The translations under genes were made by a program, and so were the position numbers. Below are positions 1 through 37,186 of a stretch of DNA of 37,186 nt, in pieces (position 1 is the stretch's first letter; each line of letters opens with the position of its first letter). The notes under the pieces were generated by a model, which worked only from the letters and a program-made list of their open reading frames with translations, had not been told where the DNA came from and ran no database searches. This DNA comes from a virus: the IMG/VR virus record IMGVR_UViG_3300044837_000270, positions 1-37,186 of that record. One strand, 5' to 3'.

Positions 1-171
1 GGCATCGCTGAGGTCGGCATCGCTGAGGTCGGCACCGCGGAGGTCGGCACCGCGGAGGTTGGCACCGCGGAGGTCGGCATCGCTGAGGTCGGCATCGCTG
101 AGGTCGGCATCGCTGAGGTCGGCACCGCTGAGGTTGGCACCGCGGAGGTCGGCATCGCGGAGGTCGGCATC
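1..171. repeat. Tandem 15-bp repeat array (codes pentapeptides)
   Basis: Eleven near-identical 15-bp units (consensus GGCAYCGCKGAGGTY on the + strand) encode the pentapeptides. Units differ only at a few positions, with several identical copies in a row. Such an array is recombination-prone and is a natural place for an assembly to break. Confidence 0.9.
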
Positions 172-267
172 GACGGCGACCGCCTCCTGCAAAGCCTGCC
201 GAACATCCTGCGCGTTCTCGGCCGTATAGAGGACCTTGCCGCTCCATCGGTTCTTGATCTGGATCAT
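1..267 (-). CDS. Pentapeptide-repeat protein, partial (runs off the left edge)
   Basis: The first 89 residues are visible, with no stop before the window edge. A short leader ([20 protein letters not shown]) is followed from about residue 34 by uninterrupted A(D/N)LxX units ([20 protein letters not shown]). Such repeats fold into a right-handed quadrilateral beta-helix. The leader, with its NRWSGKVL stretch, resembles small phage-encoded pentapeptide proteins. The ATG at 267 overlaps the TGA of the upstream gene (ATGA), so it is translationally coupled to the mIHF-like gene. Some pentapeptide proteins mimic DNA and protect gyrase, but nothing here shows a target. The family call is firm and the role is unknown. 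Confidence 0.9.
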
Positions 268-959
268 TCAGTGCTCCTTTCCGGGGCAGCACTAGCCGCC
301 TCCTTGAGTTCTGATAGGGCCTTGAAGTCAGAGAGGGACTGCGCAGCAATGCAGCCGACACACCAGTGATCACGCTCGGCGCGCTCTCGACACGTGCGGG
401 CGCTCGTCCTGACTAAGCACCCTTCAGGGCCGATCTGCTCCAGCCCCTCTACCAATGGGTTGGAGGCTGAGGCGGGGAGAACGGAGACGGTTTGCGTGGG
501 GCCGTGTTCGCCGCCGTTAGTGCAGAACCGGGCGAATAAGGGCATCCCGGCCGTCAGCTCCCCACACTCCCACCTCACATGGGTCGCGTGACCCGCATTT
601 CGATACGTCAAATGGGCGGGACGCGCCCGTCTCTCCCGCCGTTGTTCAGCTATCCCGGCTCCACGTACTTCCAGCGCCTTCTTCAGCAGTCTGCGCTTGC
701 GATAGGTCGTGTCCCCGGTGGCGGCACAGAGTTTGATCGGGATCTCGGAGAGGATCAGGTCCGCCTCCGGGGCCATGAGGAGCGGGATCGCGGTGAGCAC
801 GTCGTGCAGGTGCATCGTGGCGAACCAGTCCGGTAGATCGGGCTCGTAGAGGAGTTCGAGAAGGGGAGCTTGGCTGATTTTGAGTTCGCGCTTGAACTCC
901 GCTCGGGCGCGGGTCACTTCGCAGCCCTTGATCCCGGCCTCTCTCGCCTGGGGGTTCAC
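264..959 (-). CDS. mIHF-like DNA-binding protein with Cys-rich C-terminal extension
   Basis: 231 aa. Residues 15-98 match the pattern of the actinobacterial integration host factor: an ARAEFKREL helix, then PLLELL, then a W-x-x-M-x-L-x-D-V-L-T-A-I-P segment, then a basic helix near [11 protein letters not shown]. In mIHF this region is a helix-two-turn-helix-like DNA-binding fold of about 100 aa in total. Here it is followed by about 130 extra residues with Cys at 132, 146, 181, 190, 200 and 203 and nearby His, possibly metal-binding. The start overlaps the upstream stop (ATGA at 956-959), and the end overlaps the pentapeptide gene. A role in phage DNA bending, recombination or host chromatin interference is inference. 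The family assignment is from pattern recall and is moderately sure. Confidence 0.65.
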
Positions 960-1237
960 GCTGGCTGCTTTCTGCGCATGCGCTCGTTCAACGCCTCGAA
1001 GTGCAACCGGTTCGCCGTGGCGAGCTTGCGGGACTCAGCGAGGATGTTGGCCTCGGTCGGAGCTACGCCGCGAGCGATGAGGTTGAGGAATCCGTTGTAG
1101 ACGAACGCCTTGTCTTCGTCGGTTTGATCCCCGAGCGTTGCTGCTGCTTTGCGGGCACGGGCCTTGTCCTCGAACTCGGTGGTGCGAGAAGCGGTGAGCG
1201 TCTGCTGGACGATGGCTTTGACGGTCTTGGAATCCAT
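956..1237 (-). CDS. Hypothetical early protein, 93 aa
   Basis: Unrecognised. A charged, mostly helical protein with no membrane segment or Cys pairs. The segment LGDQTDEDKAFVYNGFLNLIARGVAPTEANILAE looks like two amphipathic helices. The ATG at 1237 overlaps the upstream TGA (TGATG), and its own stop overlaps the next start (ATGA), so it is a tightly coupled member of the leftward early operon. Confidence 0.75.
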   Translation of the reverse strand: MDSKTVKAIVQQTLTASRTTEFEDKARARKAAATLGDQTDEDKAFVYNGFLNLIARGVAPTEANILAESRKLATANRLHFEALNERMRRKQPA

Positions 1238-1437
1238 CAGCCGGCACCTGCAATCGGGGTGCCAGACAACGCCTTCGAGAGATTCAACGCATGGTTAACC
1301 TCAAACCACTCCGTGCCACGGAACGTCTCAGAGAGACGGAACGCTTCGTTAACGCTGTTTGGTCTTTGTACTCTGAGCTTTGTACTGGCATCCCCTAAGC
1401 ACATGCTCCAGCTCTGCACCCGCATATGCGTCCGCAT
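1237..1437 (-). CDS. Hypothetical early protein, 66 aa
   Basis: A small gene filling the space between its neighbours. The ATG at 1437 shares a base with the TAA of the DUF1376-like gene (TAATG), and its TGA at 1239-1237 shares a base with the next ATG (TGATG). The product starts MRTHMRVQSW and has one Cys and no recognised domain. The open frame extends further upstream, but that part lies under the DUF1376-like gene and has shadow-like composition, so the coupled ATG is preferred. Confidence 0.6.
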   Translation of the reverse strand: MRTHMRVQSWSMCLGDASTKLRVQRPNSVNEAFRLSETFRGTEWFEVNHALNLSKALSGTPIAGAG

Positions 1438-1769
1438 TACCTTTTCCACCGCTTTTCGGCGGCTTCCTTCGCCTTTTTCGATTTGGCTTTGGCGTCCGCG
1501 CGCTCTCGCTCCTGGCGCGGGTTGACGAGTCCCGAGCCACCTGGAACCCACTTGCCCTCGATCGCCGGCCATAGCACTGCCAGCTTGCGCGGAGAGGCCG
1601 TGACGAGGCGGGCGCGGCCTGCGTGGTCCCCAGGAATGGAGCCCTTCTTCCATGAGACCAGCAGGAAGCGGAAGTACACCCCCAGCTCCTCGTCGGTCAG
1701 CCCCATCTCGGCCACGTCGGCCAAGAGGTCCTTGACCCACAGGCGCATGTAGGGGAGTTCGTCCGGCAT
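1437..1769 (-). CDS. DUF1376 / YdaU-like phage replication protein
   Basis: 110 aa. The N-terminus (LPYMRLWVKDLLADVAEMGL, then DEELGVYFRFLLVSW, then GSIPGD) carries the signature of DUF1376 proteins: a planned drop to a short helical domain with W, a DLLAD motif and an LxLxxxW helix. The C-terminus is a basic K/A/R helix ending EKRWKR, also usual in the family. Members such as YdaU sit in phage replication modules and are annotated as replication-initiation-like, though the biochemistry is poorly defined. It follows the wHTH gene directly (TGA then ATG), and its TAA overlaps the next start. At 110 aa it is short for the family, so it may be only the N-terminal domain. Confidence 0.7.
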   Translation of the reverse strand: MPDELPYMRLWVKDLLADVAEMGLTDEELGVYFRFLLVSWKKGSIPGDHAGRARLVTASPRKLAVLWPAIEGKWVPGGSGLVNPRQERERADAKAKSKKAKEAAEKRWKR

Positions 1770-2234
1770 TCACGCCGCGCTCCAGTCGGCGTCGACGTCG
1801 AACATCGAAGGAACCGAGCGAGGCGTCACACCGGAGGCCTTAGCGGACGGCGTGCTCATCAGTCCACGTGAACCCACGGCCTCTAATGCCTCGCTCTCGC
1901 TCGAAGCAACGCTGGCGGCAGACATGCCTGACCCCCTAGGAGGACTCCCAACTCGCGTTGACGAACCGTCAGCGCTGCTTCCAGTGAGTTGATCGCTCGA
2001 ATGGACGCCGCCGCGTACGACTGCCTGGCCGGGGCCAGGGACGACGCCCACTCCAGCGAGGCGGTACCGGGTGTACTTGCCCTCCCGCACCGATTCGATG
2101 CCGACGCCCTGGTCTCGAAGGTCACGGATGCGCGCGGCGCCTCTTGGCATCCCACAGGCGAAGAATTCCCGACTACAAATCCCGTTCCTCCCCGCTTGTC
2201 GCAGCATCGCTAGGACTTTCTCGTTTTGAGTCAT
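1770..2234 (-). CDS. Winged-helix DNA-binding protein with disordered tail
   Basis: 154 aa. Residues 1-60 read as a small winged helix: a first helix [16 protein letters not shown], a second around [11 protein letters not shown], a recognition helix [12 protein letters not shown] and a beta-wing [10 protein letters not shown]. The rest (61-154) is Ser/Gly/Ala-rich and probably unstructured, ending [10 protein letters not shown]. The position just upstream of the DUF1376-like gene is typical of a phage replication initiator or its loader, but this is inference from context. The start overlaps the stop of the HNH gene (ATGA at 2231-2234). Its first 22 residues are closely repeated at the N-terminus of that HNH gene. 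Confidence 0.7.
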
Positions 2235-2830
2235 CCCGCGCTGCTCCTACGCTTAGCCTCGCGGCTGCACGCACGACACACACGATGCCCGGACCCAGGA
2301 CGGTGATACGTGTTCTCCTCGTCATACGGGTGGCCATGCGGGCAGTGAGTCCTCTGGGCCGTTGCTCCTCGTCGCAGATTCTCCATGTGGGTGACCGGCT
2401 CCAAGTGCGCCGGGTTGCAGCACGGCGGGTTGCGGCAGAGGTGGTCGAGCTCAAGGCCAAAAGCTATGGTTCCAACGAGAAGTTCATAGGTCGCCCGATG
2501 CGCCAGCTTCTTCCGGCCTTCCACGCTGACAATCCCGTAGTTCTGATTGTTTCTACCGGCGGCCCAAATCCAGCAGTCGCTTTGGGTGAAATCGATGGAG
2601 CCAGCCAAACGGGGCGCTAATGGCTGAGGGCGACCCTGGCCGCCCTGGTGACCACGCAGGAAATCCCGGGGCTCCCCCTTGACCCAGCCCCGGTCAGGCC
2701 GCGTTTCGGGTGAGACTTTGGCCTTCGCCCCGCACCCGCACTTGCAGTAGCCGTATTCGTCACTGCGGATGCCGTTGCGGCCGGCGACCCGCAACATGGA
2801 GAGGACGCGTTCGGTCTGCGTGGGAACCAT
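2231..2830 (-). CDS. HNH endonuclease with a captured wHTH N-terminus
   Basis: 199 aa. Three parts are visible. Residues 1-24 ([20 protein letters not shown]) closely match the start of the downstream winged-helix protein. Residues about 28-62 hold a zinc-binding CKCGCG segment and a [11 protein letters not shown] motif that often opens phage HNH proteins. Residues about 85-190 hold the HNH core: CWIW, then [20 protein letters not shown] with the catalytic D-H and the zinc Cys, then ENLRRG and a CPHGHP/CRAC zinc pair. HNH_3-type homing nucleases nick or cut DNA and spread by repair. The start overlaps the upstream stop (TGATG at 2828-2832). Confidence 0.85.
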
Positions 2831-3009
2831 CAGTAGGTCTCCGCCGCCTCTGCCTGTTCGAGGGTTTCGAGCGTATCGGCCGCCGCCATAACCGCCTCAC
2901 TGAGGTCTTTCAGGTACTCGGCGTCCGAGATGACGTTTTCAATGGCTTCGAGTAGCCGCTGCTGGAGCGCGTCAAAGATGGAGCGCTGCTTCAAAACGCG
3001 CTCGCCCAT
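2830..3009 (-). CDS. Hypothetical early protein, 59 aa
   Basis: An acidic, fully helical small protein starting [20 protein letters not shown] and ending EQAEAAETY. No known family. Its ATG at 3009 overlaps the previous TGA (TGATG), and its TGA overlaps the HNH start (TGATG). The tiling on both sides and the natural amino-acid composition support it as real. Confidence 0.65.
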
Positions 3010-3263
3010 CAGTCTCCACCTCGCAGAAAGTCAGGCTCTTGCGAGGGCTCCCAGCGCTCATCGAGGACCGGCGGGAGTGGGCTGACGATTTCGCGACATA
3101 GGGCATCAGCCGGGTCGTAGGTATCGAAGTCATCACCGGGCGAGGAAGCGTGGACGCGATCGGCGAACTCCTCACACTCAGCCCAGGCGTCGTCCTGCTC
3201 TTTGGTTTCTTCCCAGATGCGCTCTCGTTCTGGGTCTCTTGGGGGTGCGAGGGCGAGCGTCAT
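3009..3263 (-). CDS. Hypothetical acidic early protein, 84 aa
   Basis: Very acidic (many D/E, with a WEETKEQDDAWAECEEFADRV helix and a DDFDTYDPADALC segment). It has two Cys and no membrane segment. The start overlaps the upstream gene (ATGA at 3260-3263). Strong negative charge recalls anti-restriction or DNA-mimic proteins, but nothing more specific can be seen. Confidence 0.65.
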   Translation of the reverse strand: MTLALAPPRDPERERIWEETKEQDDAWAECEEFADRVHASSPGDDFDTYDPADALCREIVSPLPPVLDERWEPSQEPDFLRGGD

Positions 3264-3499
3264 TGACCCGTCATCCTCTGTACGTAGATCGCCTTGGAGA
3301 CCTCAAGCATTCCAAGGAGTTCGCTGGTGCGCGGTCCCTCCTCGGGGGCTGAGCGGACCCGGATCTGGGCGTTGCCGTCCTCAGCTACCAACTGGACGAC
3401 CGTGATGACATTGGTCACCGTCCAGCCCTCCCCGTACTCGGCCTCCAGGGCGTCCATGTGGGCCGCTACGTGCTCCCCTATTAGGGACTGGTCGAGCAT
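3260..3499 (-). CDS. Hypothetical early protein, 79 aa
   Basis: Mixed alpha/beta composition (EGWTVTNVITVVQLVAEDGN looks like a beta-hairpin, followed by a helix SELLGMLEVSKAIYVQRM). The family is not recognised. It overlaps both neighbours (TGATG at the start, ATGA at the end). Confidence 0.65.
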   Translation of the reverse strand: MLDQSLIGEHVAAHMDALEAEYGEGWTVTNVITVVQLVAEDGNAQIRVRSAPEEGPRTSELLGMLEVSKAIYVQRMTGQ

Positions 3500-3678
3500 C
3501 AGCGCGTCTCGATCCAGATAGTGAGGTCATCCCACGCAAGCTGTTCGTCTGCCTCCAACTCGTCCCAGCGCGGCGTCCAGACATCGACGTCGGTTGGCCC
3601 TGCCATGGAGTCGTGGATTTGGATGGTTTGCTCAGGGAGGAGCGCTCGGTACTTCTCGTACAGCTCGCGCCCCGTCAT
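3499..3678 (-). CDS. Small phage protein with a W-x-E-L / W-x-x-L pattern, 59 aa
   Basis: Starts MTGRELYEKYRALLPEQTIQ and ends LAWDDLTIWIETR. The WDELEADEQLAWDDL segment resembles a motif recurring in tiny early proteins of actinophages, whose function is unknown. The ATG at 3678 overlaps the previous TGA (ATGA at 3675-3678), and its TGA overlaps the next start (TGATG). Confidence 0.65.
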   Translation of the reverse strand: MTGRELYEKYRALLPEQTIQIHDSMAGPTDVDVWTPRWDELEADEQLAWDDLTIWIETR

Positions 3679-3890
3679 GCCGCATTCCGTCTCTGGGGGG
3701 CACGCTGGGATCGCTCAAGTCGTTCGGCGGTACGGACGTGCTTGGAGCAGGGATAGAGGTACTGCCCGGTGCCGTAGATGTGTTTGCCGGGCCGGCGGAT
3801 TTCGATGGCTTTGACGCCCGGCTTTCTGCACCAATCACATTCCCGAGTCTTCGGATCTGCTGCTTCGCCTGGGTAGGCTCGACTAGCCAT
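3675..3890 (-). CDS. Small zinc-finger-like protein, 71 aa
   Basis: Contains CDWC at about residues 18-21 and a later C-x-K-H (PCSKH, about 47-51), which could bind one zinc ion, within a basic protein. Such one-finger proteins are common in phage early operons, with unknown targets. The start overlaps the upstream HNH gene (TGATG), and the stop overlaps the next start. Confidence 0.65.
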   Translation of the reverse strand: MASRAYPGEAADPKTRECDWCRKPGVKAIEIRRPGKHIYGTGQYLYPCSKHVRTAERLERSQRAPQRRNAA

Positions 3891-4351
3891 CAGACGGCCA
3901 CCCGTTGATTCGTGTGGTGTTCAGCGTGGTGAGCGCAACAGAGCCAGCGAACGTCCAAGGGTTTGCTGTAGTCGTCGTGGTGGCCCTCGACTTTCAGCGA
4001 GCCACAGACTTCGCACGGCTGCCTTTCTAGGCGACCATCACGGAGGGCATTGCCGAGCTTGATCTGCGCTTCGCGCTTCTCGGGATTCCGCCTGGCCCAC
4101 TCGCGGCTTATCTCATTGGAGCGGTCGCGATTCTCGCGGTGCCACTTGTTCGAGAGCGCCCGACGTTTCGGTTTGTCCCGCTCATAGCGCGCTCGGTCGT
4201 TTACCTTGACGCGCTCGGGGTCGCGCCGGGCGATGAGTTCGCGGCGCTCCTGCAGCGTCTTACTTCGGTATTCCTCACGCGCCTTTCCCCGGCGGCGGCA
4301 CCTAGGGCACTTGCCACATTCACAACTTGGGGGTCTTCCGGTTCGCGCCAT
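3890..4351 (-). CDS. HNH-family / zinc-ribbon phage protein, 153 aa
   Basis: An N-terminal Cys cluster (CECGKCPRCRRRG, about residues 10-22) is followed by a very basic helical linker rich in R, K and E, then a C-terminal CEVCG plus HHDDYSKPLDVRWLCCAHHAEHH block (about 112-147). That C-terminal block is the compact HNH/zinc-binding module seen in many phage proteins annotated as HNH endonucleases. It is a second, unrelated HNH gene about 1.1 kb from the first. Only 3 nt separate it from the end of the SSB-like gene upstream. Confidence 0.75.
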   Translation of the reverse strand: MARTGRPPSCECGKCPRCRRRGKAREEYRSKTLQERRELIARRDPERVKVNDRARYERDKPKRRALSNKWHRENRDRSNEISREWARRNPEKREAQIKLGNALRDGRLERQPCEVCGSLKVEGHHDDYSKPLDVRWLCCAHHAEHHTNQRVAV

Positions 4352-4354
4352 AAC

Positions 4355-5200
4355 TTAAAAGGGGATCGTTTCGTCGGGGTCTGGCTCGACCGGAAGAGGA
4401 GAACCCGTCCACCGTTCGGTCCGCTGCCTCATCGCCCGCAGCGTCATCCCCTGCGCCTCCAGGTCCTGGCCCGTGAGCTGATTACAGGCCCGCTGAAGCT
4501 CGCTCTCGTTCAACACGGAGAGCATGTACTTGGCGACGATCTCCGCTCCGGGGACTCCATACCCGGCAGTCGAGAGGGCCATTTCGATATCGCGCATGTC
4601 CTCGGCTGACGGCTTCTCAGGGGCGGGGGCAGTGGCAGGGGGGATGCCCTGCGAGCTACCTACGGGATCGGCGCTCGCGACCCCCGCACCCTGAGAAGCG
4701 GCCTGGCCGGCTTTGTTTACGTCCCTCTCGAAGAATCCAGTCCAGTTTCGAAGCAACTCATGGAGACGCTCGGCGCTCTTACCCTCGAACGCCCCCATCG
4801 CGGCGAGGGCGCGGACCGCCATCTCTTGCGCGTGAGCTCGACCGATGCGGGCCGTTTTCTCGGGGTCATACGCCGACTCCGGCTTCCATTCACGGGCGCC
4901 TCCGGAGGACGTTCCGCTGGCCCGGGGAGCGCCATCGGGTCGTTGTTCCAACTTGAAGCGGAGGCCGTGCTCTCCTTCTTCGACCTTGCCATAGACCTTG
5001 TCGCCGACCGTGACTTCGGAGCCCGCTTTGCGCTGCCAGTAAGCGTCAGCGGCCTCGCCGGACTCGTTCTTGACCGGCTGGCCCTGCTCGTCCTTGAGGT
5101 CCACATACCACTTCGTAAGCTCGCCGCCGTGAGGGTTCGGCTTGTTCCCCCGGTTGCGAGCGCCGGTGACAGTGAACTCCCCGATCAGCGCATAGCTCAT
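4355..5200 (-). CDS. SSB-like protein with acidic IPF tail
   Basis: 281 aa. Residues 1-85 are beta-rich (YALIGEFTVTG, WYVDLKDEQGQ, GDKVYGKVEEG, RFKLEQRP) and compatible with an OB fold. A long variable helical and Pro/Ala-rich middle follows, and the protein ends DPDETIPF. That acidic tail with terminal IPF is the protein-interaction tip of bacterial and phage single-stranded DNA-binding proteins. The middle region (about 100-150, then 195-265) contains helices not found in ordinary SSB, so this could be a larger replication or recombination mediator. The start overlaps the upstream stop (ATGA at 5197-5200). The SSB call is inferred from the fold pattern plus the tail. Confidence 0.55.
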   Translation of the reverse strand: MSYALIGEFTVTGARNRGNKPNPHGGELTKWYVDLKDEQGQPVKNESGEAADAYWQRKAGSEVTVGDKVYGKVEEGEHGLRFKLEQRPDGAPRASGTSSGGAREWKPESAYDPEKTARIGRAHAQEMAVRALAAMGAFEGKSAERLHELLRNWTGFFERDVNKAGQAASQGAGVASADPVGSSQGIPPATAPAPEKPSAEDMRDIEMALSTAGYGVPGAEIVAKYMLSVLNESELQRACNQLTGQDLEAQGMTLRAMRQRTERWTGSPLPVEPDPDETIPF

Positions 5201-5418
5201 CGTTTCTCCAACTCCTTGATCCCGTCCTGAACTGCCTCCAGGGCGGCGTCAAAGCAATCCGCCGCGGCGTCCATCCCGTGCCCCCTGGCGTGCTGGATCA
5301 GTCGCTCCAGGCCGCGTTCGGTCGGACGGGTAGCGAGGGCAAGGAGGGGCGCGGCGAAGTGGGCGACGTGTTTCTGCTCGGCCTGCTTGAAGGGTGCGAT
5401 TCCGTGTCGGAAGTTCAT
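5197..5418 (-). CDS. Hypothetical helical early protein, 73 aa
   Basis: Helical and His-rich near the middle (HARGHGMDAAADCFDAALEA). Similar small proteins occur next to SSB or recombination genes, but the family is not recognised. It overlaps the methyltransferase stop and the SSB-like start (ATGA on both sides). Confidence 0.65.
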   Translation of the reverse strand: MNFRHGIAPFKQAEQKHVAHFAAPLLALATRPTERGLERLIQHARGHGMDAAADCFDAALEAVQDGIKELEKR

Positions 5419-6065
5419 ACCGCCACTCGCGCTTGGGTCTCGATGTGGACCAGCAGGTAGGCGCCGACGTGACGGGTGTAAGCGGGTGGGATTGCCTGCG
5501 TCATCTCATCGCGCGTCATCCAGTCGATCTGCATCGCCTCGGCGGCCTCGGCCCGGTAGAGCATCCGGTGCTTGCCCGAGTAGCCGCCGTGCCCGTAGAC
5601 ACCAACGGCCCTGCCCTGGTGGTTGCAGTCTGGTGGGAGAACGGGAAAGCTGGTCTCAAACAAACGGTGACGTCGCAGGTATCCACGCTCTACGCCTAGA
5701 TTCCACATTGAGCCGCAGAGCGTCACAGGCTCGACCAGCGGCGCCCCCTCAACGTTCTCGATGACGTAGGGAAGGCCCGTTTGCAGGATGAGTTCGCGCA
5801 CGGGCTCGATGAGTTCCACGTATTCCCGACCCGGATGCATTGCGGCAAGACGTGAGTACGCCTGGCAGGGTGGCGAGGCGTGGATCGCGTCGAATCCGCC
5901 AGCGCCGCCGCGAAGCCGGGCGAGCGCGTCTTCCTGGGAGAACTCATCACCGCAGTAGTTCGGCTGCGCTTTTATGTCCACACCGACCACTTCGAAACCC
6001 GCTTCCTGGTAGCCCTTGGTGCAGCCGCCGGCGCCGCAGAACAAATCAAGCAGACGAGGCTTCAC
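5415..6065 (-). CDS. DNA (cytosine-5) methyltransferase, short phage type
   Basis: 216 aa from a GTG at 6065. The motifs are in order: I DLFCGAGG (7-14) for AdoMet; IV SPPCQ (64-68) with the catalytic Cys; VI ENV (103-105); VIII RRHRLFE (131-137); X IPPAYTRHVG near 192-201. It transfers a methyl group to C5 of cytosine in a specific site. It is shorter than typical bacterial enzymes because the target-recognition region between motifs VIII and X is only about 50 residues. The GTG overlaps the preceding TGA (GTGA), and the 54 codons upstream in frame lack family features. No partner nuclease is adjacent, so it probably protects phage DNA from host restriction. Confidence 0.92.
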   Translation of the reverse strand: MKPRLLDLFCGAGGCTKGYQEAGFEVVGVDIKAQPNYCGDEFSQEDALARLRGGAGGFDAIHASPPCQAYSRLAAMHPGREYVELIEPVRELILQTGLPYVIENVEGAPLVEPVTLCGSMWNLGVERGYLRRHRLFETSFPVLPPDCNHQGRAVGVYGHGGYSGKHRMLYRAEAAEAMQIDWMTRDEMTQAIPPAYTRHVGAYLLVHIETQARVAV

Positions 6066-6343
6066 CGCTCCCACCCCCGCACGACAGCTTCCGGTCCCCG
6101 CCTCGTCTGATCCTTTACAGCTATCTCCCTGGAGGAGCGCTCTTTGGCTCGAAGCTCCTCGGCCAGTCGGCGGTTGCGGCGAAAGGCCATATCCCTCTGG
6201 TTGCGGATCAGTCGCCTGCGGTCCCAATCAATCGCCACACAGGCTGCGACGTAGAGGAGGCCGATGAGAAGCACTGCACCGGAGGCGATGCCAATCGCAA
6301 TCGCGACCTGAAGGAGCGTTTCGAGGAAGGCGTGAAGGACCAT
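6062..6343 (-). CDS. Small membrane protein, one TM, basic cytoplasmic tail
   Basis: 93 aa. A hydrophobic stretch at about residues 10-38 (LLQVAIAIGIASGAVLLIGL onward) is followed by a strongly basic helical tail (DRRRLIRNQRD, RRNRRLAEELRAKE). It overlaps the methyltransferase start. No family is known. The topology suggests an inner-membrane anchor with a cytoplasmic nucleic-acid- or protein-binding tail. Confidence 0.65.
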   Translation of the reverse strand: MVLHAFLETLLQVAIAIGIASGAVLLIGLLYVAACVAIDWDRRRLIRNQRDMAFRRNRRLAEELRAKERSSREIAVKDQTRRGPEAVVRGWER

Positions 6344-6346
6344 CTC

Positions 6347-6478
6347 TCAGGTCTCCACCAAGGGCGCGTAGAAGGGCGGCTCATGAACCTCGTCCAATAG
6401 CTCCGCTCCGACCTCGGACATGTAGCGACCCTGGCCGTAGATCTCCATGTCCCCCTGTCGGAGAGGCTGCTTGTTCAT
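6347..6478 (-). CDS. Hypothetical early protein, 43 aa
   Basis: Starts at the ATG at 6478, with CAAGGAGACC as a clear ribosome-binding site just upstream. A longer in-frame start at 6586 has neither a site nor plausible composition. The product opens MNKQPLRQGDMEIYGQGRYM and is acidic at its end. No family is recognised. Confidence 0.6.
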   Translation of the reverse strand: MNKQPLRQGDMEIYGQGRYMSEVGAELLDEVHEPPFYAPLVET

Positions 6479-6564
6479 TTGGTCTCCTTGGTTGATTTGC
6501 GAAGTGGGTCCGCGTACCAGCGGGCGATGACGAGCAGGGGGAGGCGAAGGACATTGCGTCTCAC
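6475..6564 (-). CDS. Micro-protein, 29 aa, hydrophobic and basic
   Basis: A GTG at 6564 overlaps the upstream TGA (GTGA), and its TGA overlaps the next ATG (ATGA), exactly as for the confident genes around it. The product reads RRNVLRLPLLVIARWYADPL then a basic tail. A hydrophobic core of about 8 residues between basic ends suggests membrane association. Tiny proteins of this look occur in actinophage early operons. It is weak on its own; the double overlap is the main support. Confidence 0.5.
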   Translation of the reverse strand: MRRNVLRLPLLVIARWYADPLRKSTKETK

Positions 6565-6779
6565 GCTGCTGCCTTTGAACGCTCAACCTGGCTGGTGAGG
6601 TGCCAGAGCTCGCAGTGACGACAGCGGTAGGTGTAGAGCTGCACGCGGGCGATCTGCCCGGAGCGCTCGGCGAACTTCAAGGCCTTCGACTTGGTCCGGT
6701 AGCCCTGCTTGTGGGAGCGAGGGCAGACCTTGGCTCGCTTGGAGGCCTTGAACATCGAGCGAGGGAGATCTCTCGTCAC
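6561..6779 (-). CDS. Zinc-ribbon early protein, 72 aa
   Basis: The CPRSHKQGYRTKSKALKFAE segment and a later YRCRHCELWHLTS give a split C...C / C-x-x-C-x-x-W-H pattern. It resembles a small phage protein family that ends in WHLTS, whose function is unknown. It overlaps the Cro-like gene (ATGA at 6776-6779). An inner Met at residue 9 is an alternative start, but the coupled first ATG is preferred. Confidence 0.7.
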   Translation of the reverse strand: MTRDLPRSMFKASKRAKVCPRSHKQGYRTKSKALKFAERSGQIARVQLYTYRCRHCELWHLTSQVERSKAAA

Positions 6780-7024
6780 CTCGTCACCGCCTCGGAGGGC
6801 TCGGAGTAAAACCAGGCCACTTCACGGTCGAGTGCCTCGGCTAGCGCCATCAGATTTTCGGGGCGCGGCATCGACACGCCGCGCTCCCATCGGCTCACAG
6901 CCAGCGCGTCGACGCCATTTACCTTGGACGCGAGCTGGCGCTGGGTTAGTTCCTTGCCCGCTCGTGCGAGCTTGATGTTCCCGCCAACGATAGGCGCAAG
7001 GTCTTTAGCCACGGGACTAGTCAT
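6776..7024 (-). CDS. XRE-family Cro-like regulator, first gene of the early operon
   Basis: 82 aa from the ATG at 7024. A lambda-repressor-type HTH occupies about residues 15-70: IKLARAGKELTQRQLASKV with the T-Q-x-x-L-A helix 2, then LAVSRWERGVSMPRPENL as the recognition helix, then LMALAEALD. No dimerisation or protease domain follows, as expected for a Cro-type protein. A start 12 codons upstream is open but would lie across its own promoter. With the 7024 start the mRNA would be leaderless. Gene order (divergent from a larger XRE gene, head of the lytic operon) supports a Cro-like role by analogy. Confidence 0.8.
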   Translation of the reverse strand: MTSPVAKDLAPIVGGNIKLARAGKELTQRQLASKVNGVDALAVSRWERGVSMPRPENLMALAEALDREVAWFYSEPSEAVTR

Positions 7025-7053
7025 TTGCGATACCGTACTAAAGACTTTACGCC
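6993..7053. promoter_or_regulatory. 16-bp inverted repeat, candidate operators of the switch
   Basis: GGCGCAAGGTCTTTAG (6993-7008) and the reverse complement of 7038-7053 (GGCGTAAAGTCTTTAG) agree at 14 of 16 bases. A half-copy of the core, CTAAAGAC, recurs at 7079-7086, and a perfect GACTAGTC palindrome lies at 7015-7022. One arm fills the spacer of both promoters and the other lies inside the Cro-like coding start. This arrangement suits a repressor that loops or binds cooperatively. Confidence 0.55.
7025..7053 (+). promoter_or_regulatory. Rightward repressor promoter, face to face with the early promoter
   Basis: TTGCGA (7025-7030), 17 bp, TACGCC (7048-7053), then a 22-nt leader with AGAGG (7060-7064) before the ATG at 7076. 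The -35 of each promoter lies beyond the -10 of the other, so both cannot be occupied by polymerase at once. It matches consensus less well than the leftward promoter. Confidence 0.4.
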
Positions 7054-7060
7054 TAGTCAA
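7025..7060 (-). promoter_or_regulatory. Leftward early promoter, probably leaderless
   Basis: Read leftward, TTGACT (7060-7055), 17 bp, TACGGT (7037-7032), then 7 nt to the ATG at 7024. The -35 box is one base from consensus. Transcription would start at or within a base or two of the ATG, giving a leaderless message, which is common in actinobacteria. The 17-bp spacer is almost exactly one arm of the inverted repeat described separately. Confidence 0.6.
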
Positions 7061-7075
7061 GAGGCAATTAGGAAA

Positions 7076-7573
7076 ATGCTAAAGACAAAATCGTTAGACG
7101 CCCGTAGGTTCCAGCTCATGGCGGCCGAACACGTATTGCGGCGCGGGAAACGAGCGAAGAAACGCCGGGAGGAGCTGCAACTAACCCAGGAGGACGTAGC
7201 TGAGCGAATCCAGGAACTTCACGCCGAGCGCTTCCCAGACAAGGCGTCCGATAAGACGCGGGGGCAGATGATCTCCGATTACGAGCGCGGGATAAATGAC
7301 CCGCGCGGAGAGCGGCTGGAGCTCTGGGCTGCCGCCCTCGGTTGGATGACCGCTGATCTAGAAGCCGACTCTCCCCAGAAGAAGAACGGCGACCTCATGG
7401 ACGGGCTGAGCGAGGCGCAGGAGGGGGCGGAGCTGCCGCAACAAGTCGCAGATGCCCTCGATGCACATCGGGCTGAGGTGGGCGAGAAGCTAGACGCTCT
7501 GCATGGCGAGCTAGAAGCGATGAAGCGGCTTCTAACGTCATCGCGCCGTAAACGGAAAGGCACCGGCAGCTAG
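7076..7573 (+). CDS. XRE-family transcriptional repressor (CI-like)
   Basis: 165 aa from the ATG at 7076. The HTH region at about 25-95 reads KKRREELQLTQEDVAERIQ, then QMISDYERGINDPRGERLEL, then WAAALGW; the first loop is longer than usual (LHAERFPDKASDKTRG inserted). A helical C-terminal segment at 115-160 (VADALDAHRAEVGEKLDALH onward) is probably a dimerising coiled coil, ending in a basic tail RRKRKGTGS. There is no LexA/CI-like peptidase motif, so induction would not be by self-cleavage. It is the only rightward gene in the early region and diverges from the Cro-like gene. An upstream TTG in frame exists but would start inside the promoter. Confidence 0.75.
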   Translation: MLKTKSLDARRFQLMAAEHVLRRGKRAKKRREELQLTQEDVAERIQELHAERFPDKASDKTRGQMISDYERGINDPRGERLELWAAALGWMTADLEADSPQKKNGDLMDGLSEAQEGAELPQQVADALDAHRAEVGEKLDALHGELEAMKRLLTSSRRKRKGTGS

Positions 7574-7761
7574 CCGCTCGCCGCACTGCGACCAGTGCCT
7601 CCCCCAGGATTGCCGTTTCCTCATCGGTCACTCTCGCCCCTCCAGTTTTTGGTAAATCTCGATGCATTAGAAAAAGGGTTTTCAAGTGCGACCGTCCTCG
7701 CCGGAGGAATGGTTTCGGCCCAACTGAACGAAATGGTCTGGGGGTGCGAACCGGGCTAGAG
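7574..7761. other. Intergenic region between convergent genes
   Basis: A perfect 6-bp stem (GCACTG CGAC CAGTGC, 7583-7598) lies just after the repressor stop but has no U-run, so it is at best a weak terminator. An A/T-richer patch near 7660-7690 has no matching promoter pair. No gene could be supported here. Confidence 0.4.
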
Positions 7762-8349
7762 CTATGCAGCGGGGCGCTCGTGGAAAAGCGCGAGGTTCGA
7801 GACCGGTATCGGCTTCGAGTCGGGGTCATCGACCAGGCGCGCGGCGCTCTTGGCCTCGATCTCCATCACGCCGTCCTGCATCGCTGCATGGAGCGTGCCC
7901 AATTCTTCAAAGCCCTCTCCGTCGACCAGGAGCGGATTCAGCATCAGCCAGCGGTCGGGGCGGGAGTCGAAGGTGCCGGCGTCGAGTGCGGCCACAACTT
8001 CGGCGAACGCGAGCTGGAGGGTAAAGAGCGTCAGGGCGTCCCGCTGCTCATCCGACATTTCTTCCATCGCCTCCGCTGAGGCGTAGGGCTTTTTGACGGC
8101 CCGGTAGTAATGCGCCGTCGCGCCGCGGACCTGCTCGGTCCGCACCAGCTCGATAACGCCGAACTTCTTGAGCTGTTCCGTGTGATAAGCGACCTGGCGC
8201 AGCTTCTCCCCCGTTGCGTCGGCGATCTCCTTGGGTCCGGTTACCCGGCGGGTGTAGGCGACGTAGCACTTCACCCGCACCGGATGGGCCAGGAACGCGG
8301 GCAGGGTGTTCTCAAGTTTTGGTTCAGTCCCCTGCTTGGTCTTCGGCAT
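7762..8349 (-). CDS. ArsR-like winged-helix regulator
   Basis: 195 aa. The winged helix spans about residues 14-90: LAHPVRVKCYVAYTRRVTGP (helix 1), KEIADATGEKLRQVAYHTEQ (helices 2-3, with recognition helix RQVAYHTEQLKKFG) and a wing ELVRTEQVRGATAHYYRAV. The remaining 100 residues form a helical effector or dimer domain with no metal-binding Cys pair. The same HPxRV / YHxxxL / ELVxTxxxRGAxxHYYRA layout is common in Solirubrobacterales regulators. GAGGGGAG lies 6 nt before the ATG. A possible -10 (TACGAT, 8388-8383) lies upstream with no good -35. It looks host-derived and probably controls its divergent neighbour or itself. Confidence 0.8.
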   Translation of the reverse strand: MPKTKQGTEPKLENTLPAFLAHPVRVKCYVAYTRRVTGPKEIADATGEKLRQVAYHTEQLKKFGVIELVRTEQVRGATAHYYRAVKKPYASAEAMEEMSDEQRDALTLFTLQLAFAEVVAALDAGTFDSRPDRWLMLNPLLVDGEGFEELGTLHAAMQDGVMEIEAKSAARLVDDPDSKPIPVSNLALFHERPAA

Positions 8350-8417
8350 CGGCTGCTCCCCTCAAGAATCCTCGACAAATCCATCGTAATACACCGGTTG
8401 AGCATTTAGGCCGCGCG

Positions 8418-8430
8418 AGTTGCGGCAACT
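8418..8430. promoter_or_regulatory. Perfect palindrome, candidate operator
   Basis: AGTTGC G GCAACT: two perfect 6-bp arms about one base, between the divergent ArsR-like gene and the secreted-protein gene. Length and placement suit a dimeric winged-helix repressor. No binding data exist here. Confidence 0.4.
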
Positions 8431-8505
8431 GACCGAAGCAGTGGGATCTATTCGAGCGGTTCGCTGGGTCGCCCCATCATCCAATGCGAGAGGGGGTGAT
8501 GAGCC

Positions 8506-8565
8506 ATGACGATCCAGTCCAGCACTCGGGTGTTCCCATCCATCCAAGCGACCAAGCCAGCCTAG
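8506..8565 (+). CDS. Possible 19-aa leader peptide
   Basis: An ATG with a purine-rich site (GAGAGGGGGTGATGAG) just upstream opens a 19-codon frame (MTIQSSTRVFPSIQATKPA) that ends before the strong hairpin at 8574-8605. It could be an upstream peptide controlling the secreted-protein gene or a chance frame. Confidence 0.25.
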   Translation: MTIQSSTRVFPSIQATKPA

Positions 8566-8573
8566 GCCTGCAC

Positions 8574-8605
8574 GGCGCGCCGCTTCTCGCAGGGGGCGGC
8601 GCGCC
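8574..8605 (+). other. 10-bp GC hairpin in the leader of the secreted-protein gene
   Basis: GGCGCGCCGC and GCGGCGCGCC pair perfectly across a 12-nt loop. Outside it, CATCCATCCA (about 8537) could pair with TGGATGG (about 8623), giving a longer structured element. There is no U-run, so this is not a standard terminator. It lies 64 nt before the ATG at 8669. A regulatory RNA structure is possible. Confidence 0.45.
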
Positions 8606-8668
8606 GGGACTCTTGCGTTCCTGGATGGAGCGGATAGGGTCCCTGAGCAATCGAAGGAGGGGGAGATC

Positions 8669-9004
8669 ATGAGGATCAAGCTGCTCGCCTGCTCTACCGC
8701 AGTGTTCTTCGCGCTTACCACGTCCGCGAGCGCTGCCTATTTCATGAGCTACGGTCAAGCCAAGCACGCGACCAAGGAAACCGTCGAAACGGTCTGCTCA
8801 GAAGTAAGCAACTGCACCGGGTACGGCGTGGGCGGGTGTCGCCGCAACACGCAGAGCAACTTCTCCTGCGTCGGCGCTCTCTTTTACGAAGGTCTCTATC
8901 CGGGCGAAGAAGAAGAGTGCAACCGCGTCATTCGCTGGGGCGTCAATGGGCAAGGCTACATCGCGCTACGGGGTATTCAGCGAGCAGTCTGCTTCGCCGT
9001 CTAG
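8669..9004 (+). CDS. Secreted Cys-rich protein (host-type accessory gene)
   Basis: 111 aa with a clear start site (GAAGGAGGGGGAGATC before the ATG). Signal peptide: MRIK, hydrophobic core, cleavage predicted after SASA at about residue 22. The mature part has six Cys (43, 49, 57, 67, 84, 108), probably three disulfides, and opens AYFMSYGQAKHAT, then GYGVGGC, FSCVGALFY, CNRVIRWGVNGQGY. Small exported proteins with this AYxMSYGQA opening recur in Solirubrobacterales genomes; function is unknown. Its orientation is opposite to the flanking phage operons and it diverges from the ArsR-like regulator, which is the usual setting of a lysogenic-conversion gene. Confidence 0.8.
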   Translation: MRIKLLACSTAVFFALTTSASAAYFMSYGQAKHATKETVETVCSEVSNCTGYGVGGCRRNTQSNFSCVGALFYEGLYPGEEEECNRVIRWGVNGQGYIALRGIQRAVCFAV

Positions 9005-9009
9005 AACGC

Positions 9010-9043
9010 AAAAAGCCGCCGCCCCGATGAAGGGACGACGGCT
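9010..9043 (-). terminator. Intrinsic terminator of the leftward late operon
   Basis: Read leftward, a 12-bp stem (AGCCGTCGTCCC with GGGGCGGCGGCT, two G-U pairs, no mismatch) closes a 6-nt TTCATC loop and runs into TTTTTGC. It lies 30 bp past the last leftward late gene and just after the rightward secreted-protein gene. On the + strand the same stem has two mismatches and no U-run, so it acts mainly leftward. Confidence 0.85.
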
Positions 9044-9073
9044 CAGGGGCCCCACTTCCTTGCGGAAGCTATT

Positions 9074-9385
9074 TCAGGGCCAGTCGCGCTCAGCGACCCA
9101 TTCGCAGACCGCCTTGTCGCCGCGGCCCTTGACGTTGACCACCCAGCGGGAGCCGCCGGACGGGAGCATCGCTTCGCGCATCTGCCGGCGGTCTTCGCGG
9201 CGGAAGTTCACCCACAGGTCCTTGCAGGCCTTGACCTCGACCAGCCGCACTTCTCCCCCTGGATGGACTGCGAGGAGATCTCCCGGACCTTTCAGGTGCC
9301 GGCGAGAGGCGACGAGGAACCCGCGTTCAACGAGCCACGCCGTGACAGCTCTCTCCCCCGCCGAGCCTTTGGCGGACGTGTTCAA
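9074..9385 (-). CDS. Hjc-like / PD-(D/E)XK nuclease, last gene of the late operon
   Basis: 103 aa from a TTG at 9385 that overlaps the upstream TGA (TTGA). The pattern KGSAGERAVTAWLVERGFLV (active-site Glu), then LKGPGDLLAVHPGG (Asp), then VRLVEVKACKD (E-x-K) matches the minimal core of archaeal-type Holliday-junction resolvases and related VRR or restriction-endonuclease-like folds. A basic segment NFRREDRRQMREAM follows. As a phage late gene it may resolve branched DNA before packaging. The long open frame upstream of the TTG is out of frame with the real lysis genes and is rejected. Confidence 0.7.
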   Translation of the reverse strand: MNTSAKGSAGERAVTAWLVERGFLVASRRHLKGPGDLLAVHPGGEVRLVEVKACKDLWVNFRREDRRQMREAMLPSGGSRWVVNVKGRGDKAVCEWVAERDWP

Positions 9386-9453
9386 ATCCGGTTGAAGATC
9401 GCGACGGCTACGAGCACGATCAAGAGGATGATGAGAAGCCCGACCAGGGTCAC
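9382..9453 (-). CDS. Membrane micro-protein, 23 aa
   Basis: GTG start at 9453 overlapping the holin-like stop (GTGA), and TGA overlapping the nuclease TTG (TTGA). The product is almost all hydrophobic (VGLLIILLIVLVAVAIF) with a short polar end NRI: a single transmembrane helix. Its place beside the holin-like gene suggests a lysis accessory or antiholin role, which is inference. The coupling at both ends is the main reason to accept such a small gene. Confidence 0.6.
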   Translation of the reverse strand: MTLVGLLIILLIVLVAVAIFNRI

Positions 9454-9608
9454 TCGAACGTGAAGTAGCCGACCGTGGTGGTGACGGCGGTCGTGGCGGC
9501 GGCACAGATCGGGGCGAGATCGGGAATCGTCCCGGCGCCGGCGAGGACGGCGAGGGCGACAGAGATGACGGTCCCGACGATGGCGGGGACTTTGACCTTG
9601 GGGTGCAT
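9450..9608 (-). CDS. Small holin-like membrane protein, 52 aa
   Basis: ATG at 9608 with AAAGGAAG 5-7 nt upstream. It opens MHPKVKVPAIVG, has a hydrophobic helix (TVISVALAVLAGAGTI), a short polar turn with DLAP, a second hydrophobic stretch (AAATTAVTTTVGYF), and ends FTFE. The PKV opening, two weak transmembrane helices and the GYFxxE ending resemble the compact holin-like proteins of actinophages. The position next to the endolysin agrees. Confidence 0.65.
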   Translation of the reverse strand: MHPKVKVPAIVGTVISVALAVLAGAGTIPDLAPICAAATTAVTTTVGYFTFE

Positions 9609-9645
9609 GGAACTTCCTTTCGTTTGGGGGAGGAGGGACGGCGAG

Positions 9646-9747
9646 TTACGACGGCTCGCTCATCCCCTTGGCGATGTAGGCCATAAAGCCGATTGCGACG
9701 GCAACGCCGCCGATGACGATTCCGATGCCGAGTCCGACGAAGAACAT
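9646..9747 (-). CDS. Membrane micro-protein, 33 aa
   Basis: ATG at 9747, 2 nt after the endolysin stop, with TGGAG as a ribosome site inside the end of the endolysin gene. The product is one Gly/Val/Ile-rich transmembrane helix (FFVGLGIGIVIGGVAVAIGF) followed by AYIAKGMSEPS. A longer frame upstream lies under the endolysin and is rejected. It is probably part of the lysis cassette. Confidence 0.6.
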   Translation of the reverse strand: MFFVGLGIGIVIGGVAVAIGFMAYIAKGMSEPS

Positions 9748-9749
9748 CG

Positions 9750-10625
9750 TCAACTCCAGTCCGGCCGCGCGACGATGCCGTGGTCGAAGTCGGAGATCGG
9801 CCGTTCCTTGTCGGCGACCTCGCCGCCGTTGGTCTGGCTGCCATCGGCGGCCGAGGTGTTGCCCTCGCGGGTCTTCACCATCGTGTCGCCGGGCTTCATG
9901 GCCTCGCGGACCGTGACCACGTGCTCGCCGCCCCAGAGGCAGCCGACGTCGCCGGGCTGCGCGTGGTGGACGGAGACCGCGGTGAAGCCGTTGGCACCGG
10001 CCAGGGCGTCGGCGGTGATGTAGGGGGCAAAGCCCATCCGGATTCGGTTCGGGATCTTCGCGCCGCCCAGGTGGACGACTATCCAGCAGGCGCAGCACCC
10101 GCACCAGAAGACACCGTTCCCCTCGGAGTCGGGGACCGCGTAGCCGGTGAACTTCTCCATCTCGCCGACCTTCGAGCCGTAGTTGGAGCCGGACGGTTCC
10201 TCGTGGACGCCGACCAGGCCAGCCGACTTCTCGATCGCCTTCTCGCCGGCGGACTTCGAGTAGCGCTTGCGGAGCTTCTGGCGGTAGTCGTCGCGGCGCT
10301 GGGCCGCCTTGACCTCGACCTCGGAGCGCCGGCGCCCGCGGATCAGCTCCTGGGTGCTCTCGGTGAGGATGCCCCGCTTCAGCTTCTCCTGTGCCTCGCC
10401 GCAAACGCCGTGGCTGACGGCGATCTCGGTCGCGGCGTTGAAGGTCTGGCCGCCGAGCTGCCCGTCCTTCTGGATCTCCCGGTCGATCTTCAGGTAGGCG
10501 AACTTCTCGTTGATCTCGCCCTGGAGCGCCCGGACGTCGGCGCCGCGCTCGATCGGCGAGGCGAGGCGGAGCGGACGGTGGACGGACTTGTCGGGGTCGA
10601 CCTTGTTCGAGTGCGGGTGGCCCAT
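9750..10625 (-). CDS. Endolysin: peptidoglycan-binding domain plus CHAP-type amidase
   Basis: 291 aa; AAAGGAGG precedes the ATG at 10625. Residues 20-75 (SPIERGADVRALQGEIN, DGQLGGQTFNAATE) read as a PGB_1-type peptidoglycan-binding domain. Residues about 124-285 read as a CHAP/NlpC-like hydrolase: GVHEEPSGSNYG, then FWCGCCACW with probable nucleophile Cys175, GDVGCLWGGEHV with His235, and REGNTS with Asn256 as the third polar residue. It has no signal peptide, so it needs the holin to reach the wall. It cleaves peptide bonds in peptidoglycan to release progeny. Small membrane-protein genes follow directly. Confidence 0.85.
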   Translation of the reverse strand: MGHPHSNKVDPDKSVHRPLRLASPIERGADVRALQGEINEKFAYLKIDREIQKDGQLGGQTFNAATEIAVSHGVCGEAQEKLKRGILTESTQELIRGRRRSEVEVKAAQRRDDYRQKLRKRYSKSAGEKAIEKSAGLVGVHEEPSGSNYGSKVGEMEKFTGYAVPDSEGNGVFWCGCCACWIVVHLGGAKIPNRIRMGFAPYITADALAGANGFTAVSVHHAQPGDVGCLWGGEHVVTVREAMKPGDTMVKTREGNTSAADGSQTNGGEVADKERPISDFDHGIVARPDWS

Positions 10626-10663
10626 GCGGGCCTCCTTTCGATCGGGTGGTGTTTATGGCGGGG

Positions 10664-10969
10664 CTAGCAGGAGACGGCGTCTATGCGGGCAAGCGTCGGC
10701 CGGTAGAAGCTGCGTACCTGGGCCGCGGTGATGTCCTGGGTGACGCCTTCTCGGATCGAGACAAGGGAGCGGTGCTCGACGTGAGCGAGGAAGTCTCGGA
10801 GGATGTCGTTGTTGCGGCGGATCGCCTTGCAAGTTTCGGCGGCGTTGTTACGAACCACTTCGGAGCGCAGGAAGAGGGCAAGGCCCACGCCGGAGACCGC
10901 GATCACCACGGCGGCAACCAGAGCGAGGACCGCGCGCCTCATGCTCTTGACGCCCTTCTGCTCAGCCAT
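10664..10969 (-). CDS. Membrane-anchored lysis-associated protein (spanin- or holin-like)
   Basis: 101 aa; one transmembrane helix at about residues 13-34 (VLALVAAVVIAVSGVGLALF) followed by a periplasm-facing helical part with Cys47 and a C-terminal Cys101. The topology (short inside, helical outside) resembles i-spanin-like proteins, but similarity is only in layout. The start at 10969 overlaps the upstream gene by 8 bp; an inner ATG at 10942 with AGAAGGGCG upstream is about as likely. Confidence 0.6.
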   Translation of the reverse strand: MAEQKGVKSMRRAVLALVAAVVIAVSGVGLALFLRSEVVRNNAAETCKAIRRNNDILRDFLAHVEHRSLVSIREGVTQDITAAQVRSFYRPTLARIDAVSC

Positions 10970-11288
10970 GGGAGGTGATCAGAGTCACGAGTACTCCGCC
11001 CGCGGCGATGATCAGGCCGGCCCCGGTCCAGATCGTCCGTCGCCAGGTCGTGAACTGGCCGTCGATCTTTTCTTCGATCCGCTCAAAGCCTCGTTCCATC
11101 TTGCCCTCCAGTTGGGCGATGTCCTCTCGCATCTGCTCGCGGCCCTCTTTGAGCACGGCGATGTCGCTCTTGTTCCCGCCTACGTCGGTGGCGAGGCCGC
11201 CCACGGTCCTGTGCAGCCCGGAGATCCGCCGGTCGCTCTCTTTGCGAAGTTCCCGGAGTTCGATCGCAACGGCGCTCGCCTCCATCAA
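10962..11288 (-). CDS. XhlA-like coiled-coil membrane protein
   Basis: 108 aa. A long coiled coil (about residues 5-75: IELRELRKESDRRISGLHRT, KSDIAVLKEGREQMREDIAQ, LEGKMERGFERIEEKI) is followed by a single C-terminal transmembrane helix at about 85-105 (TIWTGAGLIIAAGGVLVTLI). This is the layout of hemolysin XhlA-type lysis accessory proteins. It begins inside the end of the giant virion gene (ATGA) and precedes the lysis genes. Confidence 0.65.
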   Translation of the reverse strand: MMEASAVAIELRELRKESDRRISGLHRTVGGLATDVGGNKSDIAVLKEGREQMREDIAQLEGKMERGFERIEEKIDGQFTTWRRTIWTGAGLIIAAGGVLVTLITSHG

Positions 11289-14200
11289 CCGCCGCCGTAC
11301 TGGCCCGGGCCGGAGCTGTATTGGCCGGCGCCTGCCGAGTATTGACCTGGTCCCGAGCTGTATTGCCCTGCCGCGCCGCCGTACTGGCCCTTGGGCTCCT
11401 TCTTTTCTTCGGCCGGGAGGACGATCTGGCCGGTGATGTATTTGAGGATCTCCGCGCCCTCCTTGCCGAGTTCGCCGGAGTCCTCGAAGTAGGGGGACTC
11501 GGCCTTTTTGACCACGTCCGCCCCGGCTTCTGCTTGTTCCCTCAGCCTGCGCAGACGTTTCGCTGCTTTCCAGTCGCCGTTGTAGGCGGCTTCCCAGACC
11601 TCCGGCGCGAGATTTGACTTGTATTCGTGACCCTTGCCGTACTTCTGGTCGAAGCTCTTGCTGAGATGTTCGGCCCCGGCGAAGTCCTCGCCGCTCTGAG
11701 GGATGAAGGGGAACAACATTGAGCGCTCGGTCTTGCTCTGGTCGAACTGCTCGAAGGCTTTGGAGGCGGCCGACTGCCCTTCATCCCCGATCTTGATCTT
11801 CGCCAGTCGCGGCGGAGCCGGAAGGTTGATTAGGGAGTTCAGTGCCGCCCACCCCTGCTGATCTGCCTTTTCGCCCGTAAAGGGTTCAATGCCCGTGATG
11901 CCCGTCACGGCGGCGCCAAGGAATGGGTTGGCCGAAGAGAGGATCTGCGCCGGATTCCCGGTGGCGACGGACTGCGTCAGGGAGGACTGGCCGGGGGAGA
12001 TTCGCGAGCCGCCGGGGAGCACGTTGTGGGTAGCAATCGCCTCGGCCTGTTCCTCGCTGGCCCCCCCCTTGATCGCCTGCTCATAGGCAGCCCTGTTGAA
12101 ATCGCCCGTGGCGTAGGAGGGGAAGGCGTAGGCGATTGGGTTCTGAAGTGGGCCGCCGACGAGTTTCTCAAGCTGATTCGCGTTCGCCTGCCCGAGGGTG
12201 TAGGCCAGAGTCGCGGTGATCGGGTGCGTGCGCGGGAAGGTCCAGAGGGTCCAGCGCAGCGAGTAGCGCAGGAACGGGTAGAAGATCGCCAGCGGGGCAA
12301 GCGAGCGCTCATAGCGCGTGAAGGCCGACCAGTTGCCCTGGATGTTGTCGACGTAGTCGGTGAGCTTCTGCAGCTCGACTTTGCCCTTCGGGTCTTTCGT
12401 CAGCCAGGTCCAGAGCTCGGCGCGAGATTTACCCCGGAAGTCGCGGGAGAGCTTTGCCTGCTTGTCGAACAGGCCCGTCAGCGAGGTGTGCCAGGAGCGG
12501 AAACGCTTGTCTGCCTCCGCCGCTGCGAGAAGAGTCCGGTACTCGTTCTGGCGCTTCACGTCGAAGACTCCGAGCGCCCGCAGTTTTGCGAAGCTGACCG
12601 CGCCCCGCGCTGCCTTGCCTCGCGTCAGCGCCTTCGCGCCCTTCTCCCACAGGGCTGGCGTGTAGGTCTCCTGCATGTCGAGCGGAGTCCTATTCGCCGC
12701 TGAGTTCAGAGGAGAGGCGCCAGCGGTCGCCTGGAGTGCAAGTGCCTCCTCCGGGTGCGTCTTCTTATAGCGCTGAATGTCGCGCTCGAGTGAAGCGAGC
12801 TTCACGGGGTTCAGGAGCGAGGGCTTGGCCATCAACAGCGGGATTCCCTCGGCTGGAATCTGGGCGATGGCCCAGGCCGGATTGGTACCGAGTAGTAGTC
12901 GCGATGCGGTACGGGAGAAGCGATTCGCCGTCTCGGTGATGACGTTGTGCTCCGGGGAGATCTGGGCCCTGGCCTCCCTGATCGCCTCGCGGGGCATCAG
13001 CACCCATGGTTCGGAGCCTTTGACTTTGCCGTTCTCGGCATCGTCCAGAAGCGCTACGAGGCGAGAGTCCTCGGTGAAGGGGTCCTTGATCGCGTTCTTC
13101 CACTCACGCAGCGGGAAGCGTGCCCAGGACTTCGGGTCGAACTGGCCGCCGTTCGGGTTGTCCTTGGTCCTCGAGGCGGTGATCGAGGTCCAGTCCTTTG
13201 ATCCCTGGCCGACGACTTTTTGTCTGCTGTCGATCGTGAACGGGGTCTTGAAGTGCTGGACCAAATCCCGTCCGAACTGCTTGCCCGCGGCGCGCATCCG
13301 CGGCGCGTGGACAGTCCCCCGCACCAGCCCTTCGAGGGAGCGATCGAGGTTGTCGGCCCTCGCCAGATTGCCCTCTCGCATGTGCTCGACCAGGCCAGCG
13401 GAGGTCGGGAAGCGGTTCTCCATCCCCGTGCCCCTACCGGCGGTGTTGGCCTCGTTGTGGGCAGTCCAGATGGCGGGCGCCATACCCTCCGCTTGGCGCG
13501 AAGCTTCAACCCGCTGCTTGTACTCGTTCAGCATCTGCGAGTCATAGGGACGGCGCACGCTGCGGTCGATCGCTTGGCCGGGACGGGTGTAGGGGTCGAG
13601 GGCCTTGAACAGCTCGCGGTTCTTGGTGAACTGTCCGCGCGCCTGTGCGTAGAGAGCTTTGCCTTCGGTCCGCAGCCGATCGCGCTGAGCGCCCTTCGCG
13701 ATCTTGGTCTGGTCGAGCTTGGCCCGCCCCTCGCGGCGGAGCTGCGTCACTCGTTTGTCGGCGACTGCTAGCTCGCCCCAGGCTGCCTCGCGAGTGGTCG
13801 CCGAGGAAAGCGCCTTCGCCTTCTCGGGAACCATGTGCTCGGGACGCGCGTGACCGAACACGTCACCCTGCTGCATCAGGCGGGCGCGCTCTCCCTTCCC
13901 GACCAGGGCAGCAGGAGCGGTTCGAGAAGCCTCCTCCACAGCCTGTAGCGCCTTCTGGAACGACTTGCTCTGGAAGATCTCAGAGTGGGAGTCGACGTAA
14001 TCCAGGGCCTTGGCAAGCTGGGCATCTCCGGGGCCTTTCTCGCGGACGAGATCCGCATGGCGTTTGTCTCTGATCCCGTACTCGGCGAGCGTCTGCAACG
14101 CGACCTCCGAGCCCTTTGGCGCCTTGGAGATTGCATCGGTGATCTGCTTCTCATGGTGGGCGCGAGCGACGTTGTGGGGATTGTCGGCGCGCTGCTTGAT

Positions 14201-15559
14201 CAGTGCCGTTTTCTTGCGGGCCTGGTGGCGGCCGGCGGCAGCGAAGACAGTCTGCTCGGTGCCTTTCGGGGCGTGGCGAATCGAGCGATTGGCTGCCTCG
14301 CCCTTGGCCGCGAGCTTCCCGCGCACCGTGGCGGCTTTGTCGCGGACGACCCTGCGCCCGCGCTTGAAGGGCTCTAGGCGCGTGACGGCGGGGAGCGGGG
14401 TGAGGAAGGCGAGAGAGCCTTCTTTGCGGGCCGCCTCTTCAGCTTTCTTCGGGTCTCCCGAGAAGGTGTTCTTGGCGATCTCAGCCACGCCTTTGGCCTG
14501 CTCCTCGGCGGTGTCGACCAGCGGCTTGGGGGTGCCGTGGACTACGGACTCGCCTGCCGCCCCAAGCAGGGCGGCTGGAGCGGTAATCGCAGCCGGGAGA
14601 GAGCGGAGCGTGGTCTTGGCCGTTTCGCCAGGGTGACCGGTGATGGCTGCGAAGGTGCCCTCGGCGGCGGCCCGGGCGCGCTTCGTCGCGTCCCCTGGAA
14701 GAACCCCTTCGGGCGTCACGACCGCGGCTCCGTAGCCCGTCCTCAGCGGGTGACGCTTGGCTTTGCGCCCTGCGGTCTTGGCGGCAGCCCTGCGGCCCTC
14801 CCTCGTCGTCGCTGCTCGCTTGGCTCTCTTCGGGGCGGACTTGATCCGTTTCGGGGTGGAGCGGATGCGCTCGGCTTTGGTGACGGCGCGCGCCTTGATC
14901 CCCTTCCCCGCCTTGGAGGCGGTGCGGGCCGCAACCGCCTTGACGCCCTTTTCGGCGAGCTGCTCCCCGACGCCGGCCTCGGTCGACGCGAGCTTGGCGC
15001 CGGCGGCTGCCACCCCCTCGGCGCCAGCCTTACCCGCCAGACCAGCGAGCCCTCCGACCCCTGCCGTCGCGGCAGTCGAGATCGCGAGTTCAGCTAGTGG
15101 GTCTTCCTTCAACCCCTCGTGCTGGCCTACGTGCTTGACGTAGTTCAAGTCGGCGCGTTTGGCGGCCTCGGGGAAGGCCCGGCGCCACTGTTTTGACTCC
15201 GGCGGTTTGATCCCGCGCTTGGCCTCCTCAACTACCTGATCGGGGGGCGGGGGCGTCTTCTCAATAATCCTCTTCGCCCGACGCAGGGACCGACTCTCGA
15301 CCCGGCGTGCTTTGCGGGCGCGTTCGCGCTGCGTCGTGCGGGCTGCTTTCTGCGCTGCCTTGTGTTCCGCCGCCTTGCCGGTGGGGGTCGGCGCGTAGGG
15401 AATCGTGACGTGCCCGCGGGCCTCTTCTTCGGCTTCCTTCCCCTTCTTCGTGGGGGCGTAGGGGACTGAGACGTGGACCGGCTTGCGCCTCCCCTTGCGG
15501 GTCCGGCCGGTCTTTCCGATGCCAGGTACGTACGTCGTGTTTCCGGCGCGACCGGGCAT
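11285..15559 (-). CDS. Giant internal virion / DNA-ejection protein, 1424 aa
   Basis: No enzyme motif was recognised. Residues 1-130 are very basic, with a repeated motif (HVSVPYAPTKKGKEAEEE, HVTIPYAPTPTGKAAEHK). Residues 155-430 alternate Ala/Gly-rich, possibly membrane-active stretches (ELAISTAATAGVGGLAGLAG) with basic ones. The long middle is helical. A hydrophobic segment near LAPLAIFYPFLRYSLRWTLW sits in the C-terminal third. The last 34 residues are five GQYxxxx units. In podoviruses such as P22 and T7 the largest late protein at this position is injected with the DNA to form a trans-envelope channel; that role is inferred from size, position and the absence of a tape measure. The start overlaps the upstream stop (TAATG). 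Confidence 0.7.
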   Translation of the reverse strand: MPGRAGNTTYVPGIGKTGRTRKGRRKPVHVSVPYAPTKKGKEAEEEARGHVTIPYAPTPTGKAAEHKAAQKAARTTQRERARKARRVESRSLRRAKRIIEKTPPPPDQVVEEAKRGIKPPESKQWRRAFPEAAKRADLNYVKHVGQHEGLKEDPLAELAISTAATAGVGGLAGLAGKAGAEGVAAAGAKLASTEAGVGEQLAEKGVKAVAARTASKAGKGIKARAVTKAERIRSTPKRIKSAPKRAKRAATTREGRRAAAKTAGRKAKRHPLRTGYGAAVVTPEGVLPGDATKRARAAAEGTFAAITGHPGETAKTTLRSLPAAITAPAALLGAAGESVVHGTPKPLVDTAEEQAKGVAEIAKNTFSGDPKKAEEAARKEGSLAFLTPLPAVTRLEPFKRGRRVVRDKAATVRGKLAAKGEAANRSIRHAPKGTEQTVFAAAGRHQARKKTALIKQRADNPHNVARAHHEKQITDAISKAPKGSEVALQTLAEYGIRDKRHADLVREKGPGDAQLAKALDYVDSHSEIFQSKSFQKALQAVEEASRTAPAALVGKGERARLMQQGDVFGHARPEHMVPEKAKALSSATTREAAWGELAVADKRVTQLRREGRAKLDQTKIAKGAQRDRLRTEGKALYAQARGQFTKNRELFKALDPYTRPGQAIDRSVRRPYDSQMLNEYKQRVEASRQAEGMAPAIWTAHNEANTAGRGTGMENRFPTSAGLVEHMREGNLARADNLDRSLEGLVRGTVHAPRMRAAGKQFGRDLVQHFKTPFTIDSRQKVVGQGSKDWTSITASRTKDNPNGGQFDPKSWARFPLREWKNAIKDPFTEDSRLVALLDDAENGKVKGSEPWVLMPREAIREARAQISPEHNVITETANRFSRTASRLLLGTNPAWAIAQIPAEGIPLLMAKPSLLNPVKLASLERDIQRYKKTHPEEALALQATAGASPLNSAANRTPLDMQETYTPALWEKGAKALTRGKAARGAVSFAKLRALGVFDVKRQNEYRTLLAAAEADKRFRSWHTSLTGLFDKQAKLSRDFRGKSRAELWTWLTKDPKGKVELQKLTDYVDNIQGNWSAFTRYERSLAPLAIFYPFLRYSLRWTLWTFPRTHPITATLAYTLGQANANQLEKLVGGPLQNPIAYAFPSYATGDFNRAAYEQAIKGGASEEQAEAIATHNVLPGGSRISPGQSSLTQSVATGNPAQILSSANPFLGAAVTGITGIEPFTGEKADQQGWAALNSLINLPAPPRLAKIKIGDEGQSAASKAFEQFDQSKTERSMLFPFIPQSGEDFAGAEHLSKSFDQKYGKGHEYKSNLAPEVWEAAYNGDWKAAKRLRRLREQAEAGADVVKKAESPYFEDSGELGKEGAEILKYITGQIVLPAEEKKEPKGQYGGAAGQYSSGPGQYSAGAGQYSSGPGQYGGG
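11288..11389 (-). repeat. 21-bp repeats coding five GQYxxxx units
   Basis: The C-terminus of the giant virion protein is GQYGGAA, GQYSSGP, GQYSAGA, GQYSSGP, GQYGGG in direct succession. This Gly/Tyr/Gln/Ser low-complexity tail resembles assembly-prone or phase-separating sequences. Confidence 0.85.
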
Positions 15560-16638
15560 TACCGATGCACTTCCCCTTGAGCCGGACTGGCTTTCTTCGG
15601 GTGGCGCTTCAGATAGGTGGAGACGGCCCAGCGCGCTTGGCTGGGAGAGACTTCGCTTTCCTTCGCTACTTCTCGTTCAAGTTCAGCTCGTGCGCCCGCG
15701 TTTTTGGGATACCCGTGAGCCTGGATGAACGAGTTGACGGTGGCGAGGGCGTTCTGTCGCCCTTCCTTGGCCTCGCGCTGTTCTGCCGGAGTCGAACCGC
15801 CCTTCTTTCCTTCGCGCTTGGTTTTCTTGTTTTCGTTGCGCTGTTCTTCGTTCTGGCGGCGGTTGTCTTCGGCTTCGAGACCGGCCTTGCGGCGAGATTC
15901 GGCCGCGTCACGTGAGCCTTCGCGTTCTTCGTTGGCCGCCTTGCGTTTTTCGAGTGGAAACGCGCGGTTCTGGATCAGGTAGTCGCGCTCTTTGTCGCGG
16001 AGTTCGCCGCGTTTGGTCGCTGCGTAGTCGCCCCGTTCTTTGCGCACGTCGCGCCGGTCCTGTCGAATCGACTGCCCACGCCGCTGCTCGGCCTGTCGGG
16101 AGGCGATCGACTGGCCGACCCCGATCCGCTTCTGCTCGCTCAGGTAGCCGCGCTGGTTGGCGCCCATCTGCGCGGTGGCCCCGCCCTGAGCGGCGGCGAG
16201 ATAGTTGCGCTGGGCCTGAGCGGCAACCTCTCGTTCGGCGGGTGCCGTCGACGGCGCTGCGCCTCGAAGCTCAGCCGATTTCGCGCCTTCGGCCTGGAGC
16301 TGCGCGGTGTTCGCCGAGTCGACGGCGGAGGCCTGTCCGATCTGGGCCTGGTTCGTTGCGGCGGCCTGAGCGTAGGCGGCTGAGGTATCGGCTTGTCCCT
16401 GGTTGACGGTGCTGAGGTAGTTCTGCCACCAGTCGCCCTCGTCTTTGACCCGGCGTTCTGAGGCTCGGAGGTCTCCCGCTACAGCCTTTTCCAGCGGCTT
16501 GAAGCGAAGGTTGGTGGCCGCCCGCGTTTCCCGCCGGACCCCTTTGGGGGTCAGCGGTTCGGTGACTTTCTGCTGTTCTTCGTGCCGCCGTTTGAGGTAG
16601 TTGCGACCGGGGTGTTTCTGCTGCTTTTGCTTCGCCAT
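15559..16638 (-). CDS. Coiled-coil internal virion protein candidate, 359 aa
   Basis: Highly charged and helical. Residues 85-185 are Ala/Gln-rich helix (SAAYAQAAATNQAQIGQASA onward). Residues 185-290 are a dense R/E/K/D coiled coil (RQDRRDVRKERGDYAATKRG). A small C-terminal domain (NSFIQAHGYPKNAGARAELE, then SPSQARWAVSTYLKRHP) follows. No catalytic motif. It lies between two other ejection-protein candidates and starts just after TAG of the preceding gene (TAGATG). By position it parallels P22 gp20 / T7 gp15-type internal proteins; there is no clear sequence match. Confidence 0.65.
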   Translation of the reverse strand: MAKQKQQKHPGRNYLKRRHEEQQKVTEPLTPKGVRRETRAATNLRFKPLEKAVAGDLRASERRVKDEGDWWQNYLSTVNQGQADTSAAYAQAAATNQAQIGQASAVDSANTAQLQAEGAKSAELRGAAPSTAPAEREVAAQAQRNYLAAAQGGATAQMGANQRGYLSEQKRIGVGQSIASRQAEQRRGQSIRQDRRDVRKERGDYAATKRGELRDKERDYLIQNRAFPLEKRKAANEEREGSRDAAESRRKAGLEAEDNRRQNEEQRNENKKTKREGKKGGSTPAEQREAKEGRQNALATVNSFIQAHGYPKNAGARAELEREVAKESEVSPSQARWAVSTYLKRHPKKASPAQGEVHR

Positions 16639-17379
16639 CTAGCGAGCCTTTCTGGCCTTTGAGATCGCCTGCTTGGTCTGCTGCTTGCGCGGCGCCTTCT
16701 TCCCCGCGGGCGCCGCCTCAGCCTCCGGTTCGGCGCTTTCTGCCGCTGAGATCCGTTCCCATTCGGCTTCGCGTTCCTTTTCGGCCTTTTCTTCCGCGGC
16801 CTTGGTGCGGCCAGCGCTGATTTCTCCAAGCGCGTCTCGATAGGTTTTCGCCAACTGGTCCCGGTTGACCCCGTAGTCGGTCCGGTTGGCGCCGAGCCGG
16901 TTAGACGTTGAGCCGGAGTAGAGCTGGAGCCCGGCGGAGTTCGTAATCCCCCGGTTGCCCTTGAGATAGGTTTCCTCCAGCAGGGCAGCGCGGGAGTTCG
17001 GGTTGACCTTGTAGTCGTTGAAGCCGGGGTCGAGGCCGAACTCCTGTTTTGCATTCTGTTCTGCGAGGTCGAAGTTGCCCGAGGCGTCCAGGTAGCTTTT
17101 CTGCGCCCCCGCCACGATCTGATCGGCTTTCGAGTTCCACGGCGTCGGGGTGTAGGGCGTAGCCGCGGGCGGAGCGCCCCCTGCCGGAGCGGAGCGCTGG
17201 CTTTTCGCGTACTCAGTGTTCTTGGTCTGCCCTTTTGGGTTCCAGCGCCCTCCGAGCTGCTGGCGATCGAAGACGCCCTGTCCTGCCGAGCGCGGTGCCG
17301 TGGTCCCGCCGGTCTGCGGGGGCTTACGCGCCTTGATGGCGTTCGAGACGATCTGGCGGCGGTTTTGGTTTCGGGCCAT
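16639..17379 (-). CDS. Virion-associated protein, 246 aa
   Basis: Start at the ATG at 17379, which shares a base with the preceding TAA (TAATG); an in-frame ATG 6 codons earlier would overlap the previous gene by 19 bp. A Pro/Gly-rich N-terminal third is followed by a conserved-looking block (YLKGNRGITNSAGLQLYSGS, then VNRDQLAKTYRDALGEIS) also seen in virion proteins of other phages that lack a tape measure, then a basic/acidic tail ending QAISKARKAR. It is probably an internal or connector protein; the exact role is unknown. Confidence 0.65.
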   Translation of the reverse strand: MARNQNRRQIVSNAIKARKPPQTGGTTAPRSAGQGVFDRQQLGGRWNPKGQTKNTEYAKSQRSAPAGGAPPAATPYTPTPWNSKADQIVAGAQKSYLDASGNFDLAEQNAKQEFGLDPGFNDYKVNPNSRAALLEETYLKGNRGITNSAGLQLYSGSTSNRLGANRTDYGVNRDQLAKTYRDALGEISAGRTKAAEEKAEKEREAEWERISAAESAEPEAEAAPAGKKAPRKQQTKQAISKARKAR

Positions 17380-17789
17380 TAGCTGATTGCGATCCACGCG
17401 AACGAGTTATTGCCCGGTCCCGTCCCATTGGGCCAATAGGCGTTGACGTTGAAAATGGTCGTGGTCCACGAAATGACGTTGAAGATCCCGACGTGGGTTT
17501 CCGATTCCGAGGAGATCGCCGTGCAGAGAACGACGGTTGGCACGATCGCTTTGCCTTTGTCGTCTTTTAAGCCGTGGGAAACTTCCGTCACGTTGCTGAG
17601 ATGGGCGCCGGGGGTCCATCCGCAGACGCTGACCCCGAATGCGACCTTGTGGCTCCCCGCAGTGACGAGCTGGGGGAACAGTTCCTTCACTGACTCGGCG
17701 ACGTCCTGAGATTGAATCGGGAACTGCTTTTCCAAGGTGCGGAAGTTCTGATCTGAGGCGGCGTCTTTGACGGGCTGAAGACGAGGCAT
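17379..17789 (-). CDS. Tail-fibre-like or tail-tip protein, 136 aa
   Basis: CAAGGAGCG precedes the ATG at 17789. The opening MPRLQPVKDAASDQNFRTLE and the aromatic, beta-rich C-terminus (IFNVNAYWPNGTGPGNNSFA, then WIAIS) are typical of small trimeric fibre-tip proteins of actinophages. Its first codons overlap the putative promoter of the opposite-strand cassette. Confidence 0.6.
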   Translation of the reverse strand: MPRLQPVKDAASDQNFRTLEKQFPIQSQDVAESVKELFPQLVTAGSHKVAFGVSVCGWTPGAHLSNVTEVSHGLKDDKGKAIVPTVVLCTAISSESETHVGIFNVISWTTTIFNVNAYWPNGTGPGNNSFAWIAIS

Positions 17790-17795
17790 TACGCT
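17767..17795 (+). promoter_or_regulatory. Putative leaderless promoter of the opposite-strand cassette
   Basis: TTGACG (17767-17772), 17 bp, TACGCT (17790-17795), then 7 nt to the GTG at 17803. Hexamers, spacing and distance to the start codon are the same as for the leftward early promoter at 7060-7032. No ribosome site is present before the GTG, which fits a leaderless message. Confidence 0.5.
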
Positions 17796-17802
17796 CCTTG
17801 AC

Positions 17803-17961
17803 GTGACGGTCTGGCAGTGGATTGGGTGGGTCTTCGGAGGGGCATGGCTGCTCTTCTGCGCCTTTTATCTCCTCGTCATAGTGCTGGCTGCCCTGGTGTA
17901 TTTGGGCAAAGGCGCTGAGCGAGTTTTCGCGCTACTAACGCGACTGTTACCCGGGCTATGA
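17803..17961 (+). CDS. Two-TM membrane protein coupled to the hydrolase gene, 52 aa
   Basis: GTG start; the TGA at 17959-17961 overlaps the hydrolase ATG (ATGA). The product is Trp/Leu-rich with a long hydrophobic stretch (about residues 4-34: WQWIGWVFGGAWLLFCAFYL onward) and a basic amphipathic C-terminus (GKGAERVFALLTRLLPGL). It could span the membrane once or as a tight hairpin. No family is recognised. As the promoter-proximal partner of a secreted hydrolase, it may be a holin-like, immunity or anchoring protein; that is inference. Confidence 0.65.
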   Translation: MTVWQWIGWVFGGAWLLFCAFYLLVIVLAALVYLGKGAERVFALLTRLLPGL

Positions 17962-18674
17962 AGCGGAGCCTCCTACTCGCTGCGGTTCTACTGGCGCTGG
18001 CGGCTTCGGAGGCACGCGCCAGCTACTTAACGGTTGGCGGTCAACATGCGCAGTTCCTTCGCCCTCACCGTCCGACCAATCGTCTGGTGATCTACGTCCA
18101 CGGGGCTGGCGGCACCGCGGAAACGATTACGGCCGACGCCGCGCATCTCAGTCTGACCAACGCTTTGCTCGGTCATGGTTTCGCGGTGGCGGCGAGCGAT
18201 GCTCACGGAATGCAGAATTGGGGCGACCCGGCGAGCGTCATCGACTACGTCCACTTGGCGCATCGTCTCCCCTCCACCCGGATCTACATTTTGGCCGAGT
18301 CGATGGGTGCCCTCGACGGCGTGCAGCTCATCGACCGCCTGCACCCGAAAGCGTGGGGTGGCATCTACCCGGTTTGCAACGTGGCCTCCCTCAAGAGTGA
18401 GGTCCTCATCAACCAAATCTACGAAACCTGGGACGGCCCGGCTCCTGCGAGGCTGAGCCCGGTGACTGCCTCCAACGTGGAGGGGCTCCCGGTCCTAATG
18501 TGGGCATCTCCGGGAGACCACTTCGTGCCGAAAGCCCAAAATGCCGACACCTGTGCCAGGCGGATGAAGAAGGGCGGCGCGAATGTCGATGAGATCAGCA
18601 CGACGGGCGACCACGGCGATCTCTCCAACTTCCAACCCGCCCGCCTCCTGCACTTCTTTCTCTCGGCTCAATAG
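17958..18674 (+). CDS. Secreted alpha/beta hydrolase (esterase/lipase-like)
   Basis: 238 aa. Signal peptide at residues 1-22 (MKRSLLLAAVLLALAASEAR-A, cleavage near SY). The oxyanion turn HGAGG lies at 48-52, the nucleophile elbow A-E-S-M-G with Ser115, the acid GDHFVP with Asp187, and the catalytic GDHGDL with His219. That is a complete catalytic triad in the order Ser-Asp-His. Mature length and layout suit an esterase or peptidase/acyl-hydrolase. Mycobacteriophage LysB is also an alpha/beta hydrolase, but it is not normally signal-bearing and its substrate (mycolic ester) is not expected in Thermoleophilia. It lies against the direction of the surrounding tail genes and converges with the next one (7-bp overlap of stops). 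Confidence 0.85.
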   Translation: MKRSLLLAAVLLALAASEARASYLTVGGQHAQFLRPHRPTNRLVIYVHGAGGTAETITADAAHLSLTNALLGHGFAVAASDAHGMQNWGDPASVIDYVHLAHRLPSTRIYILAESMGALDGVQLIDRLHPKAWGGIYPVCNVASLKSEVLINQIYETWDGPAPARLSPVTASNVEGLPVLMWASPGDHFVPKAQNADTCARRMKKGGANVDEISTTGDHGDLSNFQPARLLHFFLSAQ

Positions 18675-19396
18675 CCGTGAACCTCAACCCAGAGTTTTCG
18701 TTCCTTGGCGGTAATAGAGCCTCCGGCGATGCTGGCCCATTGCACTGAAACGGTGTAGGTACCAGGCGCCACAAAGATTTCTACCGCTCCACCAAGGCCG
18801 GGAGCAGCCCCCGCTACGCTGGCCGAAAACGTGTAGGGGTTTGCTCCTAGGGAGTATGCGAGGCTGCTTTCCGATGCGGAGTGCGCGCCTATAACTTGGC
18901 CCGTAGTAACCGTTGAAGCGCCACCCGAGGCAGAGGTTGCCGAGACAAGGCCGATGGGGCAACTTACGACTGGCACCCATCGGCTCCCTGATGCTTCAAA
19001 AAGGAGTGCGGCCTGGGTCTCGGGGGCGACGATCGGACCGCCAAGCTTTAGTTGGTTGGAGCCGATGAAGAGGGCAGCGCTGCCCCCTTTGGCCGCTTTC
19101 GCGAGTGCGTAGAAGGAGACGAGCAGTTTCCCGTTTTCGGGCACAACAACGCCGGTAATTTCGTCTTTCGTCGCGAGGGTTCCAAGGGCAGTGTTTTCTC
19201 TCGTCTCTTCGGTGTTGATGACTTTGGGCGTGTACCCGGTGACGGGCTTGAGAGCGGCAACAATGTTGGCGGCCGTGACCGGAAATTTACCTTCCAGCGC
19301 TTCGCCCGCTTCTTTCAGCGCTTTGTCGTTGCCGTAGACGTCCGACCAGTTGGCTTTGCCTTTGTTGGTTTCCCCTTTGGGGAGGGAGATGCTCAT
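18668..19396 (-). CDS. Tail-fibre / receptor-binding protein candidate, 242 aa
   Basis: Start at the ATG at 19396 coupled to the upstream stop (ATGA); a longer frame upstream lies under that gene. The N-terminal part (SISLPKGETNKGKANWSDVY, ALKEAGEALEGKF) looks like a virion-anchoring region. Residues 85 to the end are beta-rich and Gly/Ser/Ala/Thr-rich (LFIGSNQLKLGG, then GTYTVSVQWASIAGGSIT). It has no catalytic motif. Location after the tail hub supports a fibre role. Confidence 0.6.
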   Translation of the reverse strand: MSISLPKGETNKGKANWSDVYGNDKALKEAGEALEGKFPVTAANIVAALKPVTGYTPKVINTEETRENTALGTLATKDEITGVVVPENGKLLVSFYALAKAAKGGSAALFIGSNQLKLGGPIVAPETQAALLFEASGSRWVPVVSCPIGLVSATSASGGASTVTTGQVIGAHSASESSLAYSLGANPYTFSASVAGAAPGLGGAVEIFVAPGTYTVSVQWASIAGGSITAKERKLWVEVHGY

Positions 19397-20979
19397 GCAT
19401 TCACCGTGCTTGGCTTGTCGATCTCTCTGAGGTGATGCGTTGAGCGATGCATGGACCACTCCTGATCAAGGGTTGAGTTCGTGAAATAGAGGGAGAAGGT
19501 GGTTCCGAGGACGGCCGTCATCCGGGATTTCTGCACAAGCCCGCGCGTTTCGGCCCATTCAAATTCGCCCCATTCCGGACTCCCCCATTCGGGGGCAGTC
19601 GGATCAGAGAAGTCGAGTGGTGCCAGCGTGCCGGGGTCCTGGCGGAAGTCACAACCGGTCGCCTGCTGGACTTTGCCTGACCCCCAGAACTTGGCCGAGC
19701 CGAGCACCTTCGCGTCGGGATTGGCAAAGTCAAACCAGCCCGAGCGCCAGCGCGATTCGATCGCGGCCCCGTCGTCGTTCGTGTAGGTCGAAGAATGGCG
19801 GCCGATGTGGTTTGAGCCCGAGGCATAGCCGAAGACCAGCTCCTCGGCGCTGGAGGGGCGAAAGGTCGCCAAGCAGGACGCCTGGATGTTGTAGAGGCTC
19901 CACCACTCAAAGCGCGGGTCGTAGACGAGGACGCGGCTGTTGGCCGATTCGCTGGGAAAGGCGAAGTAGACCCGGTCTTCCCAGGCTCCCATCGCGCAGT
20001 TGGTGATCGACCCGGTCGCGAGCGTGCCGCCAAGGTAGAATGGGGAAACGTCAGCCGACCAGATTGGCTCGACCAGCGAGGAGATCAGTTCGGGCTCCTG
20101 CCCCGTCGTCCGGTAGACCCCGTTTCGCGACATGAAGTAGACGCCGGAGGGGTGGATGCAGACTGCCCGCGGCGCTGCGAGTCCTACGCCCGCCTCGACC
20201 GGCCGGAAGACGAATTCAGGCGAACCTTCCGTGTCGACCCCTTGGTGGGTGAAGACGAAGAACGAGGTTTCCTTGAAGACGAAGACAAAATCCTTCCAGG
20301 TGATTGCTGCTTGGATCGGCTCTCCGTTGCCGGGCATGAGCTGGACCGTGTTTTCTTCGGTCCCGGTCGTATGCCAGGACTCGGGGTCGCCGGGATCGGA
20401 GAACCAGACGTGATCGGGTGAACTCGTTGCTGCGTTGGGGCCGCCGGTCGTGGTCGAGAAGCGGGTCGCGATCAGCCGGTTCCCGGCTGCCGGCCAGACG
20501 CAGAGCGAGCCCGCCTTGGGCATCGCTTTTTCAGCCACACCGTCCACCGTCGCTTTAGGGGCGGTCCATTCGGCCCCGTTCCACTTGCGCAGCGTGTCGG
20601 TGCCGTTGCCCGCATAGGCGACCTCGCCGTTGGGTTTGCCAAACCGCGTGAAGTCCCAGACGGCGTTGGTCAGGCCGGTAGCCGAGGCTTTGACGCCACC
20701 ACCGGCTTCAACGGCCTCCAGGCGCGTTCCGCATCCGGCCAGGAGCTGCTTCGTCCCGGAGGAGGTGTAGAAGGCTTCGAGGCTCGCTGGTCGGTTGGTC
20801 AGCGCCGAGCTGGTCAGATTGTCGTAGCCGGGGCGCTGGGTGATGGCGCCCCGGTCGGTGAAGAGGACGTTTAAGGCGTCGATGCACTGCGCAGGGTCGA
20901 CCGAGTCGCTCTTGTCCCGGAGATTGAGGCCCCCTCCGAATCCTTCGTGGGGGAAACTGGTTTCGCCGCGAACACTCAT
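19393..20979 (-). CDS. Tail hub / DNA-stabilisation protein, P22 gp10-like
   Basis: 528 aa, beta-rich. It opens GETSFPHEGFGGGLNLRDKS, then PAQCIDALNVLFTDRGAITQRPGYDNL, the characteristic opening of podoviral gp10-like plug proteins. Repeated W-x-x-x-F/Y blades follow (WNGAEWTAPKATVDG, HVWFSDPGDPESWHTTGTEE, WKDFVFVFKETSFFVFT, VYFAFPSESANSRVLVYDPR), consistent with a beta-propeller. In P22, gp10 sits at the tail base and keeps packaged DNA in. The start shares a base with the previous TGA (TGATG). Confidence 0.75.
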   Translation of the reverse strand: MSVRGETSFPHEGFGGGLNLRDKSDSVDPAQCIDALNVLFTDRGAITQRPGYDNLTSSALTNRPASLEAFYTSSGTKQLLAGCGTRLEAVEAGGGVKASATGLTNAVWDFTRFGKPNGEVAYAGNGTDTLRKWNGAEWTAPKATVDGVAEKAMPKAGSLCVWPAAGNRLIATRFSTTTGGPNAATSSPDHVWFSDPGDPESWHTTGTEENTVQLMPGNGEPIQAAITWKDFVFVFKETSFFVFTHQGVDTEGSPEFVFRPVEAGVGLAAPRAVCIHPSGVYFMSRNGVYRTTGQEPELISSLVEPIWSADVSPFYLGGTLATGSITNCAMGAWEDRVYFAFPSESANSRVLVYDPRFEWWSLYNIQASCLATFRPSSAEELVFGYASGSNHIGRHSSTYTNDDGAAIESRWRSGWFDFANPDAKVLGSAKFWGSGKVQQATGCDFRQDPGTLAPLDFSDPTAPEWGSPEWGEFEWAETRGLVQKSRMTAVLGTTFSLYFTNSTLDQEWSMHRSTHHLREIDKPSTVNA

Positions 20980-21587
20980 CAGTGGAGCGCCGCCGGGTCG
21001 GTGATGACGATGTAATCGTCCGGTGCGTCGTGGTGGAGCATCCCCAGGGAAGTCTGCATCCGTTCTAGCTCGGCTTCAAAGTCGGCCTTTGCCACGTTCC
21101 GCAGTTCCCAATCGGCGGTTTTCCGATAGGCCCGCGCGACCGCCCCGTCGATGATCAGCGAATGAAAGCGTTCAGGAAGCAGCGGAGTCGCGGCACCAAC
21201 CAGTCGTGGGGCCACCTTCCAGTAGCGGACCGCGATCGTGTCTGAGGTCGAGACCGGGAAGATGTTGACCTTGGAGCCTTCGGTCACGTAATAGAGTTCC
21301 GGCGTCCCCGTCTGGGTGAGATCAGGGTTCCAGTCGTCGGTGATCCGCGCTCGCAATATCGGGTCGAGCTTTTCGTTCCGCGTCGTATTCGTGACGTACT
21401 CGATCGTCCGCAGGTCGGCGATCGTCAGCGGGGCGGTGCCTTCTGCCGTGGCCTCCAGGAAGGGCCAGTCTTCTTCCTCGCAGATGTCCAGCAAGTAGGC
21501 GTCGTTTAGGTAGTTGTTGGCTTCGCCTTCGGTCAGGTAGTCGAAACCGCGCGTCAGAAATTCAGACCTCAGGAGTTCGAGGTTCAC
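20979..21587 (-). CDS. Head-tail adaptor / connector protein, P22 gp4-like position
   Basis: 202 aa, helical with conserved aromatic residues. It opens MNLELLRSEFLTRGFDYLTE, then NYLNDAYLLDICEEEDWPFL, a pattern shared by adaptor proteins of many podovirus-like phages (a helical bundle placed under the portal). The C-terminal half (YWKVAPRLVGAATPLLPERF, then RAYRKTADWELRNVAKADFE) continues it. The order portal, scaffold, MCP, small proteins, adaptor, gp10-like fits. Confidence 0.7.
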   Translation of the reverse strand: MNLELLRSEFLTRGFDYLTEGEANNYLNDAYLLDICEEEDWPFLEATAEGTAPLTIADLRTIEYVTNTTRNEKLDPILRARITDDWNPDLTQTGTPELYYVTEGSKVNIFPVSTSDTIAVRYWKVAPRLVGAATPLLPERFHSLIIDGAVARAYRKTADWELRNVAKADFEAELERMQTSLGMLHHDAPDDYIVITDPAALH

Positions 21588-22087
21588 GACGCCTCGCCTC
21601 GCTTCCCCGCAAACGATTTCTTCAAGCCACCCTCGCCCCGGACCCGCCGGGCGGCCCTGTAGTCCATTGCCATCACGTCGCGGCGCTGTTCCTTCCGCAG
21701 ATCCTTCTCGGCTCGCTTGTGAGGCGAATCGGTGCGCGTCCGTTCCATCAGCTTCTCCCTGACACCAGGCCGCCTCAGGTCGATCTCAGCGAGTTCCGCG
21801 ATCACCCCTGCGTCAGGGTCGCGGTAGCCACCGCCCTCAGACATGATCGGCAGGTAGGTCGCAACCGCCGGCGGGGCGTTGTTGCGCCGGACGTGCCAGC
21901 GCCAGGGCTCGCACGACTCCGGGAGATCGGGGTGATCCTTGACGAAGACCACTTCCATCTCGGGGCCGAAGGTGGATTTCAGTTCCCGTTCGAGAGCGCG
22001 TCCAGCGGTTACCGAGCGTTCGACCCATTCGGCCTGCTCGTAGCGAGCCTTGATGTCTGCCGGGACAATGCCGAATGGGTCGTCCAT
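21584..22087 (-). CDS. Virion protein of the head-tail junction, 167 aa
   Basis: Mixed composition with PDLPESCEPWRWHVRRNNAP and a basic C-terminal helix rich in R/K (HKRAEKDLRKEQRRDVMAMD). No family is named with confidence. It lies between the decoration-like protein and the adaptor and overlaps the latter (ATGA), so it is probably structural. Confidence 0.6.
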   Translation of the reverse strand: MDDPFGIVPADIKARYEQAEWVERSVTAGRALERELKSTFGPEMEVVFVKDHPDLPESCEPWRWHVRRNNAPPAVATYLPIMSEGGGYRDPDAGVIAELAEIDLRRPGVREKLMERTRTDSPHKRAEKDLRKEQRRDVMAMDYRAARRVRGEGGLKKSFAGKRGEAS

Positions 22088-22399
22088 CTAGTTGCCTCTG
22101 GCGACGCACCGAATGACGATGTTGCTCACGTCGGCCCCGGAGGCAACCTCGGCGGGCGTCTCATCGAAGAGATGGAGCTTTTCTTCGTAGCGTGAAGCTG
22201 CGACGACATTCACGGTGCCGCCGACTTTCTGGATCGTGCAGGTAGTCCGCTCGATGTTGCTGAGCCCGAGCAGCGAAGGTGCGCAGGCCTCGCCACCTTC
22301 GAGATAGCTGTTGTCGAAGGTCACGTCATAGCACGTCTCCTTCTGATTGCCGACGATGCGATAGGGGACGCTGAGGACGTTGGAGGCAGATAGGGCCAT
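22088..22399 (-). CDS. Capsid decoration-like protein, 103 aa
   Basis: AAGGAAAG precedes the ATG at 22399. Beta-rich: ETCYDVTFDNSYLEGGEACA, then LGLSNIERTTCTIQKVGGTV, then EVASGADVSNIVIRC. The DVTFDxSYxxGGE motif is common in small proteins encoded right after the major capsid gene in podovirus-like phages. Two or three Cys are present. The decoration role is inferred from position. Confidence 0.6.
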   Translation of the reverse strand: MALSASNVLSVPYRIVGNQKETCYDVTFDNSYLEGGEACAPSLLGLSNIERTTCTIQKVGGTVNVVAASRYEEKLHLFDETPAEVASGADVSNIVIRCVARGN

Positions 22400-22430
22400 G
22401 GACTTTCCTTCCGGGTTGGGACTAGTGCTG

Positions 22431-22466
22431 GAGAAAGAGTGCTCCGGGGAATGACCCCCGGAGCAC
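22431..22466 (-). terminator. Hairpin terminator after the major capsid gene
   Basis: Read leftward, GTGCTCCGGGG, GTCATT loop, CCCCGGAGCAC (perfect 11-bp stem, 22466-22439), then TCTTTCTC. The tail is U-rich but interrupted, so partial termination or mRNA 3-prime protection is expected. It starts 4 bp after the MCP stop. Confidence 0.75.
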
Positions 22467-22470
22467 CGGG

Positions 22471-23682
22471 TTACGAGGTGGCGAGGGCGTTGAACAGGTA
22501 CATGTCGTTGCGCCTGTCCGCGGCCAGATTGCAGCGGTAGGTGAGCTTGCCGCCGTAGGAGTCAGTTCCCTGAATCCAGGCGAGTTTCTGTCCGCCGGTC
22601 ACCGCGTTCTGCCAGTACGGAGACTTCAGGTGGACCAGGAAGAAATGCTCCCAATGGCCCATCATCAGCAATTCGTCCGGGCAGTCGGGGTCGGCGAAGA
22701 TTTCCATCCCGGCCCAGCGGACGGATTCGTCGTTCCCGGCTTCGAGTCCCTTGTCGGACCCGAACTGCACCTGCTGCTCCAGCAGTTCGTAGAACTTCTG
22801 CTGCTGGAGGAGACCCGTGTTCAGGAAGGTCGGGGATTTGCCCCGGCGCTGCCTGATCTTGCGCTGAGCCGTCAGCAGAGCCGCGATCGTCAGGGTCGTC
22901 GTGGTCGTGTTGACCGTCGACTTCCACTGCCGCTGTTCGCTCGGCGTCAGCCCCCCGAACGAGCTGGTTTCCGAGACCGCGTTCTGGACCCCGTTCATCT
23001 CGAAGGAGGTTTCCCCCGAGCGCCCGTTCTTGTTGGACACGTAGTGGGTCGTGCCCTCCGTGGTGACGTTGCCGGACGCGACCGTGAAGGCCCAATTCAC
23101 GTCATCGACCGCGGTGACCACCGAGCCGTTGACGATTGAGGCCTCTTCGGCTTTGGTCCCGACGTCGACCTGCTGGCCCTCATAGATCCAGCCACGTTCG
23201 ATCGCGATCCGACCCGAGGTCGTATTGAGGTCGACGTTGTTGGTGTTCGAGGCCCGGCACTGAGCGATTCGCGCCGACCCATCCATGTAGCTCATGCGGG
23301 TGAACTGACGATTCATATCGTTCAGCGCCCGCGTGATCTCCTCATCCGCGGCCGAGACGATTGACCCGGCCTTGTCCTCGGAGACATCCAGAATGTCGCC
23401 CTGAATGGCGACCTGCTGGTGATGATGGGTGAGTTTGAAGTTCGCTTCGTCGTAGCCCTGATTACCGGCTTCGTTCAGAGGGCCGCCCCCGGAAGGGAGA
23501 GACGTGAAGCCGCCGTTGCGGGAGACATGAAGCGGAACCTTCGCTTCCTTGCCCTGCGTGTACTTGTCGGTCTTCTGGAGTTTGTCCCAGAAGCGGTTTT
23601 CTTCAAAGAGCTGCTCTTTGAAGCGCCGCTCCGTCCAGATGACGTCGAGAGCAGCTTCGAGTGAGGATTCCGTGGTCGCCAT
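22471..23682 (-). CDS. Major capsid protein
   Basis: 403 aa; AGGAGG lies 9 nt before the ATG at 23682. The N-terminal arm (WTERRFKEQLFEENRFWDKL, then KVPLHVSRNGGFTSLPSGGG) and a later P-domain-like block (KFYELLEQQVQFGSDKGLEA, then GMEIFADPDCPDELLMMGHW, then YRCNLAADRRNDMYLFNAL) follow the pattern of HK97-fold capsid proteins of podovirus-like phages. It lies directly after the acidic scaffold and before a terminator, as usual for the most abundant virion protein. There is no sign of a protease domain. Confidence 0.85.
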   Translation of the reverse strand: MATTESSLEAALDVIWTERRFKEQLFEENRFWDKLQKTDKYTQGKEAKVPLHVSRNGGFTSLPSGGGPLNEAGNQGYDEANFKLTHHHQQVAIQGDILDVSEDKAGSIVSAADEEITRALNDMNRQFTRMSYMDGSARIAQCRASNTNNVDLNTTSGRIAIERGWIYEGQQVDVGTKAEEASIVNGSVVTAVDDVNWAFTVASGNVTTEGTTHYVSNKNGRSGETSFEMNGVQNAVSETSSFGGLTPSEQRQWKSTVNTTTTTLTIAALLTAQRKIRQRRGKSPTFLNTGLLQQQKFYELLEQQVQFGSDKGLEAGNDESVRWAGMEIFADPDCPDELLMMGHWEHFFLVHLKSPYWQNAVTGGQKLAWIQGTDSYGGKLTYRCNLAADRRNDMYLFNALATS

Positions 23683-23694
23683 TCGGCGAACCTC

Positions 23695-24399
23695 CTATTG
23701 GGTCTTCGCCCTCTGCGCGGCTTCGTAGACTTCCGTCCCGAGTTTCTGACGGGCCTGCTTGTCGCGGAGGTTGATTTTTGGCTCACCCTCGGTTCCGACT
23801 GGCGCCAGGATCGTGTCGTCCTTGGACTGCAGGTAGTCCTGGCGTGACGCCTCCTTAATCGCTTTCAGCTTGGCGATCCCGCCCTCGAGGGCGGGTTTGC
23901 CGTCGTGCGGATCGCGATTCGCGAGAGCGAAGTTGACGACCACCTCGTACTCGTCATCGTTCAGTTTCAGGCTCGCTTTGTCGGCGAGCTCGTCAACCGT
24001 CGATTCGATGTACGCGGCCTCCAGCTGGTCGAACTCGGCCTGTTCTGCGGCCTGATCACGTTCGGCGAGCTGCTGTTTGATCGTCTCGATCTCGTCCAGA
24101 GGATCGGGCGGAAGGTCAAACTCGTCGTCGGGTTCTTCCGCTTCCTCTGCCTCCAGCTCGATTCGGGCGTGCTCGGCGAGTGCCGCAGCCTGTCTGTCGG
24201 GGCCGTTGCGCCCTTCGATGTCAGCCAAGAGACTCGCTCTGCGATCGGCCTCGGGTCGGAGGTCTTCGTAGCGCTGTTTCCAGTCGATGCTGTCGGGTGA
24301 TTCGGTCTGGCCCTCGGGGGGTGCCCCGGTCTCGGGGGTCTCTTTGGGCTCGGGAGGCGTTCCGTTGATCGGGGCCTCGGGGGTTGCCTCATCGGGCAT
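23695..24399 (-). CDS. Scaffolding protein
   Basis: 234 aa, strongly acidic, Pro/Glu-rich N-terminus (EATPEAPINGTPPEPKETPE) followed by coiled coil (IETIKQQLAERDQAAEQAEF, about residues 105-150) and a basic C-terminal end (KINLRDKQARQKLGTEVYEA) that would bind the capsid shell. CAAGGAG precedes the ATG. Between portal and MCP this is the standard place and composition of a scaffold. Confidence 0.8.
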   Translation of the reverse strand: MPDEATPEAPINGTPPEPKETPETGAPPEGQTESPDSIDWKQRYEDLRPEADRRASLLADIEGRNGPDRQAAALAEHARIELEAEEAEEPDDEFDLPPDPLDEIETIKQQLAERDQAAEQAEFDQLEAAYIESTVDELADKASLKLNDDEYEVVVNFALANRDPHDGKPALEGGIAKLKAIKEASRQDYLQSKDDTILAPVGTEGEPKINLRDKQARQKLGTEVYEAAQRAKTQ

Positions 24400-24501
24400 G
24401 TGTGTACTCCTTGCGGTGCCAGGGCCACGGAAAGGCGTTCTGGCGAGGTGTTTCTGAACCCCGGTCGCTCGGTGCGGGTGCGGGGTCTTGGGCCTCGGGT
24501 C

Positions 24502-26547
24502 TTAGGAGGCTGAAGTGGGAATGGGCGCCTGATCGGGCAACGGCGGCGGCGTTGAGGGCCGCGCCGCGTTGCTCATGCCGAGAGATTCCGCCGTAGTCTC
24601 CTGCGCAGCGGCGGCCTCGGCCTGATGCTTGGCTTCCAGTTCGAGGAAGGAGTCGTAGACCGCGTTGATCGCCTCTTGCTGGGGGGGCTCCAGGTCGTCG
24701 TACTCCGTACCCTTCATCCAGTCGGCGATCACGTCTTTCTGGACCGGCACATTGTCAAAGGGGCGAGGCATCCAGCCGGGGATAAATTCCCTAACGACAG
24801 CTTCGGCTGCCCCCATTTCGTTGACCGTTTCTTCGTAGCCGGGGTCCTCGCCGAAGAACGGCCGGCGCGCCGGGGTGTCGAAGAGAACTTCCGGGCCTTC
24901 CTTAACCTTCTGGATGATCAGATTGGCGCGGGCGACGTCCTTTTCGTAGGACTGCACCAGCCCTTCTGCGGTGCCACTGTTGATCGCCGCCATCGCTTCG
25001 TGGGGAGAAACCCAGCCCCGGTCGGCGTAGGCAAGGATTTTGGCTTCGATTGACTCGCGGGTAAGCGGTTCGAGGGACCCCGCCGAGACCCGTACATCTA
25101 CCTCGCCCAGAAGTTCAGCGCCCATGAAGTCCGCGATCGGCTCGATGCCCTGCTCGCCTCTGATCTTCAAAAGCCGCGGCTCGGTGTAGTGGCTCTGCAC
25201 CAGGTACAGGCAGTGGCGCATGAGCCGGGAATGAAACTTGGCGAGGTTCTTGTAGAAGTTGGCGCGGCGGGAAGAGTCTTTTTCAAGTAGGTACTGAATG
25301 CCTTTGCCCGATTCGACCTGAGCAGGAATGTCGTTCTGGGCGAAGATCCGGGCGATATCGGAGATCGCCTCTTCCTTCTGCTTGAACAGCTCAGGAGGAA
25401 TCGGGGGGACCGGCCGCCATTCGGCATCCCCGACGACCCTGACGATCGCCCCTGGAACGTCGTTGATCTTGCCTGAGAGGACTTTCCCGTTCTTGACCAG
25501 GAGCTGAGGGTTGAGTGCCAGGTTCACCCACTCGGCGATCTTTGATACTGCGTGGTTCAACTGCCGCTGAGCGTCGATCGCGAAGCGGACCGGGCTCAGG
25601 TTGCGATCGGAGTCGGGGTCTTCGGAGTAGTGCAGCTCGTGCAGGACCGGCTCATCGAGAATCTTGCCCTCGCCGTCCCGGCATGGGTACGGACGCGAAG
25701 GAATGATGACCCGGCCATTGGCCATCGTGATCCAGCGACCGCTGGGATTGCTGCGGGAAGGCCGCTCCAGGTACTCGGTAACGAGAACAAGCCGCTCCTG
25801 TGCTGAGTCTGGATCGGAGGTTTCCGCCTTCTGCCCGTCCGCCTCCAGTTTCCCGCCGACATAGCCATCGGATTCCATCACCGAATCCATGTCACGGGCC
25901 TGTTTGATCGCGTGCCAGCGTGACTCGTCAAAACGGATTCCTGGCTCCCAGAAGACTTCATTGGGGCCGTAGACTCGAACCTTGATCTCCCCTTGGCCGA
26001 TGGTCTTCTTCTCGCCGTTTACCTCAGCCTCGAAGTAGGGACCGACCGTGTTGTCGAAGTAGGGCCACGCAAAGCCTTCGTCGACTGCAACTGCGTAGCG
26101 GATCGTCCGCTCGGCGGCCTGATCGAGACCCCATTTTTCGTAGCCGTAGTAGGCGACCCGGCGAGAGAGAGCGGCTGCTGAAGTGCGGCGCGGTTCGTAA
26201 GAGGTCGGAGCTATGTCGTAGCCGGGAATCCGCTGGGTTGCGCCAGCGACCTCGGCCTCGGAGTGATCGTAGATGAAGTTGCGAACGCTCCGGACCCGGT
26301 GGCGGGCCCTACCCCCCCGGCGTTCGTAGTCGGAGGTCGTCGCCTGCTCGCGGATGACGTTCTGTGAGTCGACCCAGGAGTACTGCCTTCCCCGCACGAA
26401 GCGAAGGCACTCATTCCGTCGCGGAGCCCCTTCGGACATCGCGGCTTCGCCGCGCTTTAGCCGCGCCTGGATCTCAGGTGGCGCTTTCAGTTCCCCATTG
26501 ACCGTCTGCACTACGGCCTGTTTGACGCGCGCAGCAACGGTCGGCAT
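24502..26547 (-). CDS. Portal protein, large podovirus type
   Basis: 681 aa, in the size range of P22-like portals. Blocks typical of portals: an N-terminal helical region with ECLRFVRGRQYSW, a wing with beta-strands, KIAEWVNLALNPQLLVKNGK, a stem-like ISDIARIFAQNDIPAQVESG, and NFYKNLAKFHSRLMRHCLYL. The C-terminus is Ala/Gln/Pro-rich and may form a barrel or be disordered. It forms the dodecameric DNA gate at one capsid vertex and docks TerL. The start shares a base with the TGA of the small membrane protein (TGATG). Confidence 0.85.
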   Translation of the reverse strand: MPTVAARVKQAVVQTVNGELKAPPEIQARLKRGEAAMSEGAPRRNECLRFVRGRQYSWVDSQNVIREQATTSDYERRGGRARHRVRSVRNFIYDHSEAEVAGATQRIPGYDIAPTSYEPRRTSAAALSRRVAYYGYEKWGLDQAAERTIRYAVAVDEGFAWPYFDNTVGPYFEAEVNGEKKTIGQGEIKVRVYGPNEVFWEPGIRFDESRWHAIKQARDMDSVMESDGYVGGKLEADGQKAETSDPDSAQERLVLVTEYLERPSRSNPSGRWITMANGRVIIPSRPYPCRDGEGKILDEPVLHELHYSEDPDSDRNLSPVRFAIDAQRQLNHAVSKIAEWVNLALNPQLLVKNGKVLSGKINDVPGAIVRVVGDAEWRPVPPIPPELFKQKEEAISDIARIFAQNDIPAQVESGKGIQYLLEKDSSRRANFYKNLAKFHSRLMRHCLYLVQSHYTEPRLLKIRGEQGIEPIADFMGAELLGEVDVRVSAGSLEPLTRESIEAKILAYADRGWVSPHEAMAAINSGTAEGLVQSYEKDVARANLIIQKVKEGPEVLFDTPARRPFFGEDPGYEETVNEMGAAEAVVREFIPGWMPRPFDNVPVQKDVIADWMKGTEYDDLEPPQQEAINAVYDSFLELEAKHQAEAAAAQETTAESLGMSNAARPSTPPPLPDQAPIPTSAS

Positions 26548-26861
26548 CAGGTGGCCGGCCCATCTTCATAGCCCGCGGCGGCGAGCTCGCGCTGTGCACG
26601 CTCAAGCTCCTCCTCATCCACCGTGAACTCGGGGAGAACTGGCAAGTCGTCCTTCGCCGCAGCGGGATTGTCCTCTTCGGCAAGGTAGGGCGCGGCCTCG
26701 GGAACCTGAATGCGGTTGTTCAGGTCTCGGCGCTCTCTGACCCAGATCTCGCGCTCTGTCGAAAACGAGGCCTCACGAGTGGTGCGTTCTCTCGTGCTGG
26801 AGACATGAAGAACGATAAGGAAAAGCCAGGAAACTCCAAGCGCCACCGCGAGAATGAGCAT
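26547..26861 (-). CDS. Membrane protein with acidic tail, 104 aa
   Basis: ATG at 26861 coupled to the preceding TGA (TGATG); an upstream in-frame ATG would overlap that gene. One N-terminal transmembrane helix (MLILAVALGVSWLFLIVLHV) is followed by a charged, acidic tail (FTVDEEELERAQRELAAAGY). An odd member of the head gene cluster; function is unknown. It could be a minor virion or lysis-timing component. Confidence 0.6.
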   Translation of the reverse strand: MLILAVALGVSWLFLIVLHVSSTRERTTREASFSTEREIWVRERRDLNNRIQVPEAAPYLAEEDNPAAAKDDLPVLPEFTVDEEELERAQRELAAAGYEDGPAT

Positions 26862-27973
26862 CAGGCCAACACCCTCAGCTTCGACCAGTCCGCCCATTCG
26901 CCGGGCGAGAGAACCCGAGACCCGACAGGACCGCCTTTCGGAACTGCCGATTCGAGACCTTGCGCCGCACCGAACGTCGCCCAGCGATCAGTTTTGCCGA
27001 AGGCGACGTCGGGGCCTCCGGACTCAAACTGGAACCACCAGGTATTCGTGCCGCCGGAAGTGTCAATGATGATCATTCCGAACTCGCGCATGGCTTCGAG
27101 AATCGTGGTGATCCAGCCTGCGCGCCCAAGGGCTTTGATTTCCGCAGAGGACATATTGAGTTGCAGACGGCTGCCGGTGATTGGGTATTTCAGGTCGCTG
27201 GCATCCCCGGCGGTGACTTCGGGGTCCTTGGTGGCGGCACCGTTGGCGATCGCGGAGTTGAAGACTCCAGCACGGACCCAGCGGGTGCAGATGCCGAGCG
27301 CGTGAGGGATGCGGCCTGCTTCTAGCTCGCATAGACGAATTGGCCCGGCGAGCAGCGACGTGCCGGCCGCCGTGGGAGAATGACCGCTTTCTGAGCGCCC
27401 ATCCCCGGCGAGGTCGAAGACCGCCCCCGCGAAGGCGCCGTAGCGTTCTTCTCCCGGCGTCCAGCCATTGGCCTTCCACATCTCATAGGACCGAGTACGA
27501 GTTACGATTGCGAGATGCCCGTCCGAGCCGCCCGCTGGCGTCGCGGCAGCGGGCACCCGGATCAAGCGGTTATGCAAGGGGGAGACGCGAAGCTTTGCGG
27601 CGGCCGGGGCGGTGGTTTCGGCGATGGAAGGGTCCCGCTGCCCGGCTTTCAGCTTGATTCGCTTGACCGGATCGCTCTCCGCCGCGTAGTAACGCGGGTG
27701 CTCGAAGTCTGAAGAGGAACCACCGACGCCGATCCATCGATCCATTGGTTTACCAATTTCATTGAGGCGGGCAATTACCGTCGTTGAGTCCGCCGCGACC
27801 GAGGGGGTCGAACCGATCGGGGTATTCCACGGAGAAGTTGGCGCGAAGGGGACCCAGCCAGCGGGCGGCTCCGCCGCGTAGGAATAGTCCGACCCCGAGT
27901 CCCTCGGACCGTCAAATTGGACGACGTAGCGCGGTCGGTAGCTCAAGGATTCAGCCCGCTGATAAAGGCCCAT
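26861..27973 (-). CDS. Appendage / receptor-binding or secreted-like protein, 370 aa
   Basis: Starts at the ATG at 27973, 31 bp inside the previous gene, because the further upstream frame has shadow composition. Recognisable blocks: FAPTSPWNTPIGS, DGHLAIVTRTRSYEMWKANG, AAGTSLLAGPIRLCELEAGR, IPHALGICTRWVRAGVF, ITGSRLQLNMSSAEIKALG, EAMREFGMIIIDTSGG. A similar order (WNTPI, HL-x-I, SAA-x-LAG, HAL, GxRLQL, YGMxxxD) occurs in uncharacterised secreted proteins of Thermoleophilia and Actinobacteria. This suggests a wall- or glycan-binding virion protein. No catalytic residues are claimed. Confidence 0.6.
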   Translation of the reverse strand: MGLYQRAESLSYRPRYVVQFDGPRDSGSDYSYAAEPPAGWVPFAPTSPWNTPIGSTPSVAADSTTVIARLNEIGKPMDRWIGVGGSSSDFEHPRYYAAESDPVKRIKLKAGQRDPSIAETTAPAAAKLRVSPLHNRLIRVPAAATPAGGSDGHLAIVTRTRSYEMWKANGWTPGEERYGAFAGAVFDLAGDGRSESGHSPTAAGTSLLAGPIRLCELEAGRIPHALGICTRWVRAGVFNSAIANGAATKDPEVTAGDASDLKYPITGSRLQLNMSSAEIKALGRAGWITTILEAMREFGMIIIDTSGGTNTWWFQFESGGPDVAFGKTDRWATFGAAQGLESAVPKGGPVGSRVLSPGEWADWSKLRVLA

Positions 27974-28557
27974 GGCGTTATCGCGGAGGTGCTGAGGGCT
28001 ACGACGCCTGCCATTGAGCCGGGAGTGGTGAGGCCCGCCGGGGCGGCCGAGGCCCCCACGAAGCCTTTGCCTGCGCCGTTGATCTGACCGGACCCGGATA
28101 TGCCGCGAATCGTCGCTGGCGTAGTTCCGACTTGGCATACCCCGACATAGACCGGAGTATCTTCCTGGGCGATCCATGATCCTGAGCCGCCTTCGGAAGA
28201 TTTGAAAACGAGCGTCTTGTCACTATTTGCTTCCCAGGCAGTTGAGGTGTCGTCTTTGCTGGTCGCTACCACTGCGGCTTCTTCTGCTCCGGTCTCATCT
28301 GGGATTGCCAAAGCGAAGAACTGGTGGGTTAGTGATTCGCCTTTGGCGTTCGAGACGAACGTCGCCGCTTCCACTGCCGCTCCGGCCGGAACAATGCATC
28401 CGGCGACCCAATACATCGTTCCTGAAACAGGGGTCACTGACGAAGATGCGGAGGGCCAGGGGTATGCCTTGGCGATTCCTTCCCGGCCCGCAGCGTCAGA
28501 CGGAACCCAGAGATTCTTGGGGCGCCCCGTGATGGGTGGATTGACAACTGAACTCAT
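27943..28557 (-). CDS. Virion appendage protein, 204 aa
   Basis: ATG at 28557 with a GAGG site 6 nt upstream; the longer frame is rejected. It is beta-rich with many Ser/Thr/Gly/Ala: TPVSGTMYWVAGCIVPAGAA, HQFFALAIPDETGAEEAAVV, PVYVGVCQVGTTPATIRGIS. This reads like a jelly-roll or Ig-like minor virion protein. The family is not recognised. Confidence 0.55.
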   Translation of the reverse strand: MSSVVNPPITGRPKNLWVPSDAAGREGIAKAYPWPSASSSVTPVSGTMYWVAGCIVPAGAAVEAATFVSNAKGESLTHQFFALAIPDETGAEEAAVVATSKDDTSTAWEANSDKTLVFKSSEGGSGSWIAQEDTPVYVGVCQVGTTPATIRGISGSGQINGAGKGFVGASAAPAGLTTPGSMAGVVALSTSAITPWAFISGLNP

Positions 28558-28558
28558 C

Positions 28559-28864
28559 TTAGACCTCGCAGATGCAGAGGTTGGATTTCGCGGTCTTCGC
28601 CGCAGCGGTGACGACGCCCGTGTAGTCATCAATCACCATTGCCCCGCCTTCGGCATTCAGACGGGTGCCCTTACCGACTTCCGCGCCAGTGCCTTTCCAG
28701 ACGTAAATGACATTCGCGGAGTCGTTGATCAGAGTCAAAGTGACCCTGGCTTCATTGGCGGCGGCAACGGTGGTTTCTTCTTCCTTGTTAACTTCCACGA
28801 CCCCGCCGGGAGTTTTGGCTACATTCGCGCTGCGCGCGATATTCGAGCCGGTCGTGCGAGTCAC
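28559..28864 (-). CDS. Small beta-rich virion protein, 101 aa
   Basis: GTG at 28864 overlapping the previous TGA (GTGA). VTLTLINDSANVIYVWKGTG, then GKGTRLNAEGGAMVIDDYTG has the strand pattern (ND-x-x-x-x-IY-x-x-x-G-x-A-x-x-x-G-x-x-L-N-x-x-GG) of small head or tail decoration proteins in many phages. The longer frame to 29038 is a shadow. Confidence 0.65.
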   Translation of the reverse strand: MTRTTGSNIARSANVAKTPGGVVEVNKEEETTVAAANEARVTLTLINDSANVIYVWKGTGAEVGKGTRLNAEGGAMVIDDYTGVVTAAAKTAKSNLCICEV

Positions 28865-29172
28865 GTGGTCACCGCCTCTCTGGCCTCCACGTACTCCGCA
28901 GCCGCTTCCTCGAAGCGCTCTAGCGATGCCAGTTTTTTCGCCTGTTCCTTGACCTGATCCTCCAAGGTCGCAAAGCGCTCCTCGACCTCCTCGAGCGGCA
29001 CCATGTCGCAGAACTCTGCCGCAGCCTCTTTGACCCACCGGCAGGAGAGGTAGACCCTCCCCCGTTCGGTGATGTTGTTCCCCGTGTCAATGAATGGCCC
29101 CTCGATATCGCGGGAAGCGATGCATTTCCCCGGCGGCTTGGCCGCCTGGTCTACAACCTTGAAGCCGTCCAT
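28861..29172 (-). CDS. Hypothetical late protein with coiled coil, 103 aa
   Basis: ATG at 29172 shares a base with the preceding TGA (TGATG). The N-terminal half is a small Cys-containing domain (KCIASRDIEGPFIDTG, VYLSCRWV). The C-terminal half is a coiled coil (LEEVEERFATLEDQVKEQAK). Similar two-part small proteins occur in phage head clusters. Function is unknown. Confidence 0.6.
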   Translation of the reverse strand: MDGFKVVDQAAKPPGKCIASRDIEGPFIDTGNNITERGRVYLSCRWVKEAAAEFCDMVPLEEVEERFATLEDQVKEQAKKLASLERFEEAAAEYVEAREAVTT

Positions 29173-29921
29173 CAGTAGACGAACGCGACGGGACCCTTGG
29201 CCGCGACCCATTCGGTCGGCACCGTGATCGAGGACGGCACGACGTTTTTCGTGGACAGGGAGATTTCCCCGGTAAAGATGTTCTTGCCCGCCGTGTTGGC
29301 CGGGATCGTGCGGAGTTTCGCGGTCGCTCCGTTGGCGGTGATGCCGATGAAGTACTGGCCCGGCCCGTTCGCCTTGAAAGGCGAGACGAAGGCCAGTTCC
29401 TGCACCGTTTTTTCGGTCCCGGCCACGGTGCCTTCCGTCGTTTCCGAGGAGTTGGCGACCTTCTGGCCCTGCGAGTTGACCAGCGCCGCGATGACTTTGT
29501 TCGTGCCGCCGCCGGCGCCGAGCAGGTAGCCGACCCCGGTGATCGTCTTCGTGACGGGGATGAAGATCGAAGCCATGAACAGTTTTTTTTCGGCGAACGC
29601 CGTGTCGGTCCCGGATTCAGCGGTCGGGGGCTGCCAAGTATAGAAACCGGCTGGCGCGCTGAGCGGGGACGCCGCGGCTTCGCGGTGTTCGACCGTGATG
29701 TTGGCGCGGCTGTTGGAGATCACCCAGACCGTGTTTTCGACGTTGAAGGCGGAGGCGGAGGCAACTTCGGTGTCGGAGGTCGTCACATCGGAGGTGACCT
29801 TGTAGAACAATTTGCCGCCGCCGTTGTTGACGATCCGCGCCTGATACTCAGGGGTGGCGTAAATCGCCTTGGCTTTGTTTTTCCCGACGACGTAGGAGTC
29901 GGTGGTCGTGATCGGGGGCAT
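29172..29921 (-). CDS. Structural protein, beta-rich, 249 aa
   Basis: AAAGGAG lies 6 nt before the ATG at 29921. Repeating beta-strand patterns in a Ser/Thr/Val/Ala-rich sequence: ASIFIPVTKTITGVGYLLGA, then NKVIAALVNSQGQKVANSSE, then GQYFIGITANGATAKLRTIP, a jelly-roll-like look seen in carbohydrate-binding appendages. First gene after TerL. Confidence 0.55.
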   Translation of the reverse strand: MPPITTTDSYVVGKNKAKAIYATPEYQARIVNNGGGKLFYKVTSDVTTSDTEVASASAFNVENTVWVISNSRANITVEHREAAASPLSAPAGFYTWQPPTAESGTDTAFAEKKLFMASIFIPVTKTITGVGYLLGAGGGTNKVIAALVNSQGQKVANSSETTEGTVAGTEKTVQELAFVSPFKANGPGQYFIGITANGATAKLRTIPANTAGKNIFTGEISLSTKNVVPSSITVPTEWVAAKGPVAFVY

Positions 29922-29931
29922 CGCTTCTCCT

Positions 29932-31476
29932 TTAGGAAAGGTCCCCCAACGGGGGAGCCTCTAGTTGGAACTCTTCGGGATTGAAGTCCGGCTCGTAGCC
30001 GTATTCGTGTGAAGGCTTTTGCGCCTCGGCCTCGGACTCCCAGGTGCGGCTCATCACCGCGTAGCGCTTGGAGTCAACGAGGTCGAAGCGGGTGTAGCTG
30101 TCCTGCGGGACCGCCTGCCATTCATCTGCTGCGTCGGGGTTGCGGCGGTAGCGTTCGGTCTGACGGATCAGCTCCGGAACGCCCAGCTCTTGAAGCTCGG
30201 CGTTCGGCCGGGCGTAAAGGAGCGTCGGGTGTGGAGTGCCATCCGAGTCCTTGGCCTGGAGGCGTTTCTTGACCTCCAGGATTCCAGCGCGCCGGTCGTT
30301 GTTGCCAGGCTGGCAGTAGATCTCCTCGCGCGCGTAGGAGGCCTGGACCGCGTCGGCATGGATTTCGGTCGTCAGGTTGCGGTAGGTGGGATCGATGATG
30401 TAGGTCGGCTCGGGGAGTCCCCACTGGCGGTTGCGCCGCTTGATTTCGGCTGCGATTTCGGGGACGTTCGTCTTCGGCGGGGAATGCTCGGCGAAGAGCA
30501 GACCTGCGTTGTCGGAGTCCCAGGCGCTCCAGGTGACGCCGGTGTGGACGAGGCCGGGATCGATCGAGACGACGATGTCCTGCTGGCGGAGCTTTTCCAG
30601 CGGCGGCAGATCGACCACGTGGAGGCGTTCGCGAAACTCTTCAAAGAAGAGGCCGCCGAAGTGGACGAATTCACCGCTCTCCCTCGCCCGGCGTTCCTCC
30701 TCGGGCATGTCTTTGAAATACGCCTCGATCGCCTCGGACGTGTTCCACGGGTTGTCGGCCATCGACATTCCCATGACCGTGACGCCCGGCTCGTTGCGCC
30801 GTTCAAAGATTTCTTCGTTGACCCAGGTCGAGATTCCCAGCACCGGAGTCATGCCGATGATCTCGTCGCCTCCCGTGGAGACCAAACGAGCCCTGGCCTC
30901 TGAACGCATCCGCCGGCCGTTCGGGTTGTTGGGCTCCTCGTCCCAATCGACCCGGTGGATCTCCGCCGAGGCCCAGGCGTCAACGTCTTGGTCGTAGGTC
31001 TTCAAGCCGATGACCGAGCCACACTCGAGCTTGATCTGGCGTGACTGTGAGGAATAGGACTTGTCGAAGTTGCCGTTGCGGAGCTGGCTCTTGGGGATCA
31101 GCCGCCGCAGGATCGGGATCGTCGTGTCCTCGTGCTTGGAATACTTCGGTGCCCCCATCCAGATGTGGACCGGTGGGTCGAACTTCTTGCAATCGAGAAG
31201 GTGCGGGGGGACTTCCTCGCGCGGTATAAGCTGGATTACGTCGTCGGCCTTGCAGCAATAGCTCTTTCCCGACCGGTTACCGGCGATCATCGCCTTGGTC
31301 CCGAGCACCGGAGCCTTGACCCGGTTGAAGGCGAGCTGTTTCTGGTGGACCTTCCGGGAGAGTTCCGGGTTGTTGTATGCGTAGAGGGGGTTGGCCCGGA
31401 CTGCTTCGGCTACCTGGCGGAGCTTTTCTTCGGCGAGCTTGCGCTTCTCTGGTGAGATCTCCGCGAGAGCACTCAA
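29932..31476 (-). CDS. Terminase large subunit (ATPase and nuclease)
   Basis: 514 aa. Walker A GNRSGKS at 66-72; Walker B IHRVDWDEEP at 173-182 with catalytic Glu; coupling segment near 208-215 (GMTPVLGI). The RNase-H-like nuclease has VVSIDPG at 302-308 (first metal Asp) and YIIDPT at 359-364, with the third acidic site in the C-terminal part. It pumps DNA into the procapsid through the portal and cuts the concatemer. It overlaps the small zinc protein upstream (ATGA at 31473-31476). Confidence 0.92.
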   Translation of the reverse strand: MSALAEISPEKRKLAEEKLRQVAEAVRANPLYAYNNPELSRKVHQKQLAFNRVKAPVLGTKAMIAGNRSGKSYCCKADDVIQLIPREEVPPHLLDCKKFDPPVHIWMGAPKYSKHEDTTIPILRRLIPKSQLRNGNFDKSYSSQSRQIKLECGSVIGLKTYDQDVDAWASAEIHRVDWDEEPNNPNGRRMRSEARARLVSTGGDEIIGMTPVLGISTWVNEEIFERRNEPGVTVMGMSMADNPWNTSEAIEAYFKDMPEEERRARESGEFVHFGGLFFEEFRERLHVVDLPPLEKLRQQDIVVSIDPGLVHTGVTWSAWDSDNAGLLFAEHSPPKTNVPEIAAEIKRRNRQWGLPEPTYIIDPTYRNLTTEIHADAVQASYAREEIYCQPGNNDRRAGILEVKKRLQAKDSDGTPHPTLLYARPNAELQELGVPELIRQTERYRRNPDAADEWQAVPQDSYTRFDLVDSKRYAVMSRTWESEAEAQKPSHEYGYEPDFNPEEFQLEAPPLGDLS

Positions 31477-31712
31477 GGGCCGTCCATCTCGATGCGCACG
31501 GGTATGGGCTGTGCGGCGGCATACTTCATGAGGCAGTCCCAGCTACAAAAGTGGAGCGGCTCTATCGACTGGTCGCAGACTTCGCGAACCTCGATGATTC
31601 CGCGCGGCAGGTAGGGCGGGGGGCTCGCGGTCGACGCGTGGGTGAGACAACGATCCTCGTCACTATCGGGGTCAGGGGGTCCGTCGCAGTAGTAGGTGCG
31701 CTCGACGCTCAT
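31473..31712 (-). CDS. Small zinc-binding late protein, 79 aa
   Basis: Cys at about residues 9, 22, 46, 56 and 60, with an FCSWDCLMKYAAA motif that looks like a treble-clef zinc end. Small proteins with a FCSxxCLxxYA ending are frequent in actinophages near the terminase. Function is unknown. It overlaps both neighbours (ATGA). Confidence 0.65.
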   Translation of the reverse strand: MSVERTYYCDGPPDPDSDEDRCLTHASTASPPPYLPRGIIEVREVCDQSIEPLHFCSWDCLMKYAAAQPIPVRIEMDGP

Positions 31713-33430
31713 CCTGCCACCGAATATTTCTTTTCCAATCGCTGGAGGGTCGGGGAGACTTCGGGCTTGGTTGAAGCCGCCTCCCCCACGCCAACTTCCT
31801 TCAGCCTGCGAGCCGTCCGGCGGTAGCGCTGCTGCGCCGTAAGGCGAATCGGGGATTTCGAGAAACCCGGCTTGCTCACCGTCGCGCCAGCACCGCTATC
31901 TATGGTGGCTGAGGTGCCGCTTGACGAGAGGGTCATACCGGGGAAAGAGGCTGAGCCAGATACACCGGGCGCGGCCCCCCCGAGCTGAAGCGCCTGCTTA
32001 CGGCCGAGGCCGGGAACGTGCCCCACGCTGTACGCACCGCCCGAGTTGCCGGAAGCAACCTCAGCGTCTCCTACCGACTTCGGGAAGTAGCCGGCCCCGC
32101 CTCCTGAGTTCGAGTTCGAGGTGCCCCAATATTCGCCCTTCACCGAGTCGTAGATGAAGGTGTGGACGGAGTTGTAGAAGACCGTGATTGCGCCAGGCCC
32201 CGGCTTCAGCACCTGGCCCATATCCCCCGACACGAGCGATCCCTTGAGGACGCCCATCTTGTCGAGCGCGTAGGAGACCGCTCCCGAGCAATCCGCACCG
32301 CCGATTGGATTTGACCCGTGGCCGCCGGCCCAGACGTAGGGCTGTTCTCCTCGCTGATTTCTGCGGTCGAGCTGTTCCATCGCCGCCCGCCCTGCCTTGT
32401 AGCGCGAGACGACCTGCTTAGGGGGAGGGCCAGCTTTCGAGGGGAGGGGGACTCCCTTCTCCTTCGCTTCCGCTTTGACGCGGGCGAGTTTGCGTTCGGC
32501 TCTCGGATTCGGTTTGCCTTTGAACCCGACCTCGCCGAGCGTCTGCTTGATCAGGGTCGGATCGGTCCCCCACGGACTGGCGCCAATGGCGTCGACCTGA
32601 ACCTTGGCCGGCGCGCCTCTCGTAGCGCGCACGCCCTCGTAGTAGGGAGCCGTGTTGTAGTTGTGGGCCGTCTCCCGCACGCCTTCTTTCAGCGAGGAAT
32701 AGCGGATGCCCGGTCCCATGTTGAGGAAGTTGTGGGTCTCTTCGGCTTCGGTCTGGGCCGCGTTGCCCTCCTCCGCCCGAGCCTGCGCGGCGATCGTCCG
32801 CGACTTTAAGTGCGTCGCCTTCGCGACCCCTCGGACGAACTTCCGCTGTTCGGGACCGAGATCCCCGGTCAGATGCCCGCCTGAGCTCGCAACCTCTTTC
32901 TTGGCCTGGCGGTATTCAGTCCTCAGGCGTTTGGCGACTTTTGCGACGGGCTGAGCGGATTTCGCATGTATGTCATTTCCCTTGAAGGGAACCGTAATCT
33001 GTTTCCCGCCTTCGGCGTTGAAATCCCTGGCGCTTTTCTGCTCGACCTCCTGAATCGGAGCCAGCTTCGGGGCGGGAGAAGGTTTGAGGCGGGCTGCCCT
33101 GACGGCTCTTTCAGTCTTCGCCACGCGCTTCTCAGAAGCTCTGGAAGTACGCTGGCGCTTGGCCTTGTTCTGACGGACCAGAGTTCTCGCCTGTCGCCGT
33201 CTCGTGGCGCTGCGCCGGGTGGCGGCAACGGTGACGCTGCGAGCTTTCGGTGGAAGAGACGCGACCGCTCGTTCGTACTCAGCGGTCGCCCCCGAGTAAT
33301 CCCCCGCCGGTCCTCTCGCAGCCTGCCTCGGCTTCGGCGCGACCGTCGGGGTCTTCGGTCTGTAGCCGGGGATCGAAAGGTCAGCGTGGTAGCCAGCGCT
33401 CCGCGATCCAGTTGGGCGATTGCGAGACAT
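31709..33430 (-). CDS. Two-domain peptidoglycan hydrolase (lysozyme-like plus NlpC/P60)
   Basis: 573 aa. A basic, low-complexity N-terminus (1-125) is followed by a lysozyme-like/GH73-like region at about 193-290: KFVRGVAKATHLKSRTIAAQ, then AEEGN and HNFLNMGPG, then AIGASPWGTDP. The NlpC/P60 domain spans about 363-470: PYVWAGGHG, GGADCSGAVSYAL with nucleophile Cys381, and SVHTFIYD with His423. The first should cut glycan strands and the second cross-bridge peptides. There is no signal peptide. Because a separate holin-linked endolysin exists, this is probably a virion enzyme used at entry. It sits unusually close to the terminase. Confidence 0.8.
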   Translation of the reverse strand: MSRNRPTGSRSAGYHADLSIPGYRPKTPTVAPKPRQAARGPAGDYSGATAEYERAVASLPPKARSVTVAATRRSATRRRQARTLVRQNKAKRQRTSRASEKRVAKTERAVRAARLKPSPAPKLAPIQEVEQKSARDFNAEGGKQITVPFKGNDIHAKSAQPVAKVAKRLRTEYRQAKKEVASSGGHLTGDLGPEQRKFVRGVAKATHLKSRTIAAQARAEEGNAAQTEAEETHNFLNMGPGIRYSSLKEGVRETAHNYNTAPYYEGVRATRGAPAKVQVDAIGASPWGTDPTLIKQTLGEVGFKGKPNPRAERKLARVKAEAKEKGVPLPSKAGPPPKQVVSRYKAGRAAMEQLDRRNQRGEQPYVWAGGHGSNPIGGADCSGAVSYALDKMGVLKGSLVSGDMGQVLKPGPGAITVFYNSVHTFIYDSVKGEYWGTSNSNSGGGAGYFPKSVGDAEVASGNSGGAYSVGHVPGLGRKQALQLGGAAPGVSGSASFPGMTLSSSGTSATIDSGAGATVSKPGFSKSPIRLTAQQRYRRTARRLKEVGVGEAASTKPEVSPTLQRLEKKYSVAG

Positions 33431-33455
33431 CTACGATGGCACGCTTTCGTCTTCG

Positions 33456-33743
33456 TCAGCCACCGAGGTAGGCCCGTCCGTTCGAGGCCCTCATCCGCGC
33501 TTTGCGACCCGGCAGCCGCTTACCCCTGACTTGACCTGCTTCTTCGCCACCAAAGCCCAGACCTGACGTACGCGCCTTCGGCGGCGTAACCCGTGGACCG
33601 TCCTGGCCGCCGAAGCCGAGGCTCGATTTCATCCCTGTCTTGGGGCGTCCTCCGTCAGGACCTCCGAATCGAGGTCCTGAGACAGAACGTTTCATCGCCG
33701 CCATCGTCATTTGTTTGCGGGTCATGCCCGTACGTGCTGGCAC
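33456..33743 (-). CDS. Gly/Arg-rich repeat protein, 95 aa
   Basis: GTG at 33743 with AAAGGA 6 nt upstream. Three approximate repeats: PRFGGPDGGRP, LGFGGQDGPRV, LGFGGEEAGQV, followed by a very basic stretch (RGKRLPGRKARMRASNGRAY). No known family. The basic Gly/Arg/Phe composition suggests nucleic-acid binding or a disordered virion component. Confidence 0.55.
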   Translation of the reverse strand: MPARTGMTRKQMTMAAMKRSVSGPRFGGPDGGRPKTGMKSSLGFGGQDGPRVTPPKARTSGLGFGGEEAGQVRGKRLPGRKARMRASNGRAYLGG

Positions 33744-34046
33744 TTGAAGTCCTTTCGGAAGAGTCTTAATTGACTGAATGAGTCAAGAAGGCCGCGTTTG
33801 TCCTGAGAAATGTCAGAGAGGGGACAGATTTGTAATCAAAGGGGCCTCGCGCGATTGACCCCTCCTCCCTCCCCCTATGCCGAGGTTCGGCTTTCAGGCA
33901 CTCCGTGTTCGTGCTTCGTTCGGACTAGTGACGCACGCAGTGACGCAGAGGAAGAGCAAAGGGCATGACCAAGGGCTTTATGACCAATGGCCCACGCTGG
34001 TGAGTCCAAGCCTGGAGGGCTTGAGGTCGCCTTGGTCTACGCGCGT
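33744..34046. other. 303-bp gap between TerS-like gene and the next gene, with short repeats
   Basis: No gene is supported. It contains a perfect TTGACT-5-AGTCAA inverted repeat (33770-33786); a C/T tract on the + strand (33859-33875, thus G/A-rich on the coding strand); two AGTGACGCA copies 12 bp apart (33927 and 33939); and two ATGACCAA copies 15 bp apart (33965 and 33980). The position next to terS suits a packaging site or a late promoter. No convincing -10/-35 pair was found. Confidence 0.5.
33927..33987. repeat. Iterated direct repeats beside terS
   Basis: AGTGACGCA at 33927-33935 and 33939-33947 (12-bp period), then ATGACCAA at 33965-33972 and 33980-33987 (15-bp period). Phased short repeats next to a small-terminase gene are typical of TerS binding sites, but this is inference. 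Confidence 0.5.
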
Positions 34047-34619
34047 TTAGACGAGTGAGTCTGAAGACGCGGGGAGAACAGCAGACTCGATGTCCTCTTC
34101 CTCTACGACTTCAGCGTCTATGACGACCGAGGGATCTACACCCATTGCCTTCAGCTCCTTGATGGTCCCGCTGAGGTCTACGGCTACTCGACTCGTAGCC
34201 TGGCCTGAAAGCAGTTGCGCCTTCTCCGTGTGGATGCCTGAGCCGATGTCTGCCTTGCCCATGGCGTTGACCAGGTCCTTGTCCTCCATCAGGCCCAGAC
34301 GGGCGGCTACAAAGCCTGCTGCGGCCTGGGCGAGCTCCATCTGTTGACGAGCAAGGGCCATGTGCTGCTCGGTTGCCTGGGCGGTGATGGCGGGGAGGGC
34401 CTCGACGCGGAGGCGCTCGTACTCTTGCACCCGCTTGCGCCTGCTCCATTCCCAAAGCGTCTTCTGTCCCACGGAAGGCGCGTCCTTGTCTGCTTCGAGG
34501 TTGCGAGCGGCCATGTGGGTGTTGCCCGAGCACGCTGCAACCTCTACGAGAGCGCGGGTGATCTCGGCCTCGGTGTAGCGCGGGACGGTTGCCTTGGGCT
34601 CTACTGCGGTCTCGGTCAT
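34047..34619 (-). CDS. Terminase small subunit-like protein
   Basis: 190 aa from the ATG at 34619 with AAGGGA upstream; an earlier in-frame ATG at 34676 is less likely. The N-terminal HTH spans about residues 15-60: EAEITRALVEVAACSGNTHM, then ARNLEADKDAPSVGQKTLWEWSR split across two helices. A helical oligomerisation part follows (EQHMALARQQMELAQAAA, about 90-110), then a block NAMGKADIGSGIHTEKAQLL, which is a pattern seen in TerS-like proteins (GI-x-x-x-K-x-x-L-L-x-G). The tail is acidic. The function (recognising phage DNA for packaging) is inferred from this pattern and from TerL downstream. Confidence 0.65.
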   Translation of the reverse strand: MTETAVEPKATVPRYTEAEITRALVEVAACSGNTHMAARNLEADKDAPSVGQKTLWEWSRRKRVQEYERLRVEALPAITAQATEQHMALARQQMELAQAAAGFVAARLGLMEDKDLVNAMGKADIGSGIHTEKAQLLSGQATSRVAVDLSGTIKELKAMGVDPSVVIDAEVVEEEDIESAVLPASSDSLV

Positions 34620-34653
34620 CGAAGTGTTAGGTCCCTTGACAGTGGCGTTTCGC

Positions 34654-34887
34654 TCATGGCTTCGCGTGCATCTCACTGAGCGGGGTGTGGACGTTGACGA
34701 GGGCGCCGCAGTTGATGCAGCGGTAGTCGCCGATGCGGTAGAGCGCGCGGCCGGTGACCAGGTGCGCGCCGCGCGAGCAAGGATGCGGTTCAGGCTTCTC
34801 GTTGCGGATCTTCTCGCACGCCTTCAGGAGGCTCTCCTTGGTCAAGGTCTCAGCCGACCTGACCTCGTTCGCAGTCCAGAGGTTCAT
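34654..34887 (-). CDS. Small zinc-ribbon protein, 77 aa
   Basis: ATG at 34887 coupled to the TGA of the micro-protein upstream (ATGA). Helical N-terminus (AETLTKESLLKACEKIRNEK), then HPCSRGAHL and YRCINCGALV, giving a possible zinc site from Cys and His pairs. No function is known. The longer frame to 35046 is a shadow of the two genes upstream. Confidence 0.6.
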   Translation of the reverse strand: MNLWTANEVRSAETLTKESLLKACEKIRNEKPEPHPCSRGAHLVTGRALYRIGDYRCINCGALVNVHTPLSEMHAKP

Positions 34888-34973
34888 CCCAGCCACCAGA
34901 TTAGCCCCAGCCCTACCAGACACCCTCCAGCGAGTAGGGCGAGGGCTAGATCCTCTTTGTCGGCTTCGCTCAT
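34884..34973 (-). CDS. Membrane micro-protein, 29 aa
   Basis: ATG at 34973 overlaps the previous TGA (ATGA), and its TGA overlaps the next ATG (ATGA). A short acidic head (MSEADKED) is followed by one transmembrane helix (LALALLAGGCLVGLGLIWWL). The double coupling and ideal membrane-helix composition support translation. Function is unknown. Confidence 0.6.
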   Translation of the reverse strand: MSEADKEDLALALLAGGCLVGLGLIWWLG

Positions 34974-35437
34974 GCGGAGACCTCGGCAGTGAGGAGCGTG
35001 TCAACGGTGTCGTGCAGGAGGCGCGTGATCTCCTCGCCATATTCAAAGCGCTCGGCGTTCTGGTCTATCGAGCGGTGAATGTCCCCGTCGTCGTGCCGGC
35101 GCGTCGCAGCGATCCAGTCGCAGAGCATCTCCGTTAGCTGGATCAGGTCCATTTCCTTGATTCCGCAGTCGAAGTGCTCTGGGTGATGGTCGTTGACCGC
35201 GTAGTGATGCTGTAAGCCCTCGCCCATTCCGGCCAGAAACGTTTTGTATTCCTCGCTGCCGTAGGTCGAGCCGCTCAGCTTGGGCGTGTACTCATCGAAG
35301 ACCGAAACCTCTGGGTCCTCCAGCTTGGAGCGGTCGTGCCTGTGGGCGCGCTCCGTCAGATCCGCCGCCGCACCCAGCAGCAGCCCCCGCACTTGGGCGA
35401 TGTGTTCGTGCGTGTCCGGTCGCGAGTCGTAGGTCAT
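34970..35437 (-). CDS. DUF5662-like metal-site helical protein
   Basis: 155 aa. The His/Asp-rich pattern HRHDRSKLEDPE, then YKTFLAGMGEGLQHHYAVND, HHPEHF, MDLIQLTEMLCDWIAATRRH and DIHRSIDQNAERF closely follows the DUF5662 family found in phages and bacteria. The conserved HD and HHPEHF residues suggest a metal-dependent, HD-like active site, but no reaction has been established that I can name. It overlaps the zinc protein upstream (ATGA at 35434-35437). Confidence 0.75.
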   Translation of the reverse strand: MTYDSRPDTHEHIAQVRGLLLGAAADLTERAHRHDRSKLEDPEVSVFDEYTPKLSGSTYGSEEYKTFLAGMGEGLQHHYAVNDHHPEHFDCGIKEMDLIQLTEMLCDWIAATRRHDDGDIHRSIDQNAERFEYGEEITRLLHDTVDTLLTAEVSA

Positions 35438-35670
35438 GCCATCACCATGATCTCGCCAAGCGCCTCAAGCGCGTGCTTACGATCGACCAATCCGCAGTCG
35501 TTGATCCGCGCCCAGACCTCCTCGTCAACGATCTCCCACGCAGGGGTACCGCAGGGGTCGCAGAAAGTCGATTCCTGGTAGGAGCGCAGGTAGCAGCCGC
35601 ACGAACGGCACTCGCGCACGGGAAGCTCCTCACGGTGCGTGGGAATGGGCTTGTCATTGAGGGTTCGCAT
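35434..35670 (-). CDS. Zinc-ribbon protein, 78 aa
   Basis: ECRSCGCYLRSYQESTFCDPCG gives a classic C-x-x-C ... C-x-x-C knuckle pair at about residues 20-40, followed by an acidic helical tail. It could be a small transcription or DNA-binding accessory. No ribosome site is evident before the ATG at 35670. The gap upstream has no clear promoter, and the gene leads a short coupled run leftward. Confidence 0.65.
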   Translation of the reverse strand: MRTLNDKPIPTHREELPVRECRSCGCYLRSYQESTFCDPCGTPAWEIVDEEVWARINDCGLVDRKHALEALGEIMVMA

Positions 35671-35907
35671 GGCTGGTTCATGGGTTGGAAGTGGGAACCC
35701 GCTTCTATCCGCGACTTCGAGGAGCGGGCGCAGCGTTGTAGCCGCCGCCGGAGACTCAAGCGGCGAATCGCGGACTACGAGGGGAGAAGGGATCGCTGAG
35801 ACTGTCCGGACGGGCGGGATGCGCGTTGTGCGAGTCGCGCGTCCTTAGCCCAGCGAGCCTGTGTGCAGGATAGACCGCTCCGGAAGACGGAGAAACGAGT
35901 CTCGTTC
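35671..35907. other. 237-bp gap in the right-hand leftward gene run
   Basis: No leftward gene is supported. An imperfect palindrome lies at 35890-35909 (GAGAA-A-CGAG-T-CTCG-TTCTC), at the end of the preceding gene. A possible small + strand frame is listed separately. No clean promoter or terminator was identified. Confidence 0.4.
35680..35799 (+). CDS. Possible 39-aa basic protein on the opposite strand
   Basis: ATG at 35680 gives MGWKWEPASIRDFEERAQRC then an Arg-rich stretch and DYEGRRDR. It has natural-looking composition and lies in a gap otherwise empty of genes. It lacks a ribosome site and is the only + strand frame of this region, so it is doubtful. Confidence 0.25.
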   Translation: MGWKWEPASIRDFEERAQRCSRRRRLKRRIADYEGRRDR

Positions 35908-36366
35908 TCAACCAGCTTCCACCAGGCGTCGTTTGGCCCTCGCCATCGCTTCATCCTGGGCCTTGCCGCCCGTCTTCGTAGCGTCTATGCGGCGCATCGC
36001 TTCGCCGCGGCCGATGTTGGCCCACTGAGCTTCAACCGCAAGCTGGCTCTCATACGCCGCCGGCACACGCTCTGGCTCGTCTTCGTAGTCCCCTGCTTCA
36101 TTGCGTTGTCCTGAGAGCCCTGGGAGCCTGCGTACGGAGTCCTGGTCGATCCTCACGGTGGCCTTGACTTCCGGCTTCGTGCCAGAGCCTTCGTCCCAAC
36201 GAGCGCTTGAGAGGACGCGGACGCGGAATTGGTACCTGCCAGCGTCGTTGTAGACCGCGTACTTGTGGCCTGAGAGGCATTCGGGGGCGTCCTCGGGCCA
36301 GTTGATTCTCACCGGCTTGCCGCCTGCGGTGCGGATGCGCTTGCGGGTACGGGTCGGGAGCTTCAT
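35908..36366 (-). CDS. Hypothetical phage protein, 152 aa
   Basis: A basic N-terminal arm (KLPTRTRKRIRTAGGKPVRI), then a small beta domain (CLSGHKYAVYNDAGRYQFRV, RVLSSARWDEG, KATVRIDQDSVRRLPG), then a helical C-terminus ending EAMARAKRRLVEAG. It could be an ASCH/PUA-like fold, but that is a guess. It overlaps the upstream gene (ATGA at 36363-36366). Confidence 0.6.
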   Translation of the reverse strand: MKLPTRTRKRIRTAGGKPVRINWPEDAPECLSGHKYAVYNDAGRYQFRVRVLSSARWDEGSGTKPEVKATVRIDQDSVRRLPGLSGQRNEAGDYEDEPERVPAAYESQLAVEAQWANIGRGEAMRRIDATKTGGKAQDEAMARAKRRLVEAG

Positions 36367-36659
36367 GGCTTGCGGAGAGCGCTGTCGAAAAATGGAGGGG
36401 CGAGTAATCTAGGCCGCCAAGCCCACCGGAGCCATGCGTCGGCGTGGCGCAGGTTCGTACGACGTCCAACAGCGAGACGCGGCTGATAGGTCCCTCGAAG
36501 CACCTTCCAGAAGTCGCGCTTACGCGGCTTGATGGCTTCGACGTACCAGGGAAGCTCGGGGAACTCATCGCCGGCCACGGCCTTGACGCCAATCCGCTGC
36601 GAACCGATCACGTCCCCGATCCAAGGCGAGAGCGTGATCGGTTTGTATGACTTGCTCAC
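36363..36659 (-). CDS. Hypothetical phage protein, 98 aa
   Basis: GTG at 36659 coupled to the TGA of the 38-aa gene (GTGA). Trp- and Arg-rich (FPELPWYVEAIKPRKRDFWK, then DAWLRWAWRPRLL). It has no recognised family or membrane segment. Confidence 0.6.
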   Translation of the reverse strand: MSKSYKPITLSPWIGDVIGSQRIGVKAVAGDEFPELPWYVEAIKPRKRDFWKVLRGTYQPRLAVGRRTNLRHADAWLRWAWRPRLLAPPFFDSALRKP

Positions 36660-36772
36660 GCGATCACGTCCAAGGCGTGCAACTCATCCGCGACCGCCCG
36701 CAGGGCCATGTCTTCGAGCATTCCTCGAACCTCATGCCGCGCAGCGTCCTTCGCGCTGGGTTTCTCGCTCAT
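36656..36772 (-). CDS. Small helical protein, 38 aa
   Basis: ATG at 36772 and TGA overlapping the next GTG (GTGA). The product (MSEKPSAKDAARHEVRGMLE onward) is a charged amphipathic helix pair ending LHALDVIA. Acceptance rests on tight tiling with its neighbours. Confidence 0.5.
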   Translation of the reverse strand: MSEKPSAKDAARHEVRGMLEDMALRAVADELHALDVIA

Positions 36773-37186
36773 TCATTGCTCCTTTCGTGCAACGGGGGAG
36801 GACGTGAAGCCTCCATAGGACGTGCGACTCAGGAGACCGCGCGAGTCCTTGAGCTGGGCACCTATCGAGTCATGAAGCAGGCGCTCCATCGGAGACATCG
36901 CCGCGCGCTTCTCAGCGCGGATGCGCTCCTTCTCGGTCTCAGGGAGGGCTTCAAAGGCTTCACGCTCTGCTTTGCGCTTCGCCTGCTCTGCTTTCTGCGG
37001 CTGGAGTGCAAGGAGGGCTGCTTCTCGCAACTCAGCGAAGTCAGGGAGATCGACCTTTAGCCGCAGCGGTTCGACCTCGCCCCACTCTTCGTGGAAGTGA
37101 TTAGCGCTTTCCCCCTCCCAGCCAAAGCTCTCCCACGTCTGCTCAAGGCAAACCGGGCAGACCAGCAGCGTGTAGTCCGGGCTCAC
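36773..37186 (-). CDS. Cys-containing protein, start at or beyond the right edge
   Basis: 137 aa are visible; the first codon in the window is a GTG at the very edge, so the true start may lie outside. The opening SPDYTLLVCPVCLEQTWESFG contains a C-x-x-C knuckle, later HFHEEWGE may supply His ligands, and a long charged helix follows (QKAEQAKRKAEREAFEALPE), ending AQLKDSRGLLSRTSYGGFTS and a short basic tail. Function is unknown. If the molecule is circular and the edges join exactly, this frame continues the pentapeptide gene. Confidence 0.6.
   Translation of the reverse strand: MSPDYTLLVCPVCLEQTWESFGWEGESANHFHEEWGEVEPLRLKVDLPDFAELREAALLALQPQKAEQAKRKAEREAFEALPETEKERIRAEKRAAMSPMERLLHDSIGAQLKDSRGLLSRTSYGGFTSSPVARKEQ

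Follow-up and report, generated by a model that had tools for sequence, protein, structure and literature searches.

An HNH nuclease gene that begins like its winged-helix neighbour: a phage element that probably replaces the 5′ end of its target gene

Introduction

Why should a phage nuclease gene begin like the gene that follows it? The question is raised by an HNH locus on the minus strand of the IMG/VR virus record IMGVR_UViG_3300044837_000270, which was analysed over its 37,186 bases and is called the window below. The first residues of the HNH protein resemble those of the winged-helix (wH) protein encoded next to it, and the initial annotation explained this by an HNH element that had landed in or beside a duplicated wH gene and kept its start, possibly to borrow its DNA targeting. 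Free-standing HNH genes are common in phages, and to our knowledge their target sites are mostly unknown.

In this work, we examine the origin of the shared start by comparing the two proteins, their codons, related phages and other nuclease loci. We will argue that a homing-type HNH element has probably landed in the wH gene, that it uses the resident start, and that it brought a divergent replacement 5′ end with it.

Results and Discussion

Both open reading frames, HNH and wH, were confirmed, and the features of the locus are collected in Table 1.

Table 1. Features of the HNH locus, in window coordinates.
Feature	Position	Strand	Basis
59-aa ORF	3009-2830	-	ORF list
HNH gene, 199 aa, HNH_3 / phrog_826 type	2231..2830	-	PF13392 E 1.2e-8; phrog_826 E 2.9e-48
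Stub, HNH residues 1-25, similar to the beginning of wH; interpreted as the original 5′ end of the resident wH gene, still in use as the HNH start	2756..2830	-	sequence match and analogy with Malisha
CxCGCG module, HNH residues 26-61, usual opening of related nucleases	2648..2755	-	nuclease comparison
HNH_3 catalytic domain, residues 108-153	2372..2509	-	Pfam match
wH gene, 154 aa; residues 1-60 form the wH fold, the tail is of low confidence	1770..2234	-	HTH_91 5.8e-5, HTH_39 5.6e-4, AlphaFold
wH codons 1-25, the second start; interpreted as a replacement 5′ end, divergent in sequence, that came with the element	2160..2234	-	codons randomised relative to the stub; GC3
ATGA overlap of HNH stop and wH start	2231..2234	-	sequence
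DUF1376-like gene, 110 aa	1437-1769	-	profile match

The HNH protein reaches 34.9 bits with PF13392 against a curated cut-off of 24.8, which places it in the HNH_3 / phrog_826 type. Among solved structures, two homing endonucleases come closest to its model, I-PpoI (E 6.5e-3) and I-HmuI (E 2.4e-2), both of them weak matches. For the wH protein, HTH_39 (20.2 vs 21.3 bits) and HTH_91 (23.2 vs 27) fall just below the Pfam gathering scores; the fold is nevertheless a confident winged helix in the AlphaFold model (pLDDT >90 for residues 1-60), whose best PDB match is 6j05_A (E 1.6e-2). Nothing points to an intron-borne homing endonuclease: a search for group I introns with the Rfam models, at E values up to 1, was negative for the window and for the loci L186, L094, L102 and L206 discussed below. 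A search for target-site direct repeats flanking the HNH gene returned only short chance repeats.

Some other features of the window are recorded here for completeness. A second nuclease-like gene (phrog_2340) lies at 3890-4351 (-), directly downstream of a 281-aa gene, and in the related phage G004 (L029 1706-2994) an HNH_3 ORF ends where the homologous gene starts. The match of the DUF1376-like protein to a primosomal family of 345 positions is limited to the initial ~110 of them, and its gene is missing in the relative G001 between the wH gene and the next one. At 1-240 (-) a pentapeptide-repeat protein, assigned by eye, runs off the left end of the contig.

The likeness of the two starts is strong at the protein level, with 16/22 identical residues between HNH residues 4-25 and wH residues 2-23. 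A tblastn search of the HNH protein against its own record recovered the wH start unprompted (E 2e-5, 59% over 32 aa). Chance can be excluded as the cause, because the best local score of the two starts is 80 while none of 20,000 shuffles exceeded 48, and because among 595 pairs of N-termini of window genes the next-best pair scores 34. The near-copy noticed in the initial annotation is thus borne out for the proteins.

The same is true of the place where the likeness stops. A module-alignment scan, which returned 80 of 159 loci, allowed 74 CxCGCG-module nucleases from IMG/VR to be delimited. In 62/74 of these the match to the window protein begins at residue 25-27, exactly at the usual HNH opening, and in 63/74 the nearest start codon lies at most 18 residues before the first Cys, a typical opening being M..IPYGYCxCGCG. 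Since both the match and the start codons of the relatives begin there, residues 1-25 are an extra piece joined directly before YGYC. There is no in-frame ATG, GTG or TTG between the stub and YGYC in the window, and the nuclease therefore depends on a start inside the stub.

The DNA gives a different picture. Over the 22 shared codons the stub and the wH start agree at only 40/66 bases, so that an alignment of the two starts upholds the protein likeness and not a plain DNA copy. By codon position the agreement is 15, 18 and 7 of 22, and the value for third positions lies below the 9.8 expected from random codon choice with the phage's own codon usage. With the silent sites randomised while the residues are kept, a simple duplication is unsupported, and a recent DNA duplication of the wH start is excluded by the third codon positions. 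The codons suggest that either selection has acted on both copies, or both were once real gene starts before they met.

To compare the locus with and without the HNH gene, relatives of the window phage were found via terminase and capsid searches. HNH matches (E <=10) were present in 1/6 related records, which may be fragments; this one, G004, has three HNH genes at other sites, and such patchy presence among related genomes is that of a free-standing homing endonuclease. A recognisable wH gene was found in G001 alone among the 6 records. There it occupies the syntenic place, flanked by homologues of the window's 281-aa and 93-aa genes and free of an HNH gene. An HNH-free counterpart of the locus thus exists, but with 42% identity over 66 aa to the window wH protein it is too distant to tell which start is native: its own start agrees with the HNH copy at 11/22 residues and with the wH copy at 10/22. 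Which of the two window starts is native therefore rests on the analogy with phage Malisha. Closer wH relatives were sought in phages (only Mannheimia, E 0.09), in plasmids and in IMG/VR, which gave nothing beyond distant family members, and the 93-aa neighbour gene had no phage match. In the related phage G003 (L026 13139-14400), three small adjoining ORFs share the start (A/T)(K/R)xHLRAVV(E/D)GET and then diverge, and no nuclease was recognised there.

The Gordonia phage Malisha provides a natural experiment. Its gp29 (locus L186), an HNH match with 45.6 bits for PF13392, starts MRVVKLRGAGESLGGRNMLSSIAGEDLP. It is followed by the lysin B gene, whose product begins MTRVYKLRGAGEPLDGRNMLSSIPGHEV; here, too, the two genes overlap by ATGA. 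Many relatives of Malisha have lysin B without the HNH gene. Bases 100-739 of L186 are 100% identical to one of these HNH-free phages, Spooky, through the upstream membrane-protein gene and the first 83 nt of the HNH ORF, which in Spooky are the first 83 nt of lysin B; base 739 is where the alignment stops in 7/7 relatives compared. Since the 83-nt stub fused to the HNH gene is identical to Spooky lysin B, the start of the HNH gene is the resident lysin B start.

The start behind the Malisha HNH gene, on the other hand, has a separate, diverged origin. Its codons 1-29 have third-position identities of 0.29-0.46 to 10 relatives, compared to 0.45-0.73 for later segments of the gene. Against Spooky, the lysin B identity per ten codons is.60.63.63, followed by.93.93.90, and a change point falls after codon 32 (0/2000 permutations). 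The control of 8 relatives (28 pairs) shows no such dip, with third-position identities of 0.54-0.96 in codons 1-28. The diverged segment is about as long as the stub, and it follows that the HNH gene arrived together with a replacement 5′ end. Malisha thus has a native and a divergent terminus flanking the nuclease, as in a terminus-replacing mobile ORF, and the window has the same layout, with the stub as the presumed native copy. A blastn search for the donor gave no other match to the body of the Malisha HNH gene. The part of the original proposal in which an element lands in a gene and keeps its start is accordingly seen in Malisha, with another gene as target, while the simple duplication finds no support in the silent sites of the window.

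Recurrence was assessed at 147 nuclease loci, where the translation of the left flank was aligned with that of the right flank. In this set, which is biased and partly made up of near-identical members, 7/147 loci gave a match at E <=1e-5; weaker rows, up to E 1e-3, were dropped as chance. By eye, five of the seven were classed as stub type (the window, Malisha, L094, L102 and L206), and the other two (L216 and L253) as tandem nuclease copies. The window and Malisha were known before the test, so the new stub-type cases amount to 3/145, a small count. As a control, 6/480 random blocks gave a match at the same cut, all judged to be paralogues or repeats (Fisher 0.016 for 7/147 vs 6/480). The invaded gene is a CAP-domain gene in L094 and an Amidase_2 endolysin in L102; L206 comes from a bacterial genome, and its HNH protein reaches 42.6 bits with PF13392.

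In 5/5 stub-type cases the duplicated part is the N-terminal end, and none shows the replaced C-terminal end of the fungal mitochondrial mobile ORFs (mORFs) discussed below. Nuclease and invaded gene run in opposite directions in L102 and L206, and the stub lies outside the HNH protein altogether; in these two loci the stub therefore cannot serve the nuclease and is merely what remains of the target. GC3 is higher in the stub than in the second start in 5/5 cases (0.83/0.58 in the window, and 0.81/0.64, 0.75/0.58, 1.00/0.80 and 0.68/0.49 in the others). The next 40 wH codons of the window are at 0.78; a start as low in GC3 as that of the wH gene is by itself found in 6/32 other window genes.

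In earlier surveys the N-terminus in the HNH frame was compared with the surrounding locus. No similar case emerged from 68 other module loci except L094 (E 2.6e-4), from 42 bacterial HNH_3 loci (18/60 were skipped), or from 20 other annotated phage endonucleases. L102 and L206 were missed by these surveys because their stubs are antisense to the HNH gene. The 68-locus survey was run with no composition correction, and Arg-rich frames therefore gave chance matches down to E 2e-5 (L058).

The nuclease loci also yielded a number of separate observations. L034, L091 and L094 share, upstream of the HNH start, a DNA leader ~100-190 bases long with 70-82% identity, which is perhaps part of the mobile unit. 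The CxCGCG module is matched by no Pfam model, and it accompanies HNH_3, endonuclease VII (L009) and LAGLIDADG nucleases. In L090 (2-3805 of IMGVR_UViG_3300050026_000598), a 1267-codon ORF that looks terminase-like by eye contains intein (Hint) domains and LAGLIDADG_3, and the second of its intein-like inserts harbours the CxCGCG module. The nucleases of L066, L088, L091 and L111 have two or three modules in tandem, an arrangement that suggests a bead-like target-recognition unit.

A passive mosaic junction has to be weighed against the carried 5′ end. Illegitimate recombination could have joined a left arm ending in the wH gene to a right arm that starts with an HNH gene followed by an intact wH gene of that arm, without any contribution from the nuclease and with no end being carried. 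Malisha fits this in one respect: compared with Spooky it is 98-100% identical over 8.5 kb upstream of the stub, and 84% identical, then non-homologous, downstream of the HNH gene, which thus sits exactly on a mosaic boundary, with DNA beyond it that is unlike Spooky in any case. Nucleases have also been reported at boundaries of genetic exchange in phages, as described in excerpts from a study of phage ICP1 (PMC10448857). However, the divergence is concentrated in the first ~30 lysin B codons and drops abruptly inside the gene, so that there are two junctions near the Malisha HNH gene and not one, and the pattern recurs beside one nuclease family in both orientations. We therefore consider a passive junction improbable.

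If the wH start was duplicated locally long ago and selection has kept the two copies, this would account for the codons of the window. The N-terminal 25 residues of the HNH protein would then be functional, for example as a helix through which it dimerises or touches the wH protein. Residues are indeed conserved while silent sites are saturated: second positions differ at 4/22 codons, which is too few for a fragment drifting freely after duplication (P <=0.0045 at a third-position distance of >=1.5). Such a duplication is nonetheless quite unlikely, as the Malisha pattern has another origin, with a stub that is unchanged resident sequence, the stubs of L102 and L206 are not part of the HNH protein, and the fragment is predicted with low confidence in the AlphaFold model (pLDDT <50 for HNH residues 15-24).

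The structure also bears on the suggestion that the HNH protein borrows the DNA targeting of the wH protein. The helices of the wH fold span residues 3-14, 21-26 and 32-41, and of these the stub includes the whole of helix 1 and the first part of helix 2, without the recognition helix (helix 3) and the wing. With these absent and the fragment poorly predicted, borrowed targeting is unlikely, and this suggestion finds no support. Complete wH domains fused to HNH domains are known from type IV restriction enzymes, according to the cited part of PMC11037411, while the HNH protein here has only residues 1-25. That a wH-HNH fusion already existed at another place and acquired its wH neighbour accidentally is very hard to believe, since a scan of 84,980 genomes and 2.9 million viral contigs gave no other such fusion at the same spacing (46 matches to a fixed-spacing motif in viral and genome contigs were all chance reads), since no wH-like start was seen among the N-termini listed for the 80 module loci, and since the wH neighbour is by far the closest wH relative of the HNH N-terminus, with 16/22 vs <=11/22 for the others.

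We return to the preferred reading, in which the HNH element brings the new 5′ end. The element, free-standing and of the homing type, would have inserted in the wH gene directly after codon ~25. Upstream of the junction, the 5′ end of the resident wH gene would have been left as a stub in frame with the HNH gene, which in this sense orientation would take its start codon and translation signals from it. Downstream of the HNH gene, a second, silently diverged wH 5′ end would have been joined to the rest of the gene, so that a full-length wH protein would still be made, from an ATGA-coupled start. By analogy, the window would have arisen as the Malisha locus did. The HNH nuclease may cut its target near the end of the stub, and an obvious guess is that the diverged start would protect the restored gene against re-cutting.

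The closest parallel is provided by the terminus-replacing elements of fungal mitochondria. As described in the cited portions of PMC3630166, the mORF elements bring in a foreign 3′ end of a gene, and the native end persists next to them; the genes concerned are atp6 in Allomyces and atp6, atp9, cox2 and nad3 in Glomus. The endonuclease gene there lies between the native gene end and a divergent copy, the hybrid gene is full length, and the native copy matches the element-free relative; fungal atp6 copies have 63.5% DNA vs 91% protein identity, with mostly silent differences (PMC3630166). In the fungal elements, as those portions present them, the 3′ end is replaced and the nuclease is of the LAGLIDADG or GIY-YIG type, whereas in the phages considered here it is the 5′ end, with an HNH gene started from the native stub (PMC3630166). 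Duplication of GIY genes together with the atp9 N-terminus is mentioned in a single line of a survey of fungi (PMC7487136).

Among phage systems, the free-standing mob/seg homing endonucleases of T4 resemble the present case in that HNH members occur, sporadically, next to a presumed target gene, and T4 examples cut the neighbouring gene in element-free phages; they lie between genes, however, and the cited passages describe no target stub (PMC2988022). The homing endonucleases of ICP1 are similar in being located at a recombination boundary with pieces of other genes joined to them, but, in the excerpts cited, whole DNA-binding domains are captured for new targeting, unlike the fragment without recognition helix in the window (PMC10448857). 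HNH genes are also patchy in Skunavirus, according to the cited part of PMC12724721. Among open-licence PubMed Central papers, we saw no phage precedent for an HNH element that strands the start of a gene and supplies a new one.

Conclusions

In annotation, it should be borne in mind that HNH proteins of this kind can begin with ~25 residues left over from a different gene. Provided that the cut is marked by the stub, genome sequences would reveal target sites directly, and these could be tested with named phage pairs, such as Malisha vs Spooky. A homing nuclease that brings a recoded gene start is a possible answer to how a coding sequence can be invaded without an intron or intein. For the family, the picture may be equally well right or wrong in its general form: phrog_826-type HNH elements of phages and prophages could carry a private, diverged 5′ end of their target gene, and so combine insertion in a coding sequence with restoration of the gene in one step. 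The end of the stub would then be a record of the cleavage site, the diverged start would confer self-immunity, and a sense-oriented nuclease would take over the start codon of its victim, in a mirror image of the fungal atp6-type elements.

What the first reader, a model, noticed from the sequence alone, without database searches (positions are those of the whole stretch)
17767..18674. Against-the-grain cassette in the tail genes: membrane protein plus secreted alpha/beta hydrolase with its own leaderless promoter
Every gene from 9.07 to 37 kb runs leftward except this coupled pair. The hydrolase has a complete Ser115/Asp187/His219 triad and a signal peptide, which a virion or holin-released enzyme would not need. 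The 52-aa membrane protein ends in ATGA overlap with it. The upstream TTGACG-17-TACGCT-7-GTG matches the geometry of the early promoter of the switch. Together this suggests an independently expressed two-gene unit, active in lysogens or early infection, that exports an esterase to alter the host surface (for example blocking superinfection) or to feed a two-component lysis or toxicity system. I know of no described phage module with this pairing.
Basis: partly seen in the sequence, partly recalled or inferred. Interest (0 to 1): 0.75.

Follow-up and report, generated by a model that had tools for sequence, protein, structure and literature searches.

The report
Phage cassette exporting a surface esterase
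Inside its tail genes this soil phage carries a backwards-facing slot with its own promoter that makes a protein for export (here an esterase-like enzyme), and related and unrelated phages fill similar slots with other exported enzymes, probably to alter the surface of the cell they occupy and keep rival phages out.

Summary
In detail: 17803-17961 and 17958-18674 are the only rightward genes between 9.07 and 37 kb. The hydrolase has a Sec signal peptide, an invariant Ser115/Asp187/His219 triad, and a promoter-like TTGACG-17-TACGCT-7-GTG. In the whole window that pattern occurs only here and before cro.

The slot is conserved, the cargo is not. Eleven related phage contigs (window included) carry an opposite-strand gene at this place. 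All eleven encode predicted signal peptides (background 13 of 803), but cargoes differ: alpha/beta hydrolase here, HExxH metalloproteases or small secreted proteins elsewhere. The window's signal peptide is homologous to a relative's, ending exactly at the cleavage site; the mature enzymes are unrelated.

The nearest homologue, Arthrobacter phage Seahorse gp34, is an against-the-grain lipoprotein next to a tail protein bearing the same hydrolase fold. In 11 of 11 sampled phages of Arthrobacter, Microbacterium and Gordonia, an exported or anchored esterase converges on a tail gene carrying the same esterase fold.

Best reading: an independently expressed exported-effector ("moron") cassette whose esterase deacylates the host surface, probably for superinfection exclusion. 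Export and independent expression are well supported; substrate and exclusion are inferred. New variant of a known kind. The lysis/toxicity idea finds no support.

The parts
17767..17795 (+). promoter-like site TTGACG-N17-TACGCT, 7 nt before GTG (leaderless geometry)
   Evidence: only two such patterns in the window, the other before cro; 0.05 expected. TANNNT 6-10 nt before the start recurs in relatives' cassettes; L039 has TTGACG-17-TAGCCT-9-GTG.
17803..17961 (+). 52-aa predicted single-pass membrane protein, GTG start, ATGA overlap with the next gene
   Evidence: weak coding score (+2.6). Small membrane ORFs sit in the same position in L009, L015 and L039, but similarity is not significant.
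17958..18674 (+). 238-aa secreted alpha/beta hydrolase (esterase-like)
   Evidence: About 35-36% identity to Seahorse gp34, 4e-28; Pfam Hydrolase_4 only sub-threshold; Seahorse gp34 hits Abhydrolase_1 above cut-off.
17958..18020 (+). Sec signal peptide MKRSLLLAAVLLALAASEARA
   Evidence: 17/21 residues and about 73% of 63 nt shared with the L012 protease cassette; the DNA match ends at the cleavage site.
18300..18302 (+). catalytic Ser115 (AESMGA)
   Evidence: Invariant.
18516..18518 (+). catalytic Asp187
   Evidence: Invariant.
18612..18614 (+). catalytic His219
   Evidence: Invariant.
18668..19396 (-). convergent leftward tail-fibre-like gene, overlapping the hydrolase by 7 nt at the stops; conserved N-terminus, variable C-terminus
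17379..17789 (-). divergent leftward tail gene; its Shine-Dalgarno overlaps the cassette -10
19393..20979 (-). conserved head/tail connector-type protein used as the left anchor of the slot
   Evidence: phrog_3287 1.2e-27; 44 related loci.
16639..17397 (-). conserved tail-region gene used as the right anchor of the slot

Best explanation
The pair is the current occupant of an exported-effector slot (a moron-type cassette) in the tail-fibre region of a temperate actinobacterial-type phage lineage. The slot is transcribed against the late operon from its own leaderless promoter, so it is expressed outside the late programme, most likely in the lysogen or early in infection. Its product, a Sec-exported alpha/beta hydrolase, acts on acyl esters of the host's own cell surface. 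The most likely benefit is removing or altering the acylated glycan that tail fibres of this or rival phages recognise, that is, superinfection exclusion by receptor deacylation. SHOWN by sequence: orientation, signal peptide, triad, promoter geometry, conservation of slot, strand and export with cargo exchange. INFERRED: expression in lysogens, esterase chemistry on surface glycans, exclusion.
For: Eleven contigs have an opposite-strand gene at this slot, all with predicted signal peptides, versus 13/803 other genes (Fisher 1e-18). Cargo is swapped behind a homologous signal peptide. Promoter. Temperate group: HTH_3 Cro/repressor in the window and integrases in 7 of 15 relatives. The nearest homologue, Seahorse gp34, is an against-the-grain lipoprotein beside the integrase region. 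In 11/11 sampled actinophages the exported or anchored esterase converges on a tail gene with the same esterase fold: Seahorse alpha/beta with alpha/beta, ten others SGNH with SGNH. Seahorse shares its lipoprotein leader with the SGNH lipoproteins of TripleJ and BrayBeast. Kukla has an Acyl_transf_3 gene next to the exported esterase, and Faja has one in the convergent group beside its tail-operon esterase. Tail SGNH esterases act on receptors in Klebsiella and coliphages (PMC13123978).
Against: No virion esterase was found in the window phage itself, so the same-fold pairing cannot be shown here. Cargo in relatives is often a protease or small Cys-containing protein, so deacylation is not the slot's general activity. 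No integrase was found in the window; the record may be incomplete. The promoter is only 8/12 to consensus and overlaps another gene's Shine-Dalgarno. Same-fold concordance rests on one independent fold switch (Seahorse); the ten SGNH cases share one exported family, and tail partners were not sampled at random. No structure: the single-sequence model failed (pLDDT 33).
Confidence: 0.5

Rival explanations
1. Lysogenic conversion for the host's benefit: the slot carries assorted secreted host-type enzymes (hydrolases, proteases, small Cys-containing proteins) that help the lysogen feed, compete or survive in soil, with no role in phage exclusion.
For: Diverse cargo, several with metalloprotease motifs. 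The window carries a second, unrelated secreted rightward gene at 8669-9004.
Against: Cassettes sit in the tail-fibre region, and in actinophages the enzyme class matches the neighbouring tail esterase in 11/11. Acyltransferases occur in the same region.
Confidence: 0.28
2. A virion-associated tail esterase gene that was inverted or horizontally captured; the enzyme acts during entry, and the signal peptide is incidental.
For: The family includes tail-fibre domains and tail-operon genes without signal peptide: Seahorse gp33, ArV2 gp24, Faja gp32, CheeseTouch gp32.
Against: Clean signal peptide, own promoter, opposite strand, grouping with exported Seahorse gp34 (95/95), and unrelated exported proteins at the same site in relatives.
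Confidence: 0.07
3. Accessory lysis enzyme (LysB-like or holin-coupled): the 52-aa membrane protein and exported hydrolase help disrupt the envelope late in infection.
For: Small membrane protein coupled to a cell-envelope-directed hydrolase; LysB is also an alpha/beta hydrolase (general knowledge).
Against: Lysis-type genes are leftward at 9.4-10.9 kb (endolysin-like 9750-10625, phrog_21825). LysB-type enzymes lack signal peptides (general knowledge). Relatives replace the hydrolase with proteases or other secreted proteins in the same slot.
Confidence: 0.05
4. Early host-takeover factor: exported early in lytic infection (same promoter geometry as cro) to block secondary infection, not expressed in stable lysogens.
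For: The promoter matches the early cro promoter exactly in geometry.
Against: No evidence separates it from lysogenic expression; repressor control of the site is untested.
Confidence: 0.1

Closest known systems
Seahorse gp34 and the exported SGNH esterases of TripleJ, BrayBeast, Kukla, Judy, Hestia, Footloose, Squiddly, Belphegor, Clown and Matteo (annotated only as esterase, lipase, hydrolase, minor tail protein or hypothetical protein)
   Same: Exported or membrane-anchored esterase, transcribed against and converging on tail genes; Seahorse gp34 is the nearest homologue of the window protein.
   Different: There the partner tail gene carries the same esterase fold, and most lie by the integrase; the window lacks a detected tail esterase, and its enzyme has a cleavable signal peptide rather than a lipobox or anchor.
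Ltp-type superinfection-exclusion lipoproteins (Streptococcus phage TP-J34, PMC3952083)
   Same: Prophage-encoded, exported protein at the host surface.
   Different: Ltp lies in the lysogeny module and is not known as a hydrolase; the window protein is an enzyme-type protein in the tail region.
O-antigen acetylating or glucosylating seroconversion genes (Oac of Sf6, gtrABC of P22; general knowledge)
   Same: Prophage changes host surface acylation or glycans to alter phage receptors.
   Different: Those add groups; an exported esterase would remove them.
Tail SGNH deacetylases (G7C gp63.1; Klebsiella prophage RBPs, PMC13123978)
   Same: Phage esterase acting on surface glycans.
   Different: Virion components expressed late, not exported by the infected cell; different fold from the window hydrolase.
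Lambda lom and bor morons (general knowledge)
   Same: Independently expressed exported proteins embedded in late-gene regions.
   Different: Unrelated proteins; not known as an exchangeable slot with cargo swapped behind a conserved signal peptide.

Membership tests
Moron / lysogenic-conversion gene | extra gene among late genes with its own promoter | tested here: met
   sequence evidence only.
Moron / lysogenic-conversion gene | present in some relatives, absent or replaced in others | tested here: met
   absent in L011, L030, L036 and others; replaced by other cargo in ten.
Moron / lysogenic-conversion gene | expressed from the prophage | not testable with these tools
   Needs RNA data.
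alpha/beta hydrolase superfamily | nucleophile-acid-His triad in order with HG oxyanion motif | tested here: met
   S115, D187, H219 and the HG motif conserved; the window protein itself scores below Pfam cut-offs, Seahorse gp34 above them.
alpha/beta hydrolase superfamily | fold confirmed by structure | tested here: inconclusive
   Single-sequence model pLDDT 33.
Superinfection-exclusion surface protein (Ltp-like) | carries an export signal | tested here: met
   Signal peptide in the window and in all ten relatives' cassettes; export itself not measured.
Superinfection-exclusion surface protein (Ltp-like) | blocks adsorption or DNA entry | not testable with these tools
   Needs plating and adsorption assays.
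LysB mycolylarabinogalactan esterase | in the lysis cassette, no signal peptide | tested here: not met
   Against the grain, signal peptide present, lysis genes elsewhere.

The most novel reading that the evidence does not exclude
Temperate phages of actinobacteria carry a matched enzyme pair: an esterase on the tail that processes the acylated receptor during entry, and an independently expressed, cell-surface esterase of the same fold that strips that receptor from the lysogen. It would be a dedicated lock-behind-you exclusion system, evolving by swapping enzyme domains behind conserved export signals at a fixed antisense slot beside the tail-fibre genes.
Probability: 0.4. Interest if true: 0.78.

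Novelty: new variant of a known kind. Interest (0 to 1): 0.62.

Why it matters
It turns scattered 'esterase', 'lipase' and 'minor tail protein' annotations in dozens of actinophages into one testable hypothesis: temperate phages export enzymes that rewrite surface acylation and so control who can infect the lysogen. It gives a positional rule (antisense gene beside the tail-fibre genes, signal peptide, TANNNT just before the start) for finding exported phage effectors of unknown kinds in uncultured phages, and it identifies cultured models (Arthrobacter globiformis phages) where it can be tested at once.

Tried and rejected
Host identification through prophages in 84,980 species genomes with the capsid and connector proteins: none. 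PDB sequence search: only DARPin/ankyrin repeat proteins over a short stretch, E 0.013 or worse, judged spurious. Structure prediction without homologues: useless, so no fold search was run; homologues from the annotated-phage collection may not be submitted, so it was not repeated. NCBIfam: no family for the window protein. Homology of the 52-aa membrane protein to the small membrane ORFs of L009, L015 and L039: not significant (22 to 331 of 500 shuffles as good). Strict sigma-70 scan: nothing. Recent duplication of the tail esterase into the exported one: rejected for the SGNH cases, since exported SGNH enzymes resemble each other far more than their tail partners. Serine integrase in the window group: none. 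Literature search for an exported phage esterase in exclusion: nothing found in the open-access library.

Full report
The observation. A codon-usage gene caller trained on this phage group leaves the hydrolase as the only rightward gene from 9.07 to 37 kb, with strong coding signal and GC3 like the neighbouring phage genes. The 52-aa ORF has only weak coding signal and no Shine-Dalgarno site. The hydrolase has a textbook Sec signal peptide and Ser115, Asp187 and His219 in positions conserved among homologues. It overlaps by 7 nt the end of the convergent tail-fibre-like gene.

The promoter. TTGACG-17-TACGCT-7-GTG is present. Searching the window on both strands for TTGACN-N16-18-TANNNT-N5-9-(A/G)TG gives exactly two sites: this one and TTGACT-17-TACGGT-7-ATG in front of cro at 7024 (-). 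A first-order Markov simulation of the window gives 0.05. The site is only 8/12 to the sigma-70 consensus, and its -10 coincides with the reverse complement of the Shine-Dalgarno region of the divergent gene. Relatives favour a real signal. Seven of eleven cassettes, or six of ten excluding the window, have TANNNT 6-10 nt before the first start codon, against 8 of 190 comparable opposite-strand starts and 0.8% of all ATG/GTG (binomial 1e-6). L039 even has TTGACG-17-TAGCCT-9-GTG. Such geometry is typical of leaderless genes: in Mycobacterium smegmatis 24% of transcripts are leaderless and TANNNT is the preferred -10 (PMC6448022).

The slot in relatives. Capsid and connector proteins of the window find a family of soil phage contigs in IMG/VR. 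The head-tail genes are syntenic, but the stretch between the connector protein and the 252-aa tail gene is hypervariable. In ten of these contigs (L009, L010, L012, L013, L015, L026, L031, L039, L071, L072) it holds one or two genes on the opposite strand, as in the window; others (for example L011, L030, L036) have none. By a simple heuristic, all eleven cassettes encode a signal peptide, against 13 of 803 other genes; one of those 13 is the window's own second secreted gene at 8669-9004. Cargo differs: alpha/beta hydrolase in the window; a matrixin-like protease with HEYGHMLGLGHD in L009; a second protease type with HE(I/V/L)GH in L010, L012 and L072; small secreted, often Cys-containing proteins in the rest. 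A small membrane ORF precedes the exported gene in L009, L015 and L039 as well, but these ORFs are not significantly similar.

Cargo exchange. The window's signal peptide shares 17 of 21 residues and about 73% of 63 nt with that of L012, starting at the ATG and ending at the cleavage site, while the mature proteins are unrelated. This points to recombination between export signal and enzyme.

The actinophage parallel. The best database match of the hydrolase is Arthrobacter phage Seahorse gp34 (35%, 4e-28). It carries a lipobox (LSGC), is transcribed against the tail genes, and converges on gp33, a tail-operon protein whose C-terminus is itself a homologous hydrolase. In a six-sequence tree the window and gp34 form a supported pair apart from tail-borne members (95/95). 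TripleJ gp32 and BrayBeast gp27 share gp34's lipoprotein leader but carry SGNH hydrolase bodies. Following these, I found the same layout in Kukla, Judy, Hestia, Footloose, Squiddly, Belphegor, Clown and Matteo: an exported or membrane-anchored SGNH esterase converging on a tail gene that has an SGNH domain. Folds match in 11 of 11. The SGNH match is not from recent duplication, since exported enzymes are closer to each other than to their tail partners. It includes only one independent fold switch (Seahorse), so its weight is moderate. An Acyl_transf_3 enzyme lies next to the exported esterase in Kukla, and in Faja one lies in the convergent group beside the tail-operon esterase gp32; this is the enzyme type known to acylate surface glycans. 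Six of ten such exported genes have TAGAAT upstream, in Judy and Hestia 7 nt before ATG.

Mechanism. Shown at sequence level: an enzyme-type protein with an export signal, preceded by a promoter-like site of its own, at a site that in relatives also carries export signals. Inferred: it acts outside the cell on acyl esters of the host surface; tail esterases of the SGNH kind deacetylate receptors elsewhere (PMC13123978). Inferred with less certainty: the benefit is superinfection exclusion, as with other prophage surface proteins such as Ltp (PMC3952083). The main rival is a host-benefit secreted enzyme; the protease and small-protein cargo of the relatives keeps that open. Lysis and virion roles are unlikely.

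Lifestyle and host. The window has a Cro/repressor pair (HTH_3) but no integrase; 7 of 15 relatives have a tyrosine integrase, so the group is temperate. Terminase matches to Arthrobacter and Cellulosimicrobium phages and leaderless promoters suggest an actinobacterial host, but this is not proven, and no prophage was found.

Verdict. It is a new variant of the moron / superinfection-exclusion kind; the enzyme's substrate and effect remain to be shown.

Noticed in passing
window 8669-9004 (+): A second rightward gene with a signal peptide (111 aa, MRIKLLACSTAVFFALTTSASA), between lysis-type genes and the repressor region, with a good Shine-Dalgarno; another likely exported accessory protein.
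   Followed up: partly
window 7022-7100: Switch region: cro promoter TTGACT-17-TACGGT-7-ATG (-), divergent repressor 7076-7573 (+).
   Followed up: partly
L009 15043-15594; L010 14948-15553; L012 15547-16059; L072 6936-7532 (all -): Phage-encoded secreted HExxH metalloproteases of two types in the same slot; all four occur with the AGTLE-type rather than the window-type neighbouring tail gene.
   Followed up: partly
L078 4453-5151 (BrayBeast gp27); L081 4210-5112 (Squiddly gp36); L085 3483-4250 (Clown gp41): Annotation problems: BrayBeast gp27 start is about 300 nt too late and hides a lipobox; Squiddly gp36 is called minor tail protein though antisense and membrane-anchored; the RefSeq copy of Clown gp41 is called head decoration.
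   Followed up: yes
L080 3181-4335 (Kukla gp31); L003 12943-14028 (Faja gp34): OafA/Oac-like Acyl_transf_3 genes: in Kukla directly upstream of the exported esterase, in Faja near the tail-operon esterase gp32 (with a Wzy_C-like gene beside it).
   Followed up: partly
L083 4154-4354 (Judy gp32) and Hestia gp33: 66-aa membrane protein overlapping the end of the exported esterase, a pairing like the window's but in reverse order, in a large group of Arthrobacter phages.
   Followed up: no
L026 12625-12739 and L071 7501-7581: Shared leader with a CCCCGG...CCGGGG hairpin before the Shine-Dalgarno of two secreted cargo genes.
   Followed up: no
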